A stretch of 62,400 nt of DNA, taken from positions 1 through 62,400 of IMG/VR virus record IMGVR_UViG_3300024518_003383, one strand, 5' to 3'. The notes beneath the pieces are model-generated. The model searched no databases and was not told the DNA's origin. It was given only the letters and a program-made list of their open reading frames with translations. This stretch comes from a virus. Of this stretch, positions 1 to 62,400 are shown in pieces. The position numbers and the translations under genes are program-made. Position 1 is the first letter of the stretch; each line of letters begins with the position of its first letter.

Positions 1-127
1 AAACCCCAGGATGCAACCCCGCGTGGGCGCCGCTGTCGGCGTGTGTTCGGCGCGCTTGCGGAGGGACGCCTTCCCATGGCCCCCTGTTGCGAGCGGATGC
101 GAGGCCGAACCCACCGGGTCGGCTAAA
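1..127. repeat. 127-bp exact copy of 58747-58873 (contig-end overlap)
   Basis: Every base matches 58747-58873, and the match ends abruptly (base 128 is A, its partner 58874 is C). It is non-coding and marks the left join of arm A to the shared core. An identity of exactly 127 bases equals the largest k-mer commonly used by SPAdes-type assemblers, so it most likely reflects graph overlap and not a biological direct repeat. Confidence 0.93.
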
Positions 128-405
128 ACCCCACCAGCGAGATCAACCCCCCTTCGAACGGTCCCCAAGTAGGGCCGACCCGATGGAGTCCGGGCAGTCC
201 CTTAGCGTCGCTGCGCGGCACCTGAAGGCATGGCGCGTAAGTTGAGGCGAAGCCGGACCCCGTCGCGCTTGCGTCGTCCACGCGCGGATGGTCGGACCGC
301 CCCCCGATCGTTCCGGGCTGAAACACACTGGAGAAACAGGCCGCGCCCTACCGGATGCCATCGAGCGCAACCGGCCGCGATGCCGGTACTTGCGGAGTGT
401 CAGGA
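128..405. other. Intergenic leader upstream of the DUF1353 gene (arm A)
   Basis: No convincing gene is seen. Blocks of this stretch are conserved in arm B (around 58880-59143), for instance the bases around the GATCGTTCCGGGCTGAAACA block, although the two copies differ throughout. This suggests regulatory or RNA-level constraint. An open frame running through it toward the DUF1353 gene uses different residues in the two arms and is not supported as protein. Confidence 0.5.
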
Positions 406-411
406 TAGACT
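406..411 (+). promoter_or_regulatory. TANNNT -10 box (TAGACT) for the DUF1353 gene
   Basis: TAGACT lies 7 nt before the ATG and is TACACT at the same place in arm B, inside an otherwise almost unchanged block. This spacing would put transcription start at or next to the start codon, giving a leaderless mRNA. No clear -35 box is seen. Confidence 0.45.
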
Positions 412-418
412 TCGCTCT

Positions 419-973
419 ATGGCAAGGACGCTACAGACGACACCTCACGGAAGATTCAGAAAGTTGATCGCGTCGTTCGAGACGCGGGTGTTCGGGGATA
501 TCTGGACCGCCCCCAATGGATTCCTCACGGACGGGGCGAGCGTCCCGTGGCTCGCATGGTGGCTCACGTACACGCCACACGACCCACGCGTGGCAGAGGC
601 GGCGGCGATTCACGATGCGGCGTATGTGTACCAACCGCGGACCAGGGCCGAAGCCGACCGGGTCTTCCGTGAGTTGCTGCTACGGAACGACGCGGCGCCG
701 TGGAAGGCCGCGCTCATGTTCTGGGCGGTGCGCCTATTCGGGTGGCTCGCATGGTGGCGCAAGTCGGCGACGGGGCTCCAGCGGACGGACCTGGTCCAGC
801 CCGCCGCGCCGACCTTCGACCCTTCGGAGCAGGTCACGCCAGTCGAGGGCGTGCCGCTCGATGGAGTCCCGGCGGTGGTCGACGGATCGCCGCAACGGAT
901 CCAACTGGTCCCGGCGCTTCGTCGGGGAGATGACGATTCCGACCCGGACCTGGATCTCGATACGCTATCGTGA
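419..973 (+). CDS. DUF1353 family phage protein, arm A allele
   Basis: A 184-residue protein. Residues about 30-90 carry the DUF1353 pattern: GFLTDGASVPW followed by an AAIHDAAY histidine-aspartate block. The family is common in tailed phages but has no settled biochemical role; some workers suspect a peptidase-like or structural function. A hydrophobic, tryptophan-rich stretch follows (MFWAVRLFGWLAWW), which could be a membrane-associated helix. The start was chosen because the arm B homologue (59144) aligns from the same MARTL. The C-terminus is acidic. It ends 5 nt before the sigma-like gene. Upstream in-frame ATGs exist but have no conserved frame between the arms. Confidence 0.85.
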   Translation: MARTLQTTPHGRFRKLIASFETRVFGDIWTAPNGFLTDGASVPWLAWWLTYTPHDPRVAEAAAIHDAAYVYQPRTRAEADRVFRELLLRNDAAPWKAALMFWAVRLFGWLAWWRKSATGLQRTDLVQPAAPTFDPSEQVTPVEGVPLDGVPAVVDGSPQRIQLVPALRRGDDDSDPDLDLDTLS

Positions 974-977
974 GCGC

Positions 978-1436
978 ATGGCAAGCCAACCCCGCAAGCC
1001 GCACCGGCGACACTACCGAACGACGACGCGAGGGGGACTCGCACGGGAGACGGCGATCGGTGCGCTGTTGTATCCGGAGAAAGTCGAGCGGCCGAAGACC
1101 CGCGACGAGTGTCCCGAGTGTCGGCCGTGCCCCTTCGTCGGGTGCAAGTGGAACACGTATCTGGACGTCCAGCGGACGGGGATGATCCGATTCTCCCGGG
1201 ACGGCGTCGAGCCGTGGGACGTCCCGGCGTCGACCTCGTGTGTGTTGGATGTTACGGACCGGGGCAGGGCGACGCTCGAAGAGATCGGGGACGCAATGGC
1301 GATGACGCGGGAGCGTGCGAGGCAGATCCAAGACGCGGCGCTCGCAAAGCTCGAAGCGGACCGGGGCGAGTACGCGGACCAGTTCGGGGCCGGGGAGATC
1401 TCCGGCTGGTCCGCCTGGTGGCTGGCGAGGTACTGA
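978..1436 (+). CDS. Sigma-70 region-4-like helix-turn-helix protein, arm A allele
   Basis: A 152-residue protein. A central CRPCPFVGC block is followed near residues 105-130 by TLEEIGDAMAMTRERARQIQ, which matches the -35-recognition helix-turn-helix of sigma-70 region 4. No region 2 is present, so it is not a complete sigma factor. It probably acts as a transcription regulator or partial sigma, possibly for the unusual phage promoters. A TATCGT box ends 6 nt before the ATG and is retained in arm B. Codons 2-6 contain the genome-wide word GCCAACCCC. The arm B copy is about 80% identical by eye. Confidence 0.82.
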   Translation: MASQPRKPHRRHYRTTTRGGLARETAIGALLYPEKVERPKTRDECPECRPCPFVGCKWNTYLDVQRTGMIRFSRDGVEPWDVPASTSCVLDVTDRGRATLEEIGDAMAMTRERARQIQDAALAKLEADRGEYADQFGAGEISGWSAWWLARY

Positions 1437-1462
1437 ACAGAGCGCTACACGCCCCGCGCGCT

Positions 1463-1479
1463 GGTCCTAATCGCGGACC
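1463..1479. promoter_or_regulatory. Dyad GGTCC-N7-GGACC, distal operator-like copy (arm A)
   Basis: GGTCC and GGACC arms, extendable by a T-A pair, flank TAATCGC. It is the upstream member of a pair whose second member overlaps the promoter at 1550-1578. The same two-dyad layout recurs at 43.7 kb and 60.2 kb, which supports a protein-binding site over a chance palindrome. Confidence 0.6.
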
Positions 1480-1539
1480 ATGCGCTGGCCACACGTGATT
1501 AGGTGCGGGGGCGTATCTGCACGAACGTCGCTTTGTTTG

Positions 1540-1578
1540 GTGGTCCCCCTTGCGGACCACTCCGGGCGGGTGCATTGT
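1540..1578 (+). promoter_or_regulatory. Promoter TTGCGG-N17-CATTGT with overlapping GGTCC-N7-GGACC dyad
   Basis: The dyad (GGTCC 1542-1546, GGACC 1554-1558) overlaps a -35-like TTGCGG (1550-1555), with CATTGT (1573-1578) 17 nt downstream. The start codon GTG follows 6 nt after the -10. The same -35, spacing and -10 occur at 43766-43794 and 60287-60315. A regulator bound here would block RNA polymerase directly. Confidence 0.65.
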
Positions 1579-1584
1579 TCTCCC

Positions 1585-2025
1585 GTGGCCGACACGAAAA
1601 CAACCCCCGCCCCCGCCTCCATGCACCTCGCCGATTTTCAGGCATTGCCCCCGGTGGAGATGGCCGCCTGGATTGACGGGACGAGCCGGACCACTGGCCT
1701 CGCCGACGTCCCCATGCAATGCGCATCCTTCCTCGTCGTCCTGGGTCGCCCCGTGCCCGTGGGCGAGGATGGCCTGAGCCGCGAAGCCGCCTACGTCGCC
1801 GACAGTGGCGAGGCCGATGCGTTGGAGTTCCACCCGGGCGGCTTCGTCGGGCACACCAGCGGAACGCAGAGGTACGCCTTCGAGCCCGGCGACGGCGAGC
1901 GGCTTCGGTTCTCGCTCCGTGCCACCGGCGAGTACAAGCAGGCGGGGATCTCCTCACGCGGGACCATGCGAGCATGGGGCAGGCTTTCACACGGGCGCAC
2001 GCGCTCTTACGATTTCAACTATTGA
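1585..2025 (+). CDS. Unknown protein, mosaic gene (arm A)
   Basis: A 146-residue protein read from a GTG placed 6 nt after the CATTGT box, so probably leaderless. Its first eight residues match the small arm B protein at 60322. Its last ~75 residues (from DSGEADALEFHPGG to SYDFNY) are nearly identical to the C-terminus of the separate 209-residue arm B protein at 60571. The middle matches neither. It therefore looks like a deletion fusion or recombinant of two arm B genes. No known domain is recognised, but the shared C-terminal region is probably the functional part. Confidence 0.65.
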   Translation: MADTKTTPAPASMHLADFQALPPVEMAAWIDGTSRTTGLADVPMQCASFLVVLGRPVPVGEDGLSREAAYVADSGEADALEFHPGGFVGHTSGTQRYAFEPGDGERLRFSLRATGEYKQAGISSRGTMRAWGRLSHGRTRSYDFNY

Positions 2026-2060
2026 ACCCCCACACCAAGAGAACTGGACGGAGAATCAAC

Positions 2061-2432
2061 ATGGCTAGCATCGACGGAAACATGATCGCACTCGACGGAT
2101 ACCTTCGCGGACTCGACAGCATGGAGGTGCTCGACCGCCTCGCGGAAGACGAGCAGGACCGGGTCGGCGCCGAACTCGAAGACCACCGCGCCGCCATCGC
2201 GAACGCGCTCGGGAGACTCGCGGGCGCCGTCCGCAAGGGCCGGGTAACGGTTGCCACGCTCGACGAGTTCGGCCTACTTACGGCGCTCGACAACGTCACG
2301 GCGGAGACGGTCGACGAGGACGCGGCGGCCACTCTGCGAGACGAGGCCCGCGGGGCGGTCGACTGCGAGGATACCCTGGAGGCCATCGACGACGGCTCAT
2401 GGGAACCGGAGGAAGAGGCGTGCGAGATATGA
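2061..2432 (+). CDS. Small acidic unknown protein, arm A allele
   Basis: A 123-residue acidic, mostly helical protein with no recognised domain. The N-terminal 70 residues are almost unchanged in the arm B copy (61233), while the middle differs strongly, giving a sharp conserved/variable boundary. GGAGAATCAAC before the ATG provides a ribosome site. Its stop overlaps the next start as ATGA, so translation of the next gene is probably coupled. Confidence 0.75.
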   Translation: MASIDGNMIALDGYLRGLDSMEVLDRLAEDEQDRVGAELEDHRAAIANALGRLAGAVRKGRVTVATLDEFGLLTALDNVTAETVDEDAAATLRDEARGAVDCEDTLEAIDDGSWEPEEEACEI

Positions 2433-2653
2433 ACAGCACGGCCGGCCCTTCGGGGTCCTGCCCCAACTGCACCCGCGGACGAGGGACTCCGCGGGGTTGC
2501 AGTGTCTGCCAGTGGACGGGCGAAACGAACTGGACGAAGGCGGCGATCTTCATGGACGCCGCCTTGCTCGATGCCTTCCCCGACGTAGGGGACAACCCAC
2601 CAGACGACATGATCACTTCGGGGAAGACGCCCGAGATCGCAGGAGAGATCTAG
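2429..2653 (+). CDS. Small zinc-ribbon protein, arm A allele
   Basis: A 74-residue protein with CPNC and CSVC pairs separated by a glycine-rich loop (GRGTPRGC), a DnaJ-like four-cysteine zinc knuckle. The second half is conserved in arm B (ETNWTKAAIFMDA). Its start overlaps the previous stop by ATGA. A nucleic-acid or protein-binding adaptor is a reasonable inference, but no specific role is visible. Confidence 0.75.
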   Translation: MNSTAGPSGSCPNCTRGRGTPRGCSVCQWTGETNWTKAAIFMDAALLDAFPDVGDNPPDDMITSGKTPEIAGEI

Positions 2654-2655
2654 AC

Positions 2656-2916
2656 ATGCCAAGAAACGGAATCACGACCGAAGCCGCCAACGCGTTTGGC
2701 CTCATGTTCTGCCGCTCGTGTGGCGCGGACGTCCGACGGTGCGGCGTCATGGCCAAGCCCGGGGAGTCCGTGGTCCTAGACATCGGGCACAAGCCCGGCG
2801 CCCCGTGGGCCCGTGTGTCGCGTGCTCTGGTGTCGAGTGTCGAGGGGCTCGAAGCCGATGGGGTGTCGACGACAGACCTTCCCCGGTACCGCGCACACAA
2901 TTGCCCCGCGACTTGA
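2656..2916 (+). CDS. Small cysteine-containing unknown protein, arm A allele
   Basis: An 86-residue protein with a CRSCGADVRRC cysteine cluster near the N-terminus and a further cysteine near the C-terminus, suggesting one bound metal. GGAGAGATC precedes the ATG by a normal distance. Its stop codon lies inside the TTGAC-N5-GTCAA promoter for the exonuclease gene, so the gene end and the promoter overlap. The arm B copy is at 61828. Confidence 0.75.
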   Translation: MPRNGITTEAANAFGLMFCRSCGADVRRCGVMAKPGESVVLDIGHKPGAPWARVSRALVSSVEGLEADGVSTTDLPRYRAHNCPAT

Positions 2917-2941
2917 CACTCCGTCAAATCCACGCAACGTT
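2913..2941 (+). promoter_or_regulatory. Promoter/operator TTGACA-N17-AACGTT with TTGAC-N5-GTCAA dyad
   Basis: TTGAC (2913-2917) and GTCAA (2923-2927) form a perfect dyad whose left arm is also a consensus -35. AACGTT sits 17 nt downstream as a -10. It should drive the exonuclease gene. The same element precedes the annealing-protein gene, the gene at 10458 and arm B 62145. Confidence 0.65.
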
Positions 2942-2950
2942 GCCCATTCA

Positions 2951-2961
2951 CCCCCCCCCCC
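2951..2961 (+). repeat. C11 homopolymer in the exonuclease leader
   Basis: Eleven consecutive C residues lie between the -10 box and the ribosome-binding region. The corresponding position in arm B (62121-62128) has only a short AACCCC. It could be a slippage-prone tract or a sequencing/assembly length error. Confidence 0.6.
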
Positions 2962-2978
2962 ACACGAAAGCCGACCCC

Positions 2979-3830
2979 ATGACTATCAAAACAGGCCCCG
3001 CCGCATTCACGGACGTTCGCATCGTCGAAGACCTCGCCGAAGCCGACTATCACGCCCACGAGGATCTCTCGTCGACGAAGCTTCGCAAGTTCATGTCCTC
3101 GCCTCAGGAGTATTACGCGATCCACGAAGCGGAGACGATCGAGCCGCCGAAGAAGACCGCCGCGATGGCCTTCGGGACGCTCGTCCATGAACTGGTCTTT
3201 GAACCTTCGGCCGGACGCTACGCAATCGGTCCGAACGTAGGCAAGCGCACGAAGGCGTGGGCGAAGTTCGAGATGGACTGCGCTCGCGATGGTCGCTATG
3301 GCGTGAGCGAAGACGACCACGAGCGCGCCCGGACTTGCGTCGATTCACTACAGGCAAACGACATCGCGCGCATGCTTCTCTGGGAAGCGAACGGGGCGAC
3401 GGAAGAGACGGTCTTTGCTACCCACGAAGAGACCGGGATCAAGGTCCGTGCAAAGCTCGACCGGCGACTGGTGGGGGACGTATCGGCGATCGGAGACCTG
3501 AAGACCGCCGTCATGTGGCGGCCGTCTGAGTTCCCCCGCGCGATGTTGAATGGGGGATACGATATCCAGATCGCCCTGTATCACGACCTCGCCGCTGCGC
3601 TTCGTCAAGTCGAGTCGATGGACGCGTTCTTCGTGGTCGTCAATCCCAACCCGCCTCACGAAGTCGTGAGCATGCAAGTCGGGATGGCGACGATGCTCGC
3701 TGGCCGCGACAAGTACGAGAGAGGACTCCGCGACTTCGCAGCGTGCAAGGCGTCCGGTGACTGGCGTTGCAGGGAATCCCGCGAAGTGGTCCAGGTCGAC
3801 TTGCCCGTGTGGGCCCTGAAGAACGATTGA
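2979..3830 (+). CDS. RecE/DUF3799-like PD-(D/E)XK exonuclease
   Basis: A 283-residue protein. YHAHEDLSSTKLRKF near residue 24, GTLVHELVF near 68 and IGDLKTA near 172 match the histidine and D-x-K catalytic pattern of phage exonuclease VIII-like (DUF3799) enzymes, which resect double-stranded ends to leave single strands for an annealing protein. It heads a recombination block with the SMC-like ATPase and putative annealing protein. Translation starts directly after GAAAGCCGACCCC, a variant of the genome-wide start-associated word. Arms A and B rejoin the shared core inside its coding sequence at base 3108 (codon 44), so both alleles share the catalytic part. Confidence 0.85.
   Translation: MTIKTGPAAFTDVRIVEDLAEADYHAHEDLSSTKLRKFMSSPQEYYAIHEAETIEPPKKTAAMAFGTLVHELVFEPSAGRYAIGPNVGKRTKAWAKFEMDCARDGRYGVSEDDHERARTCVDSLQANDIARMLLWEANGATEETVFATHEETGIKVRAKLDRRLVGDVSAIGDLKTAVMWRPSEFPRAMLNGGYDIQIALYHDLAAALRQVESMDAFFVVVNPNPPHEVVSMQVGMATMLAGRDKYERGLRDFAACKASGDWRCRESREVVQVDLPVWALKND
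3108..3234. repeat. 127-bp exact copy of the window's last 127 bases
   Basis: Matches 62274-62400 base for base; the base before (G3107 against A62273) differs. It is the right-hand join where arm B would re-enter the shared core, inside the exonuclease gene. Confidence 0.93.
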
Positions 3831-3866
3831 GAACAACCCCGAACCGAACGAACGAAAGCCAACCCC

Positions 3867-5150
3867 ATGAGCAGCAAGATCATCCGACTCGACATCCTGA
3901 ACTTCAAAAAAATCACCGCCGTGCATATCGAGCCGAAGGGGTCGACCGTCATCGTCGCGGGGAAAAACAAGCAGGGGAAGTCGACAGTTCTCGACGCTAT
4001 CCAGGCCGCACTCGAAGGCCGCAAGTCCCTACCCGAAGACCCGATCCGCCATGGGGCACGCAAGGCGGAGATCGTCCTGGATATCGGGGACGTTACGGTG
4101 AGCCGCACCTTCACGAAGAAGGGGACGAAGCTCGAAGTCCGTGGGGCCAACGGCAAGATCGCAAGCCCCCAGGCCGCGCTCGACTCGCTCACACAATCGC
4201 TCACCTTCGACCCCCTCGCATTCCAGCGGATGGAATCGAAGGAGCGGGCGCGAGTCCTCCGCGAACTCGCGGGGCTCGACACCAGCGAAGAGGAAGCGAA
4301 GATCGCGGAGACCATGGAGACGCGTCGAGCCGTCAAGCGCGAGGCGAAGGCGCTCGACGCGAAGGCGGGTGCAGGCGCACCGCATCCCGGCGCGCCACTC
4401 CAGAAGACGCCGATGTCTGAGGTACTCGCGCGGCTCGACGAAGCGACCGCGAGCCAGCGGGCTGCACACGAAGCGCAGGAGGTAGTCCGCAAGCGAAGCG
4501 GCAAGGCGCTGGAGTCTCGCCAGACCGTCGAGAAGATCGAAGCGCAGATCGAGCGATTGCAAGCCCGGCTGGAAGAGTGGACCGCCGCGAGGACGAAGGA
4601 GGAAGAGGCGGTGCGATGTGCTGTCGCCGAAGCCGAAACGCTCGAAGCCGCGAGCAGGGTTCACGACCACGACGACATCCGGCAGGAACTCGACACCCTC
4701 GAAGATACGAACGCGAAGGTCGAAGCGAATCACAAACACGAAGAACTCGTCGCGGAGCATCGAGCGAAGGAAGACGAGGTCGACCGGTTGACGGAGACGA
4801 TCGACGAACTGCGCGAGGCGGTGTCCGCCAAGATCGAGGCGGCATCATTCCCCGTCGATGGGCTCGCGGTTGACGATGACGGGGTGGTCTTCGACGGCGT
4901 CCCCTTCGAGCAGGCCAGCGGAGCGGAGCGCCTGAAGGTGAGCGCAGCGATCGGGCTCGCGCTGAATCCCGATCTCCGGATCCTTCTAATCCGGGACGGG
5001 AGCTTGCTCGACGACGACAGCATGGCCGCGCTCGAAGTCTTCGCCGAAGAGAACGACGCGCAGGTATGGATCGAGTGTGTGGGGCACCGCGAGGGCGCTG
5101 CGATCGAGATGGTCGACGGACACGCGTCGGACGATGGCGACGAGTTCTAG
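3867..5150 (+). CDS. SMC/Rad50-like AAA ATPase
   Basis: A 427-residue protein. Walker A is AGKNKQGKST near residues 32-42. A long charged helical middle (about 130-330) is predicted coiled coil. The C-terminal part has an ASGAERLKVS signature resembling the ABC LSGGE motif, followed by a hydrophobic Walker-B-like LLIRDGSLLDD. This is the head-coil-head plan of SMC/Rad50/RecN proteins, in the short form found in phage recombination clusters. It lies between the exonuclease and the annealing-protein gene and probably assists end processing. Initiation follows GAAAGCCAACCCC. Confidence 0.82.
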   Translation: MSSKIIRLDILNFKKITAVHIEPKGSTVIVAGKNKQGKSTVLDAIQAALEGRKSLPEDPIRHGARKAEIVLDIGDVTVSRTFTKKGTKLEVRGANGKIASPQAALDSLTQSLTFDPLAFQRMESKERARVLRELAGLDTSEEEAKIAETMETRRAVKREAKALDAKAGAGAPHPGAPLQKTPMSEVLARLDEATASQRAAHEAQEVVRKRSGKALESRQTVEKIEAQIERLQARLEEWTAARTKEEEAVRCAVAEAETLEAASRVHDHDDIRQELDTLEDTNAKVEANHKHEELVAEHRAKEDEVDRLTETIDELREAVSAKIEAASFPVDGLAVDDDGVVFDGVPFEQASGAERLKVSAAIGLALNPDLRILLIRDGSLLDDDSMAALEVFAEENDAQVWIECVGHREGAAIEMVDGHASDDGDEF

Positions 5151-5153
5151 GCC

Positions 5154-5182
5154 TTGACACTCCGTCAAATGAACGGGACGCT
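5154..5182 (+). promoter_or_regulatory. Promoter/operator TTGACA-N17-GACGCT with TTGAC-N5-GTCAA dyad
   Basis: TTGAC 5154-5158 and GTCAA 5164-5168 repeat the 17 bases seen at 2913-2929 with the same ACTCC spacer, then diverge. It sits directly after the SMC-like stop codon and should give the annealing-protein gene its own regulated start. Confidence 0.6.
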
Positions 5183-5219
5183 CTTCGTCCGACAACCCCA
5201 ACACAAGAAAGCCAACCCC

Positions 5220-6290
5220 ATGAACGACCAATACCAAGAGACGACGCAAGCCGGAACCGAGATCCAAGTTATCCCCGCCACAGCATTGCAGGAGGTCACA
5301 CGCTCGGAGATCGAGCAGCAAGTCGACACGGCTCGCAAGTACCCTCGCATGGTGTCGCGCTGTCGTGATAACGCGCTAGGCCTTGCGACGATGGACCAGG
5401 AAATCGCGGCGCAGTGCTTCTATTCGATCCCGCGCGGCGGGAAGAAGATCGAAGGGCCGAGTGTGAGGCTCGCGGAGATCCTCGGATCGTCCTGGACAAA
5501 TCTTCGCTATGGCTCGCGCGTCGTCGAAGTCGGGGCAAGCGTCGTGACTGCGCAGGGCGTGTGCCACGACTTGGAAACGAACGTGGCGATAACGGTCGAA
5601 GTGCGGCGGAACATCCTAGACAAACGAGGGAACCGATACGGGCAGGACATGATCACCGTAACGGCGCAAGCGGCGATGTCTATCGCCTTGCGGAACGCGA
5701 TCTTCAAGGTGATCCCCCGCGCCATGTGGGAAGGGATCTACCGCGAGGCCAGGTCCGCCTCGCTCGGGAAAGGGACCACGGAACAAAAGCGCGCGAGCGT
5801 TCTCGACTGGTTTGGACGGCGGAAGGTTACGGCCGAGCAGGTATGCGAACTCGCCGGCGTCCGGGCCGTCGACGATCTCGATCTCGACCGGCTTATCACG
5901 CTCCGCGGCGTTACGACTGCCGTCCGCGACGGAGACACCACACTGGCGGCCCTGCTCGCGCAAGCTGCCGGGCACGGCGAAGGCAAATCCACGTTATCGG
6001 ACGCGCTCGCGGAGATGAAAAGAGCGAAGGCCGCGGCGGCCGCGACGGAGACGGAGGGCGCCCCCGAGCCGCACGACCCCGCACAAGCGGCGAAGGCCCC
6101 GGAACTCACGAGCGCGCCCGCCGATGCGGAAAGCCCCGTAGAATCGACGCCAGCCCCTCAGAGCACGCAAGGCGAAGAGGTGCCCCCGCACGACCCGGAT
6201 ACCGGCGAAGTCCTGGACACGCCAGCACCGGACCCGGCAGACGAAGACGAGTATACCGACCCGGGGCCACCGGCCGGGGAGGGATTCTAG
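5220..6290 (+). CDS. Putative phage single-strand annealing protein
   Basis: A 356-residue protein. Residues about 55-200 contain a conserved phage block (GPSVRLAEI, then AQAAMSIALRNAIFKVIP) that I associate with uncharacterised recombination proteins beside phage exonucleases. The C-terminal 90 residues are low-complexity, rich in Ala, Pro, Asp and Glu, like the disordered acidic tails of single-strand-binding or annealing proteins. Pairing with a RecE-like exonuclease supports a RecT/Erf-type role, but no named superfamily signature is certain from reading alone. It has its own TTGAC promoter and the CCAACCCC start word. Confidence 0.6.
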   Translation: MNDQYQETTQAGTEIQVIPATALQEVTRSEIEQQVDTARKYPRMVSRCRDNALGLATMDQEIAAQCFYSIPRGGKKIEGPSVRLAEILGSSWTNLRYGSRVVEVGASVVTAQGVCHDLETNVAITVEVRRNILDKRGNRYGQDMITVTAQAAMSIALRNAIFKVIPRAMWEGIYREARSASLGKGTTEQKRASVLDWFGRRKVTAEQVCELAGVRAVDDLDLDRLITLRGVTTAVRDGDTTLAALLAQAAGHGEGKSTLSDALAEMKRAKAAAAATETEGAPEPHDPAQAAKAPELTSAPADAESPVESTPAPQSTQGEEVPPHDPDTGEVLDTPAPDPADEDEYTDPGPPAGEGF

Positions 6291-6291
6291 G

Positions 6292-6546
6292 ATGGCGGTC
6301 GACCCCGAAGCCACGGTCACGATCCGGATAGTCGACCTCGTGGCGCTCGTTGACGACGCCAGCACGCGGGCGGAGGTCCGCGGCGCTCCCCCCGGCTTCG
6401 AGGACGTCCGCGCGAGGACCATGCTCCGCCGGGTATGCAACGAACTCGCGGGGCTTGCGGGGGACGTGGCGAAACGAAACGAGCGTGGCGTCCACCTCGC
6501 GCGCGAGCATGTGGCGACCATGCTCGCCAGCCTTGCGGACGACTGA
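6292..6546 (+). CDS. Small unknown protein
   Basis: An 84-residue, mostly helical protein without a recognised domain. It starts one base after the preceding stop (TAG-G-ATG), so it is probably translated by reinitiation. Its position in the recombination operon suggests an accessory role, but nothing specific can be read. Confidence 0.7.
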   Translation: MAVDPEATVTIRIVDLVALVDDASTRAEVRGAPPGFEDVRARTMLRRVCNELAGLAGDVAKRNERGVHLAREHVATMLASLADD

Positions 6547-6592
6547 GGCGGACGTTTACGTGCCACACAACACGCGAAGGAGACTCGACCCC

Positions 6593-7249
6593 ATGAAAGC
6601 GACCACCACAGTACTCGCGGCGGCCCTGTTTGCTGGACCACTGCAGGCGGCGGAGACGGAAAAACACGATACGCCGATCGAAGAACTCGACACGGACACC
6701 GTGCTGCGCTCCGGGCTGACCCACGCGATCGAACGACGCAAGCGGATCCCGTGGCATGAGAAACGCGGGGAGGTCGTCCACTGGGAAGTGTGCCGCAAGT
6801 CGCCGGGCGGGTGTGCGGTCCACATCGAGGCGATCGTGGATTACATCGTCGACGCGTCCGAAGCTCACGAGGTGGACCCCTACGTGCTCGCGTCCATCGT
6901 GTGGACGGAGTCCAGATACCAACCCTATGCAACGGGCAAGGCTGGAGAGATGGGCATAGTCCAGATCCACCCGAGCAACCGCCACGGGTTGCAATGGATG
7001 CGCAAGGGTAGGGAGGGCGAGCGATACCGAAAGACCTGCAGGAAGCAGGTGGGCCAGTGTCAACACGAGGTGGCGCAGCACGGCGCGGGCATACTATCGC
7101 GGTACGCCGCCCGGTGCGGGAGCATCGAGGGCGGCCTGGCGGCATACAACACGGGCAGGTGTGACAGCACGGCGGGCGCGAAGTATGCCACCCGGGTGCT
7201 GCGACTTGCTGGCGACTTGAGACACGAAGTCGAAGGAGGGTCGGCGTAG
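6593..7249 (+). CDS. Secreted lytic transglycosylase-like muramidase
   Basis: A 218-residue protein with a short signal peptide (hydrophobic TTVLAAALFAGPLQA). The domain at about 85-200 has the SLT/goose-lysozyme fold pattern: SIVWTESRYQP with the presumed catalytic Glu near residue 105, GEMGIVQIHP, and GGLAAYNTG near the end. Such enzymes cleave the MurNAc-GlcNAc bond of peptidoglycan in the periplasm. Four cysteines could form disulfides, fitting an exported protein. Its place among recombination genes, 20 kb from the endolysin, is unusual. A leader ending TCGACCCC precedes the ATG. Confidence 0.82.
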   Translation: MKATTTVLAAALFAGPLQAAETEKHDTPIEELDTDTVLRSGLTHAIERRKRIPWHEKRGEVVHWEVCRKSPGGCAVHIEAIVDYIVDASEAHEVDPYVLASIVWTESRYQPYATGKAGEMGIVQIHPSNRHGLQWMRKGREGERYRKTCRKQVGQCQHEVAQHGAGILSRYAARCGSIEGGLAAYNTGRCDSTAGAKYATRVLRLAGDLRHEVEGGSA

Positions 7250-7250
7250 G

Positions 7251-7832
7251 ATGGCGGGTGCAGGCATTGACCGGGGGCCTGCACCCGCCGGCGTCCTCTC
7301 CATCGACCCCGCGAGCAAGTGCGGGTGGGCGATGTGGACCGGCGGCCGACTATTCCGGCTCGGGACGTGGAAGCTCTCCAGCGGGAAGCCGCTCGAACTT
7401 CGCTTTCGCCAAGTAGCGAAGCACGTCGCGCGGGCCGTCGGAGAACTACAGCACGCAAGCGGCGGCCGCGTCGTCGTCGCGTTTGAGGAAGCCCCGTTCA
7501 ACACGACCGGCATCGACTCGACCATGTCCGCCTATGGACTGCGAGCCCTGCTCATGGTCACGTGTGCGGAGCAGCGGGTCCGCTACCTTCGGATCAACGT
7601 CAGCACGGCGAAGAAGAGCGCGACCGGATACGGCGACGCACACAAGGCGGAGATCATCGCCGCGATCTCCAAACGATTTTCGATCCCGAAACTGTCCGAC
7701 GATGAAGCCGACGCTGTCGCGGTTGGCATCGTAGCCCACGAGCGGTTGGGCCTAACACTCACAACCCCAGCAATCGAGCCGCTCCCCCGGTTGCCACGAC
7801 CACCGAAGAAGAAACGGAAGGCCAAACGATGA
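7251..7832 (+). CDS. RuvC-like Holliday-junction resolvase
   Basis: A 193-residue protein with a RuvC/RNase-H fold pattern: SIDPASKCGWA (Asp19) on the first strand, VVVAFEEAP (Glu near 79), and a C-terminal DDEADAVAVG acidic pair. Together these give the metal-binding D-E-D-D set. Family members cut four-way junctions during recombination and resolve branched DNA before packaging. A very basic C-terminal tail (KKKRKAKR) should aid DNA binding. It starts one base after the transglycosylase stop and overlaps the next gene by four bases. Confidence 0.82.
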   Translation: MAGAGIDRGPAPAGVLSIDPASKCGWAMWTGGRLFRLGTWKLSSGKPLELRFRQVAKHVARAVGELQHASGGRVVVAFEEAPFNTTGIDSTMSAYGLRALLMVTCAEQRVRYLRINVSTAKKSATGYGDAHKAEIIAAISKRFSIPKLSDDEADAVAVGIVAHERLGLTLTTPAIEPLPRLPRPPKKKRKAKR

Positions 7833-8626
7833 CGACGAAGAAGAAAACGAGCAAGCCAAAAGCCCCGAAGAAGAAAAGCGCGAAGAAGGAGTCCCGCAAG
7901 TCCAGGGCGTCGAAGGAAGAGAACGAACGCCAGGCGGATGTGTTGGCCGAAGTCGTGGACGCTGGCCACGGGGACTATACGGGCACGGTCGCGCCAGACG
8001 AGGACGGGCACGGGTTCATGGGCCGCGTGTATCGTGTCGAGCACGGTGGGGAGGTCCCCGCTCGTGGTCCGGAAGTCTACGCGACCGGCCTTGTCCCCAC
8101 GCGCGACGATGTCGAGACCTTGATCCGAGCGTGGACGAAGTCGCATTCCGAGCACCTCGCCGAAGTCGAGCGCGTTTCCAACAAGCTACGGGCGGAGACG
8201 TTCGAGTTCGTCAACTCGATCGAGTCGGAGATCATCGAAGAGGAAGGGAAGCTGGCAAAGTTGAAAGCCAAGACATCGGAGCACAAGGCGAACATCCAAG
8301 CCTTGCACACGACGCGACGAGAATACCTCGCACGCGCGAACGACCCGCAACTGGAATTCAGTTTCTCCGGGCTCGCACCTTCGGCCGTCGCACCGGAGCC
8401 GGAGAAAGACTCGCCCGAAGCCCCCACGGCGAATGATTCTCTGGTGGTGTTGACCCCGGCGAAGGCGTCGAAGTTGATCGCCGCGACAGCGGACGTTGAA
8501 ACGTTGGAAGCGTGGCGGTGCGTTGAACTAGACCAGGACGACGTCCGCGAGGACGTCCTGGGCGAGATTGACACGCGGATCGACGAGATAGCGATCAGCC
8601 GCGAGACGAACACCAACGTAAACTAG
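7829..8626 (+). CDS. Unknown protein with lysine-rich N-terminus and coiled-coil middle
   Basis: 265 residues: a Lys/Ser/Pro-rich first 45 residues likely disordered and DNA- or RNA-binding, a folded-looking part (about 50-100), a charged helical stretch rich in Glu and Lys (about 100-175) typical of coiled coil, then an acidic C-terminus. No family is recognised. ATGA overlap with the RuvC-like gene points to co-translation, so a helper role in recombination is plausible but unproven. Confidence 0.75.
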   Translation: MTTKKKTSKPKAPKKKSAKKESRKSRASKEENERQADVLAEVVDAGHGDYTGTVAPDEDGHGFMGRVYRVEHGGEVPARGPEVYATGLVPTRDDVETLIRAWTKSHSEHLAEVERVSNKLRAETFEFVNSIESEIIEEEGKLAKLKAKTSEHKANIQALHTTRREYLARANDPQLEFSFSGLAPSAVAPEPEKDSPEAPTANDSLVVLTPAKASKLIAATADVETLEAWRCVELDQDDVREDVLGEIDTRIDEIAISRETNTNVN

Positions 8627-8650
8627 CAGAGAAGCACGAAAGCCAACCCC

Positions 8651-9721
8651 ATGAGCACGACCCCCTTCGACCCCCGCTTCCTCCCCTTCGACCAGCGCGC
8701 GGTGCTGGCCATCCTTCAAACAGACCCGAGCAACATCGCGGGGAGGATCCGGGTCGTCGGGACTACCGTCGACCTCGCGGCGAGGGCAATCGTCGGGGAC
8801 CCGATCGCCGTCCCCGCCTTCGGGCAACTGGTCCACGCGGGTGTCGTGTCCATCGACGGGGACGACATCGTGATCCCCCCGCCGATGCGCAACGGCTCGA
8901 ACGGTCGGAGCGCCGAAGCGTCGGAGCGGGCGGCAAGCTTGCGCGGCGCGATGGCGACGGCGCTCGCGGAACACCACCACGCCTTCACGGGTTGGGCGCT
9001 CGACTATGCGGTCGAGCGATGCGAGCAGGGCAGGGCCGATCCCGTGCTCGGGTCGTGCGAACCGGCAGACGCCGCGAAGTGTCTCGCCGGCGCTGTCAAG
9101 CATGCGCTAGCAGGGGCGCTCCATTGCAAGGTCTTCGAGATCTTCTCGAATAGGAACTGGCCCGAGACACAACGCCGATACCTAGGAAGGGCGACGGAGT
9201 CGAACTCGCCGCTCACGGTCGAAGACGTGCGACTGGTCGCGCGTTACTACATCGACACGCGGGCGCTACTGAAGGGGATCGCGGAAGACCCGGTCACGGA
9301 CGACTTTCGATCGGCGATCTTCGTGTTGGGCCGGAAGGGGTACAAGCCGGAACACTTCCGGACCGTAATCGACGCGAAGGTCCGCGAGGCCATGAAGGAC
9401 CCGAGCAAGGCGCGGTGGGTGAACTGGCCCACGATGTTCTCTCCAAAAAACTTCCCAAAGTCGCTGTCGATGGCCAACGCGATGCGGGCCGATGTCGAGC
9501 AGGAGAAACGAGCACGGGACCGCGAGCCGTCCGGTGAGGCCGCGAGCCGCGTCGACAATAGAGAACCCGAGTGGAAGGCACCGTGCGAGGTAGTCGAAGA
9601 AGAACCCCGGGAGGTCGACGCGTCCGCACTTGACGGGCTCGTCGGTGGTCTCGCCGCGGAGAAGTCGGCACCGAAGGCGATCACCCGGGCGTCCGTGCTC
9701 GATGGGGAGGGCGGACAGTGA
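8651..9721 (+). CDS. Unknown protein, possible replication-organiser
   Basis: A 356-residue protein with no certain family. Residues about 1-80 alternate hydrophobic and polar like a winged-helix region. Residues 180-285 form a helical block (VARYYIDTRALLKG, then RTVIDAKVREAM and WVNWPTMFSPKNF) that resembles the C-terminal parts of some phage replication-organiser proteins. Its size and place after recombination genes fit that idea, but no ATPase or helicase motif exists. It starts with GAAAGCCAACCCC-ATG. Confidence 0.6.
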   Translation: MSTTPFDPRFLPFDQRAVLAILQTDPSNIAGRIRVVGTTVDLAARAIVGDPIAVPAFGQLVHAGVVSIDGDDIVIPPPMRNGSNGRSAEASERAASLRGAMATALAEHHHAFTGWALDYAVERCEQGRADPVLGSCEPADAAKCLAGAVKHALAGALHCKVFEIFSNRNWPETQRRYLGRATESNSPLTVEDVRLVARYYIDTRALLKGIAEDPVTDDFRSAIFVLGRKGYKPEHFRTVIDAKVREAMKDPSKARWVNWPTMFSPKNFPKSLSMANAMRADVEQEKRARDREPSGEAASRVDNREPEWKAPCEVVEEEPREVDASALDGLVGGLAAEKSAPKAITRASVLDGEGGQ

Positions 9722-9921
9722 CGACTCAGAGGGCGGTCTGGATTCAGTGCGACGGGTGCGAGATATCGCAGTCTCCGTGCGATTTGAGCGCAAGGACGCG
9801 AGCCCAGGCGGCGCTAACTTGCGAACCCGGATGGCGTCTTTACGTCATGGTCCCCGGACGCGAAAGGCCCGTCGACCTCTGCCCCGACTGTGCCGAGGAA
9901 GCGAAGGAGGGCGGACAGTGA
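9718..9921 (+). CDS. Small zinc-ribbon protein
   Basis: A 67-residue protein with CDGC near residue 11 and CPDC near residue 55, a two-knuckle zinc ribbon. It starts at GTG overlapping the previous stop (GTGA) and ends in a GTGA overlap with the next gene, so all three are translationally coupled. Function unknown. Confidence 0.75.
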   Translation: MTTQRAVWIQCDGCEISQSPCDLSARTRAQAALTCEPGWRLYVMVPGRERPVDLCPDCAEEAKEGGQ

Positions 9922-10394
9922 CCGCATACCTAGTCAGGCCACCGGCCGACCGCGCGGACGTGAAGGGCGACCCGCTCGTCGACAGGCTAACAGCCTACGC
10001 GTGCGTTCTCGAACGCATCGAGGGCGAGTTGCGGTCCGCCTACTATCACAACAGGGGGAAGAAGAAGGCCAACCGCTTCGACGGGTTCTTCTTCTCCGGA
10101 GCGGACGGGTCCGTGTTGGCGACCTCACTCGGGGGCCGCGTCTATCAGGGCGGGCAGGTCGTGCAGCAGAGCGCGGGCGAATATATCCAGGTCCAGCGAG
10201 ACGCCGTCGTCTACCTGTACCGGTGCGCGGCGTGGGCTCGATTCCACATCGCAAACAAGCTGCACCGGGCTGGCTTCGACACAAGCCCGCCGCGCGTGCC
10301 CGACACCGAAGGATGTCCAAAGCGCGTTGCGGTGGCTTACGAAGCTTGCAAGCGGGCCGCGGAAGAAGAACTGGCCGCGGCCGGCTTCGTATGA
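9918..10394 (+). CDS. Unknown early protein
   Basis: A 158-residue protein with no recognised domain. A GGKKK-like basic patch is followed by FDGFFFSGADG and a long helix containing YLYRCAAWARFHIANKL. It reads from GTG in a coupled GTGA overlap. Its stop is two bases before the TTGAC dyad of the next promoter. Confidence 0.7.
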   Translation: MTAYLVRPPADRADVKGDPLVDRLTAYACVLERIEGELRSAYYHNRGKKKANRFDGFFFSGADGSVLATSLGGRVYQGGQVVQQSAGEYIQVQRDAVVYLYRCAAWARFHIANKLHRAGFDTSPPRVPDTEGCPKRVAVAYEACKRAAEEELAAAGFV

Positions 10395-10395
10395 T

Positions 10396-10424
10396 TTGAC
10401 GGTGCGTCAAGTCGGCGCTACTGT
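10396..10424 (+). promoter_or_regulatory. Promoter/operator TTGACG-N17-TACTGT with TTGAC-N5-GTCAA dyad
   Basis: TTGAC (10396-10400) and GTCAA (10406-10410) form the dyad; TACTGT is a good TANNNT -10 after a 17-nt spacer. The bases GTCAAGTCGGCGC also occur at the promoter of the only reverse-strand gene. It should drive the small regulator operon below. Confidence 0.7.
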
Positions 10425-10457
10425 CCGACTGCAACCCCAAACGGAAGAGCCAACCCC

Positions 10458-10670
10458 ATGAGCTTTGAAAAGTACCCCCTGCCCGCCGGCGCGGAGTGGG
10501 ACCCGGAAACTAACGCGGTTTACCTGAATCGGAAGCAGGACACCGTATTCACGTATCGCCTCGGCGGGCGAGTACACGTATCGGTGGCTTCCGCGGCCGT
10601 CTCCTGCTCCGTCGCCATCGACCACCGGATCGTCCTCCATGTCCTCGCCCGTGCTGGTGTGCTGACATGA
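10458..10670 (+). CDS. Small unknown protein, first gene of the regulator operon
   Basis: A 70-residue protein: an N-terminal half that looks beta-rich (NAVYLNRKQDTVFTYRL) and a hydrophobic C-terminal end. It begins after GAAGAGCCAACCCC and follows the strongest TTGAC promoter, so it should be the first early product of this transcript. No family recognised. Confidence 0.7.
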   Translation: MSFEKYPLPAGAEWDPETNAVYLNRKQDTVFTYRLGGRVHVSVASAAVSCSVAIDHRIVLHVLARAGVLT

Positions 10671-10729
10671 ACAAACCCGAGAACATCCCGACGGACCTAT
10701 TTGTCCGACAGTATCCGGGGAGCACATGA
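10667..10729 (+). CDS. Candidate 20-residue micro-protein
   Basis: An open frame MNKPENIPTDLFVRQYPGST that begins in an ATGA overlap with the preceding gene and ends in an ATGA overlap with the XRE regulator. The exact nesting between two coupled genes suggests it is translated, either as a small protein or to carry ribosomes to the regulator start. Confidence 0.5.
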   Translation: MNKPENIPTDLFVRQYPGST

Positions 10730-11001
10730 GCGCGAGCCCGATAGATACCGCGATCGGGAAGACCGTCCGGCAGGCCAGGCGGGAAGCGGAGTACACCCAG
10801 CGGGAACTCGCGGAGCGTATCGGCGTGGACCATTCCTTGATCTCCCTCATGGAGTCGGGACGGAGGACCATCGCCGCAGGGACGCTCTTCGAGATCGCGG
10901 ACGCGTGCGGGTGGAAGCCGTGGGTCTTCGTGTGGGTGGCCGCCAAGTATCTGAAGCGCCCGGACCGGCGCGACGTTGACCGATCTAAAATGAAGCCGTG
11001 A
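10726..11001 (+). CDS. XRE-family helix-turn-helix regulator
   Basis: A 91-residue protein whose residues 13-68 form a lambda-repressor-like domain (TQRELAERIGVDHSLISLME is the helix-turn-helix). No dimerisation or peptidase domain follows, so it is Cro-sized. Lying 300 bp after the TACTGT promoter with its TTGAC-N5-GTCAA dyad, it is the best candidate to bind that dyad; the link is inference. Its start overlaps the micro-ORF stop. Confidence 0.85.
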   Translation: MSASPIDTAIGKTVRQARREAEYTQRELAERIGVDHSLISLMESGRRTIAAGTLFEIADACGWKPWVFVWVAAKYLKRPDRRDVDRSKMKP

Positions 11002-11041
11002 CTGCGGCAAGCCAACCCCAAACAAACGAAAGCCCAACCCC

Positions 11042-11317
11042 ATGAGCAAACGAAAGCCAAGCCGACCCAACAGGGCGGCCCGACGCGCCGCGGATACGGC
11101 GGTACGGAAAGCGCTACGGCAGACAAGCAAGGCGCGCGGCCCGATGACGGACGCGCTCGTCGACGCGCTGCGAGACCTGAAGGGGTGGCCGGACCTCCCG
11201 CACGCCGACGCGTGCCGCATCCTGGCCACCGACGACGACGTGGCCCGCTCCGTCATCGACCACGCGAACAAACTAGGGAAACTCGACGGGAACTTCGAGG
11301 AAGCGGGGGCGTCATGA
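11042..11317 (+). CDS. Small basic unknown protein
   Basis: A 91-residue protein with a strongly basic first third (KRKPSRPNRAARRAA) and a helical remainder. A doubled start word (GCCAACCCC, then GCCCAACCCC) precedes the ATG. It could bind nucleic acid, but no domain is recognised. ATGA overlap with the methyltransferase gene. Confidence 0.7.
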   Translation: MSKRKPSRPNRAARRAADTAVRKALRQTSKARGPMTDALVDALRDLKGWPDLPHADACRILATDDDVARSVIDHANKLGKLDGNFEEAGAS

Positions 11318-12138
11318 GCGGCGGCTATCTTCCCGGCATGGAACCGGACCCCGTCGACAACGAGCGCGATCGGGACCTGAACGTGGACCGCACACCTATC
11401 CCCGTGGCGTCGCAGATCTTGACGCGCGTTGCCGAAGTATATGGGCCAGAGGTGTTCGCCAACGTTATTGACGCGGGATGCGGCGAGGGCGGGTGGGGAC
11501 GTGCTCTCAGGCCGTTGGTGTGCGGATCCCAAAGCGTGGGCATGGACGTTCGCGAGGAAGCGATGGACCACGCGCGCCGGAACTACGACGCGGCACACCG
11601 GCTCGCGTTCAACGTCGACAACGCGCGCCGCGTGACGAAGGGAGTCACGGCCGTTATCGGGAACCCCCCATTCTCCGTCAAGGATGCGAGCGGGAAGAAG
11701 ACGACGCTCTTCCCGTCCTTCGTCCGCGATGCTGTCGCGGTCGTGGAGCCCGGGGGGATCGTTTGCTTCCTCGCGCTGGACGATCTCGGGCAACGCGGCG
11801 GGGCCACCCGCCGGCTGTTCTCCGAACTCCCGCCGAACGCATGTTTCCGGATCACGGGCGCCGTCGGTTTCCGCGGGCCCCACCGCGAGGACATCGACGG
11901 GAGCGGGTCCACGGACCAGCGATCCTATTGCGCGTGGGTATGGAAGGCGGACGGAGACGGCGGGACCGTGCCCGGTACCGTGTGCAGTCGCCACCTACTC
12001 ACGAGCGAGGACGACCCGAAGGAGGACGAAGCAAAACAAGCGAAGTTCCCGGTCCCCGGTTGGCACGCGGAGAACCTTCCCGAACTCCCGCTGGATTGCC
12101 GTCGGTGGATCCACATCCCGGGGACTGAAACACCATGA
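11314..12138 (+). CDS. SAM-dependent DNA methyltransferase (N6-adenine type)
   Basis: A 274-residue protein with motif I VIDAGCGEGGWGRAL near residues 52-66 (SAM pocket) and motif IV IGNPPFS near 115-121 (catalytic NPPF). This I-then-IV order is typical of gamma-class adenine methyltransferases. No target-recognition or nuclease domain is visible, so it is an orphan enzyme, probably protecting phage DNA or modifying regulation. The ATGA-coupled start is given. An alternative ATG at 11338 has a TATCTT box exactly 6 nt upstream and could initiate a leaderless mRNA from an internal promoter. Confidence 0.8.
   Translation: MSGGYLPGMEPDPVDNERDRDLNVDRTPIPVASQILTRVAEVYGPEVFANVIDAGCGEGGWGRALRPLVCGSQSVGMDVREEAMDHARRNYDAAHRLAFNVDNARRVTKGVTAVIGNPPFSVKDASGKKTTLFPSFVRDAVAVVEPGGIVCFLALDDLGQRGGATRRLFSELPPNACFRITGAVGFRGPHREDIDGSGSTDQRSYCAWVWKADGDGGTVPGTVCSRHLLTSEDDPKEDEAKQAKFPVPGWHAENLPELPLDCRRWIHIPGTETP
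11326..11331 (+). promoter_or_regulatory. TATCTT box 6 nt before an internal ATG (11338)
   Basis: TATCTT-CCCGGC-ATG has the same form as TACGTT-CCCGGC-ATG at 19997-20011. It may be an internal leaderless promoter for the methyltransferase. Confidence 0.4.
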
Positions 12139-12443
12139 GCAAGATCGACGAGATCAAGTCGCGGTCCGACGGGTGGCTAACGCCCGGCGGCGGCGATTCA
12201 TGGGAGCGGCCGAAGGACGACGCGGTCTTCCTCCTTCTCATGCTCCAGGCGCGGGTGTCGATGCTGCTCCAACTGAACAGCACGATCCCGGAACCGCACG
12301 ACCTATGCCCGAAGTGCGCGGGGTATATGTGGGGACGGCCGAGTCTCCCGGACGGTGCGAGGAATCACCACGGCGGGGTCCAAGACTACACGCGGCGGAT
12401 GTGCTCCGAGTGTGGACACATCCGAACGGAGCCGGAAGAATGA
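12135..12443 (+). CDS. Zinc-ribbon protein
   Basis: A 102-residue protein with CPKC near residue 58 and CSEC near 93, a treble-clef-like pair, after a helical N-terminal half. Start and stop both overlap neighbouring genes as ATGA. A nucleic-acid-binding adaptor is possible; no family identified. Confidence 0.75.
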   Translation: MSKIDEIKSRSDGWLTPGGGDSWERPKDDAVFLLLMLQARVSMLLQLNSTIPEPHDLCPKCAGYMWGRPSLPDGARNHHGGVQDYTRRMCSECGHIRTEPEE

Positions 12444-12817
12444 GCACGCGAGAAGAACTCGAAGCGCTAGGCCGCCGCGCTGTCGCTTGCAAGGGGTGGC
12501 GGTGGATCGAGGGGACGATCGACACCAACGGGGACGTCGTCGCGGTCGCACTCGACAACGGATATGTGGAGATGGCGTCTGTAGCCCAACCCGACGGCGA
12601 GCGGTATCCGCCCGACTTCTCCATGGCGGCCTCGCGGGGTTGTCTTCTCGAACTCGTCCGCCAGGCATACGGAGATCCGTATATAGAAGCGCAGCCCGCG
12701 GTGGCTGAAGGGTTGTGGCTTTGGCGTGTGTCCATTCGAGGGGACTCGCGGCGCGACGACTTTTGGTATCCATCTGAAGCTGAGGCGCTCGTCGCAGCAC
12801 TAGAGGCCGCACCATGA
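12440..12817 (+). CDS. Unknown small protein
   Basis: A 125-residue protein with alternating beta and helical segments (GWRWIEG, DVVAVALDNGYVEMASV, then LWLWRVSIRG). The layout resembles small phage accessory proteins of unknown role. Coupled by ATGA to both neighbours. Confidence 0.7.
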   Translation: MSTREELEALGRRAVACKGWRWIEGTIDTNGDVVAVALDNGYVEMASVAQPDGERYPPDFSMAASRGCLLELVRQAYGDPYIEAQPAVAEGLWLWRVSIRGDSRRDDFWYPSEAEALVAALEAAP

Positions 12818-13044
12818 GCAGACCGAAGGCAGAACACGAGAACGACCGGAAACTATCGGCGCTCGCCGGCACGTTCGAGGAAGGGTCACACGCGGGCAAG
12901 GCCGAAGCCGTCGCGCTGTTTCTCGAAGCGCTCGACGAAGAAGGGGCCACGGTGGACACGCTCCGGGCCAGACTCCTTTCCTACGCTCGACGGCTTCGGC
13001 TTCGAGTGGCCAACCCTACACACCAGAAAGAGCCAACCCCATGA
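12814..13044 (+). CDS. Unknown small helical protein
   Basis: A 76-residue, charged, helical protein. Its last codons contain the start word of the next gene (AAAGAGCCAACCCC), so the following initiation signal lies inside this coding sequence. No domain recognised. Confidence 0.65.
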   Translation: MSRPKAEHENDRKLSALAGTFEEGSHAGKAEAVALFLEALDEEGATVDTLRARLLSYARRLRLRVANPTHQKEPTP

Positions 13045-14126
13045 CACACGACGAACAACCTAGGAACGCGGTCGAAGCACTGAAGACGATCGCACACATG
13101 ACGAACGGCCACTTCAGCGTGCTGCACAAGGCAGACGGCGAGGCGGTCGCAGTGCTCGGGATCGCTATCGCGGACCACATCGAGTCAGGGGCCCCCCTGT
13201 TCTCCCGGCGCGTCAAGGTGTCCGGCTTCGTCCCTGGCGTTGACGACTCGACGGCGGACACCGTGAAGGCGAGCCCCGCCCGTCGAGCCCCGCGAACGGA
13301 AGAGGACACCAAACGCGAGGACTTGATCGCATTCGAGCATGAGATGCGGATGGTCCTCTTCAAACTGTCCAACGTCCGGATCGAGTGCCCTACATCGGAG
13401 GGGATCACGAAGGCACGGGAGAGCTTGGGTCGGGCACGCCTCGCGGTCGAGTCCTTCTACCAAAGCGAACCCCGCAAGGCCTCGCTCGATGTTCACGACG
13501 CGCGCGGCGTTGCGGCTATCGAAGCACTCCAAGGGCTCACAGGGAAGTTCGCCACGCTCGACTATAAAAACGACAGCCACAGCATAGAGGCGCTATCGGC
13601 GATCATCTACGCGAAACAAGACGCGATCCGACGCGATTGGGACTCCGCGCTCGCGTCCGCCCGGGACTACAGACAGAACATGGGAGACGCCGAAGCGGAG
13701 CACGCGAGACGGCTAGCCGTTCTACATGAGACGGTCGCACAAGCGATCGACGCCTTGACGGAGTGCGCCGGGTACGATGTCGACGCGCCGTCGGATCTGG
13801 AGAAGATCGCAGCGCTCCGCGATGTGGCCAAGCAGCGGATGGAACATCGCGTGGCGAAGGCGGTGAAGGACGCGCTCGAAGAGGCGAGGGAGAACGGAGA
13901 CGTGCCTACGCGGACGGTTGAAGATGCCGCGCAGGGAGGGGACCCCGGTGCGTTCGTTTCCGGGATGCGCAGGGCCGCCGTGCTCGTTGGCGAGACGATG
14001 CGCGAGAAACACATGAAGACGCGATGGCAGTCGACAGACCTTCGGGACATCGCCCGGATCCTCGTCACGGAGATCGATAAAGAAGCGCTGGGGTTCGCGG
14101 AGAAAGGGGCCGGCTCCGATGCGTGA
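13041..14126 (+). CDS. Unknown 361-residue helical protein
   Basis: Mostly alpha-helical, with a long charged segment (about 85-290) suggesting coiled coil or helical repeats. Near residues 15-52 an MTNGHFSVLHKADGEAVAV stretch may form a small domain. No enzymatic motif is seen. Start word AAAGAGCCAACCCC precedes the ATG. It overlaps the DnaA-like gene by 8 bases, hinting at a joint role, perhaps in replication; this is inference. Confidence 0.7.
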   Translation: MTHDEQPRNAVEALKTIAHMTNGHFSVLHKADGEAVAVLGIAIADHIESGAPLFSRRVKVSGFVPGVDDSTADTVKASPARRAPRTEEDTKREDLIAFEHEMRMVLFKLSNVRIECPTSEGITKARESLGRARLAVESFYQSEPRKASLDVHDARGVAAIEALQGLTGKFATLDYKNDSHSIEALSAIIYAKQDAIRRDWDSALASARDYRQNMGDAEAEHARRLAVLHETVAQAIDALTECAGYDVDAPSDLEKIAALRDVAKQRMEHRVAKAVKDALEEARENGDVPTRTVEDAAQGGDPGAFVSGMRRAAVLVGETMREKHMKTRWQSTDLRDIARILVTEIDKEALGFAEKGAGSDA

Positions 14127-14526
14127 GTGGAGCGGCCGCGCGGTTGAGTTCGTCTCGCGGGCGTCGGCGCATGTGTGCGCGCTGGCCTACGTCCGGCCCC
14201 AAGAAATGTACAGCAGCAGCCGACACCGACGCCACTCGCGGGCGCGGATGGTCGTCTGGTGGATACTCCGGGAGATCGGCATGTCCTACCCCAAGATCGG
14301 GGAGGCGTTCCGGAGACACCACACGACAGTTATCCATGGCGTGCGCGAGGTCGAAGAGTCGATCGCCCACGGCGGATGGGCGGCAGACGCTGTCGACCTC
14401 GTCTGCTCACAGGCCTTCGTCGGTTCTCCAGGCGTCGACCCTTACAGCGGCCCCGCGATGCTACTGCAGGACAGTGCCCCTACTTTCGACAATCTCGCGC
14501 GGGTGTCTCCGCGTGCTAGCATTTGA
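14119..14526 (+). CDS. DnaA domain-IV-like DNA-binding protein
   Basis: A 135-residue protein. Residues about 33-80 (RARMVVWWILREIGMSYPKIGEAF, then RHHTTVIHGVREVEE) closely follow the DnaA C-terminal domain, including the HTTV-H signature that reads the DnaA box. The AAA+ domain of DnaA is absent. It could recognise the phage origin, compete with host DnaA, or act as a transcription regulator. The TTGAC dyad for the next gene overlaps its stop codon. Confidence 0.75.
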   Translation: MREWSGRAVEFVSRASAHVCALAYVRPQEMYSSSRHRRHSRARMVVWWILREIGMSYPKIGEAFRRHHTTVIHGVREVEESIAHGGWAADAVDLVCSQAFVGSPGVDPYSGPAMLLQDSAPTFDNLARVSPRASI

Positions 14527-14537
14527 CGGAGGGTCAA
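14523..14537. promoter_or_regulatory. TTGAC-N5-GTCAA dyad before a zinc-ribbon gene
   Basis: The dyad encloses GGAGG, which also serves as a strong Shine-Dalgarno sequence about 8 nt before the ATG at 14541. TAGCAT (14517-14522) lies directly upstream as a possible -10. Protein binding here could block both transcription and ribosome access. Confidence 0.55.
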
Positions 14538-14540
14538 CCC

Positions 14541-14786
14541 ATGGGAGTTCACCGCGGAAAACTAAGGTGCTGCGAATGCAAACGCAGGCGGCAGACAACA
14601 ACGACGAGCAAGGGCCCGATGTGCAAGCCGTGCAGGACGGTGCTCGACGGGTCCGCCGCCATGAGCGACAAGGCCAGGATCAAGATCGAGCGAGAGAAAC
14701 TCGAAGCCATCGAGCGCAAGGACGCGGAGAACACCGCCCGCGCGCTCGATGCTCTGACCCGCAACCGTGAAGAGGTGTGCGGGTAG
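14541..14786 (+). CDS. Zinc-ribbon protein
   Basis: An 81-residue protein with CCEC and CKPC pairs in the first 36 residues and a basic helical C-terminal half. It starts at ATG after GGAGGGTCAACCC, a variant of the start-associated word. Function unknown. Confidence 0.72.
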   Translation: MGVHRGKLRCCECKRRRQTTTTSKGPMCKPCRTVLDGSAAMSDKARIKIEREKLEAIERKDAENTARALDALTRNREEVCG

Positions 14787-14787
14787 C

Positions 14788-15270
14788 ATGCAACACGACC
14801 GGCAGGTGTCGCCCGGCGATTGCGTCGACCTCCTTCGCCCCGATCCTGAGGGCGACGAGGTCGCGTATCCGAACCGCGCGTTGTCTGTCGTCGTCTACAC
14901 GAAGACGGGTGGGTGGCTCGGGGGATGGGAGCAGCGGTACAAGGACTCGCGGCCAGACCTCGTTTGCTTCCGGCTCGGGTCACTGCCGGACGTTGTCGTC
15001 GCATGGGAGCGCGTCGCAGTCGAGCGCATCCACGACCACGCATCGCTCGGGTTGATCGTGTTCCACTTCAGCGCGCCCCGCTTCGAGTCTCCGGACTATC
15101 TCCATCCGTCGATGCAACGAAGGTTGCTCGCCTTCGACGATTCAACACAACGCGGGGACGTGAAACCCCGCAACGTCACGCGCCTTGGTCGTCCATTCAA
15201 GGACCCCGACGCACCCACCCAGGTCGACCTCTTCGGGTCGGCCGCAACCGAAGAGAAGCCAACCCCATGA
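14788..15270 (+). CDS. Unknown 160-residue protein
   Basis: The first 90 residues look beta-rich (PGDCVDLLRPD, then LSVVVYTKTGGWLGGW). The rest contains HFSAPRFESPDYLHPSMQ. No family recognised. The next gene's start word lies in its last codons. Confidence 0.65.
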   Translation: MQHDRQVSPGDCVDLLRPDPEGDEVAYPNRALSVVVYTKTGGWLGGWEQRYKDSRPDLVCFRLGSLPDVVVAWERVAVERIHDHASLGLIVFHFSAPRFESPDYLHPSMQRRLLAFDDSTQRGDVKPRNVTRLGRPFKDPDAPTQVDLFGSAATEEKPTP

Positions 15271-15608
15271 CAGACGAAGAGACACCAAAAAAGGAACAGA
15301 CCCCGGCGCAAGCCGTGGCGACTATTAGCCAGAGAATCGGCGAGTGCGCGGCGCTTCTTAGCGAGGTGCAAGCCGCTTCGAGTGGAGGGTGGAAGTTGTA
15401 TATTACGTTGGGCACACCCGATGCCGGGCCCGTGAAGGTTCCCTTCGTCCACTCCGAGCGAGTTCTCGACGCGATCGATGTCGCACTGTGCCGATCGCTC
15501 GAAGTCGACCGGCTGTCGTTGTCAGATGCGACCGGGTCGCTACAGTTGCGCGCCACGAGCATGTCCGAAGAACAGCGCAAGGAAGCGGGCGACCATGTCG
15601 AAGGGTAA
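15267..15608 (+). CDS. Unknown small protein
   Basis: A 113-residue acidic protein: an N-terminal charged region, a helix with ISQRIGECAALLSEVQAA, then strands. It begins with GAAGCCAACCCC-ATG and overlaps the following gene by 14 bases. No domain recognised. Confidence 0.65.
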   Translation: MTDEETPKKEQTPAQAVATISQRIGECAALLSEVQAASSGGWKLYITLGTPDAGPVKVPFVHSERVLDAIDVALCRSLEVDRLSLSDATGSLQLRATSMSEEQRKEAGDHVEG

Positions 15609-15849
15609 CGAAAACGCGGAGGCGTCGATCAAGGCGATCCAAGTCGAGGCCGTCCGGTGTTTCCTTGTCGCATACGCACGCGAGATCGTGGCCGATGATA
15701 ACCCGTCGGACGATGTGAGGACCATCGCGGCCGGGTTGCGTATGACGAACCTCGCGTTCACGGACGAAGCGATCGTGGGCGCAGTCTGGGAAGGCGCCGC
15801 GCTACGACTCGCCGAAGCAGCCGCGCGAGTGGGGAGCGCCGAAACATGA
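15595..15849 (+). CDS. Unknown small helical protein
   Basis: An 84-residue all-helical protein (IKAIQVEAVRCFLVAYAREIV). GGAAG lies 10 nt before the ATG, inside the previous gene. No family recognised; it ends in an ATGA overlap with the next zinc-ribbon gene. Confidence 0.65.
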   Translation: MSKGNENAEASIKAIQVEAVRCFLVAYAREIVADDNPSDDVRTIAAGLRMTNLAFTDEAIVGAVWEGAALRLAEAAARVGSAET

Positions 15850-16166
15850 GCGGTCCCGAGATCACGACATGCCGCGACTGCGGCGGAGATGTTTTCTGGG
15901 CGGAGACTAGGGCCTGTAAGAAAATGCAGATGGACGCGGAAGAAAACGACTCCGGAGAATACACCGTCGACTTCGCGGGAACGATGCCGAGCGTCCGCAA
16001 GGCATCGGACGCGGAGCGCGAAGACACGGGCCGCGAGGTGTACACGTGCCACTTCGACACGTGCGAGTCTGGGGGTGACAGGTCGAAGCAGCGCGAGTCG
16101 GCGTCGTCCCCGGTCGTTCAATGCCCCAAGTGCGCGCACCGGTTCGTGGGGAGGTCGAAGCAATGA
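15846..16166 (+). CDS. Zinc-ribbon protein with two cysteine pairs and a disordered middle
   Basis: A 106-residue protein with CRDC near residue 9 and CPKC near residue 95, plus CHFDTC near 68. The spacing suggests one or two bound zinc ions. The middle is acidic and Ser/Arg-rich. Coupled on both sides by ATGA. A single-strand-DNA or RNA-binding role is possible. Confidence 0.7.
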   Translation: MSGPEITTCRDCGGDVFWAETRACKKMQMDAEENDSGEYTVDFAGTMPSVRKASDAEREDTGREVYTCHFDTCESGGDRSKQRESASSPVVQCPKCAHRFVGRSKQ

Positions 16167-16480
16167 GCGAGACCAAAACACCGACCATGCGCCCGTGCTG
16201 GCTATACGTCTTCGAGTGGAAGCTGGCAGACCTCACCTTCGATATTGTCGGCGGTCGCGTCGTCGAGTCTCGCGGGAGCACAAGCGCAGGGGCCGACGAT
16301 CTCGAACGCCGTTGTGTCGGCTACATCCGAAGCGACACGCGGAAGAGCGACGAAGAGATCCGCGAGTGGATGGAAGACCGCGGCCCGGATTGCATTGCAG
16401 AACACATCGAGACCGCGGAGATCGTCCGGTCGAGATCGGCCGGACCCTTCGTGAAGGGGGGCGAGCCATGTTCGGTGTAA
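16163..16480 (+). CDS. Unknown small protein
   Basis: A 105-residue protein with a beta-rich first half (WLYVFEWKLADLTFDIVGG) and an acidic helical second half (SDEEIREWMEDRGPDCIAEH). ATGA-coupled start; overlaps the next gene by 13 bases. No family recognised. Confidence 0.65.
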   Translation: MSETKTPTMRPCWLYVFEWKLADLTFDIVGGRVVESRGSTSAGADDLERRCVGYIRSDTRKSDEEIREWMEDRGPDCIAEHIETAEIVRSRSAGPFVKGGEPCSV

Positions 16481-16773
16481 GCCCGGACCGGTGGGTTCTA
16501 GCGGACTCGAAAGACCGGCTCGTATGCTTTGCGATCGAAAACTACTTTCTCAGCACACCGGAAGTCCAGGCGACGAAACCGGAGGGGTCGCACCGCCTGA
16601 TCAGCGCGGTGAGAGAGGACGGTCGCAGCATGCAATTTTGGTCGGCGCGGGCGACGTCCCAGCCGAAGGATACCGTGCAGATGCTCGCAAGTATCCGGAT
16701 CGCGCTGGAGTCGCCAGAATCCGATTGGCACCCGATGTCGAAGGATGACCTGGGGAAGGCGGGTGCATCATGA
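16468..16773 (+). CDS. Unknown small protein
   Basis: A 101-residue mixed alpha/beta protein (WVLADSKDRLVCFAIENYF). GGGGGGCGAG before its ATG gives a weak ribosome site within the previous gene. Ends in an ATGA overlap with the ASCH gene. Confidence 0.65.
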   Translation: MFGVSPDRWVLADSKDRLVCFAIENYFLSTPEVQATKPEGSHRLISAVREDGRSMQFWSARATSQPKDTVQMLASIRIALESPESDWHPMSKDDLGKAGAS

Positions 16774-17237
16774 GTAGGATCCTCGCACTCACGATCCACC
16801 AGCCGTGGGCGTGGTGCATCGTCGCCGGTGTAAAGGACTTCGAGAACCGCGACTGGAAACCGCCGGCCGATCTTAGTTGGGTTGCCATCCATGCCGGCGT
16901 CCGCCCGAAGACGAAGCACTCGCTCAACCCGAACACCTGCACGATCAACAGCATCTGTCGGATGCGGCAGACGCTGCGAGAAGAAGAGATGGCGGACGTC
17001 CCCGATATCTCGGAACTCGACTTCGGGGCCATCGTCGGGGCTGCTCGTATCGCGGGCATCCACGAGAGGGGGACGCCTTGCGATTCCCCGTGGCGCAACG
17101 ACGCGGCCTTCGGTTGGAGACTCGCGGACGCGGTCAAGCTCGAACGCCCGATCCCGTGCAAGGGGAAGCAAGGGCTGTGGGCCTTGTCCGGCTTCGACCG
17201 GCAGACGCTACGCGCGGCAGTCATGGGGGCAAGATGA
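16770..17237 (+). CDS. ASCH-domain protein
   Basis: A 155-residue protein opening with LTIHQPWAWCIVAGVKDFEN followed by WKPP and WVAIHAG, the signature of the ASCH (PUA-like) fold. Family members bind RNA or modified nucleotides, and several phage copies are thought to act on RNA or modified bases. The C-terminal part keeps the usual G-LWAL strand. ATGA coupling on both sides shows it is read with the surrounding small genes. Confidence 0.8.
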   Translation: MSRILALTIHQPWAWCIVAGVKDFENRDWKPPADLSWVAIHAGVRPKTKHSLNPNTCTINSICRMRQTLREEEMADVPDISELDFGAIVGAARIAGIHERGTPCDSPWRNDAAFGWRLADAVKLERPIPCKGKQGLWALSGFDRQTLRAAVMGAR

Positions 17238-17464
17238 AGTTCGGAGACTATTGCAGGACCACACACGGGGCGCCGGCTCGGTACATGGGCGAAGGCCTCT
17301 GCGTTTGGATCTCGTCGCAGGGGAACGACGTCCTAGTCGGGCGCGTGCGCATCGAGGACGCGAGGGCGAAGACATCCCTCCCCTATCTGGACGACGACGA
17401 ACTGAAATGCTTTGCGGCCGGGTACAGTGCCGGCGCGCGGGCGGAAAGAGTGGCGAGACAATGA
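17234..17464 (+). CDS. Unknown small protein
   Basis: A 76-residue protein with a beta-rich start (GLCVWISSQGNDVLVGRVRI) and a helical basic end. It overlaps the ASCH gene and the next regulator gene by four bases each. No family recognised. Confidence 0.65.
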   Translation: MKFGDYCRTTHGAPARYMGEGLCVWISSQGNDVLVGRVRIEDARAKTSLPYLDDDELKCFAAGYSAGARAERVARQ

Positions 17465-17691
17465 ACTCGACGAAGCTACAGATCCTCCACGCGGTGGGGG
17501 ACCAGTCCAACGGGCACCTACAGACGGCTGCATTGCATACGATCTGCTCGGTTGCCGACTGCAGCGAAAGCACGGCGCGCCGCTATCTCAACGAACTGAA
17601 ACGGGAGGGGTTGATCGCGTCCACCAGCTATTGCAGGAGGTCGGCCGATCGGTACTACATCCGCGAAGAGAAGGCGGCCAGCGATGGGTGA
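17461..17691 (+). CDS. Small winged-helix DNA-binding protein
   Basis: A 76-residue protein with the spacing of a MarR/LexA-type winged helix: a recognition helix CSESTARRYLNELKREGLI followed by a wing ending in DRYYI. It has no effector domain, so it may act as a small repressor, activator or recruitment factor. ATGA-coupled start. Confidence 0.75.
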   Translation: MNSTKLQILHAVGDQSNGHLQTAALHTICSVADCSESTARRYLNELKREGLIASTSYCRRSADRYYIREEKAASDG

Positions 17692-17923
17692 GCGCATCAA
17701 CCTGGCATCGTGCCCGCTGCACCTCGGCAGGAATATAGGAGGGACGAGGGCAACCATCGAGGGGGCGCAGGTGGAGGCCACCCGATGGGGCAAGCCGGTC
17801 CACATTCTCAGCCCGCGCCCGGACGACATCATCAGCCGCGCAAAAAAGATGGGGGTTCGCGCGTCCAAAGTGGAGACGACCAGGGGCGTCGTGCTGGTCA
17901 GAATTGAGGCCACCCATGACTAG
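17684..17923 (+). CDS. Unknown small protein
   Basis: A 79-residue alpha/beta protein (PVHILSPRPDDIISRAKKMG, VVLVRIEA). The start lies in GGCCAGCGATGGG, a junction sequence seen again at 45387 and 45580. No family recognised. Confidence 0.65.
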   Translation: MGERINLASCPLHLGRNIGGTRATIEGAQVEATRWGKPVHILSPRPDDIISRAKKMGVRASKVETTRGVVLVRIEATHD

Positions 17924-18581
17924 CAAGCCAGACAACGTGAAGCGCTACGATCTCGAAGACACATCCCGAGGCTACGAAGCGCGGCTACAAATGGTCCTGC
18001 GGGATGATGGGGACTGGGTTAGCTCGCACGACTACGACGACCTACGCAAGCGGGTTGGGGAGTTGGAGGCGGCCGTCAGGACGGAAGAAGCGTCAACACT
18101 ACTTGGCACATCTATCGGCCTGTCGACGGCGGAGGTCCAGAAAATGGCGCTGGAGTCGTTTGCTTCCGTCAACGTAGAACTGGAAACCGAACGCGACGAA
18201 GCCAACGCCCGCGCGGACAAGGCGGAGAAGGAACGCGACCAAGCGGAAGCGCTTGTCCGCACTTGGATGGCGGAGTTCCGGATCCAAAGCCAAGCCGACG
18301 AGGTCGGAGCGACCGCGCGGGGATCGAATGGCGTCCTATCTTCAAATGAACGTCAAATGATGAAGACGTGGAAATCGGACCGTCGCGCGATGGAGATGCT
18401 CCGCGAAGAGCTGCGAGATAGGCTGGAGAATGACCACCCATGCGACGCGGTGTCGCTGGTGCTCGTCGACACGAAGGACCGCGCCGGCGGGGAGTGGGAG
18501 TTCTCCCGGGACGGTCGCAGCGTGAGGGCGACGGACCCCGCGGACGCGATCGTCAAGGGGTTGGGGGACACCAAGTCATGA
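17916..18581 (+). CDS. Unknown coiled-coil protein
   Basis: A 221-residue, highly charged protein; residues about 30-130 have a strong heptad character (ETERDEANARADKAEKERDQ). The C-terminal 60 residues look beta-rich. Such proteins often scaffold phage assemblies or bind host complexes; no function can be assigned. A TTG at 17904 is an alternative start. Confidence 0.7.
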   Translation: MTSKPDNVKRYDLEDTSRGYEARLQMVLRDDGDWVSSHDYDDLRKRVGELEAAVRTEEASTLLGTSIGLSTAEVQKMALESFASVNVELETERDEANARADKAEKERDQAEALVRTWMAEFRIQSQADEVGATARGSNGVLSSNERQMMKTWKSDRRAMEMLREELRDRLENDHPCDAVSLVLVDTKDRAGGEWEFSRDGRSVRATDPADAIVKGLGDTKS

Positions 18582-18835
18582 GCGCGAGGGAACCGGAGAG
18601 GCCGCGCCCCGGGGCATCGAAGACCGCGTGGACGACCTATGCCCTCGCGCTCGAAGCCCGGGGGAGGGGAGCGCGCGCCATCCTTCGACAGCACGTCGAC
18701 AAGTACATCCCCGAAGACGCGGAGGCGGCGACGAGCACGGGGACGTTCTCCGCCTCGCCGCCCTGCCGGTGCCCGAACTGTCGCACGTACCGGGCCGCGC
18801 TCTGGCTATTCGACGAGGAAGAAGGGGAGACATGA
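18578..18835 (+). CDS. Small zinc-knuckle protein
   Basis: An 85-residue protein with a basic helical first half and a CRCPNC cluster near residues 66-71, suggesting a metal site completed by a partner or by dimerisation. ATGA-coupled to both neighbours. Confidence 0.65.
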   Translation: MSAREPERPRPGASKTAWTTYALALEARGRGARAILRQHVDKYIPEDAEAATSTGTFSASPPCRCPNCRTYRAALWLFDEEEGET

Positions 18836-19146
18836 AGGACGCCACGATCACGAGGAAGCACGGGGCCCGGCGGCTCACCGCGTCGCGCCATAACGGCAAG
18901 GTCCGGGTGCGCATCGAAGACACGACCACGGGCGCCGGCGTCACCATGCCGCTCGACGATGGGTTGCGGGACATGCTCGCGGACCTATGCGACGGGCGCG
19001 AGGTCCGACACCCGATGCCACCGAAGCCGGACCCCGTCCCCGAAGCGGAGCCCGCCGCGTGCGAGGAGTGCGACGGCGACGGCTCCGTCCCCGGGTTGTT
19101 CGTGGGTGCTCTCGTCCCCTGCCCGTCATGCAAGGTGGCGCCATGA
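18832..19146 (+). CDS. Small protein with DnaJ-like zinc knuckle
   Basis: A 104-residue protein: a beta-rich N-terminal half (GKVRVRIEDTTTGAGVTM) and a C-terminal CEECDGDGSVPG plus CPSC, the C-x-x-C-x-G-x-G arrangement of one DnaJ repeat. It could be a substrate-binding or RNA-binding adaptor. ATGA overlaps on both sides. Confidence 0.7.
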   Translation: MKDATITRKHGARRLTASRHNGKVRVRIEDTTTGAGVTMPLDDGLRDMLADLCDGREVRHPMPPKPDPVPEAEPAACEECDGDGSVPGLFVGALVPCPSCKVAP

Positions 19147-19385
19147 CCCGTAGACGCAAGCGCCCGTCCGCCCGCTACAGGGTCCCCGAGGACACGACCC
19201 CCGAAGCCCGCATAGCGCGGGAGTATCTCCGGGGAGTGCTCGACGTGTTCATGTCTCGCGACCGCACGGACTGGAGCCCCGCACGGTGCCTCGCGGCAGA
19301 CCTATCCGTCTCCCTCATTCGCGAGCTCGCATCGAGCCCCGAAGACGAGGTGCTCCGCTACATCGAGCGCGGCCGGACACACTAG
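19143..19385 (+). CDS. Small basic helical protein, last gene of the early operon
   Basis: An 80-residue protein with an Arg/Lys-rich start (TRRRKRPSARYR) and two helices. It ends the uninterrupted run of coupled genes that begins at 10458. No family recognised. Confidence 0.65.
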   Translation: MTRRRKRPSARYRVPEDTTPEARIAREYLRGVLDVFMSRDRTDWSPARCLAADLSVSLIRELASSPEDEVLRYIERGRTH

Positions 19386-19991
<606 letters not shown>

Positions 19992-19996
19992 CATGC

Positions 19997-20002
19997 TACG
20001 TT
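19997..20002 (+). promoter_or_regulatory. Extended -10 box (TGC-TACGTT), leaderless type
   Basis: TGC-TACGTT lies exactly 6 nt before the ATG at 20009. No -35 is visible because hexamer repeats occupy that place; the TG-N motif could compensate. Confidence 0.5.
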
Positions 20003-20008
20003 CCCGGC

Positions 20009-21064
20009 ATGCCAACCCAACAGCCAACCCCACTGTCCTTCGCGCAGACCCGAGAAATCGCGGAAGACGTCTACTGTGCCCCCTCTATGATGCCCGTGGT
20101 CGGGCGGAACGACGTCCTTCGCGTGGTCGAATATCTCTTCGGGCGCCCCAACGCGGACCAGGACTGTTCCGAAACCGAGATGCGGACGAAGCACCGCAAC
20201 ACGATCGCGGAGTCGATCACGGGCATCGAACGTCCGAACGCTGACGAGTGCCCCCCGCTGTCACCCGAAGAGATCGGCGACATCGGCTACGGGCTTGCCA
20301 ACTTGCCCGGGGAGATCGGCCCGTCGCCATCGTCCGCGGTGGCTACGCTGGCCCTGGTCTTCGGGCGCTCGGGAGACCTGGAGTTGACCCCGGATGTGGA
20401 GAAGGAACGCCAGCGGCTCGTCGCTCGCCTGTTCCAACAGCCGCGGAGCGAAGACCGGTCGACCACCAAGGGTGACGCGTTCGGGCGAGACGACCTGGGC
20501 CGGGCGATGGCGGCGCAACGCCGCCGCCCCTCCGTGGCCAAGCCGGAACCCACGGCGCCGCGGCTCGTCGAGTTGGAAAGCGGCGAGTGGATCGACGCTT
20601 CGCTAGTCGTGGCGGTCTCGTTTGGCCCGGTGGACCTGTGCGGGGCAGTCGACATTGTCGCCACGATGGGCTCCGGGCAAGTGGTGCGGTTCGGTCCCTT
20701 CGATGGCGTCCGCGCCCGGGAAGTAATCGCCGGTGTCGGCAGACTCGTGAACGAAGCGAAGGGGCACGCTCCGGCGGACCCGGGGACCCGTGTCGAAGAG
20801 GTCGCCGCCGCGCTAAGGGCCATCGCCAAACCGCCGAAGACCGCCGGCGAGCCCGCACCAGAGGCCGCCGAACTCCCGGACGGCTGGCGCCCATGCAGCA
20901 TGGGAGGGAAGGGGGCGGTGCGAGTGGACCGGGACGGCGGCCCTCTCCAGACCGTCGAGATCCGGGGCGGGTCCCTCGCGAGCTATGGCCGCTCCTGTGT
21001 CCCCGATCGGATTCCCATCCCGGTCGCCGTCGCCGCCTACGTCCTCGCCCACGCTGAAGAGTAG
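20009..21064 (+). CDS. Unknown 351-residue protein
   Basis: A single-gene unit between the intergenic region and the tRNA-like elements. Residues 1-130 are helical (FAQTREIAEDVYCAPSMM, VLRVVEYLFGRP). Residues 185-260 are beta-rich (ESGEWIDASLVVAVSFGPV). The C-terminus ends with PIPVAVAAYVLAHAEE. No family recognised. The start follows a TACGTT box by 6 nt; in-frame codons upstream run through the hexamer repeats (poly-Arg) and are unlikely to be translated. Confidence 0.65.
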   Translation: MPTQQPTPLSFAQTREIAEDVYCAPSMMPVVGRNDVLRVVEYLFGRPNADQDCSETEMRTKHRNTIAESITGIERPNADECPPLSPEEIGDIGYGLANLPGEIGPSPSSAVATLALVFGRSGDLELTPDVEKERQRLVARLFQQPRSEDRSTTKGDAFGRDDLGRAMAAQRRRPSVAKPEPTAPRLVELESGEWIDASLVVAVSFGPVDLCGAVDIVATMGSGQVVRFGPFDGVRAREVIAGVGRLVNEAKGHAPADPGTRVEEVAAALRAIAKPPKTAGEPAPEAAELPDGWRPCSMGGKGAVRVDRDGGPLQTVEIRGGSLASYGRSCVPDRIPIPVAVAAYVLAHAEE

Positions 21065-21086
21065 CGCCGGATGTGGTATGGTTCGG

Positions 21087-21147
21087 ACCTTCGCTAGCTC
21101 AACAGTAGAGCACGCGTGTATCCCGGGGGCAGGACCCGGGGCGAAGA
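21087..21147 (+). ncRNA. tRNA-like element lacking an anticodon arm
   Basis: A possible acceptor stem CCTTCGC pairs 6 of 7 with GCGAAGA; TA is followed by a perfect D-arm GCTC-AACAGTA-GAGC; then a CCGGG/CCCGG stem. Only about 11 nt separate D-arm and T-like arm, so there is no anticodon arm, and the loop lacks TTCRA. It is either a decayed tRNA or a tRNA mimic. Confidence 0.4.
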
Positions 21148-21161
21148 GCCGGGACGCCGGC

Positions 21162-21249
21162 GGCAACGTAGCTCAGATGGTTTAGAGCCCTTCGACCAGT
21201 GCTAACACCGGTAGGGGGCGAGTCCCGGGTTCGAATCCCGGCGATGCCG
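21162..21249 (+). tRNA. tRNA-like gene with abnormal anticodon arm
   Basis: Acceptor GGCAACG pairs 6 of 7 with CGATGCC. TA, a D-arm GCTC-AGATGGTTTA-GAGC and a textbook T-arm CCGGG-TTCGAAT-CCCGG follow. The 36 bases between D and T arms do not fold as a standard 17-nt anticodon arm plus variable loop. They fold as CCTTC/GGGGG topped by ACCAGTG-CTAA-CACCGGT with one mismatch. A GCT (Ser) reading in TGCTAA is possible but has no normal stem. CCA is not encoded. Length is 88 nt. Confidence 0.55.
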
Positions 21250-21284
21250 CGAAAGCCTGGACTTCGGTCCGGGCTTTCGTTTGT
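21250..21284 (+). terminator. Intrinsic terminator after the tRNA-like pair
   Basis: CGAAAGCCTGGAC and GTCCGGGCTTTCG pair over 13 bp (one U-G) with a UUCG tetraloop, followed by TTTGTCT. It begins right at the tRNA-like 3' end, implying the RNAs are transcribed and cleaved from a terminated precursor. Confidence 0.82.
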
Positions 21285-21299
21285 CTACTGCTCGCCGTG

Positions 21300-21305
21300 T
21301 AGTGT
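21300..21305 (+). promoter_or_regulatory. TAGTGT -10 box 6 nt before a GTG start
   Basis: TAGTGT-GAGACG-GTG puts the expected transcription start at the GTG of the ParB-methyltransferase gene. TTCGTT lies 18 nt upstream as a weak -35 at the foot of the terminator. Confidence 0.5.
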
Positions 21306-21311
21306 GAGACG

Positions 21312-23387
21312 GTGAGCAAGCCAACCCCGAAGAGCAAGTCAAAGCGGAAGAAGAAGGACACGCCAGCCGTCGCGGAGTACCCGATCCGAAAGGTCCCGCT
21401 GTCGAAGTTGAAGGCGGACCCACGCAACCCACGAGAGATTAGCGACGACGCGGCGTCGGGCCTTCGTCATGGGCTGGAGAAGTTCGGGATGCTGGGCGTC
21501 CCTATCTTCAACGAGCGCACGGGGCAACTTGTCGGAGGACACCAACGCGTCGAGCAGCTTCGAGCGCTAGGCATGACGCACGTCCGGGCGATGGTCGTCG
21601 ACTTCGACCCCACCGATCAGAAAGCGGTCAACATCCTGCTAAACAATCCCGCCATCGCGGGCGAGTTCACAGACGAGGTCGGGCCCATACTCGACGAGCT
21701 ATCGGGCGAGCTAGGCGAAGAGGACTTCGAGGCCGGCGGGTTCGCGGACTTGGAGGCCTTGCTCTTCGACATCGTGTCGGAGGACGACGAGCAGGACGTG
21801 GCCGGGACGACCTTCGACCCCGACTACATCCCCCCGCCGCCCGCAAAGCCGAAGACGAAGAAGGGGGCGAAGGTCACGATCGGCCGGCATACCCTGCATT
21901 GCGCTGACTGTATGGCCGTTATGGCCAAGCTTCCCGACAACAGCGTGGACGCCATCGTCTCGGACCCGCCCTATGGCCTGTCTCCCGACGGCAAGGCTCG
22001 CACATGGGATGACATCGAAGAGATGCGGGAGAAGGCCCGGAACGCGAAGGGCGAGGCGGCGAAGGAGATGCGCGGCTTCATGGGCAACACATGGGACGCG
22101 GGAGTGCCCGGTCGCAAGTGGGCGGCGGAGTGCCTTCGAGTTCTCAAGCCCGGCGGGTATCTCCTCGCGGCGTCGAGCGGCCGGACCTATCACGTACTCG
22201 CGTATGCGGTCGACCGTTCAGGCTTCGATATGCTGGAGATGGTCGACTGGCTGTACACGTCCAATATGCCTAAGAGCATGGACATCGCTAAGGCCATCGA
22301 CAAGCAGAGGGACGACCGCGCCGGGATCCTGAAGGTGACAGCGTGGATCCGGAAGGCACGCGACGCGGCCGGCGTGAAGAACAAACAGATCGACGACGCC
22401 TTCGGGTTCGCTGGCATGGCCGGGCACTGGACGTCGAGCAAGTCGCAACCGAGCATCCCGACGCTTGACCAAGTTCCGAAGCTGCTCGAAGTCCTGAAGG
22501 TCAAGGCTCCACCGAAGGCGATCCAGACTCTGCTCGTCGACCTCAACGGGCGCAAGGGCGAGTGGGGCGAGGACTGGAAAGCGCGCGATGTTACGGGCCA
22601 GCACAAGTCCGCCCGCGTGTCTGGCCGTGCGGGGTATGGATACGAGAGCGGCACGCCCACAGACCGGAAGGACGACGCGCATAGCGACCTGGCCAGGCTT
22701 TGGGCCGGTTGGGGCACGGCGCTGAAGAACTGCAAAGAGCCGTTCGTCTTCGCACGCAAGCCGCTCGAAGGAACATACGCGCAGAACATCGAGCGCTGGG
22801 GCGTCGGTGGCCTGAACATCGACGGGTGTCGTCTGCCGGATGGCGACCCCATGTGGTGGGGGGACAACGACCCCCTGCACTCCGTAACGCGGGGCCCATC
22901 CGGCCAAGGGTCTGGTGTGGGGTCTGAAGTGTACGGCCGTCGCGGAGCGGGAACGGGGACGTTTCTCCCGAACCCCGGCGGACGATGGCCACCGAACGCG
23001 ATCCACGTAAGCAAGCCGGGCACGGCAGAACGCGAGGCCGGGTGCGAGGAACTCCCGTCGAAGTCCCCGGGCCAGTCGACGAAGCGCAAGGAAGGGTCCG
23101 ACGGTCTGAAGTCTCCGCGCGCCGGTGCGGGGCGGTCGAGCGAGTCGAAGAATCACCACCCCACGGTCAAGCCAGTGGCGCTCATGGAGTGGCTACTCCG
23201 GCTCGTCTGCCCTCCCGGGGCCCACGTGCTCGAACCCTTCGCGGGTAGCGGGACGACGCTCGTCGCGGCTCGTGGGTTGGACGTCCACGTCACCGCGGCG
23301 GAACTCGACCCCGCGCACTGCGACATCGTTCGCGCTCGTGTGTCACACTCTGAGAAGGAAAGCCCCTTCGCGGGCGGGAAGGGATAA
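21312..23387 (+). CDS. ParB-domain / DNA methyltransferase fusion
   Basis: A 691-residue protein. Residues about 20-115 form a ParB/sulfiredoxin-like domain (VPLSKLKADPRNPR, GGHQRVEQLRALG). The rest is a beta-class amino-methyltransferase with catalytic SDPPYGLS near residue 217 before the SAM-binding FAGSGTTLVAARG near 640, plus the usual HHPTVKP block. Such fusions are common in phages and usually modify phage DNA, protecting it from restriction; the ParB part may bind DNA or hydrolyse CTP. It opens the packaging operon, so methylation may be timed with packaging. Confidence 0.88.
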   Translation: MSKPTPKSKSKRKKKDTPAVAEYPIRKVPLSKLKADPRNPREISDDAASGLRHGLEKFGMLGVPIFNERTGQLVGGHQRVEQLRALGMTHVRAMVVDFDPTDQKAVNILLNNPAIAGEFTDEVGPILDELSGELGEEDFEAGGFADLEALLFDIVSEDDEQDVAGTTFDPDYIPPPPAKPKTKKGAKVTIGRHTLHCADCMAVMAKLPDNSVDAIVSDPPYGLSPDGKARTWDDIEEMREKARNAKGEAAKEMRGFMGNTWDAGVPGRKWAAECLRVLKPGGYLLAASSGRTYHVLAYAVDRSGFDMLEMVDWLYTSNMPKSMDIAKAIDKQRDDRAGILKVTAWIRKARDAAGVKNKQIDDAFGFAGMAGHWTSSKSQPSIPTLDQVPKLLEVLKVKAPPKAIQTLLVDLNGRKGEWGEDWKARDVTGQHKSARVSGRAGYGYESGTPTDRKDDAHSDLARLWAGWGTALKNCKEPFVFARKPLEGTYAQNIERWGVGGLNIDGCRLPDGDPMWWGDNDPLHSVTRGPSGQGSGVGSEVYGRRGAGTGTFLPNPGGRWPPNAIHVSKPGTAEREAGCEELPSKSPGQSTKRKEGSDGLKSPRAGAGRSSESKNHHPTVKPVALMEWLLRLVCPPGAHVLEPFAGSGTTLVAARGLDVHVTAAELDPAHCDIVRARVSHSEKESPFAGGKG

Positions 23388-23392
23388 CGGCG

Positions 23393-23608
23393 ATGCTAGT
23401 TGACCACGACAAGGCGAAGGCGACGGCGCACAAACTACACATGGACAGCGGGAGCGAATGGGAGCTTCGTAACTTGGGCGCCCTTCACGGGGCCGCATGT
23501 CTTGAGATCGAGCGTCTGAAGGACCAGATCACCCGCCTGTCCGACACTCTGGAGAACGCGACGGCCGCTCTCCTCGCGGGGAAGGTGCTCACTGATGGCG
23601 AGACATAA
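23393..23608 (+). CDS. Small coiled-coil protein
   Basis: A 71-residue protein. The second half is a heptad helix (IERLKDQITRLSDTLENATA). It starts 5 nt after the methyltransferase stop and overlaps the terminase small-subunit gene by 14 bases. It might assist packaging, but no family is recognised. Confidence 0.65.
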   Translation: MLVDHDKAKATAHKLHMDSGSEWELRNLGALHGAACLEIERLKDQITRLSDTLENATAALLAGKVLTDGET

Positions 23609-24158
23609 GCGCGTCGCCGACATGACGGAGGAAGAGCGCGAATCCCAACGAGCGAAGGACCGCGATCGCAAGCGCGAGCAACGGGCCCGCGTCAAGCTAG
23701 CGAAGGAGCACGGGCTGGACAAGGCGCCGCCCCCCGTAGACTACGACCGAATCGAAGCCGTGGTCCGACTCGCCCCGACCGCGAGCGACGGGAAGATTGC
23801 GGCGGCGCTGGGCATGACCCCGCGCGCGTGGAAGATGCTCATGGACACGGACCCCGACGCCGTCATGGCAACGGAGAACGGCCGCGCCACGATCGAGCGG
23901 ATCGTCTTCGCTGCGATACTCCGGAAGATCCGTCTAGGGGACACGCGCATGATCATTCACGCGTCGAAGTTCGTCCTCAACTGGAAAGACCACGTCGAGC
24001 ACACGGGCAAGGATGGCGGCACGATCAAGAGTGAAGGCAAGCCGTCGGGCGGGCTCACTGTTGACGCCGTGCGCGAGTTCAAAGCGCAGGTTCTCGGGAT
24101 CATCGTTGAGCCGGAAGAGTCGGAAGACGCCGCCAACGGAGGGAAGGCGACCGGGTGA
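23595..24158 (+). CDS. Probable terminase small subunit
   Basis: A 187-residue protein. A basic N-terminal helix rich in RDRKREQRARVK is followed by a helix-turn-helix (ASDGKIAAALGMTPRAWKML) and a helical C-terminal region. The fold order and position just upstream of the large subunit match Mu-like TerS proteins (gp27 group), which bind the packaging site and load the motor. Sequence similarity to a named family is only moderate by eye. Confidence 0.7.
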   Translation: MARHKRVADMTEEERESQRAKDRDRKREQRARVKLAKEHGLDKAPPPVDYDRIEAVVRLAPTASDGKIAAALGMTPRAWKMLMDTDPDAVMATENGRATIERIVFAAILRKIRLGDTRMIIHASKFVLNWKDHVEHTGKDGGTIKSEGKPSGGLTVDAVREFKAQVLGIIVEPEESEDAANGGKATG

Positions 24159-24844
24159 GGGAAGAAGAACTGGCGGCGAAAGCCGTCGAGTGGATGCGCG
24201 GCGACGACTGGGAAGTGTTCCAGGAAGTTACGGGCGTGTGCGGCCGTGCTGATCTCGTCGGGATGCGCGGTGGTCGTTCTCGGATCGTCGAAGTGAAGAT
24301 GGGTTTGTCGCTCGCGCTGCTTGCCCAGGCCGAAAGCTGGACCAGATACAAGTGCGCGCACGAGGTGTGCGTCGTCGTCCCGGCTCCAAAGTGTAGGCGG
24401 TTCTCCGGCCCGCCGCGCTCGCGTCTCTATGCCCTCGACTTGTGTAGAAAGATGGGCGTCGGCGTCTATTACTTCGTGAGCGCCAGGGGGCGCTTCGACA
24501 ACCTTCTTTCTGAGGAGGTCCCTCCTGTGGCGATGGAGGTCGACAACATCCGGGACATTTCGCAGCACCTCGCCGAAGAGATGAAGAACACGCCGGCCGG
24601 CAGCAACCGCGGGGGGTACTGGACTCCATTCCGGAAGACGGCGAAGGCTATGGCCGACCACGTCGCGGAGCACCCGGGGTGCTCCGTCCGTGAGGTCGTC
24701 GACGCGATCGAACACCACTACAGCAGCAACACGTCCGCCCGCGGGTGCCTGCGCCGGCTCGCTGTCGACGGTCACATCGAAAGCGTACGCGCCACCGTAG
24801 AATCTCGGGTCACGGTGTTCTATCCGAATGAGGCGACAGGGTGA
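24155..24844 (+). CDS. PD-(D/E)XK nuclease fused to a winged helix
   Basis: A 229-residue protein read from GTG (GTGA overlap). Residues 20-55 have GRADLVGM followed by RIVEVKMG, the D-x(n)-E-x-K core of VRR-NUC/Hjc-like nucleases. Residues 150-225 look like a winged helix (VREVVDAIEHHYSSNTSARG, then CLRRLAVDGHI). Position between the terminase subunits suggests a role in cutting or resolving DNA at packaging; alternatively it could be a DNA repair nuclease. Confidence 0.7.
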   Translation: MREEELAAKAVEWMRGDDWEVFQEVTGVCGRADLVGMRGGRSRIVEVKMGLSLALLAQAESWTRYKCAHEVCVVVPAPKCRRFSGPPRSRLYALDLCRKMGVGVYYFVSARGRFDNLLSEEVPPVAMEVDNIRDISQHLAEEMKNTPAGSNRGGYWTPFRKTAKAMADHVAEHPGCSVREVVDAIEHHYSSNTSARGCLRRLAVDGHIESVRATVESRVTVFYPNEATG

Positions 24845-26325
24845 AAGCGGGAGCGCTCGACGACGTCGCGCTGTTGCTCCCCTACCAGCTTGCGTTCTTC
24901 CAAGACCGATCCCCGGTCAAGATAGCGAGCAAGTCCAGGCGGATCGGTATCTCGTGGTCGACCGCGCTCGAATCCGTGTTGGTGGCCGCGAGTTCGCGGG
25001 CCGCGGGCGGGTCCGATGTCTTCTATCTGTCGCAGTCGATCCGCGATTCAAAGGAGTTCACGATCGCGTGCGGCAACTTCGCCCGCTCGTTGAATGTTGC
25101 CTATTCGCAGGACGACGACTTCGACATGGTGTTGGCGGACGGCGAGGGGTCGATCCGCGTCACCCAGATCACCTTCGGGAGCGGGTTCCGGATCTTGATC
25201 CTCCCGGGCACTCGACCCGACGCGCTCCGCGGCAAGCAAGGCGTGGTGGTCTTCGACGAAGCCGCGCTACTGAATATCCCGGATTGCCTCGCGGCCGCGG
25301 AGGCTTTCAAAATGTGGGGCGGCCGCATCATTTTCATCTCCACGCAAGCGAGCGAGGACAACGGGTTCAACACGGAGTTACTCGCACGCGCGGACGATAT
25401 GGGCTGGAGTGTCCATACCTTCACACTGCACGACGCCGTGGCGCAGGGGCTCTATCGCCGGATCTGTTTGGTCAATGGCCGCGAGTGGACGGAGGAAGCA
25501 GAGGTCGCGTGGGTGGCCGACCTCCTGAAGTCTCCGCGCGCGGGCCAGGAATACCAGTGCATTCCGGGGCGGGCCGGGGACGTGTACCTCCCGCGCTCGC
25601 TCGTCGAGTCACGGGCCGTCGAGTGCCCGATCATCCGGCTTGCCCTGCCGGAGCGATGGGAACTCAACCCACCCGAAGAACGCCACGAGGTGATCTCGAC
25701 ATGGATCACGGCGAACCTTGCCCCGCTGCTTCAGAAAATGAACCCGGACCGCATACACGGCTGGGGCGTCGACTTCGGGCGCAGCGCCAAGGGGGACCTG
25801 GCGGTGATCTACATTCACGCCATCGAAGACGACATGCGCCGGTCCACTCCCTTCGTCATCGAGTGCAGCGGCGTACCCTTCGACGAGTTCGAGAGCATCC
25901 TATGGACGACCGTCGACAGCCTGCCGCGTTGGATAGCAGGCAAGATCGACAAGGGCGGCAACGGTGCGAGCGTTGCAGAGCACGCCGTCCAGCGGTACGG
26001 GGAAGAGATGGTCGAAGGCGTGGCCCTTTCCCGGAAGTGGTACGGCGATCATCTCCCCGACTATCGGGCGGCCTTCGAGCGTGAGGAGATCGAAGTGCCG
26101 AAGAATCCGGACGTGATCGTGGACTTCGCGGTCTTCGTTCTGGACGACACGACGAACGCCCCGACCACATCGAAGCGGAAGACGAAGGGCGAGCGAGGAG
26201 AACAGCGGCACGGCGACGTGGCGATCGCGGGCCTGCTCGCCTATTCCGCGACAAAGGGCGTCATGCCAGGCAATCGCAAGCAGGCGCCGGCGCGGCGGAC
26301 ACCGACATTCAAGCGGCCCTGGTAG
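24841..26325 (+). CDS. Terminase large subunit (Mu gp28-like)
   Basis: A 494-residue protein. ATPase half: Walker A variant ASKSRRIGIS at 29-38, Walker B VVVFDEAAL near 137, coupling motif IFISTQAS. Nuclease half: GVDFGRSAKGD near 300 starts an RNase-H-like fold with later acidic residues. This is the Mu gp28 type packaging motor, which pumps DNA through the portal and cuts it. It starts at GTG in a four-base overlap. A headful mechanism is usual for the family; no cos site is seen. Confidence 0.9.
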   Translation: MKAGALDDVALLLPYQLAFFQDRSPVKIASKSRRIGISWSTALESVLVAASSRAAGGSDVFYLSQSIRDSKEFTIACGNFARSLNVAYSQDDDFDMVLADGEGSIRVTQITFGSGFRILILPGTRPDALRGKQGVVVFDEAALLNIPDCLAAAEAFKMWGGRIIFISTQASEDNGFNTELLARADDMGWSVHTFTLHDAVAQGLYRRICLVNGREWTEEAEVAWVADLLKSPRAGQEYQCIPGRAGDVYLPRSLVESRAVECPIIRLALPERWELNPPEERHEVISTWITANLAPLLQKMNPDRIHGWGVDFGRSAKGDLAVIYIHAIEDDMRRSTPFVIECSGVPFDEFESILWTTVDSLPRWIAGKIDKGGNGASVAEHAVQRYGEEMVEGVALSRKWYGDHLPDYRAAFEREEIEVPKNPDVIVDFAVFVLDDTTNAPTTSKRKTKGERGEQRHGDVAIAGLLAYSATKGVMPGNRKQAPARRTPTFKRPW

Positions 26326-26352
26326 GGTTTCGCGCGCGTGCTGTCGACGACG

Positions 26353-26358
26353 TAAAGT
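26353..26358 (+). promoter_or_regulatory. TAAAGT box 8 nt before the portal start
   Basis: TAAAGT is the only A/T-rich hexamer in the 41-nt gap between terminase and portal. Spacing to ATG is slightly longer than in other leaderless candidates. Confidence 0.35.
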
Positions 26359-26366
26359 CGTGGACG

Positions 26367-27779
26367 ATGGCCGAAGCAGACCCGCAACCCGTCGACCCCT
26401 CCACACTCGAAGCCGGCTCGGGTGTGATCATCCCCCCGAGGCCCTCTGAGGGGAAGTGGAAGCTGCAGACCGCGATCGGACTCACTCCTGAGAGGCTAGG
26501 GGGGATGATCACGAAGCTATGGGACGGCGACTCGATCGAGTTCCACGGGTTCGCGGAGGAACTGGAGTCGAGGGATAGCCACTATGCTTCGCAGCTTACG
26601 ATCCTGAAGAACGCGATCACTTCGCTGGAGTGGGGGATCGAAGGACCGGAGGGGACGATACTCGAAGCGAGCACGCAACACCTCGTCAAGTCGCCCGTGT
26701 GGAAGGGGTTGACGAAGCATCTGCTCGATGCGGAGTCGAAGGGTCACGCGTGCGTCGAGATGTTCTGGCGCACTGGACCGGCGGGGACGATATGGGCGCC
26801 GCGGGAAGTGAAGTGGGCCGACCCTCGGAACTTCGGATACAAGGGGCAGCAGCTAATGCTGCGCGACTCCGAAGCGCCTACGGACTTGGAAAAGTTCCGC
26901 GAGCTTCCTCCGTACGTGTTCGCCGTATATGAAACGTCGCGCAAGTCGGGGCTTCCTTTCCGCAATGGGCTCGCGCTCCCGTGCAGCGTCATGCACCTCT
27001 TCAAGTCCTACAGTTTCAAGGACTGGGTCCAGTACCTAGGGATCTTTGGGATGCCTGTCCGGATCGGTTCGTACAATCCAACGTCGAAGGACGGGGACGT
27101 GCAGGAACTCCAGGACGCGCTCGACGCGATCGGCGAGTTCGCGTCGTGCGTCAAGCCGCTGGCCCACACGATTGACATTGTGAACCCGGGCGGGCAGGGC
27201 AACGGCGAGGCCTTCCACGAGATGGTAGACACCTGTAATCGTGAGATGTCGAAAGTGATAAACGGGCAGACGATGACGAGCGATGATGGGTCGAGTCTGT
27301 CGCAGGCCGCCGTCCACGATCTGGTCCGGCACGACATCTCGGAGAGTGTCGCGGAGGACCTCGCCGAAGCGCTGACGAAGACCGTGCTCCGTCCCTTCAT
27401 TGATCTGAACTTCGGGCTGGACTCCGCCGACGAGTACCGGGTGGTCGTGTCGTTCGACGACGCGGAGGACCTGAAGAACACAAGCGACGGGTTATCGCCA
27501 ATGATGGCCGCGGGCCTGTCCGTCAAGGAAGAGGAAGCGTACGGCCGATACGGTTGGGAGAAGCCGGTGGACGGCGACGTGGTCCTTACCAGCAAGGGCC
27601 GGGCCGTGTTCTCCCAGACGCCAAAGGATGACGGAGACGGAGACGGAGACGGAGACGGAGACGGAGACGGAGACGGAGACGGAGACGGAGACGATGCGGC
27701 GGCCCCCGAAGAAGGCGCGGCCCCGGACGATGCCGGTGAGCCGACGGAGGAAGACGCGGAGGAAGGGGGCGGGGTATGA
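26367..27779 (+). CDS. Portal protein (DUF935, Mu gp29-like)
   Basis: A 470-residue protein. The DUF935 family pattern is clear (GSGVIIPPRPSEGKWKLQTA, then ISSLEWGIEG-like and DAESKGHACVEMFW). It forms the dodecameric ring through which DNA enters the capsid and on which the tail docks. The C-terminal 50 residues carry an Asp-Gly tandem repeat encoded by a hexanucleotide array and a Glu-rich end; such a highly acidic tail is unusual for this family. No gpF-type minor head gene follows, unlike Mu. Confidence 0.9.
   Translation: MAEADPQPVDPSTLEAGSGVIIPPRPSEGKWKLQTAIGLTPERLGGMITKLWDGDSIEFHGFAEELESRDSHYASQLTILKNAITSLEWGIEGPEGTILEASTQHLVKSPVWKGLTKHLLDAESKGHACVEMFWRTGPAGTIWAPREVKWADPRNFGYKGQQLMLRDSEAPTDLEKFRELPPYVFAVYETSRKSGLPFRNGLALPCSVMHLFKSYSFKDWVQYLGIFGMPVRIGSYNPTSKDGDVQELQDALDAIGEFASCVKPLAHTIDIVNPGGQGNGEAFHEMVDTCNREMSKVINGQTMTSDDGSSLSQAAVHDLVRHDISESVAEDLAEALTKTVLRPFIDLNFGLDSADEYRVVVSFDDAEDLKNTSDGLSPMMAAGLSVKEEEAYGRYGWEKPVDGDVVLTSKGRAVFSQTPKDDGDGDGDGDGDGDGDGDGDGDDAAAPEEGAAPDDAGEPTEEDAEEGGGV
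27629..27693 (+). repeat. Tandem hexamer (ACGGAG)10 within the portal gene
   Basis: About ten perfect copies encode alternating Asp and Gly near the portal C-terminus. Because the unit is six bases, copy-number change keeps the frame and would only lengthen or shorten the acidic tail. Confidence 0.9.
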
Positions 27780-28498
27780 ACGCGATCCAGTCACGCCAGA
27801 CGATCACAGGGTTCTACGCGGACGTGAGGCGGAGGGACCGGAGGGACCGGGCGATCTGGCTATGCGTCTTCGCGCTCGGGATGGCGATCTTCTGCTCGAC
27901 CCTCCCGGGCTGCTCGATGCTCCCGCGTGGGTTCTCCGGGGCGTTCGAGCCGACGGGCCAGACCTTCGAGCTATCGGCGGCCGACATCGAGTCTGCTAAG
28001 GATCGGTCGTGCTGGCCTTCGTGGATCACGGGAGACGACGCGGCGGATCTCGCAGCCGCACACACGGCACTCAAGGCCGCGGGCGCTCCCGTCGTCCAGC
28101 GCCGTACAGAGGTCACGAAGTTCGCCGTCACGCTTCGCAAGTCCGTGTCCGTGCCGCCCGACTTCGACACGCGCAGCGAAGGGGACCAGGCTCGACTGCT
28201 CGCGCACGAGTATGTCCACGTCTGCCAACGGAAGCGCATGGGCGACGCCGACTTCGAGGCCGCGGTCGCGTTGAGTGCGGGGCGGTGGAGACTTGAGACG
28301 GCCGCCTACGCTATGACGGCACACGCCCGGACCGTGCAAGGCCAGACCGCGACTCAGATCGTCGACTGGGCGGACGCGAAGGTGGGCAAGTTCCGAGATG
28401 ATTACGCGCTACACGACATCGACCCAACACAGTACGAAGAACACACGCGGGCCATATGGCTCGAATCGTCGAAGGACGCGAGAAAGACCAGCCCATGA
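27776..28498 (+). CDS. Membrane-anchored HExxH metalloprotease-like lipoprotein
   Basis: A 240-residue protein. A basic N-terminus and a hydrophobic segment (IWLCVFALGMAIFC) end in STLPGC, a lipobox-like site near residue 45. Near residue 140, LLAHEYVHVCQRKR gives an HExxH zinc-protease motif, followed by a helix with Asp/Glu candidates for the third ligand. It should face the periplasm. It is coupled to the portal (ATGA) and to the endolysin, so it may act in lysis, in cell-wall access or on an envelope protein. No named phage family is recognised. Confidence 0.65.
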   Translation: MNAIQSRQTITGFYADVRRRDRRDRAIWLCVFALGMAIFCSTLPGCSMLPRGFSGAFEPTGQTFELSAADIESAKDRSCWPSWITGDDAADLAAAHTALKAAGAPVVQRRTEVTKFAVTLRKSVSVPPDFDTRSEGDQARLLAHEYVHVCQRKRMGDADFEAAVALSAGRWRLETAAYAMTAHARTVQGQTATQIVDWADAKVGKFRDDYALHDIDPTQYEEHTRAIWLESSKDARKTSP

Positions 28499-29391
28499 TC
28501 TACGGAAGCCGAGGCGAAGAAGTCGAACACATCCAGGGCCGTTTGCTTGGGAGGGGGTACACGCTCCCGCGCTTCGGTGCGGATGGCGACCTCGGGAGCG
28601 AGACGTGGACGGCGCTCTTCAACTATGCGGGCGATCACGGTTTCGCGTGGCGCGAAGAGGACTTCGAGGAGGAGGTGGGGTTTGTTCCCGCCGCGGTGGT
28701 CAATCACCTGCAGTGCGACGCGCCCCGGGTCGAACTCCGCGGCGCGTCTGAGTTCTTCGATATCACCGGGGAGCATGCGCTAACGAAGGGGCGGAAGGCG
28801 CCGCGCGACCATTCGACCGTGGACACGATCTTGCTGCACCAGACTGCGGTCAAGTTCGGGACGACGAGGCGCAACCGGGAGAAGTACGGCGAGCGCAAGG
28901 CCTTGCACCGTCGATTCTATAACGTCGCCTGCCATGTGGCCGCGTTGCGGAACGGCGATGTCCTCTACGTGAATCGCCTCCCCCGGTATGTGTGGCAAGG
29001 CAACGTGGCCAACCGGTTCTCGATCGGCATCGAGATCGAAGGCCACTACAGCGGGATCGAAGGCAATCCCAAGACCATATCGGGAGGGAAGACGCCGGAC
29101 GTACTCGACGAGAGGACCATTGAGTCCGCTCGCGCGGCCGTCCGCTTCGCTGTCGAAGAGGGGCGCCGGCTCGGGATGCCGATCACGAAGATACAGGCAC
29201 ACCGGAACTATTCGGGCTCGCGCCGCAACGACCCGGGCGAGTCCATTTGGAAGGCGGTCGCGTTGTGGGCCGTGCCCGTGCTCGGGTTGTGTGTCGATCA
29301 CGACGTGGCGCGCAACGGCGGCCGTCCTATCCCCCAAGAGTGGGACCCCGCGGGGCTCTATGACTGGCGGGGCGATCGCCTGGTCCGGTAG
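28495..29391 (+). CDS. Endolysin: peptidoglycan-binding domain plus N-acetylmuramoyl-L-alanine amidase
   Basis: A 298-residue protein. Residues 1-60 form a PG_binding_1 domain (GEEVEHIQGRLLGRGY, FGADGDLGSETWTALFNY). Residues about 100-270 are an Amidase_2 domain with zinc histidines in ILLHQTA (near 112) and KIQAHRNYSGS (near 240), then RRNDPGE. It cuts the amide bond between MurNAc and the stem peptide. No signal peptide, so release depends on a holin, whose likely gene is at 54451. The ATGA-coupled start is preferred to an in-frame ATG 39 bases earlier. Confidence 0.9.
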   Translation: MIYGSRGEEVEHIQGRLLGRGYTLPRFGADGDLGSETWTALFNYAGDHGFAWREEDFEEEVGFVPAAVVNHLQCDAPRVELRGASEFFDITGEHALTKGRKAPRDHSTVDTILLHQTAVKFGTTRRNREKYGERKALHRRFYNVACHVAALRNGDVLYVNRLPRYVWQGNVANRFSIGIEIEGHYSGIEGNPKTISGGKTPDVLDERTIESARAAVRFAVEEGRRLGMPITKIQAHRNYSGSRRNDPGESIWKAVALWAVPVLGLCVDHDVARNGGRPIPQEWDPAGLYDWRGDRLVR

Positions 29392-29649
29392 TCAGTAGCC
29401 GCCAAGGTCTTTGATCACCGCGTCGAATGATTCAAGCTGCCTGAGGGATAGGCGGGTGTCTTCGTCTTCGACCCACCGCCCGCCGACCCACTGGTGTTCG
29501 TAGACTTCGCACGTCCGCGACAGACACCAGGCCGCCATCGCGTGGACCATCATCGGTTCGCTGCACTGGGGGCACAGGATCGGGAACTCAGGATCGCAAG
29601 CGGTCTCTTCGAGTTCCGCGATCATGGGGGCGTCTGTTGGGTCGGCCAT
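29392..29649 (-). CDS. Small zinc-ribbon protein, the only reverse-strand gene
   Basis: An 85-residue protein with CPQC near residue 25 and two later cysteines (AAWCLSRTC), an acidic N-terminus and VKDLGGY-like end. Its stop codon directly abuts the endolysin stop. A TATGGT box lies 7 nt before the ATG, and a TTGAC-N5-GTCAA dyad lies about 33 nt upstream, sharing GTCAAGTCGGCGC with the promoter at 10396. It is thus probably an early-regulated gene set within the late region. The function is unknown. Confidence 0.75.
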   Translation of the reverse strand: MADPTDAPMIAELEETACDPEFPILCPQCSEPMMVHAMAAWCLSRTCEVYEHQWVGGRWVEDEDTRLSLRQLESFDAVIKDLGGY

Positions 29650-29656
29650 CGGGTGG

Positions 29657-29687
29657 ACCATACCGCGCCGACTTGACGGGGCGTCAA
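29657..29687 (-). promoter_or_regulatory. Reverse-strand promoter/operator with TTGAC-N5-GTCAA dyad
   Basis: On the minus strand TTGACG (29687-29682) is followed after 19 nt by TATGGT (29662-29657). The dyad is 29673-29687. It faces the lone reverse gene. It could also affect the protease-scaffold gene on the other side. Confidence 0.55.
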
Positions 29688-29735
29688 AGTCCCGCATTTC
29701 GCGTGCTCTGGTGTCCGGTGATACGACTGCATTCG

Positions 29736-30995
29736 ATGCCGGCAGAACTCTATATCTACGACGCGGTCGTGAGCGACGACTGGTGGGCGGGGATCACCGC
29801 GAAGAGCGTGCTCCGTTTCCTCGCCCTGAACTCAGGCGAAGAGCGGGTCACGGTCCGGATCAACAGCCCTGGCGGTGAGGTCAACGAAGGCGTGGCCATA
29901 TACAACGCGCTCCGCTCCGCTGCTCCGAAGGTCGACGTGGTCGTCGATGGTATCGCGGCGTCTGTCGCGTCGTTGATCGCAATGGCCGGAGATACGATCT
30001 CGATGGCCCCGGGCTCCATGATGATGCTTCACGAAGCGTGGGCTCTCGCTTTCGGAGACCAGCACGCGATGCGGAAGCGGGCGGACGTGCTGGAGACTCA
30101 CGTCGAGGCGATGCTTGATATCTACGCGACGCGGTCCGGGCTCAAACGCGACGCCGTGGCTGCTCTTCTCAAGGATGAAACGTGGCTATCTGCAGACGAC
30201 GCCGTCGTCCATGGGTTCGCGGACAAGGCGATCCCCGCCAATGCGAAGCCCGTCGAGCCCATCGCCGATGACGGTTCTAGCGTGATCGCATGGGTCGAGC
30301 ACCCGGCCTTCGCTTCGTACCGACACATTCCGAAGCAGTGCGCGAGCGCGTTTGCTTCACTGCGAAAGCGCGGCACCACGGGGCATGACAAGCGCCCCGC
30401 CGCGTCAACTGAACGGCCCGACATCGAGGGGCCAACACCTGCCGGAGAAGTCGGCGCCCAACACCAACAGAGGAACACGAAAATGGAACTCGCTACGATC
30501 ATCGCCATGCTTGGCATCGCTGCAGACGCAACCGAAGGCGACGTTGCGACTGCTATCGCTTCCCTCCGAGACAAGGAGAAGAACGCTCCGAAGCTCGAAG
30601 ACTATGTCCCCCGCGCCGACTATGACTCGCTTAAGTTGAAGGTCGACGAGCGCGCCGCCGCGGACAAGGTCGCTGCTGAAAAGCGCCACCTTGCTCGCGC
30701 GACCGCTGCGATCGATCGCGGCTTGAAGGCCGGCGTCATCGCCCCCGCGTCGAAGGAGTACCACGCGCAGGCTTGCGCGACTGAGGCAGGGCTAGCCGCC
30801 TTCGAGGCCATGATCGGCGAGGCTCCGCCGGTCGTCGCAAACGAGAACCTCCACACGAGGGAGGCTCCCGGAGACGAGCCCACGTCACTCACCGCTGAAG
30901 AGAAGGCGAAGGCGAAGAAGCAGAACATCTCGGAGGCGACCTACCTCGCGTCAAAGCAGGACATCGCCTCGCGCTACCCCGGCCTTCAGGGCTGA
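29736..30995 (+). CDS. ClpP-type head maturation protease fused to scaffold
   Basis: A 419-residue protein. Residues 1-190 are a ClpP/S14 protease: INSPGGEVNEG, nucleophile Ser76 in GIAASVAS, His99 in MMMLHEAW. A linker rich in Thr/Pro follows. Residues about 250-419 form a helical scaffold domain. The protease would cut itself and the scaffold from the procapsid during maturation, like Mu gpI with its internal gpZ. The start at ATG 29736 is chosen because the conserved fold begins at once (AELYIYDAV); upstream frame overlaps the reverse promoter. Confidence 0.88.
   Translation: MPAELYIYDAVVSDDWWAGITAKSVLRFLALNSGEERVTVRINSPGGEVNEGVAIYNALRSAAPKVDVVVDGIAASVASLIAMAGDTISMAPGSMMMLHEAWALAFGDQHAMRKRADVLETHVEAMLDIYATRSGLKRDAVAALLKDETWLSADDAVVHGFADKAIPANAKPVEPIADDGSSVIAWVEHPAFASYRHIPKQCASAFASLRKRGTTGHDKRPAASTERPDIEGPTPAGEVGAQHQQRNTKMELATIIAMLGIAADATEGDVATAIASLRDKEKNAPKLEDYVPRADYDSLKLKVDERAAADKVAAEKRHLARATAAIDRGLKAGVIAPASKEYHAQACATEAGLAAFEAMIGEAPPVVANENLHTREAPGDEPTSLTAEEKAKAKKQNISEATYLASKQDIASRYPGLQG
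30483..30995 (+). CDS. Internal in-frame start: capsid scaffold protein
   Basis: ATG 30483 preceded by ACAGAGGAACACGAAA, a good ribosome site, begins MELATIIAMLGIAADA. It yields a 170-residue scaffold identical to the C-terminus of the longer protein, the nested arrangement known for Mu gpI/gpZ and lambda C/Nu3. That it is made separately is inference. Confidence 0.6.
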   Translation: MELATIIAMLGIAADATEGDVATAIASLRDKEKNAPKLEDYVPRADYDSLKLKVDERAAADKVAAEKRHLARATAAIDRGLKAGVIAPASKEYHAQACATEAGLAAFEAMIGEAPPVVANENLHTREAPGDEPTSLTAEEKAKAKKQNISEATYLASKQDIASRYPGLQG

Positions 30996-31076
30996 TCAAC
31001 ACGGCCGCGCCGATAGTCGGGGCGGCCGCTCTCACTTTCTCAACGTACACGAAGACCACCAGACAAGGACACAACC

Positions 31077-31496
31077 ATGGCCAACATGACTCAGGACCGC
31101 CACACCAAGGAAGGGATCGGAGACCTCCTCCACATCCCCGTCAAGGCAGCCACCAAGCTCTACGCCGGCGCCGTCATCGAGATCGACGCGACCGGGCACG
31201 CCATCGCCGCGACTGCGGCCACGGGGAAGTATTACCCCGGGGTAAACAACGAGCGGACGATCGACAACAGCACCGGCGCGGACGGGGATAAGACCGTCCA
31301 GATCAAGCGCGGCGAATGGGGCATGGACAACAGCGCCGGCGGCGAAGAGTTGTTTGTCGCGGACATCGGCGACGATTGCTATCTCGTCGACGACCACACC
31401 GTCGGGAAGACAGACGCCACCGGGACACTGTCCGTCGCGGGCAAGATCTACGACGTGCGAGACGGCCAGGTCTTCGTCACCTTCGGCAACAAGTAG
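31077..31496 (+). CDS. Head decoration-like protein (DUF2190 type)
   Basis: A 139-residue, beta-rich protein (TKLYAGAVIEIDATGHA, GTLSVAGKIYDV). Position between scaffold and capsid and the beta-tulip-like pattern match DUF2190/gpD-type capsid cement proteins that stabilise the expanded shell. A weak purine-rich site (ACAAGGACACAACC) lies before the ATG. Family assignment is probable rather than certain. Confidence 0.65.
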   Translation: MANMTQDRHTKEGIGDLLHIPVKAATKLYAGAVIEIDATGHAIAATAATGKYYPGVNNERTIDNSTGADGDKTVQIKRGEWGMDNSAGGEELFVADIGDDCYLVDDHTVGKTDATGTLSVAGKIYDVRDGQVFVTFGNK

Positions 31497-31573
31497 GCCG
31501 GCAACACCACAGCACACCAACACCCAACGAAGAACACCAGCCGACCCAACCAACACCGTAGGAGATTTTCAGC

Positions 31574-32461
31574 ATGTTGATCAACAGCCAGACCGCGCTC
31601 GACGCTTTCATCGAGTTCAACGCACACTTCAAATCCGGGCTCACGGAGATGGAGGCGAAACAGACCTGGGACGAGATCGCCGACCGCGTCACCTCGGAGA
31701 CTGAGTCCGAAAACTACACGTGGCTTCGGGACCTCCCCGGCGTCCGCGAGTGGGTCGGACAGCGCCAAGTCCAGAGCCTCGCGCAGAGCGATTACCTGCT
31801 CACAAACAAGGACTGGGAAGGCACCGTCGGCGTCCCCCGAAACGCCTTCAACGACAACAAGACGAGCAGCTTCGACAAGCCCATGGAGGCACTCGGCCGG
31901 AGCGTCGGGAAGGACCCGGACAAGAAGATCTGGAACCTTCTCAAGGAAGGCCACGTCAACATCTGCCACGATGGCGTGTCGTTCTTCAACGCTGCTCACC
32001 CGCTCGGAGATAGCGGCGGCACCTTCAGCAACTCGCAAGCCGGCGGCGGCGCTGCTTGGTACCTGCTCGCGCTCGACGAGGTCGTCAAGCCTCTGATCTA
32101 TCAGGTCAGGCAGGAGCCCGTCTTCGTGTCCTTCACGGACCCGAAGGACAACAACGTGTTCCTCAACAAGGAATATATCTTCGGCGTCGACTACCGCGCC
32201 GCGCACGGCTACACCTTGCCGGAGCTTGCCTATCGGTCGGCGGCCGATTTGGATGAAACGAACTTCGACCTCGCGCTGCAGGCGATGGGCGAGGCGAAGT
32301 CATGGGAGGGACGCGAGTTGGAGATCAAGCCTACGCACCTCGTGTGCGGGTATGCCAACCGCGCGAAAGCCAACGCTCTGATCAAGGCGCTCGTGAAGGC
32401 CAGTGGAGCCACCAACACCAACGCCGGCGCCGTCGACTTGATCGTCTCGCCCTACCTGTAG
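31574..32461 (+). CDS. Major capsid protein (Mu gpT-like)
   Basis: A 295-residue protein with strong gpT family features: FKSGLTEMEAKQTWDEIADR at the start, RQVQSLAQSDYLLTNKDWEG, and FFNAAHPLGDSGG near residue 140. It should adopt the HK97 fold and assemble the icosahedral head. The GTAGGAGATTTTCAGC leader gives a strong ribosome site, in keeping with a highly expressed protein. Confidence 0.93.
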   Translation: MLINSQTALDAFIEFNAHFKSGLTEMEAKQTWDEIADRVTSETESENYTWLRDLPGVREWVGQRQVQSLAQSDYLLTNKDWEGTVGVPRNAFNDNKTSSFDKPMEALGRSVGKDPDKKIWNLLKEGHVNICHDGVSFFNAAHPLGDSGGTFSNSQAGGGAAWYLLALDEVVKPLIYQVRQEPVFVSFTDPKDNNVFLNKEYIFGVDYRAAHGYTLPELAYRSAADLDETNFDLALQAMGEAKSWEGRELEIKPTHLVCGYANRAKANALIKALVKASGATNTNAGAVDLIVSPYL

Positions 32462-32475
32462 GGGAGCGCCTAGCC

Positions 32476-32676
32476 ATGAGACCCGAGCCAACCCCAACAC
32501 CTTCCGGCGGACGAAGCACCGACACGATCGAGAGCAGCGCCGCCCCCCTTCTCCAACCCGTGACACTCACGCCACAACAGGAAGCCCGGGTCTATCACAG
32601 TCCGATCACCGGTTTCACGTGCGCCTGGATGACACTCAACGCGCACCAGTACGAGAGCACGAGGCCCACGCCATGA
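32476..32676 (+). CDS. Small unknown protein
   Basis: A 66-residue protein with a disordered Pro/Thr/Ser-rich first half and LTPQQEARVYHSPITGF in the second. Its first codons contain GCCAACCCC. It is ATGA-coupled to the next gene. It may be a head-completion accessory, or a short relay peptide. Confidence 0.55.
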   Translation: MRPEPTPTPSGGRSTDTIESSAAPLLQPVTLTPQQEARVYHSPITGFTCAWMTLNAHQYESTRPTP

Positions 32677-33266
32677 AGTTTCTACGCACCGCGATCTGTC
32701 CAGCGCCGAACATCGAGATCCCCGACCCGGTCAAGGGCGGCACGTTGCCCCACGGCAAGTGGTCGGCTGGAGTTATGAACGGCTACTGGGACCCCTACCT
32801 GAAGAGGGGGATGGCAAGCCGCGTCACGGTGGCGGATGTGCTCGTCGATCCATTCGACCTCCCCGCCGGCTGGGATTCCTTCGACGGGTTCGAGATGCCT
32901 TCGTGTCCGCACGTTGAGGTCCCGGTCGTTGAGAAGGCCCGGAAGTTGGAGACATTCAAGTTCCCCGACCCGCCCGCCGTCGACGGGCCCGACACGTGGA
33001 CGCCGCCCCGCTCGTGGGGGTGTCTCCACCTCGATGTTATCGACGCGATGCGAGCCGCCATCGAGGGCGTGAAGCCGGACCCCGACGCCCGGCGAGCATT
33101 GACCAGCATGCAACGACTCTTTGTCACCGCGATCCTGAAGGGCGCCACGCTTTCCGACGCTGTCGAAGCCGCGGGTTACCAGGCCTCAGACCCCGCCCGC
33201 CGTGCTGCCGACATGATGTCTCACGGCAAGATCCAGGCATCGTTTGCGACTGCGCTCGCGGAGTAA
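32673..33266 (+). CDS. Unknown head-region protein with C-terminal terminase-small-subunit-like helices
   Basis: A 197-residue protein. The first 120 residues are Pro-rich and look extended (GGTLPHGKWSAGVMNGYWD). The last 60 (RLFVTAILKGATLSDAVEAA, then GYQASDPARRAADM) have the homeodomain-like pattern found at the N-terminus of many TerS proteins. With another TerS candidate at 23595, this one may be a head DNA-binding protein or a second packaging factor. Confidence 0.6.
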   Translation: MKFLRTAICPAPNIEIPDPVKGGTLPHGKWSAGVMNGYWDPYLKRGMASRVTVADVLVDPFDLPAGWDSFDGFEMPSCPHVEVPVVEKARKLETFKFPDPPAVDGPDTWTPPRSWGCLHLDVIDAMRAAIEGVKPDPDARRALTSMQRLFVTAILKGATLSDAVEAAGYQASDPARRAADMMSHGKIQASFATALAE

Positions 33267-33269
33267 GAG

Positions 33270-33728
33270 ATGGCCACGCTTCACTACATAACAAGCGCCG
33301 ACCTCGTCCAGCGGTACGGTGAGGATCAAGTCCTCACGCTCGCGGACGAAGAGCGTACGGACGACATCGCGTCGCCGTCCGTGGTGCTCCGCATCGAGCG
33401 TGCGATCGAAGGTGCCGAAGGCGAGGTCAACGGCTACGTTTCACGTCGCTACGATGTGCCCGTGATCTCCGTTCCGCTTCCACGTCAACTGGTAGACATC
33501 GTGATCGATGTGACCATGTGGAAGCTATGCCGCGGCCCGACTCAAGAGGACGACGGGTTGCGCATGCGATACAAAGACGCACGGAAGACCCTCGAAGGCA
33601 TCGCCAGCGGGACGATATCCCTAGGCATCCCCGACCCCGACGCCGGTGGGGGGAACTTCGTCACGACCACTGGCATCGCCACGGCCGACCGCGAGCGCGC
33701 GAAGAAGAACCTGGATCAGATTTTCTGA
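33270..33728 (+). CDS. Head-completion/neck protein (DUF1320, Mu gp36-like)
   Basis: A 152-residue helical protein; YVSRRYDVPV with a preceding IERAIEGAEGEVNGY is diagnostic for DUF1320. Members form the adaptor or neck ring between portal and tail. Overlap TGATG with the next gene indicates coupled translation, the same gene order as in Mu (gp36, then gp37 neighbourhood). Confidence 0.85.
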   Translation: MATLHYITSADLVQRYGEDQVLTLADEERTDDIASPSVVLRIERAIEGAEGEVNGYVSRRYDVPVISVPLPRQLVDIVIDVTMWKLCRGPTQEDDGLRMRYKDARKTLEGIASGTISLGIPDPDAGGGNFVTTTGIATADRERAKKNLDQIF

Positions 33729-34174
33729 TGTTGCAGTTCGTCGCCACCTCTGAGTTCTTCGACCTCGCGCTATTGCAAGCGGAGAGGCTCGCAACGCTCG
33801 ACACTGCCGACCTCGTCGAAGACATGGGGGAGATGGTCGAAGAGCAGACGCGCGACCGCTTCGACACGAAGGAAGGGCCAGACGGCCAACCGTGGGTCGA
33901 CTGGACTCCAGCCTATGCCGCGTGGCGAGCAGGGCGAGGGGACGGGAAGCTCATTCTGGGCGGCGACTTGCTCGACTCGATCCACATGAGCGCGACCGAT
34001 AGCGAGGCCACGATCGGCAGCGAACTGATTTACGCGGGATACCACCAGAACCCCAGCGCGCGTTCGAGACGACGCGGCGCGAAGGCCCGCCCCTATCTCG
34101 GGATCTCACTCGACGACCGTTCGGCCATCGAGTCGCGCGTCGGTGAGTTCCTCATGGAGGCTATGGTCCCATGA
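33728..34174 (+). CDS. Virion morphogenesis protein (Mu gpG-like)
   Basis: A 148-residue protein with VEEQTRDRFDTKEGPDGQPW then W, LILGGDLLDSI and a terminal ARPYLGIS block, all typical of the phage virion morphogenesis (gpG/tail completion) family. It probably caps or joins the tail tube. In Mu gpG lies before the protease; here it sits after gp36, as in several Mu-like prophages. Confidence 0.88.
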   Translation: MLQFVATSEFFDLALLQAERLATLDTADLVEDMGEMVEEQTRDRFDTKEGPDGQPWVDWTPAYAAWRAGRGDGKLILGGDLLDSIHMSATDSEATIGSELIYAGYHQNPSARSRRRGAKARPYLGISLDDRSAIESRVGEFLMEAMVP

Positions 34175-34983
34175 CTGCCCTACTCGGCCACCACATCCGG
34201 GCGAGGGACGCGATCATTGCGGCCGCGAAGGGGATGTGGTCGCGCGACGCTTTCAAATGGCAAGCGTCGACGCCTTACCTCGCGGGCAAGCTCGTGATCG
34301 ACTCCAGCGTCAACGGCCCCGGTGAGTGGCATCTATACCGGCTGCTTGCGAACACTGCCGGGTCCCCGACCTTCGTCCCGGCCGAGTGGACCGACCTCGG
34401 AGTGGCTGGCGACGGCGTCGAGATTGCGAGCCACGGGGGGAACTTCACGGTCGAAGACATCGGCAAGATCAGCAAGCGCGCGCCGGCCATGCTGTTCTCC
34501 GTCCTCGCCTACCGAACGGACCTCCAGAAGTCTATCAGCCGCACGCGCTTCGCTTGCTGGATCATCTGCGAGAACAGGCGATCGCCTAACCGCTGGGACT
34601 GCGCGGCCATCCTCGCTTCGCAAGTCGAGTCATGGCTGGCCAAACGGTCCTGCAGGTTCGGAGACGAAGCGGACTCGCCCGTCATGTCGACAGCGCAGGA
34701 CATAGAAGCGGCATCCGTCTACTCCGCGAAGATGGAGACCAAGGGCTTCGGGTTGTGGATGGTCTCATGGTGGCAGGAGATCGACGTCGACTTCCTCGCC
34801 TCCGAGAATGAGTGCCTCGCGTTTGGACCGGACGCGGGCATCGGACCGGACGGGCCCGTCGACCTCGGAGACTTTGATACCGCGATGTTCTACATAATCC
34901 CGCCCGATAGCGAAGACATCGGGACGGACCCCAACTTCCCAGACAACGAGCGGGAAACATCCGCTGAAGTGGACCTCACGTAG
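34171..34983 (+). CDS. Tail terminator-like protein (DUF1834, Mu gp37-like) with N-terminal insertion
   Basis: A 270-residue protein. An inserted region (about 20-75) contains a carbohydrate-binding-like WQASTPYLAGKLVIDSS stretch followed by WTDLGVAGD. The DUF1834 part (about 85-230) has GNFTVEDIGKISKRAPAM and LASQVESWLA. The family lies between neck and sheath genes and is thought to complete the tail. The insertion makes it longer than the usual ~180 residues. Confidence 0.75.
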   Translation: MTALLGHHIRARDAIIAAAKGMWSRDAFKWQASTPYLAGKLVIDSSVNGPGEWHLYRLLANTAGSPTFVPAEWTDLGVAGDGVEIASHGGNFTVEDIGKISKRAPAMLFSVLAYRTDLQKSISRTRFACWIICENRRSPNRWDCAAILASQVESWLAKRSCRFGDEADSPVMSTAQDIEAASVYSAKMETKGFGLWMVSWWQEIDVDFLASENECLAFGPDAGIGPDGPVDLGDFDTAMFYIIPPDSEDIGTDPNFPDNERETSAEVDLT

Positions 34984-34985
34984 CC

Positions 34986-35252
34986 ATGAGCACAACACCC
35001 GAGAAACCCGAAGTCCGATTCCTGAAGCCCCGCATGCTCCCCGATGGGAAGCCCGCCACGGTGCGAGACCCGAAGACGAAGCGGAGGCTCCCGCCTGAAG
35101 GCGAGTCGAAGCCGTGGGATGTGTTCTGGCGTCGCCGCGTCGCCGAAGGTGGGGCCATAATCTGCGAAGAGCCGAAGCCAGAAGCACCGAAGCTCGCACC
35201 GAGGGCCGCGCCGAAGAAGTCGCGCGAGTCTGAGGACCCGTCCACCAAGTAA
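34986..35252 (+). CDS. Small basic protein between neck and sheath (DUF2635-like)
   Basis: An 88-residue protein. The middle (GESKPWDVFWRRRVAEGGAI) resembles the short DUF2635/gp38-type proteins that precede sheath genes in Mu-like phages. Lys/Pro-rich ends look disordered. It starts 2 nt after the previous stop. Confidence 0.65.
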   Translation: MSTTPEKPEVRFLKPRMLPDGKPATVRDPKTKRRLPPEGESKPWDVFWRRRVAEGGAIICEEPKPEAPKLAPRAAPKKSRESEDPSTK

Positions 35253-35310
35253 CCCGAGAGCCAACCCCGCAACCCGAGAGAACCGCCGAAGGCATAGGAG
35301 CTAACAGCAC

Positions 35311-36768
35311 ATGGCGATCGCATTCAACTTTATCAACGCGGACAACCGCGTCCCCGACATCCAGATCGAGTTCGATCCTTCTGGATCCAGTGTTCCACCA
35401 AGCAAACCGCACAAGGCGATCCTCATTGGGCAACGGACAAGCGCCGGCAGTGTCGCCGAAGGTGTCGTCAAGGGGGTGACCTCTGATCTTCAGGGCGACG
35501 ACTTCTTCGGCCAGGGGTCGATGCTCGCCGCTGAGATCCGAGCCTTCAGGTCAAAGGCCCCGGGGATCGCACTGTATGCGGTCGCGCTCGACGATGACGG
35601 TGCAGCCGTCAACGCGACGGGGACATTGACCATGACGGGCACGGCAACCGCGGCCGACATCATGAACTTCTGGATTCACCAGACTAGGATCCGCGTCGCC
35701 GTCGCTGTCGGCGACACCATGACGGTTGTTGTCGCTGCGCTTGCCGCCGCGATGCTCGAAGTGCCTGACCTGCAGGTTACGGGGGCGGCTGCACTTGGGG
35801 TGCTCACCTTGACCTCGCGCAACCCGGGCGAGGCCGCCAACGAGATCGACCTTCGCGTCCTGTACAACGACGACGAGAAGATCCCCGCGGGGTTGACCGC
35901 TGTTGTCGTGCCGATGGCCAGCGGTGCAGGCAACCCGGACGTCGGGATCGCACTTACTGCGATGGGCGGGTCGGAGACCTACGACACGATCGTCATGCCA
36001 TACCATGACGCCGCGAACCTCACCGCGATGGAGATCGAACTGGAAGCGCGATGGGGACCGGACAGGCAGAACGACGGGCTTTGCTTCACAGGTATCGTGG
36101 CCGACCACACGACAACGCAAACGCTCGGGGATTCCCGGAACTCCCACATGCTCGTTTTGCTCGGGTTCGGCCCGGTCCTGATGACCCCGTGGGAAGGGTC
36201 GTCCATCATCGCGGGCATTGACGCTGCGATGCCAAGCCCGGCTCGACCACGACAGCGCCGGGAGGTCACTGGCATGCTTCCGCCCGCAAGCGGGACGGAG
36301 TTCAACACCGCGGAACGCGAGCTTCTCCTACACGATGGAGTGTCTACCGTGCGCCCTGCCGCTGGTGGACGCATGCAGATCGAGCGCTTGATCACGATGC
36401 ACCAAGTAAACAGCAGCGGCTTCCAGACGATCGCGTACCTGAACGTCACGAAGGTTCGCACACTGTCCGTGCTCAGGTTCTCTATCCGGGCGTTCATTGC
36501 GAGCAAGTATCCGGACTACAACCTCGCGCCGAACGAAACCGAAGTGGCACCCGGAGCGGCAGTGGTCACGCCCAACACGATCAAGGCGGACCTCTTGGGC
36601 CTTTACGACTTCTTCGGCGACCAAGGTTGGGTGGTCGACAAGGCGAAGTTCAAGGAGGCGCTTCTGGTCGAGATCAACGACCTCGATCCGGACCGGTTGG
36701 ACGTGCTTCTCTATCCCACCGTCATCGGAGCGCTTCGCTTCATGGCTGGTCGAATGGTCTTCGCGTAA
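35311..36768 (+). CDS. Tail sheath protein (Mu gpL-like)
   Basis: A 485-residue protein. The N-terminal IQIEFDPSGSSVPPSKPHKA then ILIGQRTSAGS, the central GGSETYDTIVMPYHDAANL, and the C-terminal LSVLRFSIRAFIASKYPDY with a final VIGALRFMAGRMV block match Mu-type contractile sheath subunits. It forms the outer tail cylinder that contracts on infection. The CATAGGAGCTAACAGCAC leader is a strong ribosome site. Confidence 0.92.
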   Translation: MAIAFNFINADNRVPDIQIEFDPSGSSVPPSKPHKAILIGQRTSAGSVAEGVVKGVTSDLQGDDFFGQGSMLAAEIRAFRSKAPGIALYAVALDDDGAAVNATGTLTMTGTATAADIMNFWIHQTRIRVAVAVGDTMTVVVAALAAAMLEVPDLQVTGAAALGVLTLTSRNPGEAANEIDLRVLYNDDEKIPAGLTAVVVPMASGAGNPDVGIALTAMGGSETYDTIVMPYHDAANLTAMEIELEARWGPDRQNDGLCFTGIVADHTTTQTLGDSRNSHMLVLLGFGPVLMTPWEGSSIIAGIDAAMPSPARPRQRREVTGMLPPASGTEFNTAERELLLHDGVSTVRPAAGGRMQIERLITMHQVNSSGFQTIAYLNVTKVRTLSVLRFSIRAFIASKYPDYNLAPNETEVAPGAAVVTPNTIKADLLGLYDFFGDQGWVVDKAKFKEALLVEINDLDPDRLDVLLYPTVIGALRFMAGRMVFA

Positions 36769-36801
36769 CCCCGAACACGGACAGGAAAGGAAGAGAATCA
36801 C

Positions 36802-37149
36802 ATGGCAAAAGTAACAGGGGTAATCCAGATCAAGGTCGACGGCTCGCGCCAGAGGGTCGTCGATACTCCGACGATCAACTTCGGCGGGCTCGAAGGCGAG
36901 GCGGTCGTTGGCGACGCCTATCACGGCGAGATGTACAAGGTCGTGGCTGGCCTTATCACGTGCAACCTCGCGCACATGAGCGACACCGACATTGCCGCGA
37001 TGCAAGCGTGGCAATCCGTTACCGTCGAGTTCATTACCGACACCGGGATCACGTATGTGCTGACAGGCGCGGCAGTGGTCAACACGCTGGAGGTGAACGA
37101 AGGGAAGATCGAAGTCCAGTTCCGATCGGGCCCCGCCACTGAGGTCTAG
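36802..37149 (+). CDS. Tail tube protein (Mu gpM-like)
   Basis: A 115-residue beta-rich protein (IQIKVDGSRQRVVDTPTINF, VVNTLEVNEGKIEVQF) of the size and place of Mu gpM. It makes the inner tube. GGAAAGGAAGAGAATCAC precedes the start. A terminator follows, so sheath and tube form the end of one transcript. Confidence 0.85.
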   Translation: MAKVTGVIQIKVDGSRQRVVDTPTINFGGLEGEAVVGDAYHGEMYKVVAGLITCNLAHMSDTDIAAMQAWQSVTVEFITDTGITYVLTGAAVVNTLEVNEGKIEVQFRSGPATEV

Positions 37150-37178
37150 GGCACCGCGCAATCGGGCCGGAACCCGGA

Positions 37179-37220
37179 GCAAGGTCTGGACGCTGTCGCG
37201 TCGCGGGCCTTGCTTTTTTT
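37179..37220 (+). terminator. Intrinsic terminator after the tail tube gene
   Basis: GCAAGGTC (37179-37186) pairs with GGCCTTGC (37206-37213) and is followed by T7. The T-run also provides TTGCTT, a possible -35, 16 nt before the TAGCGT box of the next gene. Confidence 0.82.
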
Positions 37221-37230
37221 GTGCGCCGGG

Positions 37231-37236
37231 TAGCGT
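37231..37236 (+). promoter_or_regulatory. TAGCGT -10 box 6 nt before a GTG start
   Basis: TAGCGT-GGCATG-GTG matches TAGCGT-TGCCTG-GTG at 54439 in form and spacing. With TTGCTT (37210-37215 region) it makes a plausible promoter directly after the terminator. Confidence 0.5.
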
Positions 37237-37242
37237 GGCATG

Positions 37243-37902
37243 GTGTCGCCCATGCAAACCGAAGAGCCAACCCCCACAACTGAAGAACCCGCGGACGAAC
37301 TCACCGAAGACACGCCGGGAGCGTTGAAGGTCGACGGGGACTTTCTCGTCTTCCCGCTGTCGGGGCCATGGGAGCGACCGCAAGCTACCGACCCGAAGGA
37401 ACTCAGGATCCGCCGGGACGTGTACGTCGAAGACGTCGCGGAGCGCGACTTCTACAAGGAACACCAGAAGCGAGCGTGGGCGACAGCTCTGATCGCCGGG
37501 CTGTCGAATGTGTCGGAGGGGATGCTTCGTCGCTGCTCGCACGGCGACAGCGACCGGATCATGCAACTCGCGGACGCGATGGAGAGGGCGACGATCCCGA
37601 GCGAGTTCCACGAAGAGGACGGCCGGACGAAGGTCATCATCTCCCGACCTCTTCGGGACGCGAGGACGGACAAGGAGAAGAAGGAGCAAGCGCCCGGTCA
37701 CATCTGGTGGCGGACACTGTCGAATCAGGATCTGATCCGCGCGGAAGACATGGACGACGGCCACTTCGGGCAGCAGATGCATCTAGTGGCCAACGTCGCA
37801 GGGGTCCCGGTGTCTGTCGTCAAGCGCTTGCACATCGCGGACTGGATCGCGCTGTCGGTGGTCATGGAGAACTACCGAAAAAAAGGTCAGGCCTCGTCGT
37901 AG
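37243..37902 (+). CDS. Tail assembly chaperone, short form
   Basis: A 219-residue helical protein between tube and tape measure, where contractile-tail phages encode the chaperone that coats the tape measure during tail assembly. It ends shortly after an A AAA AAA slippery run in the 0 frame. The GTG is chosen because a TAGCGT box lies 6 nt upstream; an ATG one codon earlier and another at 37252 are alternatives. The N-terminus is Thr/Pro/Glu-rich. Confidence 0.8.
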   Translation: MSPMQTEEPTPTTEEPADELTEDTPGALKVDGDFLVFPLSGPWERPQATDPKELRIRRDVYVEDVAERDFYKEHQKRAWATALIAGLSNVSEGMLRRCSHGDSDRIMQLADAMERATIPSEFHEEDGRTKVIISRPLRDARTDKEKKEQAPGHIWWRTLSNQDLIRAEDMDDGHFGQQMHLVANVAGVPVSVVKRLHIADWIALSVVMENYRKKGQASS

Positions 37903-38039
37903 AGAACTACAGGGACGTGGCCGCCCATTTATTGTCTGGTAGTTCGGTCTCCTATTCTGACGTCATGAGCATGACCCCCGCGGAGGCGCTCGACCTCTTC
38001 AAACGGATCCAGAAGGCGCGGGCGAATGGCTGGAAGTAA
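37243..38039 (+). CDS. Tail assembly chaperone, long form made by -1 frameshift
   Basis: Slipping back one base at 37878-37884 joins the first 214 residues to about 51 residues of the -1 frame (ending ALDLFKRIQKARANGWK), giving about 265 residues. Two nested products with a shared N-terminus are the conserved plan (lambda gpG/gpGT, Mu gp41/gp42). The long form ends overlapping the tape measure start by 14 bases. Frameshift efficiency cannot be judged here. Confidence 0.72.
37878..37884 (+). other. A AAA AAA slippery heptamer for -1 frameshifting
   Basis: The seven A residues lie in phase as CGA-AAA-AAA, the X-XXY-YYZ form required for tandem -1 slippage. The -1 frame is open through to 38039, past the 0-frame stop. 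GAGAACTAC occurs just before and just after the site. Confidence 0.78.
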
Positions 38040-40443
38040 GCTCACCGCGTCGCTAACCCTAGGGATCAAGGCGAACCTAGGGGGAGCGAATCGCTACCTG
38101 CAGACGATCCAGAAGATCGACAAGGCCCAGGCGGCGCTCGTCTCTGGTGGCACGACGCGCGGGGGTGTGAAGCTTGAGTCGTCGGCGATGGCGAAGAGGA
38201 CGGCCGCGGTCCGGCGTTCTGCGAACACGGAGAAGAACGTAAGACAGGCCGCGGCGCAGTCCGTCTGGAAGACTCAGATGTCGAACATTGTCCGCGAAGA
38301 GCGGGCGAGGAAGACTGCGACCGTACGCGAGGAAAGAGACCGCGTGCGGTCTGTGCAGCGCGCCGCGAAGGCGGAGCAGCGGGCGAGGCAGCGGGCGCAG
38401 AACAACGTGGCGCGGTCGTGGAACCGCGAGCAGGCGAGGAAGCAGCGAGTCGAGGCGAAGTCGGCGTCGCGCGGGGGGAAGCGCGGGGCCTTCGGGTTGT
38501 TCGACCGTAGGAGGACGCCGGGCGGCGGGATGCACCTCGCGGCCAACGCTGCGCAGGTTTCCGCGGGAGCCGGCAGGATAGCGCGAGGGGCTTTCTCCGC
38601 GGTCTCCGTACCGCTGCAGGCGGCGCGCGAGCAGGGGCGATCTATCGCGGAGATCGGGACGCTGCTCGACGACTCGACAGATATCAGCATGAAGAGCGCG
38701 GACGCGGTCACGCGATCGGCCGCGCTCGAATATGGCAACGACGCGCAGTCGCAGGCGAAAGCCTATTACGACATCATATCGGCGGGCGCCGGGTCTGCAT
38801 CCGCCGCGGACGCGCTGCTCGCGGAGTCGAACCGGTTGGCCATCGCGGGCAATGCCGAACTCGGCGCGAGCGCGGACGGTCTAACGTCGCTGCTCAACGC
38901 CTACGGGCTCGAAGGTACCGAAGCGTCCCGGGCGACGGCGTCCCTCATGGCCGCGGTCAAGGCCGGAAAGACGACCATCCCCGAGCTCGCGACCTCGATC
39001 GGTCGGATTGCTCCGTCAGCGAACGCGCTCGGGATCTCCATGGAGGAACTCAACGCCGCGATCGCAACGACCACGAAGCAAGGCATCGACACCAACGAGA
39101 GCGTGTCGGGTCTGAAGGGGGCGTTCGCCAATATCAAGAAACCGAGCAAGGAAGCGAGGGAGGAAGCGAAGCGACTCGGGATCGAGTTCAACGAAACAGC
39201 GCTCCGCACCAAGGGCCTTGACCAGTTCATGCGGGAGATGGTCAACGCGGAGGGCTTCGAGCCCGAGAGCTATACCAAGCTCTTCGGGTCGATCCGCGGT
39301 GGCAATGCTGTGATCGCATTGACGGCCGGGAATATGGAAAGGTTCGGGGAAGCGCTCGCGGACCAGGCGGACGGCGCGGAGACTGCCGCGGCCGCTGTTC
39401 AGAAAATGATGGACACGGACGACCGGAAGATCCGGAGAGCCGAAGCAGCGATCGCCGACCTGAAGATCGAGCTAGGCCAGGGGCTTGCACCCGCGGCGCT
39501 CGATGTCGTCAAGCAGGTTACTCCGTTGGTGCGAGACCTCGCCAAGTTCGCTAAGGAGAACCCGGGCACGATCACGACGATCGCCAAGGCCACGATCGCT
39601 ATCGGGGTGCTTGCGGTAGGGATCAAGGTCGCGTCCGACGCTGTCCTCGTGTTCAACGCGGGTATGTCCGCGGCGAAGGTCGTCTTCCCGCTGGTCAAGT
39701 CCGGGGCCGAACTCGCGGCGAGCGGGATCAAGACGCTGGCCACGGAGACCGCTGCAGGGCAGGCGGCAACGAAGGCGCTCGGGACGAACCTGTCCGATAT
39801 CAGCACGAAGGGCGGAAAGGCGGGGGCCGCTGTCGGCGTGCTCGCGGCCGCTGTCGCCGGGTACACGATCGGGCAGCAACTGGACGACACTTTCAAGTGG
39901 TCGGACGCGCTCGCGGACGTTGCTGCCAATGCGACCTTCGCCGCGGACGAACTGATCACGCTGCAGAACATCCGGGACGCGCAGTCCCAGAAACAACTCG
40001 AACACCAGCGGCGCAAGCTTCGGCAGGAACAGGCCTCGCAGGATAAGGCCTTCCAAGCGGCGTCGACCCTAGGCGGTTTCGTCGGCGGCCTGGGCGTGAA
40101 GGGGTTAGACCAGTTTACCGGCAGGAAGGCAGAACGCGCGGCGGCACTCGCCAGCGTCGAAGGTCGGATCGGGGAGGAAGACGCGAGGAACCGAGCGCTG
40201 AAGAAGGCGGGCGTCGACCCGACAGACAAGCGCGCCGTGGCGGAGTTCGGACGGAAGCAGCGGGAAGCCTTCGGCGTTGGTAAGGCCTCGCCCGGAGACT
40301 CTGGCCCCGGCGGTAGCAAGGTCGAAGGGAACCTGGAACACACGATCAAGATCGAGGGTCTTCCGGATGGCGCTTCGGCGGTGGTCACGAAGACGAAGGA
40401 CGACACGGGAATGTTCCAGAACAGAGGGACGGCTTCGGGATGA
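38026..40443 (+). CDS. Tail tape measure protein (TP901 core)
   Basis: An 805-residue protein. Residues about 60-150 are a very basic coiled coil. Residues 190-430 form the TP901 tape-measure core (AYYDIISAGAGSASAADALL, GLTSLLNAYGLEG). A hydrophobic region at about 515-550 could cross the membrane during DNA entry, and Ala-rich helices end the protein. It sets tail length and leaves with the DNA. For this length a tail of roughly 120 nm would be expected (about 0.15 nm per residue). Confidence 0.9.
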   Translation: MAGSKLTASLTLGIKANLGGANRYLQTIQKIDKAQAALVSGGTTRGGVKLESSAMAKRTAAVRRSANTEKNVRQAAAQSVWKTQMSNIVREERARKTATVREERDRVRSVQRAAKAEQRARQRAQNNVARSWNREQARKQRVEAKSASRGGKRGAFGLFDRRRTPGGGMHLAANAAQVSAGAGRIARGAFSAVSVPLQAAREQGRSIAEIGTLLDDSTDISMKSADAVTRSAALEYGNDAQSQAKAYYDIISAGAGSASAADALLAESNRLAIAGNAELGASADGLTSLLNAYGLEGTEASRATASLMAAVKAGKTTIPELATSIGRIAPSANALGISMEELNAAIATTTKQGIDTNESVSGLKGAFANIKKPSKEAREEAKRLGIEFNETALRTKGLDQFMREMVNAEGFEPESYTKLFGSIRGGNAVIALTAGNMERFGEALADQADGAETAAAAVQKMMDTDDRKIRRAEAAIADLKIELGQGLAPAALDVVKQVTPLVRDLAKFAKENPGTITTIAKATIAIGVLAVGIKVASDAVLVFNAGMSAAKVVFPLVKSGAELAASGIKTLATETAAGQAATKALGTNLSDISTKGGKAGAAVGVLAAAVAGYTIGQQLDDTFKWSDALADVAANATFAADELITLQNIRDAQSQKQLEHQRRKLRQEQASQDKAFQAASTLGGFVGGLGVKGLDQFTGRKAERAAALASVEGRIGEEDARNRALKKAGVDPTDKRAVAEFGRKQREAFGVGKASPGDSGPGGSKVEGNLEHTIKIEGLPDGASAVVTKTKDDTGMFQNRGTASG

Positions 40444-41720
40444 CGTACCGCGACGAGATAAACACGCCATCGCTAGACGGCGTCGAGTTCAAAAACCTAT
40501 CAATCCGATCGACCATCGGACGGCGGACGGTTCTCTATATCTTCCCCCTGAAGGACGACGCGAAGGGGCGCGACCTAGGAGCGCGTCCGGACAAGTTCCA
40601 GATCTCCGGGGTGCTCGTTGGGGACTTCTATCATCTCGAACTGGAGTCGCTGCGCGATGTCCTGAAGAGCGAAGGCCCGTGGGAGTTCGTCCACCCGTAT
40701 TGGGGGATCTTCTGGTGTCAACTCGACGGCGAAGTAACGATCGTGGAAGACCCTGCGAAGGGCGGGTCCGCTTCCTTCACGATCCCGCTGGTCGACGTGT
40801 CGACGGCAGACTTCCCGCAAGTCTTCGACGACCCGGGGCCCGCGGTGCTGTCGGCGTACTACCTCGCCGTGGGTGCGCTCGCGTTGGACTTGGACGCGGC
40901 GCTGGCCTACGTGCCGCTGGGCGTCTCGCTCGAAGAGGCGGAGAAGAACCGCCCCGGGTTTCTTCAGTCGCTAACGAACGCGCTCAATAAGGTGGGGCAA
41001 GTCTTGGGGAAGGTGAACGGGAAAGTCGCGGGCCGGCTCAATAAACTGAACGACCTATCAAACGCGCTCAACGATATCTCGGCCGGCGTGACAACCCTTC
41101 TCAATACCCCGGGCGCGCTCGCGTCCACCCTCCAGGGCGTGTTGAACTCGCTGGTCGGGATCGGGAAGGCGTTTCAGAAGGACACGACCACGTCCCCGTC
41201 GGACGGCATCGCCCCGAGTGCGGCCGCGGACGCGACGCTCGAAGCGATGGGGGGCGCGGACATAGACATGGGTTCCGATGCGGTACCGCTCACGACCCCA
41301 TCGCGCGAGCAGGAGGCCGCCGCGCTTGCGGGGATGGAGACGTTCCTAAAGTCTGCCGCGGCTTGTGAGGCAGCTGCAGCGGCCGTCGAGTTGACCATGG
41401 CCACCGCGGACCAGGCGACGGACTACGCGGCGCAAGTCGGGGCGGTTCTCGTTGCGGGTGCGGAGGACGAAAACGCGAGCGACGAAACTTACCAGCGTAT
41501 GGGCGAACTCGACGCGGCGTTGCGACAGTACATACACGATGTGTCGGCGAACCTTCCGGCGCTCCGCGAGTTCGAGGTGGGAGCACCCACCCACGCGCTG
41601 CTCGTGGCCCACTGGGTCTATGGTGACGCGTTGCAGGATCAGAGCATTATCGACCAGAACAACATAGCGAACCCGCTATTCACCGGGACGGACGGGCCCG
41701 TGCTCGTGGTCGATGCCTGA
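40440..41720 (+). CDS. DNA circularisation / baseplate hub protein (Mu gpN-like)
   Basis: A 426-residue protein opening with the DNA_circ_N pattern (SLDGVEFKNLSIRSTIGRRT, then LYIFPLKDD). In Mu this protein binds the tail tip and was named for DNA circularisation; structurally it is a baseplate hub component. The middle contains an Asn/Leu-rich coiled region (LNKLNDLSNALNDISAGVT). ATGA-coupled to the tape measure. Confidence 0.83.
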   Translation: MTYRDEINTPSLDGVEFKNLSIRSTIGRRTVLYIFPLKDDAKGRDLGARPDKFQISGVLVGDFYHLELESLRDVLKSEGPWEFVHPYWGIFWCQLDGEVTIVEDPAKGGSASFTIPLVDVSTADFPQVFDDPGPAVLSAYYLAVGALALDLDAALAYVPLGVSLEEAEKNRPGFLQSLTNALNKVGQVLGKVNGKVAGRLNKLNDLSNALNDISAGVTTLLNTPGALASTLQGVLNSLVGIGKAFQKDTTTSPSDGIAPSAAADATLEAMGGADIDMGSDAVPLTTPSREQEAAALAGMETFLKSAAACEAAAAAVELTMATADQATDYAAQVGAVLVAGAEDENASDETYQRMGELDAALRQYIHDVSANLPALREFEVGAPTHALLVAHWVYGDALQDQSIIDQNNIANPLFTGTDGPVLVVDA

Positions 41721-42867
41721 TATCAGGATGCACATCGGGGAGAAGGTCGTCTCCGGCTGGACGTCCGTGGCGATCAACCGGTCGATCGAGCAGGTCGCCC
41801 ATTCCGTTTCGCTCGGGTACCACACGGACGCGAACGCCAACGACTTGACCACGTTCCCGTTCGAGCTTGGGGCGCCCTTCTCCGTATCGAGCAACGGGAT
41901 CACTGTGGTCGACGGGTATCTCGACGACGTCGACATTGACCTGGGGGAAAGCGAGTACAACGTCTCGATCACGGCACGAAGTCGGGGCGGGCAGATCGTC
42001 GACTCTTCCGCGTACAACGGCGCCGGCGCGTGGCGGAATAAGAAAGTCGACAAGATAATCGCGGCCCTGCTCGAAGGCTACGACATCGAGTTAGAGGTCC
42101 CGATCGGCGTCGATCTGGGAGACACCTTCCGGAAGTTCTCGCTCAACTTCGGCGAGTCTGTCTTCTCCGCGTGTGACCGCGCGGCGAAGGAACGCGGCTT
42201 GCTGTTGATCCCGAACGAAGGTAGCGGGCTCACGTTGGCGAAGGCGACGGAACTCCCCCCGCTCGGGACGCTCCACGCGATGGCGGATGTCCTCGCGGAA
42301 AGTCGCAAGGGTCGATTCACGGATCGTTTTCAGTTCTATTTGATCCGGGGGAAGCACCCGGGCAAGGGGGACATCTTCGGGGCCGACCTCCCGTCGCGCG
42401 TGTTCCGGGAGATCGACGAAGGCGTGGCACTCCATCGGCTGAAGATCCTTTCCGGGAACGGGAAGAAGAAGCAGCTAGAGAACACGGTCAAGTGGGAGCG
42501 CAACGTCCGGGCCGGTCGCTCGCGTCGGTTCTTCGTCGATATCAAGGGATGGCACAAGTTCGACGGCTCGTTGTGGGTACCAAATGAGATGGTCCACTAT
42601 CGCCAGCCGCTGCTCTATGCGGACTCGCCGTTGCTGATCTCTTCGGTGAGCTACAAACTCGCGGAAGACAAGGGCGACACTGCTCGACTCGAACTCGTGA
42701 GACGCGAGGCCTTCGACACTATCCCGCCCACGGCTCGACTCAAGAGAACGAAGCCGCCGCCCGACGACCACTGGTCGACGCTGCTCTATCAGGGCAACGC
42801 GGAGGAAGCGAAGATTGCCTACGACAAATGGCTGGCTACACTGCTCGGCCCCGAGACGGACTGGTAA
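41713..42867 (+). CDS. Baseplate hub protein (Mu gpP / gp44-like)
   Basis: A 384-residue protein with MHIGEKVVSGWTSVAINRSI, VVDGYLDDVDIDLGESEYNV and the ARSRGGQIVDSSAYNGAG block typical of the T4 gp27/Mu gp44 hub family. It forms the trimeric hub on which the spike sits. It overlaps the gpN gene by eight bases. Confidence 0.88.
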   Translation: MPDIRMHIGEKVVSGWTSVAINRSIEQVAHSVSLGYHTDANANDLTTFPFELGAPFSVSSNGITVVDGYLDDVDIDLGESEYNVSITARSRGGQIVDSSAYNGAGAWRNKKVDKIIAALLEGYDIELEVPIGVDLGDTFRKFSLNFGESVFSACDRAAKERGLLLIPNEGSGLTLAKATELPPLGTLHAMADVLAESRKGRFTDRFQFYLIRGKHPGKGDIFGADLPSRVFREIDEGVALHRLKILSGNGKKKQLENTVKWERNVRAGRSRRFFVDIKGWHKFDGSLWVPNEMVHYRQPLLYADSPLLISSVSYKLAEDKGDTARLELVRREAFDTIPPTARLKRTKPPPDDHWSTLLYQGNAEEAKIAYDKWLATLLGPETDW

Positions 42868-42870
42868 CGC

Positions 42871-43623
42871 ATGGCCTCAGTATTCGAGCAGGTAAAAAAC
42901 TACATCGACCGCCGCTTCGAGGAGGTGGCCAACGCGCTTGACGATGTCGTCGAGATGGGCTCTCTCTCGTCGACCTCAGACGACCCGGACGGAGACGAGG
43001 AAGGCGGGGTCCAGACCGGTCAAGTCGCGTCGAGCGACTTCGCCGGGGACGATGGGGTTTCGATCTTTCAACATTTCGGGATCTCCGGTCGACCTCCCGC
43101 GGGTTCGCGGGGGATCGTTCTTCGTCTTGGGGACCAGCGGATCGGATTCCTCTTCGGACCGAAGGCGCGGCCGCACTCGCTCGAAGAGGGGGAGACCATC
43201 GTCTACTCGACGAGCGGAGGGCAGACGATCCACCTTCAGGAGGACGGGACGATCCGGATCAAGCAAGCCGACGGCGAGGGGGACATCCCGGGCGCGTCGG
43301 TGGTCGTCGGTGCGGCGGGCGAGGTCACGACAACGAGCGGCGGCGCGACACCGGCGAACATCGTCGCCGCTGTCGACGGGTCGGTGTCCGTGACCCCCTT
43401 CGCGGGGCAGACGGTAAACCTAGGAGGGGAAGCGGCCGCGCTGTCGGTTGCGGTCGGCGAGGTGACAGACGCGAACCTTCAGGCGCTCGCGGTCGTCATC
43501 CAGGCCCAAGTCGCGGCGATGGTCGGCCCGCTCGTCCCCGTCGGGGTCGCGTTTGCAGCGATAGCGACAGCGCTCGGCCAGTTGCCGACGACGACGAGCG
43601 CCACCAGCAAGACCGCCCCGTGA
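42871..43623 (+). CDS. Baseplate spike protein (Mu gp45-like)
   Basis: A 250-residue protein. An OB-like domain (about 50-110, QHFGISGRPPAGSRGIVLRL) is followed by a beta-rich repeat region (ETIVYSTSGGQTIHLQEDGT) that would form the triple-stranded spike, and an Ala-rich helical end. It punctures the outer membrane. No metal-binding tip HxH motif is obvious. Confidence 0.85.
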   Translation: MASVFEQVKNYIDRRFEEVANALDDVVEMGSLSSTSDDPDGDEEGGVQTGQVASSDFAGDDGVSIFQHFGISGRPPAGSRGIVLRLGDQRIGFLFGPKARPHSLEEGETIVYSTSGGQTIHLQEDGTIRIKQADGEGDIPGASVVVGAAGEVTTTSGGATPANIVAAVDGSVSVTPFAGQTVNLGGEAAALSVAVGEVTDANLQALAVVIQAQVAAMVGPLVPVGVAFAAIATALGQLPTTTSATSKTAP

Positions 43624-43706
43624 TAGGACGGATCCGGGCCGCCCGCATCGGGTCGAGCCGCGTCGATCCCCCGGTCTAGGGGAGGACGGGAGAAAAAATA
43701 ACGCCT

Positions 43707-43723
43707 GGTCCTGGCCCCGGACC
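43707..43723. promoter_or_regulatory. Dyad GGTCC-N7-GGACC, distal operator-like copy (core)
   Basis: GGTCC and GGACC arms flank TGGCCCC. It pairs with the promoter-overlapping dyad 51 bp downstream, reproducing the layout at 1463/1542. Confidence 0.6.
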
Positions 43724-43755
43724 ACCCCTTGCGCGGGCGAATGCTGCTTTCCGCC

Positions 43756-43794
43756 GTGGTCCCCCTTGCGGACCGGGTTCGGCGAGCGCATTGT
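43756..43794 (+). promoter_or_regulatory. Promoter TTGCGG-N17-CATTGT with overlapping GGTCC-N7-GGACC dyad
   Basis: The dyad (43758-43774), -35 (43766-43771) and -10 (43789-43794) match those at 1550-1578 exactly, while the 17-nt spacers differ. ATG follows 7 nt after the -10. It opens the accessory island after the spike gene. Confidence 0.65.
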
Positions 43795-43801
43795 TCTGTT
43801 C

Positions 43802-43993
43802 ATGTCCTGCCCCGCCAACCCCACCGACCCCCGCCGCTCCGTAGATTGCCCCGCCGATGTCTTGGCCGCCGATGATCTCGACTTGACTACCCTTGCGGGT
43901 CGGCAAGCTTTGGGGGAGTTGTTCCGCCGCGAGATCGTTGCAGGCAACGACCGCTCGCTGGAGTGGCTCGCGCTTCGACTCTTCATGGCCTAG
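43802..43993 (+). CDS. Small unknown protein of the accessory island
   Basis: A 63-residue, acidic helical protein (FRREIVAGNDRSLEWLALRL). Like the arm genes at 1585 and 60322 it is read from a probable leaderless mRNA made at the shared promoter, though the proteins are not similar. GCCAACCCC occurs within the first codons. Confidence 0.65.
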   Translation: MSCPANPTDPRRSVDCPADVLAADDLDLTTLAGRQALGELFRREIVAGNDRSLEWLALRLFMA

Positions 43994-44015
43994 CCCCGCC
44001 GCCCTATCGACCCCG

Positions 44016-44042
44016 GCCCCGCTGGTATCGCCGCGGGGCTTT
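44016..44042 (+). terminator. Hairpin terminator after the small island gene
   Basis: GCCCCGC and GCGGGGC form a 7-bp GC stem with a 10-nt loop, followed by TTTCGGG. The short T-run makes efficiency uncertain. Confidence 0.55.
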
Positions 44043-44048
44043 CGGGTT

Positions 44049-44234
44049 GTGAGCACCTCAACGACATCGTCCCGCGCCGCCCTGTATCTCTACGCGAGCC
44101 TTGAGAACCTCGTGGTCATTTACACCTATTCCCACCTCCCATGGGGCGGACTGGTCCGCGAGCAGGAACGCCGGGCGCAGGGACAAGCAGACCGCGCCGT
44201 CCGCTTTGGTGGCCGTCCCCGCGCCCGCGTCTAA
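44049..44234 (+). CDS. Possible small protein (GTG start)
   Basis: A 61-residue frame with a hydrophobic/aromatic stretch (AALYLYASLENLVVIYTYSH) then a basic tail. It begins just after the hairpin. There is no clear ribosome site. The composition suggests a membrane-touching peptide if expressed. It could instead be untranslated leader. Confidence 0.4.
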   Translation: MSTSTTSSRAALYLYASLENLVVIYTYSHLPWGGLVREQERRAQGQADRAVRFGGRPRARV

Positions 44235-44264
44235 CCCCCGCCCCAACACGAAGGAGCCAACCCC

Positions 44265-44699
44265 ATGAAGGACGACCACTTCCCATTTATCTATAAACCC
44301 CACTCGCGCTACGAAGCATCCGTCGACAAAACGCGATGCCGTGCGAGTGTCCCCGTGAGCGGCCGGAGCGTCTCAACTTGCCAATGCTTGCGCAAGCCCG
44401 CCGGCTCACACGACCGGACGAAGGAGCGCGAGGGAGAGATGATAGGTCTTTGCAAGCAGCACGACCCCGCGACGAAACGACGCAAGGACGCGAAGCGCAA
44501 GGCGAGATGGGACCTGGAATCTGCGCAGCGAGATATCACCAACACGCGAGGATTCATCGGGCAAGCCGTGACAGACTACACCGCGGGGGGCGACGCCGAA
44601 CCCCTGCCGCCCCCGATCCAGGAAGCCGTCGACAAGTACGAGAAAGCGAAGGCGCGCGCGGAGGTGCTCCGGAAGAAGTACGAAGCCCTCCCCAAGTAG
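44265..44699 (+). CDS. Cysteine-containing coiled-coil protein
   Basis: A 144-residue protein. Cysteines (CRAS, CQCLRK, then LCKQHD) in the first 70 residues could form a zinc site. The C-terminal half is a basic coiled coil (VDKYEKAKARAEVLRKKYEA). It begins with GAAGGAGCCAACCCC-ATG, the only late-region gene with the full start word plus a good Shine-Dalgarno. Function unknown. Confidence 0.7.
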   Translation: MKDDHFPFIYKPHSRYEASVDKTRCRASVPVSGRSVSTCQCLRKPAGSHDRTKEREGEMIGLCKQHDPATKRRKDAKRKARWDLESAQRDITNTRGFIGQAVTDYTAGGDAEPLPPPIQEAVDKYEKAKARAEVLRKKYEALPK

Positions 44700-44780
44700 C
44701 CACCCCAACGAAGAGAAGGAGGACACCAACCCCGCCCGGTCTCACCGCGGCGGGGTTCAACGGTGAAAGGTCAACCCCAT

Positions 44781-45401
44781 ATGAACGATGAAAACAGAGA
44801 CGAGAATCGACGAAACAGTCCGGCCGATAGCGGCTCGACCGAACGGCCACGGGCCAGTGTGGATCAACCGCTCCCCGGCGGCGGCCCGCGTGAAGGCGAA
44901 AGCGTCAAGGCCTACGCCCACCGCTTGCTCCGAGATGACGCGGAGGACAACGACTCCGAGGGGCTCGCGTCTGAGGGCCCTTCTCTGGTGGATCCTCCGT
45001 CGCTTCGCTCGCGTTGGGTGAACATCGACACAAACGCGAGCGGGTTGGAGCGTACCGAAGCATTCGACACGGGCCGCGGGCTGTTTGTGCGCGTCCGGGA
45101 TTACGACGTGGACGGCGACGTGCTCGGGACTGCGATCACGTTCGCGCCGGGTCTGGAGATCCACATGCTCGACACGAAGGCATGGGTCGATTCCCATTCC
45201 TACTTGTACCCGTCCAACACGGACGGATTGCGGGCATGGGTCGCGCTAAGCGAGCGCACGGTGGATCTATGCCGGGCGAATGGCGGCAAGCGTCCGTGGC
45301 ACGCGACCCGGTTCGCGGACGATTACACGGCGGAGGGTGTCGACCCGTTGGAGACGGTGCTCGCGGCGCTCGACGGGGTACAGGAGGCCAGCGATGGGTA
45401 G
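44781..45401 (+). CDS. Unknown island protein
   Basis: A 206-residue protein. The first 75 residues are acidic and likely disordered. The rest is beta-rich (GRGLFVRVRDYDVDGDVLG, TAITFAPGLEIHMLD). AAAGGTCAACCCCAT precedes the ATG. A GTG at 44763 is an alternative start. No family recognised. Confidence 0.65.
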   Translation: MNDENRDENRRNSPADSGSTERPRASVDQPLPGGGPREGESVKAYAHRLLRDDAEDNDSEGLASEGPSLVDPPSLRSRWVNIDTNASGLERTEAFDTGRGLFVRVRDYDVDGDVLGTAITFAPGLEIHMLDTKAWVDSHSYLYPSNTDGLRAWVALSERTVDLCRANGGKRPWHATRFADDYTAEGVDPLETVLAALDGVQEASDG

Positions 45402-45594
45402 CGCCGAATCAGGATGGATCAAAATCGAAGACGAGGGCTCGAAGTCGTACACGGACGCCATGGATACCCCTGCCGGCGCGGTGCTTCGCTCTAGCGGGTG
45501 GAATCATGCCGCCGGGGAATGGACCCCGTACGCGATGGTCCTCCTCCCTGGGGTCACGGTCGCCGAACTGAAACGGGAGGCCAGCGATGGATAG
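45394..45594 (+). CDS. Small unknown protein
   Basis: A 66-residue protein (SGWIKIEDEGSKSYTDAM, then YAMVLLPGVTVAELKRE). Start lies in GGCCAGCGATGGG, the repeated junction also seen at 17677. No domain recognised. Confidence 0.6.
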   Translation: MGSAESGWIKIEDEGSKSYTDAMDTPAGAVLRSSGWNHAAGEWTPYAMVLLPGVTVAELKREASDG

Positions 45595-45637
45595 CAAACC
45601 GGCGGACAAGGAAGGGACGAAGAGATGCCAACAGTAG
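45587..45637 (+). CDS. Candidate 16-residue micro-protein
   Basis: MDSKPADKEGTKRCQQ starts in GGCCAGCGATGG, overlapping the previous stop, and ends inside the repressor gene. It could be a relay peptide for translating the repressor or a remnant of a longer gene. Confidence 0.35.
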   Translation: MDSKPADKEGTKRCQQ

Positions 45638-45840
45638 GAACAACGAGCAGGAGGGTCGGCGAGGCAGCACGGAGCGTGCGCGAGGCGAAGGACTTGTCGA
45701 CGCGAGACATAGGCCGCGCGCTCGGGAGGTCGCACACGTGGATCGTCGAGCGCGAGGCGGGAAACCGCGCGATCACCGTTGACGACCTCGTGGCGCTTGC
45801 CGAAGCGCTGGACGTGAGCCCGCGGACGCTGCTCCCCTAG
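45625..45840 (+). CDS. Small XRE-family repressor-like protein
   Basis: A 71-residue protein, essentially one helix-turn-helix domain (STRDIGRALGRSHTWIVERE is the reading unit). GAAGAG lies before the ATG. It lies 2 kb after the paired GGTCC dyads and just before a TGTGAG/CTCACA palindrome; either could be its operator, by inference. Together with the XRE protein at 10726 it would give the phage two lambda-like regulators. Confidence 0.82.
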   Translation: MPTVGTTSRRVGEAARSVREAKDLSTRDIGRALGRSHTWIVEREAGNRAITVDDLVALAEALDVSPRTLLP

Positions 45841-45856
45841 GAGCGCCACGTTCGAT

Positions 45857-45925
45857 TGTGAGGGCTTCGGCCCCGGCGGGCTCACACGGTGCCCCGTCGG
45901 GGCCTTCGCCGTTGTGAGGCCGCTA
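45857..45925 (+). promoter_or_regulatory. Structured intergenic region with TGTGAG/CTCACA palindrome
   Basis: TGTGAG (45857-45862) and CTCACA (45881-45886) enclose a GGC-TTCG-GCC hairpin. A CCCC-GTC-GGGG hairpin and a second TTGTGAGG (45912-45919) follow. It could terminate the island transcript, bind the adjacent repressor, or both. No strong T-run is present. Confidence 0.45.
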
Positions 45926-46008
45926 CAGCGCCGCGCATAGGTCGGGGAGGGCGAGCGGTCCGGGTGCCAACCCCTTGAGACCCGGTGCTCCCCCTCCCCG
46001 TGTGGGCC

Positions 46009-46668
46009 ATGAGACCCGGGGACACCGTATCCGCGCGGGCCGCCCGTATCAAATCGCGGGCCGGGCCGTGCGACTCCCCATCGCTCGACCCGGCCCGCTC
46101 GCGTTGCAATCCCGAAGGAGTCCCGACCCTCGCCCGCCGATCTGCCGCCGTCCAAATCGGGGATTTCGCCGCCCGCTTCGAGTGCCCATACCGTGTTCGT
46201 GTGCTGGGTCTCCGCAGGAACGAAGACGCGATCGGGTGGGACTTCGTCGAAAGCGATGATGGTTACGGCTACGATCTCGACGAAGGTTTGTGGACGCTCG
46301 CCGCGATCACGATCTTGACCGAAGCACCGGACGACACGAAGTCGGGGCCGGAGCGGTCGGGGTATTGGGCGGACGCGTTGGAGAAACCGCGGCGCATGGG
46401 CTCGCGGATGTGGACGCTTTACGGGGATGTCCTAACGAACACCGTGGTGCAGCGTGCGAAGCGGTATTTGTCTGAGGCCTTCCAATACTGGATCGACGAC
46501 GGGATCTGCTCGCGGATCGCGGTCGTCGTTGAGATAGACAACGACAACGATCGCCTGGATTTTCAGGTCGAAGCCTTCCACGGAGACGACGCCGCGCCGC
46601 TGTGGGTCGGGCACTGGGGGCACACGCTCGACGACGCCAACGGCTTGACCGTATTGGAGGCCGGATAG
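46009..46668 (+). CDS. Baseplate wedge protein (Mu gp46-like)
   Basis: Up to 219 residues. The family region (from about residue 68) shows WDFVESDDGYGYDLDEG, LWTLAAITILTEAPDD, ERSGYWADAL and the final LDFQVEAFHGDD block of the phage GP46 group, the inner baseplate wedge. The start is uncertain: the 60 residues before the domain are basic and low-complexity. GTG 46201 would remove them, and GTG 45985 would lengthen the protein. Confidence 0.75.
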   Translation: MRPGDTVSARAARIKSRAGPCDSPSLDPARSRCNPEGVPTLARRSAAVQIGDFAARFECPYRVRVLGLRRNEDAIGWDFVESDDGYGYDLDEGLWTLAAITILTEAPDDTKSGPERSGYWADALEKPRRMGSRMWTLYGDVLTNTVVQRAKRYLSEAFQYWIDDGICSRIAVVVEIDNDNDRLDFQVEAFHGDDAAPLWVGHWGHTLDDANGLTVLEAG

Positions 46669-46669
46669 G

Positions 46670-47764
46670 ATGCCATTCAACAGACCCACGCTTCGCCAAC
46701 TTGTGAAGCGCACCGTCAACGATGTCGTCAAGGCGACGAACAAAACGCGGGCCCTTCTCCGGTACTCTCCCGAAGGTGCGATCGCTACCGCGCTCGGTGG
46801 GGTGTCGCATGGGCTCCATGGCCACATCGTGTGGGCGCTTCGGCAGATGGTCCCGAGCCCGTCCACGGAACTCGCATACCTCAGACGATGGACGAGAATC
46901 CTCGCGGACATGGACGCGAAGGAATCGGACACGGCGTCCGGGTCCGTGACCGCGACGGGGGTCGACTTGACGACCACGCCAGCCGGCCATATCTGGCAGA
47001 GGCTCGGAGACGGGGCGGAGTATTCGCAGGTCGCAGCCGCGACGATCGAGAATGGCCAGATGGTCTTCGATGTCGTTTCGGTCGACGCCGGCGAGGCCTT
47101 CAACGTTGACGCCGGCGAAACGCTGGAGTCCGGTTCCGTAGTGATCGGGCTCGACCCCGAAGCCACTGTCGGGGATGCGGGCTTGACCGGGGGCACCGAA
47201 GACGAAACCGGGACCGATCTATATGCCCGGCTCGAAGACCACCTTCAAGCCCCGCGGGCAGGGGGGACCATCGCAGAATATCGGGACTGGGCGCTGGAGA
47301 TCGGGTCTGTTAGCGCCGCGACCCCGATCCCAAAATACTACGACCCCGGGTCGGTGCTGATCATCATCGACACGTCATCGGGCCAAGCTAGCGCCGCGCT
47401 CGTCGAAGAAGTCCGGCTTCATATCGTGGAAGAGCGGCCCGCCGTTGACGACGTCTATGTGGAGGCCGCGAAGCATGTCCTGCTCCCCTTCTCCATCGTG
47501 CTCGAATACTCGGAAGGCATCGAGACCGAAGAACAGAAGGCCGAAGTCCGCGTCGCTGTCGAGGCCGAACTGGACGACATGCTCGCAAGGGACGGGCAAC
47601 TCGCGGACTCTGCCGGCGATGTCACGACGATCAATCGCTCCCGGATCTCCGATGCGATCTCGAACGCGGCCGGGGAGCATGCGCACGTGCTAGTGCATCC
47701 GGCCGTTGATCCAGTTTACCAAGTCGGCGAGGTCCCGGACCGCGGCGCGATCGTGTGGGGTTGA
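46670..47764 (+). CDS. Baseplate J protein (Mu gp47-like)
   Basis: A 364-residue protein with the baseplate_J pattern: VKRTVNDVVKATN, HGLHGHIVWALRQMVPS, GTIAEYRDWALEIGSVSAAT and VLIIIDTSSGQAS. It forms the outer wedge that triggers sheath contraction. It starts one base after the gp46 stop. Confidence 0.92.
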   Translation: MPFNRPTLRQLVKRTVNDVVKATNKTRALLRYSPEGAIATALGGVSHGLHGHIVWALRQMVPSPSTELAYLRRWTRILADMDAKESDTASGSVTATGVDLTTTPAGHIWQRLGDGAEYSQVAAATIENGQMVFDVVSVDAGEAFNVDAGETLESGSVVIGLDPEATVGDAGLTGGTEDETGTDLYARLEDHLQAPRAGGTIAEYRDWALEIGSVSAATPIPKYYDPGSVLIIIDTSSGQASAALVEEVRLHIVEERPAVDDVYVEAAKHVLLPFSIVLEYSEGIETEEQKAEVRVAVEAELDDMLARDGQLADSAGDVTTINRSRISDAISNAAGEHAHVLVHPAVDPVYQVGEVPDRGAIVWG

Positions 47765-47765
47765 G

Positions 47766-48545
47766 ATGACGCTAGCGAAGGAAGAACTGGAGGCCGCCGC
47801 GCTCGCCGTGATACCGGCCGCGACTTCGTTTTGGGTTGGGTTGTTCACCGTCATGCCCGACGAGAACGGGGAGAACGGTACGGAGTCGACCGCGACAGGC
47901 TACGCGCGCGAAGAGGTGTCGGAGTGGCTAACGAAGACGGTCTCCAACGAAGACGAGCGCGCTGTCGTTCGGTACAACGCGGAGGACCACGTCTTCGACC
48001 CGATCACGGAAGACACTTTCGCTATGGGGTTGGGCGTGTGGGATGCGTCTGTGGCTGGCGTCCTGAAGTATTGGATCCCCTTCTCCGAAGAGGTCGAGAT
48101 CCCGACGGGCTCGGAGCCCAACTTCGAGGCCGGGACACTCCAGATCGGTTTCGGAGACCCGACAAATACCAAGCTGGAAGGATTCGCAGTGTTGATCGAA
48201 CTCGAAGGAACAACGACAGACGCGACGCCGATCGTGTTGGGGACGCTGCTCTCGCTCGTCGATGGCCAGGCGACAACGATCGTCACGACGATCACCGGAC
48301 AGGCCACGGGCGGGAAGCACTACTGGCGAAGGTTCGAGACGAGCTTTCACCGCGACGACGGTGGGCCGGGCTCGGAGACTTGGACGCTCCGCGAGATGAC
48401 GCCGGAGGGCAACGCAACGCGGGAAGGCTTCGTCACGGCTTCGGGGTCCATGGATCTCGATGTCAACGAAGTGAAGATCCGCGTACTTGGAGAAGCAGGC
48501 ACCACGGTGAACTGGAAAGTAGACGCGAGGGTCCGACATGACTAG
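47766..48545 (+). CDS. Tail fibre-base protein
   Basis: A 259-residue beta-rich protein. SFWVGLFTVMPDENG, ATGYAREEVSEW and MGLGVWDASVAGVLKYW resemble the phage tail-fibre attachment domain found at the start of many fibres. The C-terminal half (DATPIVLGTLLSLVDGQATT) looks like a further beta domain. It lies between J and gp48 where Mu-like phages may insert fibre genes. Confidence 0.7.
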   Translation: MTLAKEELEAAALAVIPAATSFWVGLFTVMPDENGENGTESTATGYAREEVSEWLTKTVSNEDERAVVRYNAEDHVFDPITEDTFAMGLGVWDASVAGVLKYWIPFSEEVEIPTGSEPNFEAGTLQIGFGDPTNTKLEGFAVLIELEGTTTDATPIVLGTLLSLVDGQATTIVTTITGQATGGKHYWRRFETSFHRDDGGPGSETWTLREMTPEGNATREGFVTASGSMDLDVNEVKIRVLGEAGTTVNWKVDARVRHD

Positions 48546-50031
48546 GCCGCTAGGCAAACACAACGAGGTCTGGATCTGCTTGGACACCGCGGAGCGGGAC
48601 GCCATCGTCGAAGCCGATGGGCTGAAGACCGGAGACCTAGCCCAACAGCACAAGACCACGACATATTGGGAGTGCACGGACGCGGCGTTGCAGACGTGGG
48701 TGGACTCGCTCGCCCCGGGTGCGGGCACCGTGCCGACGGACTCCGTCGACTCGTCGAAGATCGTGGACGCGTCCGTCGACCTCGTCGACATGGCGGCGGG
48801 TGCATACCTCACCGGCGCCACGCCATCGACAGCGGGGACGGCTGGCCTCTCGCCTGCACCGGGCGCGGGTCAAGGTTTCAGGAGCTTGCAAGGGGACGGG
48901 ACGTGGGACTCGCCGGCGCGCGATTGGGCCGTGGCCACCGCATACTTGACGGACGATCTCGCCGTATATCTTGGCGTGCTCTACCGCGCGAACTCGGCCT
49001 TCACTTCGGGGTCATCCTTCAACGCGTCCAACTGGACGAACCTATCGGCGGGCGCGGGTGTTCCGGTTTCGGACCATGCGTTGCTCGGGAACCTGCTCGT
49101 CGGGGACCCACACCCGCAGTATGCAATGCGCGACGGCTCTTCGTCTCCGATGACGGGCGACATGGACATGGGGGGGATTCACCATATCTCCAATGTGGCG
49201 TCGCCCGTCGGAGCGCAGGACGCCGCAACCCGCGAGTTCGTCGAGTCTCACCTTGGCGCCGACTGGCTGCACATGCGCGTGCTGTCGACCCAACCGATCG
49301 TGAGGAACGACCGCGTCCCGTTCGCTCCCTCGCTCGATGATAGTGGCGGCGGCGGGCTCGTTGTCCCCGATGCCGGTACGCCCGTGTTCGAGTTGAAGGG
49401 CGGCAAGGCCTATCGGCTCGTCTGCCACATCGCGGGGGACCTCGCGGACGGGTACGCATGCGACGGCGTCGGGAGTTCCTTCGCGTGGATGGACATCGAC
49501 TCCGGGGAGATCCTATCTTCGCCGGTCCTGTTATGGGCGTCGGGTGCGACCACTGGCTTCGGCGGGGACTCGCAATCCGTCATCATCCAACCGACGGAGA
49601 ATATCAACGTCGCACTTATCTCGCGGACCGATGCGATCGTGAGCGTGAGCGAAGGATCGTGGGCGTTCGTCGAGACCGTGGGCGTCGGTGCTGCCGGAGG
49701 GGACTCGCTCCCCCCGGTCCAGTCGATCGTCGTCGCGGACGATACCCCCGGGACGGATGTCGTCGTCGGCCTCGCCTCACTCGGGATGATCGTCGTGGAA
49801 GCGATGTTCACACAATCCTCCGGGAAGACCACAGTACACCGGGCGAATATCGGGATCAGTGCGACCGGGACGGGGCTCGACTTGCTTACCGTCCCGACCG
49901 ACAACCCGGTGCCCGTGTTCACTATCACCGCCGCCATAGTCGGCAGCGACGTTGTTCTCCGTTTAGTCGGGTCCGGGGCGGGGACATCCACGACGATGAA
50001 GTTCCGGGTCATGGACACGATCACGAGATAG
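48538..50031 (+). CDS. Large tail fibre protein
   Basis: A 497-residue protein. A carbohydrate-binding-like module (AYLTDDLAVYLGVLYRANSA) is followed by VGDPHPQY, a motif often found in phage fibres, and GDMDMGGIHHISNVASPVGA, the fibre linker pattern. The C-terminal half is beta-rich with no recognised fold. Probably a receptor-binding fibre or its stalk. Overlaps the previous gene by eight bases. Confidence 0.72.
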   Translation: MTRPLGKHNEVWICLDTAERDAIVEADGLKTGDLAQQHKTTTYWECTDAALQTWVDSLAPGAGTVPTDSVDSSKIVDASVDLVDMAAGAYLTGATPSTAGTAGLSPAPGAGQGFRSLQGDGTWDSPARDWAVATAYLTDDLAVYLGVLYRANSAFTSGSSFNASNWTNLSAGAGVPVSDHALLGNLLVGDPHPQYAMRDGSSSPMTGDMDMGGIHHISNVASPVGAQDAATREFVESHLGADWLHMRVLSTQPIVRNDRVPFAPSLDDSGGGGLVVPDAGTPVFELKGGKAYRLVCHIAGDLADGYACDGVGSSFAWMDIDSGEILSSPVLLWASGATTGFGGDSQSVIIQPTENINVALISRTDAIVSVSEGSWAFVETVGVGAAGGDSLPPVQSIVVADDTPGTDVVVGLASLGMIVVEAMFTQSSGKTTVHRANIGISATGTGLDLLTVPTDNPVPVFTITAAIVGSDVVLRLVGSGAGTSTTMKFRVMDTITR

Positions 50032-50043
50032 CGAGACGAGAGA

Positions 50044-51162
50044 ATGAGCAAGCAGTACAATCAAACCGGCCTGGCCGGGAACGTCGAGTTGAGCAAGGGC
50101 GGCCCGCAACTGAACACCTCGGGCGGCGCACTTCAGGCCCGGAATAACGCCCTGTCCGCGTATGCGATCATGCGCGGACTCGATGGCGTCGCGGCCAATG
50201 ATTTCATTACGAAGGGGCAACTCGACGCGGTGTCGGCTGGCCTTCGTTGGAAGGAACCCGTCATTGCTGCGACCACCGTCGCGATCACGTTGGCGACCGA
50301 TGTCGAGAACGGCGACACACTCGACGGGGTCGTGCTTGCGACCGGCGATCGGATCCTGGTCAAGGACCAGACCGGCGTATCCGCGACGGAGAACGGGATC
50401 TATATCGTCGCCGCTTTGGGTGCTCCTGCTCGATCAGCAGATCTCGACACTGGCGCGTTCGCTGCGAACGCTGCGACCTTCGTCAACGAAGGCACTGTAA
50501 ACGCGGACGTCGGTTTCACCTGCACAAGCGATTCAGGGTCGGACATCGTCGGGACGGATGGGCTCGTGTGGGTGCAGTTCGCCAGCACGACCGGGGGGGT
50601 TACTTCGATCTCCTCCGTGTCCAGCGGCGGGAACGACCTCGTCAAGAGTGGAACTGCCCCGAACCCCACGATCTTCGGACTGAAGAACACCACGGAAGGG
50701 ACGCCGTCGATCACCTTCAATCCGACGGCGACGGACCTCGAACTCGAAGTGGCGTCGGCCGGCATCGTCACCGGCAAGCTTGCGGACGACGCTGTCACCG
50801 AAGGCAAGATCGCACCGCTCGCCGTCGCACACCAGCGCACCGTTACCTTCGGGTTCGGCGATGCGGGTAGCACCGTGAACATCGGCGCGGCCTTGCCCGC
50901 GAACGCAGTCGTGACCAATGTCTTCGTGAAGATCACGACCGCATTCAACGAGGCGCTTCTGGTCGACATCGGCAACTCCGCGACGCCGGACATGCTTATG
51001 GCCGACAGCGAGATCAACACCATATCCGCGGACATGTACGAAGGCGGGCGCAAGTACGAAGGCGCGGCCGCATCGACCCAGTTGATCGTGACCGTCGGGA
51101 GCGGGTCGGCCCCTGCCGCCGGCGCTGGCGAAGTCGTGGTCGAGTTCGTCGTCACATCCTAG
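50044..51162 (+). CDS. Tail fibre-like protein with repeat-type stalk
   Basis: A 372-residue protein. Residues about 70-150 (VENGDTLDGVVLATGDRILV, KDQTGVSATENGIYIV) match the beta-rich fibre-stalk repeat common in phage tail fibres. A C-terminal beta domain (VTNVFVKITTAFNEALLVDI) may form the tip. The first residues MSKQYNQTG are shared with the next gene, indicating a common attachment peptide. Confidence 0.72.
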   Translation: MSKQYNQTGLAGNVELSKGGPQLNTSGGALQARNNALSAYAIMRGLDGVAANDFITKGQLDAVSAGLRWKEPVIAATTVAITLATDVENGDTLDGVVLATGDRILVKDQTGVSATENGIYIVAALGAPARSADLDTGAFAANAATFVNEGTVNADVGFTCTSDSGSDIVGTDGLVWVQFASTTGGVTSISSVSSGGNDLVKSGTAPNPTIFGLKNTTEGTPSITFNPTATDLELEVASAGIVTGKLADDAVTEGKIAPLAVAHQRTVTFGFGDAGSTVNIGAALPANAVVTNVFVKITTAFNEALLVDIGNSATPDMLMADSEINTISADMYEGGRKYEGAAASTQLIVTVGSGSAPAAGAGEVVVEFVVTS

Positions 51163-51180
51163 GCAAGAAAGCGCGAGCCA

Positions 51181-52092
51181 GTGTCCAAGCAATACGGCCA
51201 GACAGGCATAGGGAACCCGCTCGAACACGGAGTGGGAGGTCCCGTTACCCGCGTCGGTTCGGGCACACCTGAAGGGGCTATCACTGGCTCGCGTGGCGAC
51301 ATCTTCCGGCGGACCGATGGCGGCGCCGGGACGACGATCTACGCGAAGGAAACCGGAGACGACACCAACACGGGGTGGGTCGCATACGGAGCGCCGGGAG
51401 GGGGAGGCGGCGGCGTGTCGATCTCCGCGATTGATACGATCGGGTTCACAAACGTGCGCGGCAAATGGGAGTTCGACGGGGACCTAACCGACGACAGCGG
51501 CAACGGCTACGACCTCACATCGTCGACCACGGAAACCTATCTCACGCTCGACGGGAAGAAGGGGTTTTACAGCCGCGGCGCGACGGTGGTCGATGCCGCG
51601 GGCGGCCCGGGTAGTTCCGCGCTGTTGGAGCTAGTCGGCGAGACCACGGTCCACTGCCTTGTCTATATGAACGACTCTTTCCACCAAGCCGCCGCGTATC
51701 TGTGGAGCTACCAAGGGAGCGGCGAAAGCGAAGAAGCAAATCACCTGTACACGGTCGAGATCCAAACGACCGGGATCCTTCGATACTTCATCGAATACTC
51801 AGGCGGGAGCAACTCCCAAAAGGACTTCGAGGCCGGGATCCCGACGGGCCGATGGGTGCTCGTGACGATGACGCGTGACATCGCGGGCACGGGGATCAAG
51901 TTCTACTTCAACGGCGAACTGGTGGGGTCGCAAACAGCAAGCCAAGCCCCGACCGCTGGGAGTGGCGCGAGCGTGAAGGAACTTCGCTTGACTGAGTCGC
52001 TTTGCTACTACGGGAATATCGTTGTCTCCGAGGAAGAGCAGAACGCGGCGACAGTTCTCGCCGTAGCGCAGCAAGTCGGAGTGGCGGCGTAG
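51181..52092 (+). CDS. Tail fibre-like protein with LamG/ConA-type lectin domain
   Basis: A 303-residue protein read from GTG, sharing the MSKQYxQTG opening with its neighbour. Residues about 95-300 have the LamG/concanavalin pattern: WEFDGDLTDDSGNGYDLTSS, GRWVLVTMTRD and IKFYFNGELVGSQ. This is a likely sugar-binding tip. The duplicated N-terminal peptide suggests both fibres dock at one site, alternately or together. Confidence 0.75.
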   Translation: MSKQYGQTGIGNPLEHGVGGPVTRVGSGTPEGAITGSRGDIFRRTDGGAGTTIYAKETGDDTNTGWVAYGAPGGGGGGVSISAIDTIGFTNVRGKWEFDGDLTDDSGNGYDLTSSTTETYLTLDGKKGFYSRGATVVDAAGGPGSSALLELVGETTVHCLVYMNDSFHQAAAYLWSYQGSGESEEANHLYTVEIQTTGILRYFIEYSGGSNSQKDFEAGIPTGRWVLVTMTRDIAGTGIKFYFNGELVGSQTASQAPTAGSGASVKELRLTESLCYYGNIVVSEEEQNAATVLAVAQQVGVAA

Positions 52093-52093
52093 C

Positions 52094-52729
52094 ATGGCAC
52101 TCCTTCCGATCGGCGACTTCTTCTCGCAGCTTTATATTGCTGCGACCTCGCTGCTATCTGAGTTCGATGCGGACAATATCGCCGTCGATCAAGCCGACTG
52201 CGAAGCGATGTTCCAGAAGCTGGTCGAGCTTATGCCGCCCGGGGATATCCTCTGGAGTCGGGACCCCAACACGGAGATGGGGAAGATGCTCACCGGGTTG
52301 GCGGTCGAGTTGTGTCGCGTCCAGAAGGCGATAACGATCGCAGTCGACCGCGAGGCGGACCCGTCGCTCGCCGTCTACATGCTCCCCGAGTGGCAAGCGC
52401 TGGTCCAACTGGACGACGACTTCGACCCGGACCCGGCCGTCCGCCGTGCGGCGGTCGTCGAGTTGCTGAAGTACCGGAGCGGGAGCAACGTCGCATATTG
52501 GACGCAACTCGCGGAGGGAATGGGGTTCACTTCCGTGGAGATCAACGACCCGAAGGACCCCTTCCGGATGGGCGACGAGATGGGCCACGAGTTGAAGGGC
52601 GGGCAGTGGTTCTATACGATGGAAGTCGAAGCAAAGGGCGGGACGCCAGCGTCACGGGAAGCGCTGAAGAAAGCCGTCCGGCTTCGACTCCATGCCACAT
52701 GGTCGGCCGTGTTTAGTCTGTCGGCGTAG
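52094..52729 (+). CDS. Baseplate/tail protein (Mu gp48-like, DUF2313)
   Basis: A 211-residue protein. FFSQLYIAATSLLSEF-type start, LYSRDPNTEMGKML-like region with GDILWSRD, LPEWQALVQL and the closing LRLHATWSAVFS block fit DUF2313. It is the usual last baseplate gene. It begins 1 nt after the lectin-fibre stop. Confidence 0.82.
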   Translation: MALLPIGDFFSQLYIAATSLLSEFDADNIAVDQADCEAMFQKLVELMPPGDILWSRDPNTEMGKMLTGLAVELCRVQKAITIAVDREADPSLAVYMLPEWQALVQLDDDFDPDPAVRRAAVVELLKYRSGSNVAYWTQLAEGMGFTSVEINDPKDPFRMGDEMGHELKGGQWFYTMEVEAKGGTPASREALKKAVRLRLHATWSAVFSLSA

Positions 52730-52756
52730 CGTTTCGCTGGGGAGTCTTCGGGGCGG

Positions 52757-52762
52757 TAGTCT
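52757..52762 (+). promoter_or_regulatory. TAGTCT -10 box 6 nt before a GTG start
   Basis: TAGTCT-CCGAGG-GTG; TTCGCT lies 18 nt upstream as a weak -35. It would start a new transcript after gp48. Confidence 0.5.
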
Positions 52763-52768
52763 CCGAGG

Positions 52769-53974
52769 GTGCAACGGATCGTCAATCCCCCCGGGCGCGT
52801 AGACGCGGACAAATACGGAACAGGCAAAGACGGGTTCCAGGACGGAGACCCGGATAATCTGCCCCTTCCGATCCTCCCGTCGACCATGCAATCCGACATG
52901 ACGAACTCGTGGACGGAGGAGATCGCCGCGACCGTCGAGAGCACGGGGAGCGAACTCGACGCGGACGACGTCCACCAGATGGCGAGATGCGTCCACGGTG
53001 CGGTCGAGCGGTTGGCGATCTCGAACATGCCAACGCTAGGCGGCAACGGTGAGGAGAACATGAACACGGTCCGCCATGGCCGTGACCAGTTCGACCCGGA
53101 CCGCGGGTTGTTTCTCGTCGTCGGGAGTGCGGGCCGGGTATGGGCGACGGAGGACGGGGCGGTCTTCGAGACCTACGCGTGGTTTGACCAGTCGAAGGAG
53201 ATCACCGCGCTTGTCTGGTACCCGACTATCACTCGATGGGTAGCCGGCGGGCAGGACGGCGCGATCGGGTTGTCGACGAACGGGGACAACTGGGTCGAGC
53301 AGACAAATCCGAAGAGCGATGGTCTACAGGCGATGGCCTACGGGAACGGGGTCGTCGTCGCTGTCGGTGCGAATGGATGCCTGCTCACGACCACCGACGG
53401 GACGACATGGCAACCGCAAAGCGCGGGGACCTCTGAGATCCTCCGCCAAGTGACCTACAATGCGACCCTCGATCGTTGGTTTGTAGTCGGGGACCAGGGC
53501 GTGGTGCGGTGGTCGGACGGCGGAGACTTGATCACGTGGACGACGATCGATCTCCTCGTGACGACTCGATTCCGGTCCATCGCCACGCGAGCATCCGATG
53601 GCATGATGATCATTGTGGGGGACGAGGGCGAGGTCTATGCGTCGAAGGACGGGGTTACATGGGATGCGAACGTGGTCGCGTCCGTCGATGGCGGCGCCAA
53701 CGGTGCGCCCATCCTGCTCGATGTGGCATGGACTCGCGCGGGCCTAGCGATCGCTGTCGGGATTGAGCACTCGCTAGCGACGGGGGCGAGTCGCTTCTGG
53801 ACGACGACGGACGCGGGGAAGACATGGAACGCACACAAGCCGACGTTCGACGATCCGGACGACCGGCAGAGGTCGGTGGCTGTCGCGGACTCGCCCCGGT
53901 CGGTTGACCCGAATAACGGGGTGGTCGTGACCATCGGCGCAGGAGAGCGCGTCCACCATAGTTGGAGGATGTAG
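52769..53974 (+). CDS. Beta-propeller tail protein
   Basis: A 401-residue protein. The N-terminal 100 residues include PLPILPSTMQSDMTNSW, a fibre-attachment-like region. From about residue 105 four or more repeats of the BNR/YCF48 type occur (GLSTNGDNWVEQ, LLTTTDGTTWQPQ, VYASKDGVTWDANV, FWTTTDAGKTWNA), predicting a beta-propeller. Likely a receptor-binding or glycan-binding tip. It begins at GTG in the leaderless arrangement. Confidence 0.78.
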   Translation: MQRIVNPPGRVDADKYGTGKDGFQDGDPDNLPLPILPSTMQSDMTNSWTEEIAATVESTGSELDADDVHQMARCVHGAVERLAISNMPTLGGNGEENMNTVRHGRDQFDPDRGLFLVVGSAGRVWATEDGAVFETYAWFDQSKEITALVWYPTITRWVAGGQDGAIGLSTNGDNWVEQTNPKSDGLQAMAYGNGVVVAVGANGCLLTTTDGTTWQPQSAGTSEILRQVTYNATLDRWFVVGDQGVVRWSDGGDLITWTTIDLLVTTRFRSIATRASDGMMIIVGDEGEVYASKDGVTWDANVVASVDGGANGAPILLDVAWTRAGLAIAVGIEHSLATGASRFWTTTDAGKTWNAHKPTFDDPDDRQRSVAVADSPRSVDPNNGVVVTIGAGERVHHSWRM

Positions 53975-53978
53975 CCCG

Positions 53979-54413
53979 GTGCATGTTGCATCGGACATCG
54001 TCGAGATGCTCGCGGAGGGGGGCCCGGTCTCCGTCGCTGTCGGGGCCGTCCTGTACATGCTGCTACACGCTCACCTCCGACGGATAGGCAAGCGCGTTTC
54101 CAGGGTTGAGAAGTCCGCGTCCGCACACAACGGCGAGGCGATAGCGAGATACAAGAGCCTTCGACGTGGGCTCGTTGCCGTCATGAAGAGATTGTCGAAG
54201 CGGATCGACGACTCCGTGGAGAAGAACACGGACGACATCCACGACTTGCAACTGGAGAACGCGAAGAGCGAAGGCGAAGTCCGGTCGATCATGACGATGA
54301 TCAACATGCGACGGGAAGGCATCGAGCCCGCGAGCAGTGGCGCAGCGGTCCCGAGCGAAGTGGGCGGGGACCATACGGAACCGCTGTCGATGCGCGTGAA
54401 GGCGCCGGGCTGA
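53979..54413 (+). CDS. Membrane protein with coiled coil (possible holin or inner spanin)
   Basis: A 144-residue protein. One hydrophobic segment near the N-terminus (PVSVAVGAVLYMLLHAHL) is followed by a charged coiled coil (about 35-110). This is the single-span plan of an inner-membrane spanin or a class-III holin. Its position just before the holin-like and lipoprotein genes supports a lysis role. GTG start 4 nt after the propeller stop. Confidence 0.6.
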   Translation: MHVASDIVEMLAEGGPVSVAVGAVLYMLLHAHLRRIGKRVSRVEKSASAHNGEAIARYKSLRRGLVAVMKRLSKRIDDSVEKNTDDIHDLQLENAKSEGEVRSIMTMINMRREGIEPASSGAAVPSEVGGDHTEPLSMRVKAPG

Positions 54414-54438
54414 TTTAGCGGTCGAGCGGTCGAGCGTG

Positions 54439-54444
54439 TAGCGT
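54439..54444 (+). promoter_or_regulatory. TAGCGT -10 box 6 nt before a GTG start
   Basis: TAGCGT-TGCCTG-GTG; TTAGCG lies 18 nt upstream as weak -35. A GGTCGAGC direct repeat fills the spacer. Confidence 0.48.
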
Positions 54445-54450
54445 TGCCTG

Positions 54451-54705
54451 GTGTCCAAGCTTCAACGCATAGACCTTGATCTCGTCGCCGGCATCGCGGC
54501 GTTCTTGCTGCTCATTGTTGGCCAGGCGATCGGCGGGTTGACGGATGAAGTGAGCGCGGTTCTCCTTACCTTCGCCATCGCTGCGATCGGCCGGTTCGCC
54601 GTCCGCCGTCGCAAGGCCGCGAAAGCGGAGGCAGCAGCGGACGAAGTGAAGAAGAGCGAAGAGGAAGCAGCGAAGGAAGGGGGCGACGATGTCGAAGCGG
54701 AATAG
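54451..54705 (+). CDS. Holin-like protein (two transmembrane segments)
   Basis: An 84-residue protein with two hydrophobic helices (VAGIAAFLLLIVGQAIGG and AVLLTFAIAAIGRFAV) and a highly charged C-terminal tail, the class-II holin plan. It would open the inner membrane for the endolysin encoded at 28495. No known family is certain. GTG start in the leaderless arrangement. Confidence 0.68.
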   Translation: MSKLQRIDLDLVAGIAAFLLLIVGQAIGGLTDEVSAVLLTFAIAAIGRFAVRRRKAAKAEAAADEVKKSEEEAAKEGGDDVEAE

Positions 54706-55060
54706 CCTCTTCGCGGCCCTGCTCGCGCTGTCGTTCCTTCCGGGATGCTCCGCGGCGTCCATCCCCCGCACGCTCGACGCCATCGAGACCGGCGCCGTCG
54801 CGCTCGATGTGGGCGTGGATAACCTGTCCGGCGTGTGCGTCGAGTACATGGGGAGTGAGGTCGCTAGATGCGAACGCGTGGCAGACGATGCCGAAGCGCT
54901 CGACTGTATCAAGCCCGCTCGCCAACGCGCCGAAGCTTGCAAGGCCTTCGTCGACGAGGTCGTCCGGCTGCAAACAGCGGTGGCCGAGAGCGTCGATAGA
55001 CTCCGCGAAGTGTGGCCAGATGTCGAGCCGGTCCTGCAAGACGCGGGTGTGGTGAAATGA
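54689..55060 (+). CDS. Lipoprotein, possible outer-membrane spanin
   Basis: A 123-residue protein. A signal peptide ends in LSFLPGC-SA, a good lipobox with Cys near residue 20. The mature part is helical with extra cysteines. Its start overlaps the holin-like gene by 17 bases, a nested arrangement often seen for spanins. If correct it implies a Gram-negative-type host envelope. Confidence 0.65.
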   Translation: MSKRNSLFAALLALSFLPGCSAASIPRTLDAIETGAVALDVGVDNLSGVCVEYMGSEVARCERVADDAEALDCIKPARQRAEACKAFVDEVVRLQTAVAESVDRLREVWPDVEPVLQDAGVVK

Positions 55061-55290
55061 CAGGGATCGCGCTCATGCGGGAGTTGTGGACGCACCGCGA
55101 GCTTCTGGCCCCGGTCCTGAAGGCGATCAAGGCGGTGGCATCTGCGGCCCGTATCACGATCGAAGTTAGGAAGCGCAAGGCGGACGGCGTCCAGCCATAC
55201 GACATTATCAGCGTCGACGCGCAGGATTTGATCGACGGCGGCCTCGAAGAGATCGAGGAGTTCGAGAACCGGAGAGGGAAAAGCAAATGA
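55057..55290 (+). CDS. Small unknown protein
   Basis: A 77-residue, helical, basic-then-acidic protein (PVLKAIKAVASAARITIEVR). ATGA-coupled to the lipoprotein gene and to the next. No family recognised. Confidence 0.65.
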   Translation: MTGIALMRELWTHRELLAPVLKAIKAVASAARITIEVRKRKADGVQPYDIISVDAQDLIDGGLEEIEEFENRRGKSK

Positions 55291-55733
55291 GCAAGTGGAG
55301 AGACGTTCGGACCATGACACCGATCGCGGATGACGCGGACTTCGTCGCAACGCAGACGATCCCGGCAGACTCGATCATGGAACTCGAAGACGAGAGCGAA
55401 ACCGGGACGGGTACCTATGGGTTCTCTTTCAAGGCGGTTCTACTCGACGTGAACAACGACATCGTTCTCCCGGGCTCGATGACGTTCGATGTCGAGATCA
55501 TCGAGACAGACGTCGTTACGGTGTCCGATCCCGCGGGGCCAACCGGGGCGACGAAGAACCTCCCCGTGATAGCGAAGGGGGACAACCGTGCAGGCGTCTC
55601 TGCATATTCTCAGTTTACCGCGGGCGGGCTCGGAGGCTCGACGATGTCGGGCGGCGTTACGGCTCGCATGACGAACTTCGCAAACATCCCGGGTGCCGCA
55701 ACGCAACTGGTGTTGCGGGGGCGCGAGGTCTAG
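55287..55733 (+). CDS. Beta-rich tail-associated protein
   Basis: A 148-residue protein with long predicted strands (GTGTYGFSFKAVLLDVNND, MTFDVEIIETDVVTVSDPAG). Similar small proteins are found in phage fibre clusters. No specific family recognised. ATGA overlap with the gene before. Confidence 0.62.
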   Translation: MSKWRDVRTMTPIADDADFVATQTIPADSIMELEDESETGTGTYGFSFKAVLLDVNNDIVLPGSMTFDVEIIETDVVTVSDPAGPTGATKNLPVIAKGDNRAGVSAYSQFTAGGLGGSTMSGGVTARMTNFANIPGAATQLVLRGREV

Positions 55734-55735
55734 CC

Positions 55736-57022
55736 GTGGTGATCCCTCGGAGCGGGTCGCTACTGTCGACGGGTGGCGCGGAGCCGTCGACATACGAGCA
55801 TGTGGTCGAGTCTCCGGACGATCTCCCCTCGCCGGTTGCTGGAGTGCGGACACTGCTCGATGGCGTGACGCGGATTGTCGGGACGGTCACGCTCCCGGCT
55901 GGCGAAAGCGTGGAGATCCCGGACGCCGGCGTGTTGTTCGGGCGAAGTTCGAGCATCGACACACTCGCGGGGGATGTGGACGGGCCGCTAATCAACTGTC
56001 CCTTCGGTGCTGTGATCGCGGAGCTGAAAACATGCAACGTGAACACGGGGTCATCGGCGGAGGACATCCGGCTTTCAAGCGTAGGCCGAACCTCGCGGAT
56101 TGAGCACTGCTCATTTCAGGGGCACCGCGTAGGGACGGCGATCAATCACATCGGCCTGGTGTCGATCTTCAACTCGATCGCCACTGGCCCGACTCCGGGG
56201 AGTGGCCCCGTCGATGGTCTCAAGCTGAAGGGTACGATCGCTGGCGTGCAGTTCGTCGGGTTGTCGTCCGGCAACGTGCCGGCGGGCTATGTCGGCGTGG
56301 AGCTAGACGCGGGAGCCACGATCTTGCTTGCCGTGTTGGTGCGCGACTGCAACTTCGTCCACTTGTCGCCGACCGATGTCGCCATCAAGTTGAGCGACAG
56401 CGCGACGCTACCTGGCGACGCCTCCGTCGCGGTTCTCGATTGCGCCCATGTGGGCGGCGGCTCGTTGTTCGACGAGTCGGCGGGACACCTCACCCCGTCG
56501 AGCCTCGAAGTCATCGCTCGCGGGAACGCGACGGCCCGTGACTCGAAGGCTTCGGCGGCCTTCGGTTTCAGCGAGACCGGCGGCGCGGTTACAACGATCA
56601 ACACGGTGGACGTATGGGAGAACATCGAGACAGGGGTCGGCGTGACACTCCTTACCCATGCGACGGAGCGCTTCGAGGTCGTCGATTCAGACCCGACGGA
56701 CGGCACCTTCGCCAAGTATCTTGGACCGCTCGACAATCAACCGACCGGCGTCCTCCTCCATGTGTCCGTCGAGCGCTTCGGAGGGAGTGGAAATAACAAG
56801 TACGAGGTCAAGGCGGAGAAGTACGACGATCTTCTGGCGGCATGGGCGGACATCGCCGGGTCTCACTTCCTCGTCGAGTCGAGTGGCGCGGCCGACCCGA
56901 TCCCGTTGACATGCCAGACGCTCATGTCGAAGAACGACAAGATCCGATTCAGGATCCGGAACCGCACCGACGCGGACGACGTCCGCGTGTTGGCCTATCA
57001 GGCTTCGATCGCGTGGGGCTGA
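55736..57022 (+). CDS. Beta-helix tail spike-like protein
   Basis: A 428-residue protein read from GTG. Residues about 30-290 have the right-handed beta-helix look of tail spikes: short Gly/Val/Ile-rich turns (GVTRIVGTVTLPAGESVEIP, GRTSRIEHCSFQGHRVG, VLVRDCNFVHLSP). The last 120 residues form a separate beta domain (GVLLHVSVERFGGSGNNKYE). It may bind or cleave surface polysaccharide. No catalytic residues can be named. Confidence 0.7.
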   Translation: MVIPRSGSLLSTGGAEPSTYEHVVESPDDLPSPVAGVRTLLDGVTRIVGTVTLPAGESVEIPDAGVLFGRSSSIDTLAGDVDGPLINCPFGAVIAELKTCNVNTGSSAEDIRLSSVGRTSRIEHCSFQGHRVGTAINHIGLVSIFNSIATGPTPGSGPVDGLKLKGTIAGVQFVGLSSGNVPAGYVGVELDAGATILLAVLVRDCNFVHLSPTDVAIKLSDSATLPGDASVAVLDCAHVGGGSLFDESAGHLTPSSLEVIARGNATARDSKASAAFGFSETGGAVTTINTVDVWENIETGVGVTLLTHATERFEVVDSDPTDGTFAKYLGPLDNQPTGVLLHVSVERFGGSGNNKYEVKAEKYDDLLAAWADIAGSHFLVESSGAADPIPLTCQTLMSKNDKIRFRIRNRTDADDVRVLAYQASIAWG

Positions 57023-57038
57023 ACTGTAGGGGGAAGAG

Positions 57039-57560
57039 ATGATCGCCAGATCTGGACAGCTAGTTATCACCGGAGGGAACCCGAGCATAAGCACGGGCGA
57101 CACGAACGGGCCCGCGTCTTCGACGGAGGACGGGATCGCTACTTTCTCGAACACGAGCGGGAAGGACATCCGATCGAACCCGGTCCGGATTATCGGCGAG
57201 TCGATCTGCGTTTCGATGGTCAACAAAACGGGGGGCCAGATCGAAGTCGGACACGCGCTCACGCCTTCGCCTTCGGTAGACGGCGGGGTGGTCCTCGCTA
57301 CATTCAACAATATAATGGGGTGCGCCCAAGAGGTCAGCGCCAACGATGGCGATCCCGTGTGGGTGGCCATCGCCGGGAAGTTCCTCGTCCTATGCGATGC
57401 GACGGCGGTCGCAACTTCGACGGAACTCGATCTTGTCGCGGCCGGCATCGCACACGACCACGGGTCGGGCGTCCCGGGTATCTTCGCCATCTCCATCTCC
57501 GCGAAGGGTGCGGGGGCCGGGACCGTCCTCGCAATCTTCCACAAAGACGAGCTTTACTGA
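57039..57560 (+). CDS. Tail-fibre-cluster protein of unknown role
   Basis: A 173-residue beta-rich protein. The central DIRSNPVRIIGESICVSMVN and VWVAIAGKFLVLCDATAVAT pattern loosely resembles DUF2190-like decoration folds. GGGGGAAGAG before the ATG is a good ribosome site. It overlaps the next gene by one base (TGATG). Confidence 0.6.
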   Translation: MIARSGQLVITGGNPSISTGDTNGPASSTEDGIATFSNTSGKDIRSNPVRIIGESICVSMVNKTGGQIEVGHALTPSPSVDGGVVLATFNNIMGCAQEVSANDGDPVWVAIAGKFLVLCDATAVATSTELDLVAAGIAHDHGSGVPGIFAISISAKGAGAGTVLAIFHKDELY

Positions 57561-58168
57561 TGCGCAATCTACAGCTAGTTCACCATGGGAAGTTGCTCCG
57601 CGAGGGCGCGGACTGGACGCAACTATCGGGCGGCCGCTTCACGCTTTCTTTCCGGACCTTCGTCGGGGCGCCGTTCCGCTTGCTGGACACCGGCAGGGCC
57701 AGCGACTTCGACGGGATCGTGGCGCGAGCCGACGGACAAGGCGAGGGCGGGGACAACATCCCCGTGGGCGTCGAGTTGCGGATCGTTGCGGCGAGCGTGA
57801 TCGGTGTCGACGATGCGAAGCGGGAACGCGTGCGAGTCGTCGACACCCGGACGAATGAAATCATCGACGCGGGCTTCGAGTTCCCGCCGGCGTCGGGGGT
57901 TCTGTTCTCGTTGTCCATGCAAGCGCAATCGAAACTCAACGGGGCCTTCATCGCTCGGGACGAACCCGAGTTCGTCTATCCGCTGGAGTGGAACAACATC
58001 GACGACACGACGACCGTCGCCATCGCGGACGCGTCCACCCTTCGGCTGTTCTACTTGCAAGCCGTGGGGACCGTGAAGGCGGTGCTGGAATCGGGCACCG
58101 ACCTGAAGAAGGCGATCAACGTTGCGACGACGATCGAAGAAGTCGAAGCCGTGGTCGACCCGCGGTGA
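57560..58168 (+). CDS. Unknown tail-cluster protein
   Basis: A 202-residue protein. First half beta-rich (GRFTLSFRTFVGAPFRLLDT, VGVELRIVAASVIGVDDA), second half mixed, ending in a helix. No family recognised. TGATG start coupling with its upstream neighbour. Confidence 0.62.
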   Translation: MRNLQLVHHGKLLREGADWTQLSGGRFTLSFRTFVGAPFRLLDTGRASDFDGIVARADGQGEGGDNIPVGVELRIVAASVIGVDDAKRERVRVVDTRTNEIIDAGFEFPPASGVLFSLSMQAQSKLNGAFIARDEPEFVYPLEWNNIDDTTTVAIADASTLRLFYLQAVGTVKAVLESGTDLKKAINVATTIEEVEAVVDPR

Positions 58169-58650
58169 TCCCGGTAGGCATCGCTCAACTCGAAGCGCTC
58201 CGCATGGCACAAGCCGCGGAGCGCTTCGCGTTCAGGGTGCGGACGGTCGACGACTTCGCCCATGCGCTCGAACTCGCGGAGCGGATTCTCCGTCGGCTCG
58301 ACGGGGTCCGGGCTCGATGCCACGGGGGGACCTCGCTCCGTCGGTTGGAGTTCTTCAGCCGGGCGGCCTACTTCGCGATCCGCGGCCGGCTTCGGGACTG
58401 GTGGTCGGGGGCACCGGCCGCGATGCGCGCGGATTACGGGGAGCGCTTCGGGGCCATCCCTCCGGAGACCATCCGCCGCCCACGGGCCGCCGAACGGGAG
58501 AGATCGACAGCAAGGGGGCCAGCGTCGACGGAGAAGGGCCTGGCCGTCCGGGGCCAGAGCAGCGGACCGGAGAACCGAACGGACGGCACGGGGGCTCGTG
58601 TGGGCTCGTGGATCTACACGCGAAAGCCGCGCGACCTGCCCGGCGTGTGA
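58165..58650 (+). CDS. Unknown basic protein, last gene before the arm junction
   Basis: A 161-residue protein read from GTG. Residues 1-85 are helical and Arg/Ala-rich (ALRMAQAAERFAFRVRTVDD). The C-terminal half is basic and disordered (RRPRAAERERSTARG). No family recognised. It is the last gene of the shared core. Confidence 0.6.
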   Translation: MIPVGIAQLEALRMAQAAERFAFRVRTVDDFAHALELAERILRRLDGVRARCHGGTSLRRLEFFSRAAYFAIRGRLRDWWSGAPAAMRADYGERFGAIPPETIRRPRAAERERSTARGPASTEKGLAVRGQSSGPENRTDGTGARVGSWIYTRKPRDLPGV

Positions 58651-58663
58651 AGTGCGCGAGAAT

Positions 58664-58725
58664 CGACCGATCCGCCACACACGGGCCCGACCGATCCGCC
58701 ATGCCGCCGGGTTTGCCGATCGGTC
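58664..58725. repeat. GACCGATC repeat cluster near the arm junction
   Basis: CGACCGATCCGCCA occurs at 58664-58677 and 58688-58701, 24 bases apart, and the inverse GATCGGTC at 58718-58725. Two direct copies and one inverted copy just before the junction could be a protein-binding site for replication, packaging or recombination. Confidence 0.6.
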
Positions 58726-58746
58726 TTCCCCGGATGGGCGATCACC

Positions 58747-58873
58747 AAACCCCAGGATGCAACCCCGCGTGGGCGCCGCTGTCGGCGTGTGTTCGGCGCG
58801 CTTGCGGAGGGACGCCTTCCCATGGCCCCCTGTTGCGAGCGGATGCGAGGCCGAACCCACCGGGTCGGCTAAA
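58747..58873. repeat. 127-bp exact copy of window positions 1-127
   Basis: Left boundary at which shared core passes into arm A or arm B. See the end-repeat finding. Confidence 0.93.
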
Positions 58874-59143
58874 CCCCCAACAGTGAGACCTGCCCCCCTT
58901 CGAACGGTCCCCTAGTCGGTTCGACCCGACGAAGTCCGGGCAAGCCCTTAGCGTCGCTACGCGGTACCAGGACGCATAGCGCGTAAGTCGAGGCGAAGAC
59001 GTGCGCCGTCGCGCTTGCGTCGTCTCCGCGGAACCGAACGGACCGCCCCCGATCGTTCCGGGCTGAAACACACTGAAGAGACAGGCCTCGCGCCACCGGA
59101 CACCATGCCTGCACTTTCGGAGTGTCAGGATACACTTCGCTCT
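58874..59143. other. Intergenic leader upstream of the DUF1353 gene (arm B)
   Basis: Diverged copy of 128-418 with conserved blocks. The TACACT box (59131-59136) lies 7 nt before ATG 59144. No gene supported. Confidence 0.5.
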
Positions 59144-59710
59144 ATGGCAAGGACGCTGAAGACAACACCGCACGGAAAGCATCGGAAGTTGATCGAGTCA
59201 TTCGAGGCGACGGTCTTCGGCGAGAAGTGGAGGGCCCCGTCCGGCTTTATCACGGACGGGGCGAGCGTCCCCTGGTTCGCTTGGCTGCTCACGTACACAC
59301 CGCACGACCCTCGCGTGGCGGAAGCGTCGGCGATCCATGATGCGGCCTACGTGTATCAAACGAGGTCGCAGGCGGAGGCGGACCGGGCGTTCCTTGAGTT
59401 GCTGCTACGCGGCGAGGCGGCACCGTGGAAGGCCACGCTCATGTTTTGGGCGGTGAGGCTCTTCGGTTGGATCGCGTGGTGGAGAAAGTCGGCGACGGGC
59501 CTGCACCGGTCGAACCTGCAGCAGCCGAAGCCACCAGTCCCGGCGCCGGTCCTTGACCCGTCGGAGCAGGTCACACCCGTGGAAGGCGTGCCGCTCGATG
59601 GCGTGCCGGATGACGTGCAGAACCGGCCGAAGCGGATCGAGCTAGTCCCCGCGCTCCGTCGGGGAGATGACGATTCCGATCCCGATCTCGATCTGAACAC
59701 GCTATCGTGA
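59144..59710 (+). CDS. DUF1353 family phage protein, arm B allele
   Basis: 188 residues. It keeps the family core (GFITDGASVPWF, SAIHDAAYVY) and the tryptophan-rich hydrophobic stretch. It differs from the arm A copy mainly in the N-terminal 30 residues and in a Pro-rich insertion before DPSEQVTPVEG. The core conservation against drifting flanks indicates selection on the protein. Confidence 0.85.
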   Translation: MARTLKTTPHGKHRKLIESFEATVFGEKWRAPSGFITDGASVPWFAWLLTYTPHDPRVAEASAIHDAAYVYQTRSQAEADRAFLELLLRGEAAPWKATLMFWAVRLFGWIAWWRKSATGLHRSNLQQPKPPVPAPVLDPSEQVTPVEGVPLDGVPDDVQNRPKRIELVPALRRGDDDSDPDLDLNTLS

Positions 59711-59714
59711 GCGC

Positions 59715-60173
59715 ATGGCAAGCCAACCCCGGAAACATCACCAGCGGCGATACCGGACAACGACGATACTGGAACTCGCACGCGACACGAGGATCGGTGC
59801 GCTGTTGTATCCGGAGAAAGTCGAGCGGCCGAGGACCCGCGACGAGTGTCCCGGGTGTCGGCCGTGCCCCTTCGTTGGGTGCAAGTGGAACACGTATCTG
59901 GATGTGCAGCGGACGGGGATGATCCGATTCTCCCGGGACGGGTTCGAGCCATGGGACGTTCCGCCGTCGACCTCGTGTGTGCTGGATGTCGTGGAGCGTG
60001 GCGGTGTGACGCTCGAAGAGGTCGGGGCCGCCATGGCGATGACGCGGGAGCGTGCGAGGCAACTGCAGGACTCGGCCATCGAGAAACTGAAGGCGGCCCG
60101 GGGCGAGTACGCGGACCAGTATGGGGCCGAGGAGATCTCCGGGTGGTCTGCTAGGTGGCTGGCGATCTACTGA
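59715..60173 (+). CDS. Sigma-70 region-4-like helix-turn-helix protein, arm B allele
   Basis: 152 residues, same length as the arm A copy. CRPCPFVGCKWNTYLDVQRT is unchanged and the reading helix MTRERARQLQ differs by one residue, so DNA specificity is probably shared. N-terminal residues 12-25 and the last third differ. The TATCGT box and spacing are conserved. Confidence 0.82.
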   Translation: MASQPRKHHQRRYRTTTILELARDTRIGALLYPEKVERPRTRDECPGCRPCPFVGCKWNTYLDVQRTGMIRFSRDGFEPWDVPPSTSCVLDVVERGGVTLEEVGAAMAMTRERARQLQDSAIEKLKAARGEYADQYGAEEISGWSARWLAIY

Positions 60174-60199
60174 ACAGAGCGCTACACGTCCCGCGCGCC

Positions 60200-60216
60200 G
60201 GTCCTGATCGCGGACC
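60200..60216. promoter_or_regulatory. Dyad GGTCC-N7-GGACC, distal copy (arm B)
   Basis: Same as 1463-1479 with one spacer change (TGATCGC). Confidence 0.6.
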
Positions 60217-60276
60217 ATGCGCTGGCCACACGTGATTAGTGAAGGTGGTTTGTCGGCTCGAACGTCTCTTTGTTTA

Positions 60277-60315
60277 GTGGTCCCCCTTGCGGACCACTCC
60301 GGGCGGGTGCATTGT
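60277..60315 (+). promoter_or_regulatory. Promoter TTGCGG-N17-CATTGT with overlapping dyad (arm B)
   Basis: -35 60287-60292, -10 60310-60315, dyad 60279-60295, GTG 6 nt after the -10. Bases from here into the start codon are identical to arm A, although the sequence just upstream differs. Confidence 0.65.
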
Positions 60316-60321
60316 TCTCCC

Positions 60322-60540
60322 GTGGCCGACACGAAAACAACCCCCGCCGAGATCTTCGCTCTCATCGCACACACGCCTTCCGACGCGGAGACGGCTTCGC
60401 TCGCAAGCGCGGAATCTGACTACCAGGCCCGGAAGGCGGAGCGCGACGCGGAGAAGGCCGCACACTACGCCGCGGTGCGAGCCGAACGCGAGACCGACGA
60501 GCCCGGGACCGCTGCGATTATCTTCGCCGCAACCCGATAA
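60322..60540 (+). CDS. Small helical protein (arm B only)
   Basis: A 72-residue charged helical protein (SLASAESDYQARKAERDAEK). Only its first eight residues survive in arm A, fused to another gene. Probably leaderless. Function unknown. Confidence 0.68.
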   Translation: MADTKTTPAEIFALIAHTPSDAETASLASAESDYQARKAERDAEKAAHYAAVRAERETDEPGTAAIIFAATR

Positions 60541-60570
60541 CCCCGGACACTAGCCCCGAAGGAACACGAC

Positions 60571-61200
60571 ATGAACACGCAAGCCAACCCAACGACACCC
60601 CGCAACCCAGCCACCGCCGAAGGGTGGACCCGCCACGAGTGGCCCGGCGTCCACTATTGCAGGAGGATCGACGGCCGCCAGTGGCGAGTCTCGAAGCACC
60701 CGTCGGGCAACGGCTGGCGATGCCAGGTCAAGGACGGCGAGGTGTGGGCCCCCGCCGGGACGCGGTTGCAGTACCCCGGGCTGGAAGGCGCCATTGAGGA
60801 CGGCAACGCGGGCCGCGTGTCTCTCACCGTGGAGGAGTCCGCCACGGCCGGCTTCGTCGTCGGGCAGGGCGTCTCATGGTCGCAGGGTTCGGACCGCCTC
60901 GCGGGGACCGTGGTGCGCGTGTCCGCGAAGACCGTCTGGGTCGTCGAAGGCCGCTACACGCTGCTCAACGGCGCCGACAGTGGCGAGGCCGATGCGTTGG
61001 AGTTCCACCCGGGCGGCTTCGTCGGGCACACCAGCGGAACGCAGCGGTACGCCTTCGAGCCCGGCGACGGCGAGCGGCTTCGGTTCTCGCTCCGTGCCAC
61101 GGGCGAGTACAAGCAGGCGGGGACCTCTTCCCGCGGGACCATGCGAGCGTGGGGCCGGCTTTCACACGGGCGCACACGCTCCTACGATTTCAACTATTGA
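60571..61200 (+). CDS. Unknown protein with conserved C-terminal domain (arm B)
   Basis: A 209-residue protein. The N-terminal 60 residues contain tryptophan-rich strands (WTRHEWPGVHYCRRIDGRQW). The middle has a beta-barrel-like pattern (GQGVSWSQGSDRLAGTVVRV, KTVWVVEGRYTLLN). The last ~75 residues recur almost unchanged in the arm A fusion gene at 1585. GCCAACCC occurs in codons 4-6. Confidence 0.72.
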   Translation: MNTQANPTTPRNPATAEGWTRHEWPGVHYCRRIDGRQWRVSKHPSGNGWRCQVKDGEVWAPAGTRLQYPGLEGAIEDGNAGRVSLTVEESATAGFVVGQGVSWSQGSDRLAGTVVRVSAKTVWVVEGRYTLLNGADSGEADALEFHPGGFVGHTSGTQRYAFEPGDGERLRFSLRATGEYKQAGTSSRGTMRAWGRLSHGRTRSYDFNY

Positions 61201-61232
61201 ACCCCCACACGAGAACTAGACGGAGAATCAAC

Positions 61233-61604
61233 ATGGCTAGCATCGACGGAAACATGATCGCGCTCGACGGATACCTTCGCGGACTCGACAGCGTGGAGGT
61301 GCTCGACCGCCTCGCGGAAGACGAGCAGGATCGAGTCGGCGACGAACTCGAAGACCACCGCGCCGCCATCGCCAACGCGCTTGGACGCCTCGCGGGCGCC
61401 GTCCGCAAGGGCGAGGTGTCGGCGACGATGCTCGCGGAGTTCGCCGTGTTCTCGCCGGTTGCTGACGTGCTCTCGGAGACGAAGGGCGACGAAGCGGCGT
61501 CAGCACTGCACGCGGCCGCCCGCAAGGCGGAGGACTGCGAGGACACCCTGGCGGCCATCGCCGACGGGTCATGGGAACCGGAGGAAGAGGTGTGCGAGCC
61601 ATGA
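61233..61604 (+). CDS. Small acidic unknown protein, arm B allele
   Basis: 123 residues, same length as its arm A partner. Residues 1-65 nearly identical, residues 68-105 strongly different, and the end GSWEPEEE conserved. This suggests a swapped internal segment. Confidence 0.75.
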   Translation: MASIDGNMIALDGYLRGLDSVEVLDRLAEDEQDRVGDELEDHRAAIANALGRLAGAVRKGEVSATMLAEFAVFSPVADVLSETKGDEAASALHAAARKAEDCEDTLAAIADGSWEPEEEVCEP

Positions 61605-61825
61605 GCGGGACGGATGTCCCCCTGGGGACTTGCCAGAAGTGTTCTCGCGGACGCGGCACCCCTCGCGGGTGCAGTGCCTGCCAGTGGACCGGCGAGACGA
61701 ACTGGACGAAGGCGGCGATCTTCATGGACGCCTCGATGCTAGACGCCTACCCGGGCACCGGCGACAACCCACCAGACGACATGATCACATCGGGGAAGAC
61801 GCCCGAGATCGCAGGAGAGATCTAG
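61601..61825 (+). CDS. Small zinc-ribbon protein, arm B allele
   Basis: 74 residues with CQKC and CSAC pairs. The cysteine spacing is the same as arm A while neighbouring residues vary, which supports the zinc site as the constrained feature. Confidence 0.75.
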   Translation: MSGTDVPLGTCQKCSRGRGTPRGCSACQWTGETNWTKAAIFMDASMLDAYPGTGDNPPDDMITSGKTPEIAGEI

Positions 61826-61827
61826 AT

Positions 61828-62088
61828 ATGCCACGAAACAAACTATCAACCGAAGCCGCCAACGCGTTTGGCCTCATGGTCTGCCGCTCGTGTGGCGCGG
61901 ACGTCCGACGATGCGGCGTCATGGCCAAGCCCGGGGGATCCGTGGTCCTGGACATCGGGCACAAACCCGGCGCCCCGTGGGCCCGTGTGTCGCGTGCCCT
62001 GGTATCGGACGCCGCGGAACTCGAAGCCGCGAGCGTGTCGACGACAGACCTCCCCCGGTACCGCGCACACACTTGTCCCGCGACTTGA
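61828..62088 (+). CDS. Small cysteine-containing unknown protein, arm B allele
   Basis: 86 residues. CRSCGADVRRCGVMAKPG is conserved from arm A; the variable part is residues 55-72. The stop overlaps the TTGAC dyad as in arm A. Confidence 0.75.
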   Translation: MPRNKLSTEAANAFGLMVCRSCGADVRRCGVMAKPGGSVVLDIGHKPGAPWARVSRALVSDAAELEAASVSTTDLPRYRAHTCPAT

Positions 62089-62113
62089 CACTCCGTCAAA
62101 TCCACGCAACGTT
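62085..62113 (+). promoter_or_regulatory. Promoter/operator TTGACA-N17-AACGTT (arm B)
   Basis: Identical to 2913-2941. The poly-C tract found downstream in arm A is absent here. Confidence 0.65.
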
Positions 62114-62144
62114 GCCCATTCAACCCCACACGAAAGCCGACCCC

Positions 62145-62400
62145 ATGACAATCAAAACAGGCCCAGCAGCATTCACGGACGTCCGTATCGTCTCCGACCT
62201 TGACGAAGCCGACTATCACGCCCACGAGGATCTCTCGTCGACGAAGCTCCGCAAGTTCATATCATCGCCGCAAGAGTATTACGCGATCCACGAAGCGGAG
62301 ACGATCGAGCCGCCGAAGAAGACCGCCGCGATGGCCTTCGGGACGCTCGTCCATGAACTGGTCTTTGAACCTTCGGCCGGACGCTACGCAATCGGTCCGA
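62145..62400 (+). CDS. RecE/DUF3799-like exonuclease, arm B 5' end (cut by window end)
   Basis: First 85 residues of the arm B exonuclease; several N-terminal codons differ from arm A (VSDLDEADYH against VEDLAEADYH). The last 127 bases equal 3108-3234, so in the circle it continues into 3235-3830. Confidence 0.85.
   Translation, partial: MTIKTGPAAFTDVRIVSDLDEADYHAHEDLSSTKLRKFISSPQEYYAIHEAETIEPPKKTAAMAFGTLVHELVFEPSAGRYAIGP
62274..62400. repeat. 127-bp exact copy of 3108-3234 (contig-end overlap)
   Basis: Right-hand join of arm B to the shared core. The identity stops at the base before 62274. Confidence 0.93.

What the first reader, a model, noticed from the sequence alone, without database searches (positions are those of the whole stretch)
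21087..21249. Two adjacent tRNA-like RNAs with missing or enlarged anticodon arms
Element 2 has clear acceptor, D and T arms but a ~30-nt imperfect hairpin in place of the anticodon arm. Element 1 has acceptor and D arms but no anticodon arm and no TTCRA loop. They end at a strong terminator. Functional translation seems unlikely, so a decoy for tRNA-targeting defences, a processing signal or an intron-bearing tRNA are possible.
Basis: partly seen in the sequence, partly recalled or inferred. Interest (0 to 1): 0.62.

Follow-up and report, generated by a model that had tools for sequence, protein, structure and literature searches.

The report
Phage tRNA mimics without an anticodon
This phage carries two neighbouring RNAs built on the tRNA body, one with its decoding arm missing and one with it replaced by a plain hairpin, and searches show that many unrelated phages carry such non-decoding tRNA look-alikes while bacteria almost never do, which makes it testable whether some phage "tRNAs" serve something other than translation.

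Summary
Element 2 (21162-21249) is a tRNA body with intact D arm, T arm and elbow bases and a 6/7 acceptor stem; a 30-nt interrupted hairpin replaces the anticodon arm. Element 1 (21088-21148) has a near-perfect D arm (0.02 expected by chance) and a 6-bp acceptor stem, but no anticodon arm and no T loop. It is probably a degenerate partner.
I found the same design elsewhere. Viral contigs gave 136 distinct tRNA bodies with an enlarged, non-canonical middle. Of these, 113 keep acceptor and T stems that the search did not require, along with C48 of the G15-C48 tertiary pair (106/113). Families show compensatory changes. A second class of 37 lacks the arm altogether. Pairs recur. In 296 Bacteroidota genomes one enlarged pattern gave no match, while its normal-length version matched 290 genomes. 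ARAGORN misnames 77/113 of the class.
Best reading: phage-encoded, non-decoding tRNA mimics, most likely decoys for tRNA-binding or tRNA-attacking proteins; the mechanism is inferred. The intron reading is largely refuted. Decay of this particular copy is not excluded, because the phage has no close relatives. The closest known precedent is T4 rnaC/rnaD, whose function is unknown.

The parts
21088..21148 (+). Element 1: tRNA-like RNA with no anticodon arm. Acceptor 21088-21094/21141-21147 (6 bp, end pair C-A open), D arm 21097-21111, linker 21112-21121, T-like stem CCCGGG/CCCGGG 21122-21140 with loop GGCAGGA instead of TTCRANY
   Evidence: D arm 1 mismatch of 18, 0.02 expected; model R1 13.3 bits with filters off; fold
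21162..21249 (+). Element 2: complete tRNA body (88 nt) with the anticodon arm replaced
   Evidence: Rfam tRNA 39 bits; model R1 54.3 bits, E 6e-16
21162..21168 (+). Element 2 acceptor 5' strand, pairs with 21242-21248 (6/7; C21161-G21249 and G21160-C21250 could add 2 bp)
   Evidence: sequence
21171..21188 (+). Element 2 D arm, GCTC/GAGC with G18 G19 in the loop
   Evidence: sequence; alignment
21189..21218 (+). 30-nt interrupted hairpin in place of the anticodon arm: no 5-bp/7-nt arm, no U33
   Evidence: folds
21219..21224 (+). Variable region CGAGTC, ending in G46-T47-C48 (Levitt partner of G15)
   Evidence: sequence; class statistics
21225..21241 (+). Element 2 T arm CCGGG-TTCGAAT-CCCGG
21250..21279 (+). 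13-bp hairpin with TTCG loop, directly after base 73, followed by TTTG: probable intrinsic terminator with a weak U tract
   Evidence: z -5.7; not called by the consensus rule
19691..21064 (+). Upstream ORF, no Pfam match; ends 24 nt before element 1
21312..23387 (+). Downstream gene: ParB-like domain plus DNA methyltransferase
   Evidence: PHROG 67/498/620

Best explanation
Elements 1 and 2 are a pair of non-decoding tRNA-like RNAs of a phage with Mu-like head genes. Element 2 keeps everything needed to fold into the L-shaped tRNA body (acceptor, D arm, T arm, D-T elbow, G15-C48 pair) but carries a plain hairpin instead of an anticodon arm. It therefore cannot read codons but should still be bound by proteins that recognise the tRNA body. 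It is one case of a widespread, phage-enriched class that comes in an arm-replaced form (like element 2) and an armless form (like element 1). Shown: the anatomy, the class, its conservation by compensatory change in other phages, and its rarity in bacteria. Inferred: that this copy is transcribed, ends at the 21250-21279 hairpin and is cut by RNase P at its 5' end. Inferred and least certain: that it works as a decoy or sponge for host proteins that bind, modify or attack tRNAs through the body or acceptor end, which would protect the tRNAs the phage needs. Element 1 is probably a partly decayed or minimal partner.
For: Window: Rfam tRNA 39 bits, class model 54 bits, all elbow bases present, no anticodon arm. 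Class: three scans gave 190 distinct D-to-T pairs with an enlarged middle, 139 without a canonical anticodon arm. After dropping masked ones, 136 remain; mean acceptor pairing is 6.5/7 against 3.2 when strands are swapped between sequences, although the search pattern did not touch the acceptor. C48 in 106/113, purine 26 in 97/113, genomically encoded CCA in 14/113 (P 3e-9). Compensatory changes between homologues: L127/L160 (acceptor 3, T stem 3, none broken, and both new arm helices), L180/L188, L218/L274/L277, L182/L243, L208/L230. Armless class: 37 distinct, 28 with at least 6/7 acceptor pairs against 6% by chance, linker near CTTGGGTC in unrelated phages. Tandem non-canonical pairs in 19 of 263 loci, and an armless plus arm-replaced pair in L440. 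Phage enrichment: 0 enlarged against matches in 290 of 296 genomes for the normal-length pattern; 7 matches, at least 2 of them plainly masked sequence, in 257 Gb of genomes for another pattern. Precedent that phage tRNAs counter tRNA-cutting defences: PMC10264068, PMC11555353, PMC13096335.
Against: No expression data. No close relative of this phage carries the locus: the best relatives are about 41% identical in terminase and have no such element, so conservation of this very copy cannot be tested. Element 2 has an A-A mismatch in the acceptor and an unusual C26, and element 1 lacks a T loop, as decay would give. The hairpin abuts base 73, leaving no room for ordinary 3' trimming and CCA addition. 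No common neighbouring gene points to a partner. Nothing here tests binding to any protein.
Confidence: 0.4

Rival explanations
1. Relics: two phage tRNA genes that lost their anticodon arms by insertion and deletion and are decaying.
For: Element 1 has lost the T loop and scores only 13.3 bits; element 2 has one acceptor mismatch; no relatives keep the locus; phage tRNA gene sets turn over quickly (established knowledge).
Against: For the class, decay is contradicted by intact acceptors, C48, encoded CCA and compensatory changes. In element 2 every elbow base is intact while only the arm differs.
Confidence: 0.27
2. Processing or stability module: the tRNA-like fold is a signal for RNase P and a 3' cap that separates the upstream gene's transcript from the methyltransferase-terminase operon; the elements act in cis.
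For: Position between two genes on the same strand, followed at once by a strong hairpin. In P. aeruginosa phages the tRNA-like is one of several interchangeable inserts closed by a shared stem upstream of a gene, which looks like a cis or scaffold role.
Against: Neighbouring genes differ in nearly every phage, only 13/113 have a simple terminator-like site within 90 nt, and a cis signal would not need two copies.
Confidence: 0.2
3. A decoding tRNA with an intron or odd anticodon arm that is repaired by splicing or editing.
For: ARAGORN intron mode returns tRNA-Val(AAC); a few related sequences, such as L105, L157 and L237, do look like tRNAs with an insert.
Against: Anticodon stem badly paired in that model; length excess of 13 nt does not match the 18-nt inner hairpin; no U33 signal and only 30% fully paired outer stems in the class; Rfam found no intron family in the region.
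Confidence: 0.06
4. Attachment-site remnant: part of a host tRNA gene carried as attP.
For: tRNA 3' ends are common attP cores (PMC10865867).
Against: No integrase among the window proteins scanned (not all ORFs were scanned); attP usually holds only the 3' half, whereas D arm and acceptor 5' strand are here too; does not explain element 1 or the class.
Confidence: 0.05

Closest known systems
Phage T4 small stable RNAs rnaC and rnaD (species 1 and 2)
   Same: Two adjacent phage RNAs of unknown function next to tRNA genes; rnaC ends in a T arm with the same 17-nt sequence CCGGGTTCGAATCCCGG as element 2; no anticodon (PMC9697503, PMC3014915, PMC12685909).
   Different: 139 and 119 nt, no recognisable D arm or tRNA hit in Rfam, no sequence homology; they sit in a tRNA operon while the window has no ordinary tRNA.
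Phage-encoded tRNAs that evade tRNA-cutting defences (PMC10264068, PMC11555353, PMC13096335)
   Same: tRNA body encoded by a phage; protection of the tRNA pool is the proposed role.
   Different: Those tRNAs keep a working anticodon and replace the host tRNA; these cannot.
tmRNA (one-piece and permuted)
   Same: tRNA-like body with the anticodon arm replaced by a helix.
   Different: No tag reading frame, no pseudoknots, a true D stem; no tmRNA call in the window.
Rfam SpF41 (Streptococcus sRNA with T arm plus terminator)
   Same: T arm and acceptor-like stem followed at once by a terminator hairpin.
   Different: 33.8 bits against a gathering score of 52.

Membership tests
Canonical tRNA | 7-bp acceptor, D arm, T arm with TTCRANY | tested here: met
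   Element 2: 6/7 acceptor pairs, D and T arms perfect. Element 1 does not meet the T loop.
Canonical tRNA | Anticodon arm of 5 bp with a 7-nt loop and U33 | tested here: not met
   No such arm in the fold or in ARAGORN.
Intron-bearing tRNA | Removal of an insert restores a paired 5-bp stem and 7-nt loop | tested here: not met
   Only a forced, mispaired model; no U33 signal in the class.
tmRNA | Tag ORF and pseudoknots between tRNA-like halves | tested here: not met
   ARAGORN -m and Rfam find none.
T4 rnaC/rnaD | Sequence or structure homology | tested here: not met
   Only the T arm is shared; the class model matches T4 rnaC over the T arm alone.
Phage anticodon-less tRNA-like class (defined here) | tRNA body with elbow bases and C48, non-canonical or missing anticodon arm | tested here: met
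   Element 2: 54.3 bits with a model built without it, C48 present.
Phage anticodon-less tRNA-like class (defined here) | Element 1 as an armless member with T loop | tested here: inconclusive
   D arm and acceptor present, T loop absent, 13.3 bits.
tRNA-defence decoy | Binds or saturates a tRNA-targeting protein during infection | not testable with these tools
   Needs experiments.

The most novel reading that the evidence does not exclude
Phages across many lineages encode a previously unnamed class of tRNA mimics, armless or arm-replaced and often in pairs, selected to keep the tRNA elbow and acceptor but not to decode; they act in trans on tRNA-binding host proteins, most likely as counter-defence decoys, and are being misannotated as ordinary tRNAs.
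Probability: 0.35. Interest if true: 0.88.

Novelty: new variant of a known kind. Interest (0 to 1): 0.7.

Why it matters
Why phages carry tRNA genes is a long-standing question, usually answered by codon supply or by replacement of cut tRNAs. RNAs that keep the tRNA body but cannot decode separate these ideas from a third one, binding to tRNA-recognising proteins, and give ready-made test molecules. They also show that phage tRNA annotation is contaminated: ARAGORN gives 77 of 113 such RNAs a call, many with a named isotype. T4 rnaC/rnaD, still unexplained, may belong to the same functional kind.

Tried and rejected
BLAST of the locus against 50,697 phages: only short tRNA-like or chance matches. 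Single-sequence terminase scan: nothing; alignment-based terminase scan: 80 relatives, at best 41-42% identical, none with the element. Methyltransferase relatives carry only ordinary tRNAs. Concatenated class members (46 elements) against GenBank phages: no match, so those are from phages not in GenBank; exception, the P. aeruginosa family. Common neighbouring gene: none. Extended acceptor as a class feature: rejected, pairing beyond 7 bp equals that of canonical tRNAs. Literature: ten searches found no description of anticodon-less phage tRNA-likes; the library lacks most subscription papers, so prior description cannot be excluded. My first guess that elements 1 and 2 were one split tRNA was dropped because each has its own D arm and acceptor.

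Full report
WHAT IS THERE. The window is a 62,400-base virus record with Mu-like head genes (portal PHROG 113, terminase PHROG 2; tail sheath and baseplate). Between an ORF ending at 21064 and a ParB-methyltransferase gene starting at 21312 lie two tRNA-like elements and a strong hairpin. Element 2 reads GGCAACG-TA-GCTC-AGATGGTTTA-GAGC-[CCTTCGACCAGTGCTAACACCGGTAGGGGG]-CGAGTC-CCGGG-TTCGAAT-CCCGG-CGATGCC-G. Everything outside the bracket is a good tRNA, including the bases that build the D-T elbow and the G15-C48 pair. The bracket folds as a two-step hairpin with loop CTAA and has no 7-nt anticodon loop. Rfam tRNA scores it 39 bits. Plain ARAGORN rejects it, and intron mode forces a mispaired tRNA-Val(AAC).

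ELEMENT 1 reads CCTTCGC-TA-GCTC-AACAGTA-GAGC-ACGCGTGTAT-CCCGGG-GGCAGGA-CCCGGG-GCGAAG. Its D arm is a one-mismatch copy of a standard one (0.02 expected by chance). Acceptor and T-like stem pair, but there is no anticodon arm and no T loop. Score 13.3 bits. I regard it as tRNA-derived with confidence, and as functional only tentatively.

THE HAIRPIN at 21250-21279 is far more stable than shuffles (z -5.7) and begins right after base 73. The U tract is weak, so the consensus rule misses it. If it is the terminator, the 3' end of element 2 would keep the hairpin or need an unusual cut, which weakens the case that this copy is CCA-ended.

IS IT A CLASS? Together with the window and the genome-scan loci this gave 190 distinct cases: 51 with a canonical anticodon arm, mostly long variable arms, and 139 without. 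The acceptor was not part of the pattern. Nevertheless the 136 unmasked non-canonical cases pair 6.5 of 7 acceptor positions, against 3.2 when strands are dealt out anew, and 87.5% pair at least 6. In the 113 best, which form 110 clusters at 90% identity, position 48 is C in 106, position 26 is a purine in 97, and an encoded CCA follows in 14 (P 3e-9). U33 is not conserved. The canonical stem positions are fully paired in 30% against 1% by chance, so the replaced arm often keeps an outer stem and then continues into a second helix.

COMPENSATORY CHANGE. Homologous pairs show both-sided changes with none broken: L127/L160 (three in the acceptor, three in the T stem, and in the new arm CTG-CAG against CCA-TGG), L180/L188, L218/L274/L277, L182/L243, L208/L230. 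Two other pairs, L116/L138 and L210/L266, do have broken acceptor pairs, so some copies are decaying. Over 55 sequences, cells with both sides changed are 386 against 132 in shuffles. Caution: that set was chosen for complete acceptor and T stems, so its acceptor and T percentages are not independent. This argues against decay as an explanation of the class, not of this copy.

ARMLESS FORM. A pattern with a shorter middle gave 37 distinct cases. 28 have at least 6/7 acceptor pairs (6% by chance), 27 of those have C48, and many share a linker near CTTGGGTC between unrelated acceptors. This is the design of element 1 apart from its lost T loop. Tandem non-canonical pairs occur in 19 of 263 loci. 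L440 carries an armless and an arm-replaced RNA about 140 nt apart, and L425 carries three copies with one acceptor and three different arms.

PHAGE ENRICHMENT. In 296 Bacteroidota genomes the normal-length pattern matched in 290 and the enlarged one in none. Among 84,980 bacterial and archaeal genomes another enlarged pattern matched 7 times, at least two of them plainly masked sequence. This control covers one phylum closely and the rest with one pattern only. 65 of 113 members have no other tRNA in the held DNA.

CONTEXT. Neighbouring genes are diverse. L084 has the tRNA-like directly before a permuted tmRNA. A family is present, unannotated, in the P. aeruginosa phages Haboob, Shamal and Itty13. 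At the same locus TC7, MD8 and others have a different insert closed by the same stem, so there the tRNA-like is one exchangeable module.

MECHANISM. Shown: two anticodon-free tRNA bodies in the window; a recurrent, structurally conserved, phage-enriched class. Follows from known tRNA biology: a body with elbow and acceptor is what RNase P, the CCA-adding enzyme, several modification enzymes and many tRNA-attacking toxins recognise, and without an anticodon it cannot decode. Inferred: transcription, RNase P maturation, action in trans. My best guess is a decoy or sponge for body-reading host proteins (0.4 for the whole statement; about 0.75 that element 2 is a real non-decoding RNA of this class; about 0.5, given that, for a trans-acting decoy-like role). 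Phage tRNAs are known to counter tRNA-cutting defences (PMC10264068, PMC11555353, PMC13096335), but those keep anticodons. A decoy for anticodon-loop nucleases themselves is unlikely.

KNOWN OR NEW. The nearest precedent is T4 rnaC/rnaD, an adjacent pair of stable RNAs of unknown function (PMC9697503, PMC3014915, PMC12685909); rnaC carries the same T-arm sequence as element 2, but there is no D arm and no tRNA match. Ten literature searches found no account of an anticodon-less phage tRNA class, within an open-access library. I rate it a new variant of a known kind (phage tRNA-like small RNAs).

LIMITS. No expression data; no close relative of this phage; exact-pattern searches miss other D-arm types and the class is heterogeneous, with a few members that may be insert-bearing tRNAs (L105, L157, L237).

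Noticed in passing
L085, L089, L090, L095, L097-L099, L106, L108 and others: Phage tRNAs for Val, Trp, Pro, Tyr, Ile or Asn anticodons with class I D arms but long variable arms, which most of those isotypes do not normally have in bacteria.
   Followed up: partly
L084 7773-7993 (-): A phage contig encodes a permuted (two-piece) tmRNA, 52 bits against a gathering score of 47, directly downstream of an arm-replaced tRNA-like RNA.
   Followed up: partly
L307, L310 versus L308, L309, L311, L312: In temperate P. aeruginosa phages one locus holds interchangeable structured inserts closed by a shared GTGGTCT/AGACCAC stem; some are tRNA-like, others an unknown fold.
   Followed up: partly
L425 4041-4111, 4701-4770, 5322-5388: Three tandem tRNA-like paralogues about 600 nt apart with nearly the same acceptor and T arm but three different non-canonical anticodon arms.
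   Followed up: partly
L105 4821-4887: A Val(TAC)-type anticodon loop CTTAC..AC interrupted by a 16-nt hairpin CCCCGGTCTAACGGGG, possibly a real intron-like insert.
   Followed up: no
L291 1196-1289: A tRNA-like body whose acceptor stem continues for 15 more base pairs, so it cannot have a free 3' end.
   Followed up: no
window 230-973 and 59015-59710: Both ends of the record carry genes of the same family (PHROG 1158, tail assembly chaperone), suggesting a permuted or circular genome or a duplication.
   Followed up: no
window 19939-20010 and 27620-27720: Two GAC-GGA-type repeat tracts coding (DG)n or similar, one in the ORF upstream of the elements and one at the end of the portal gene.
   Followed up: no
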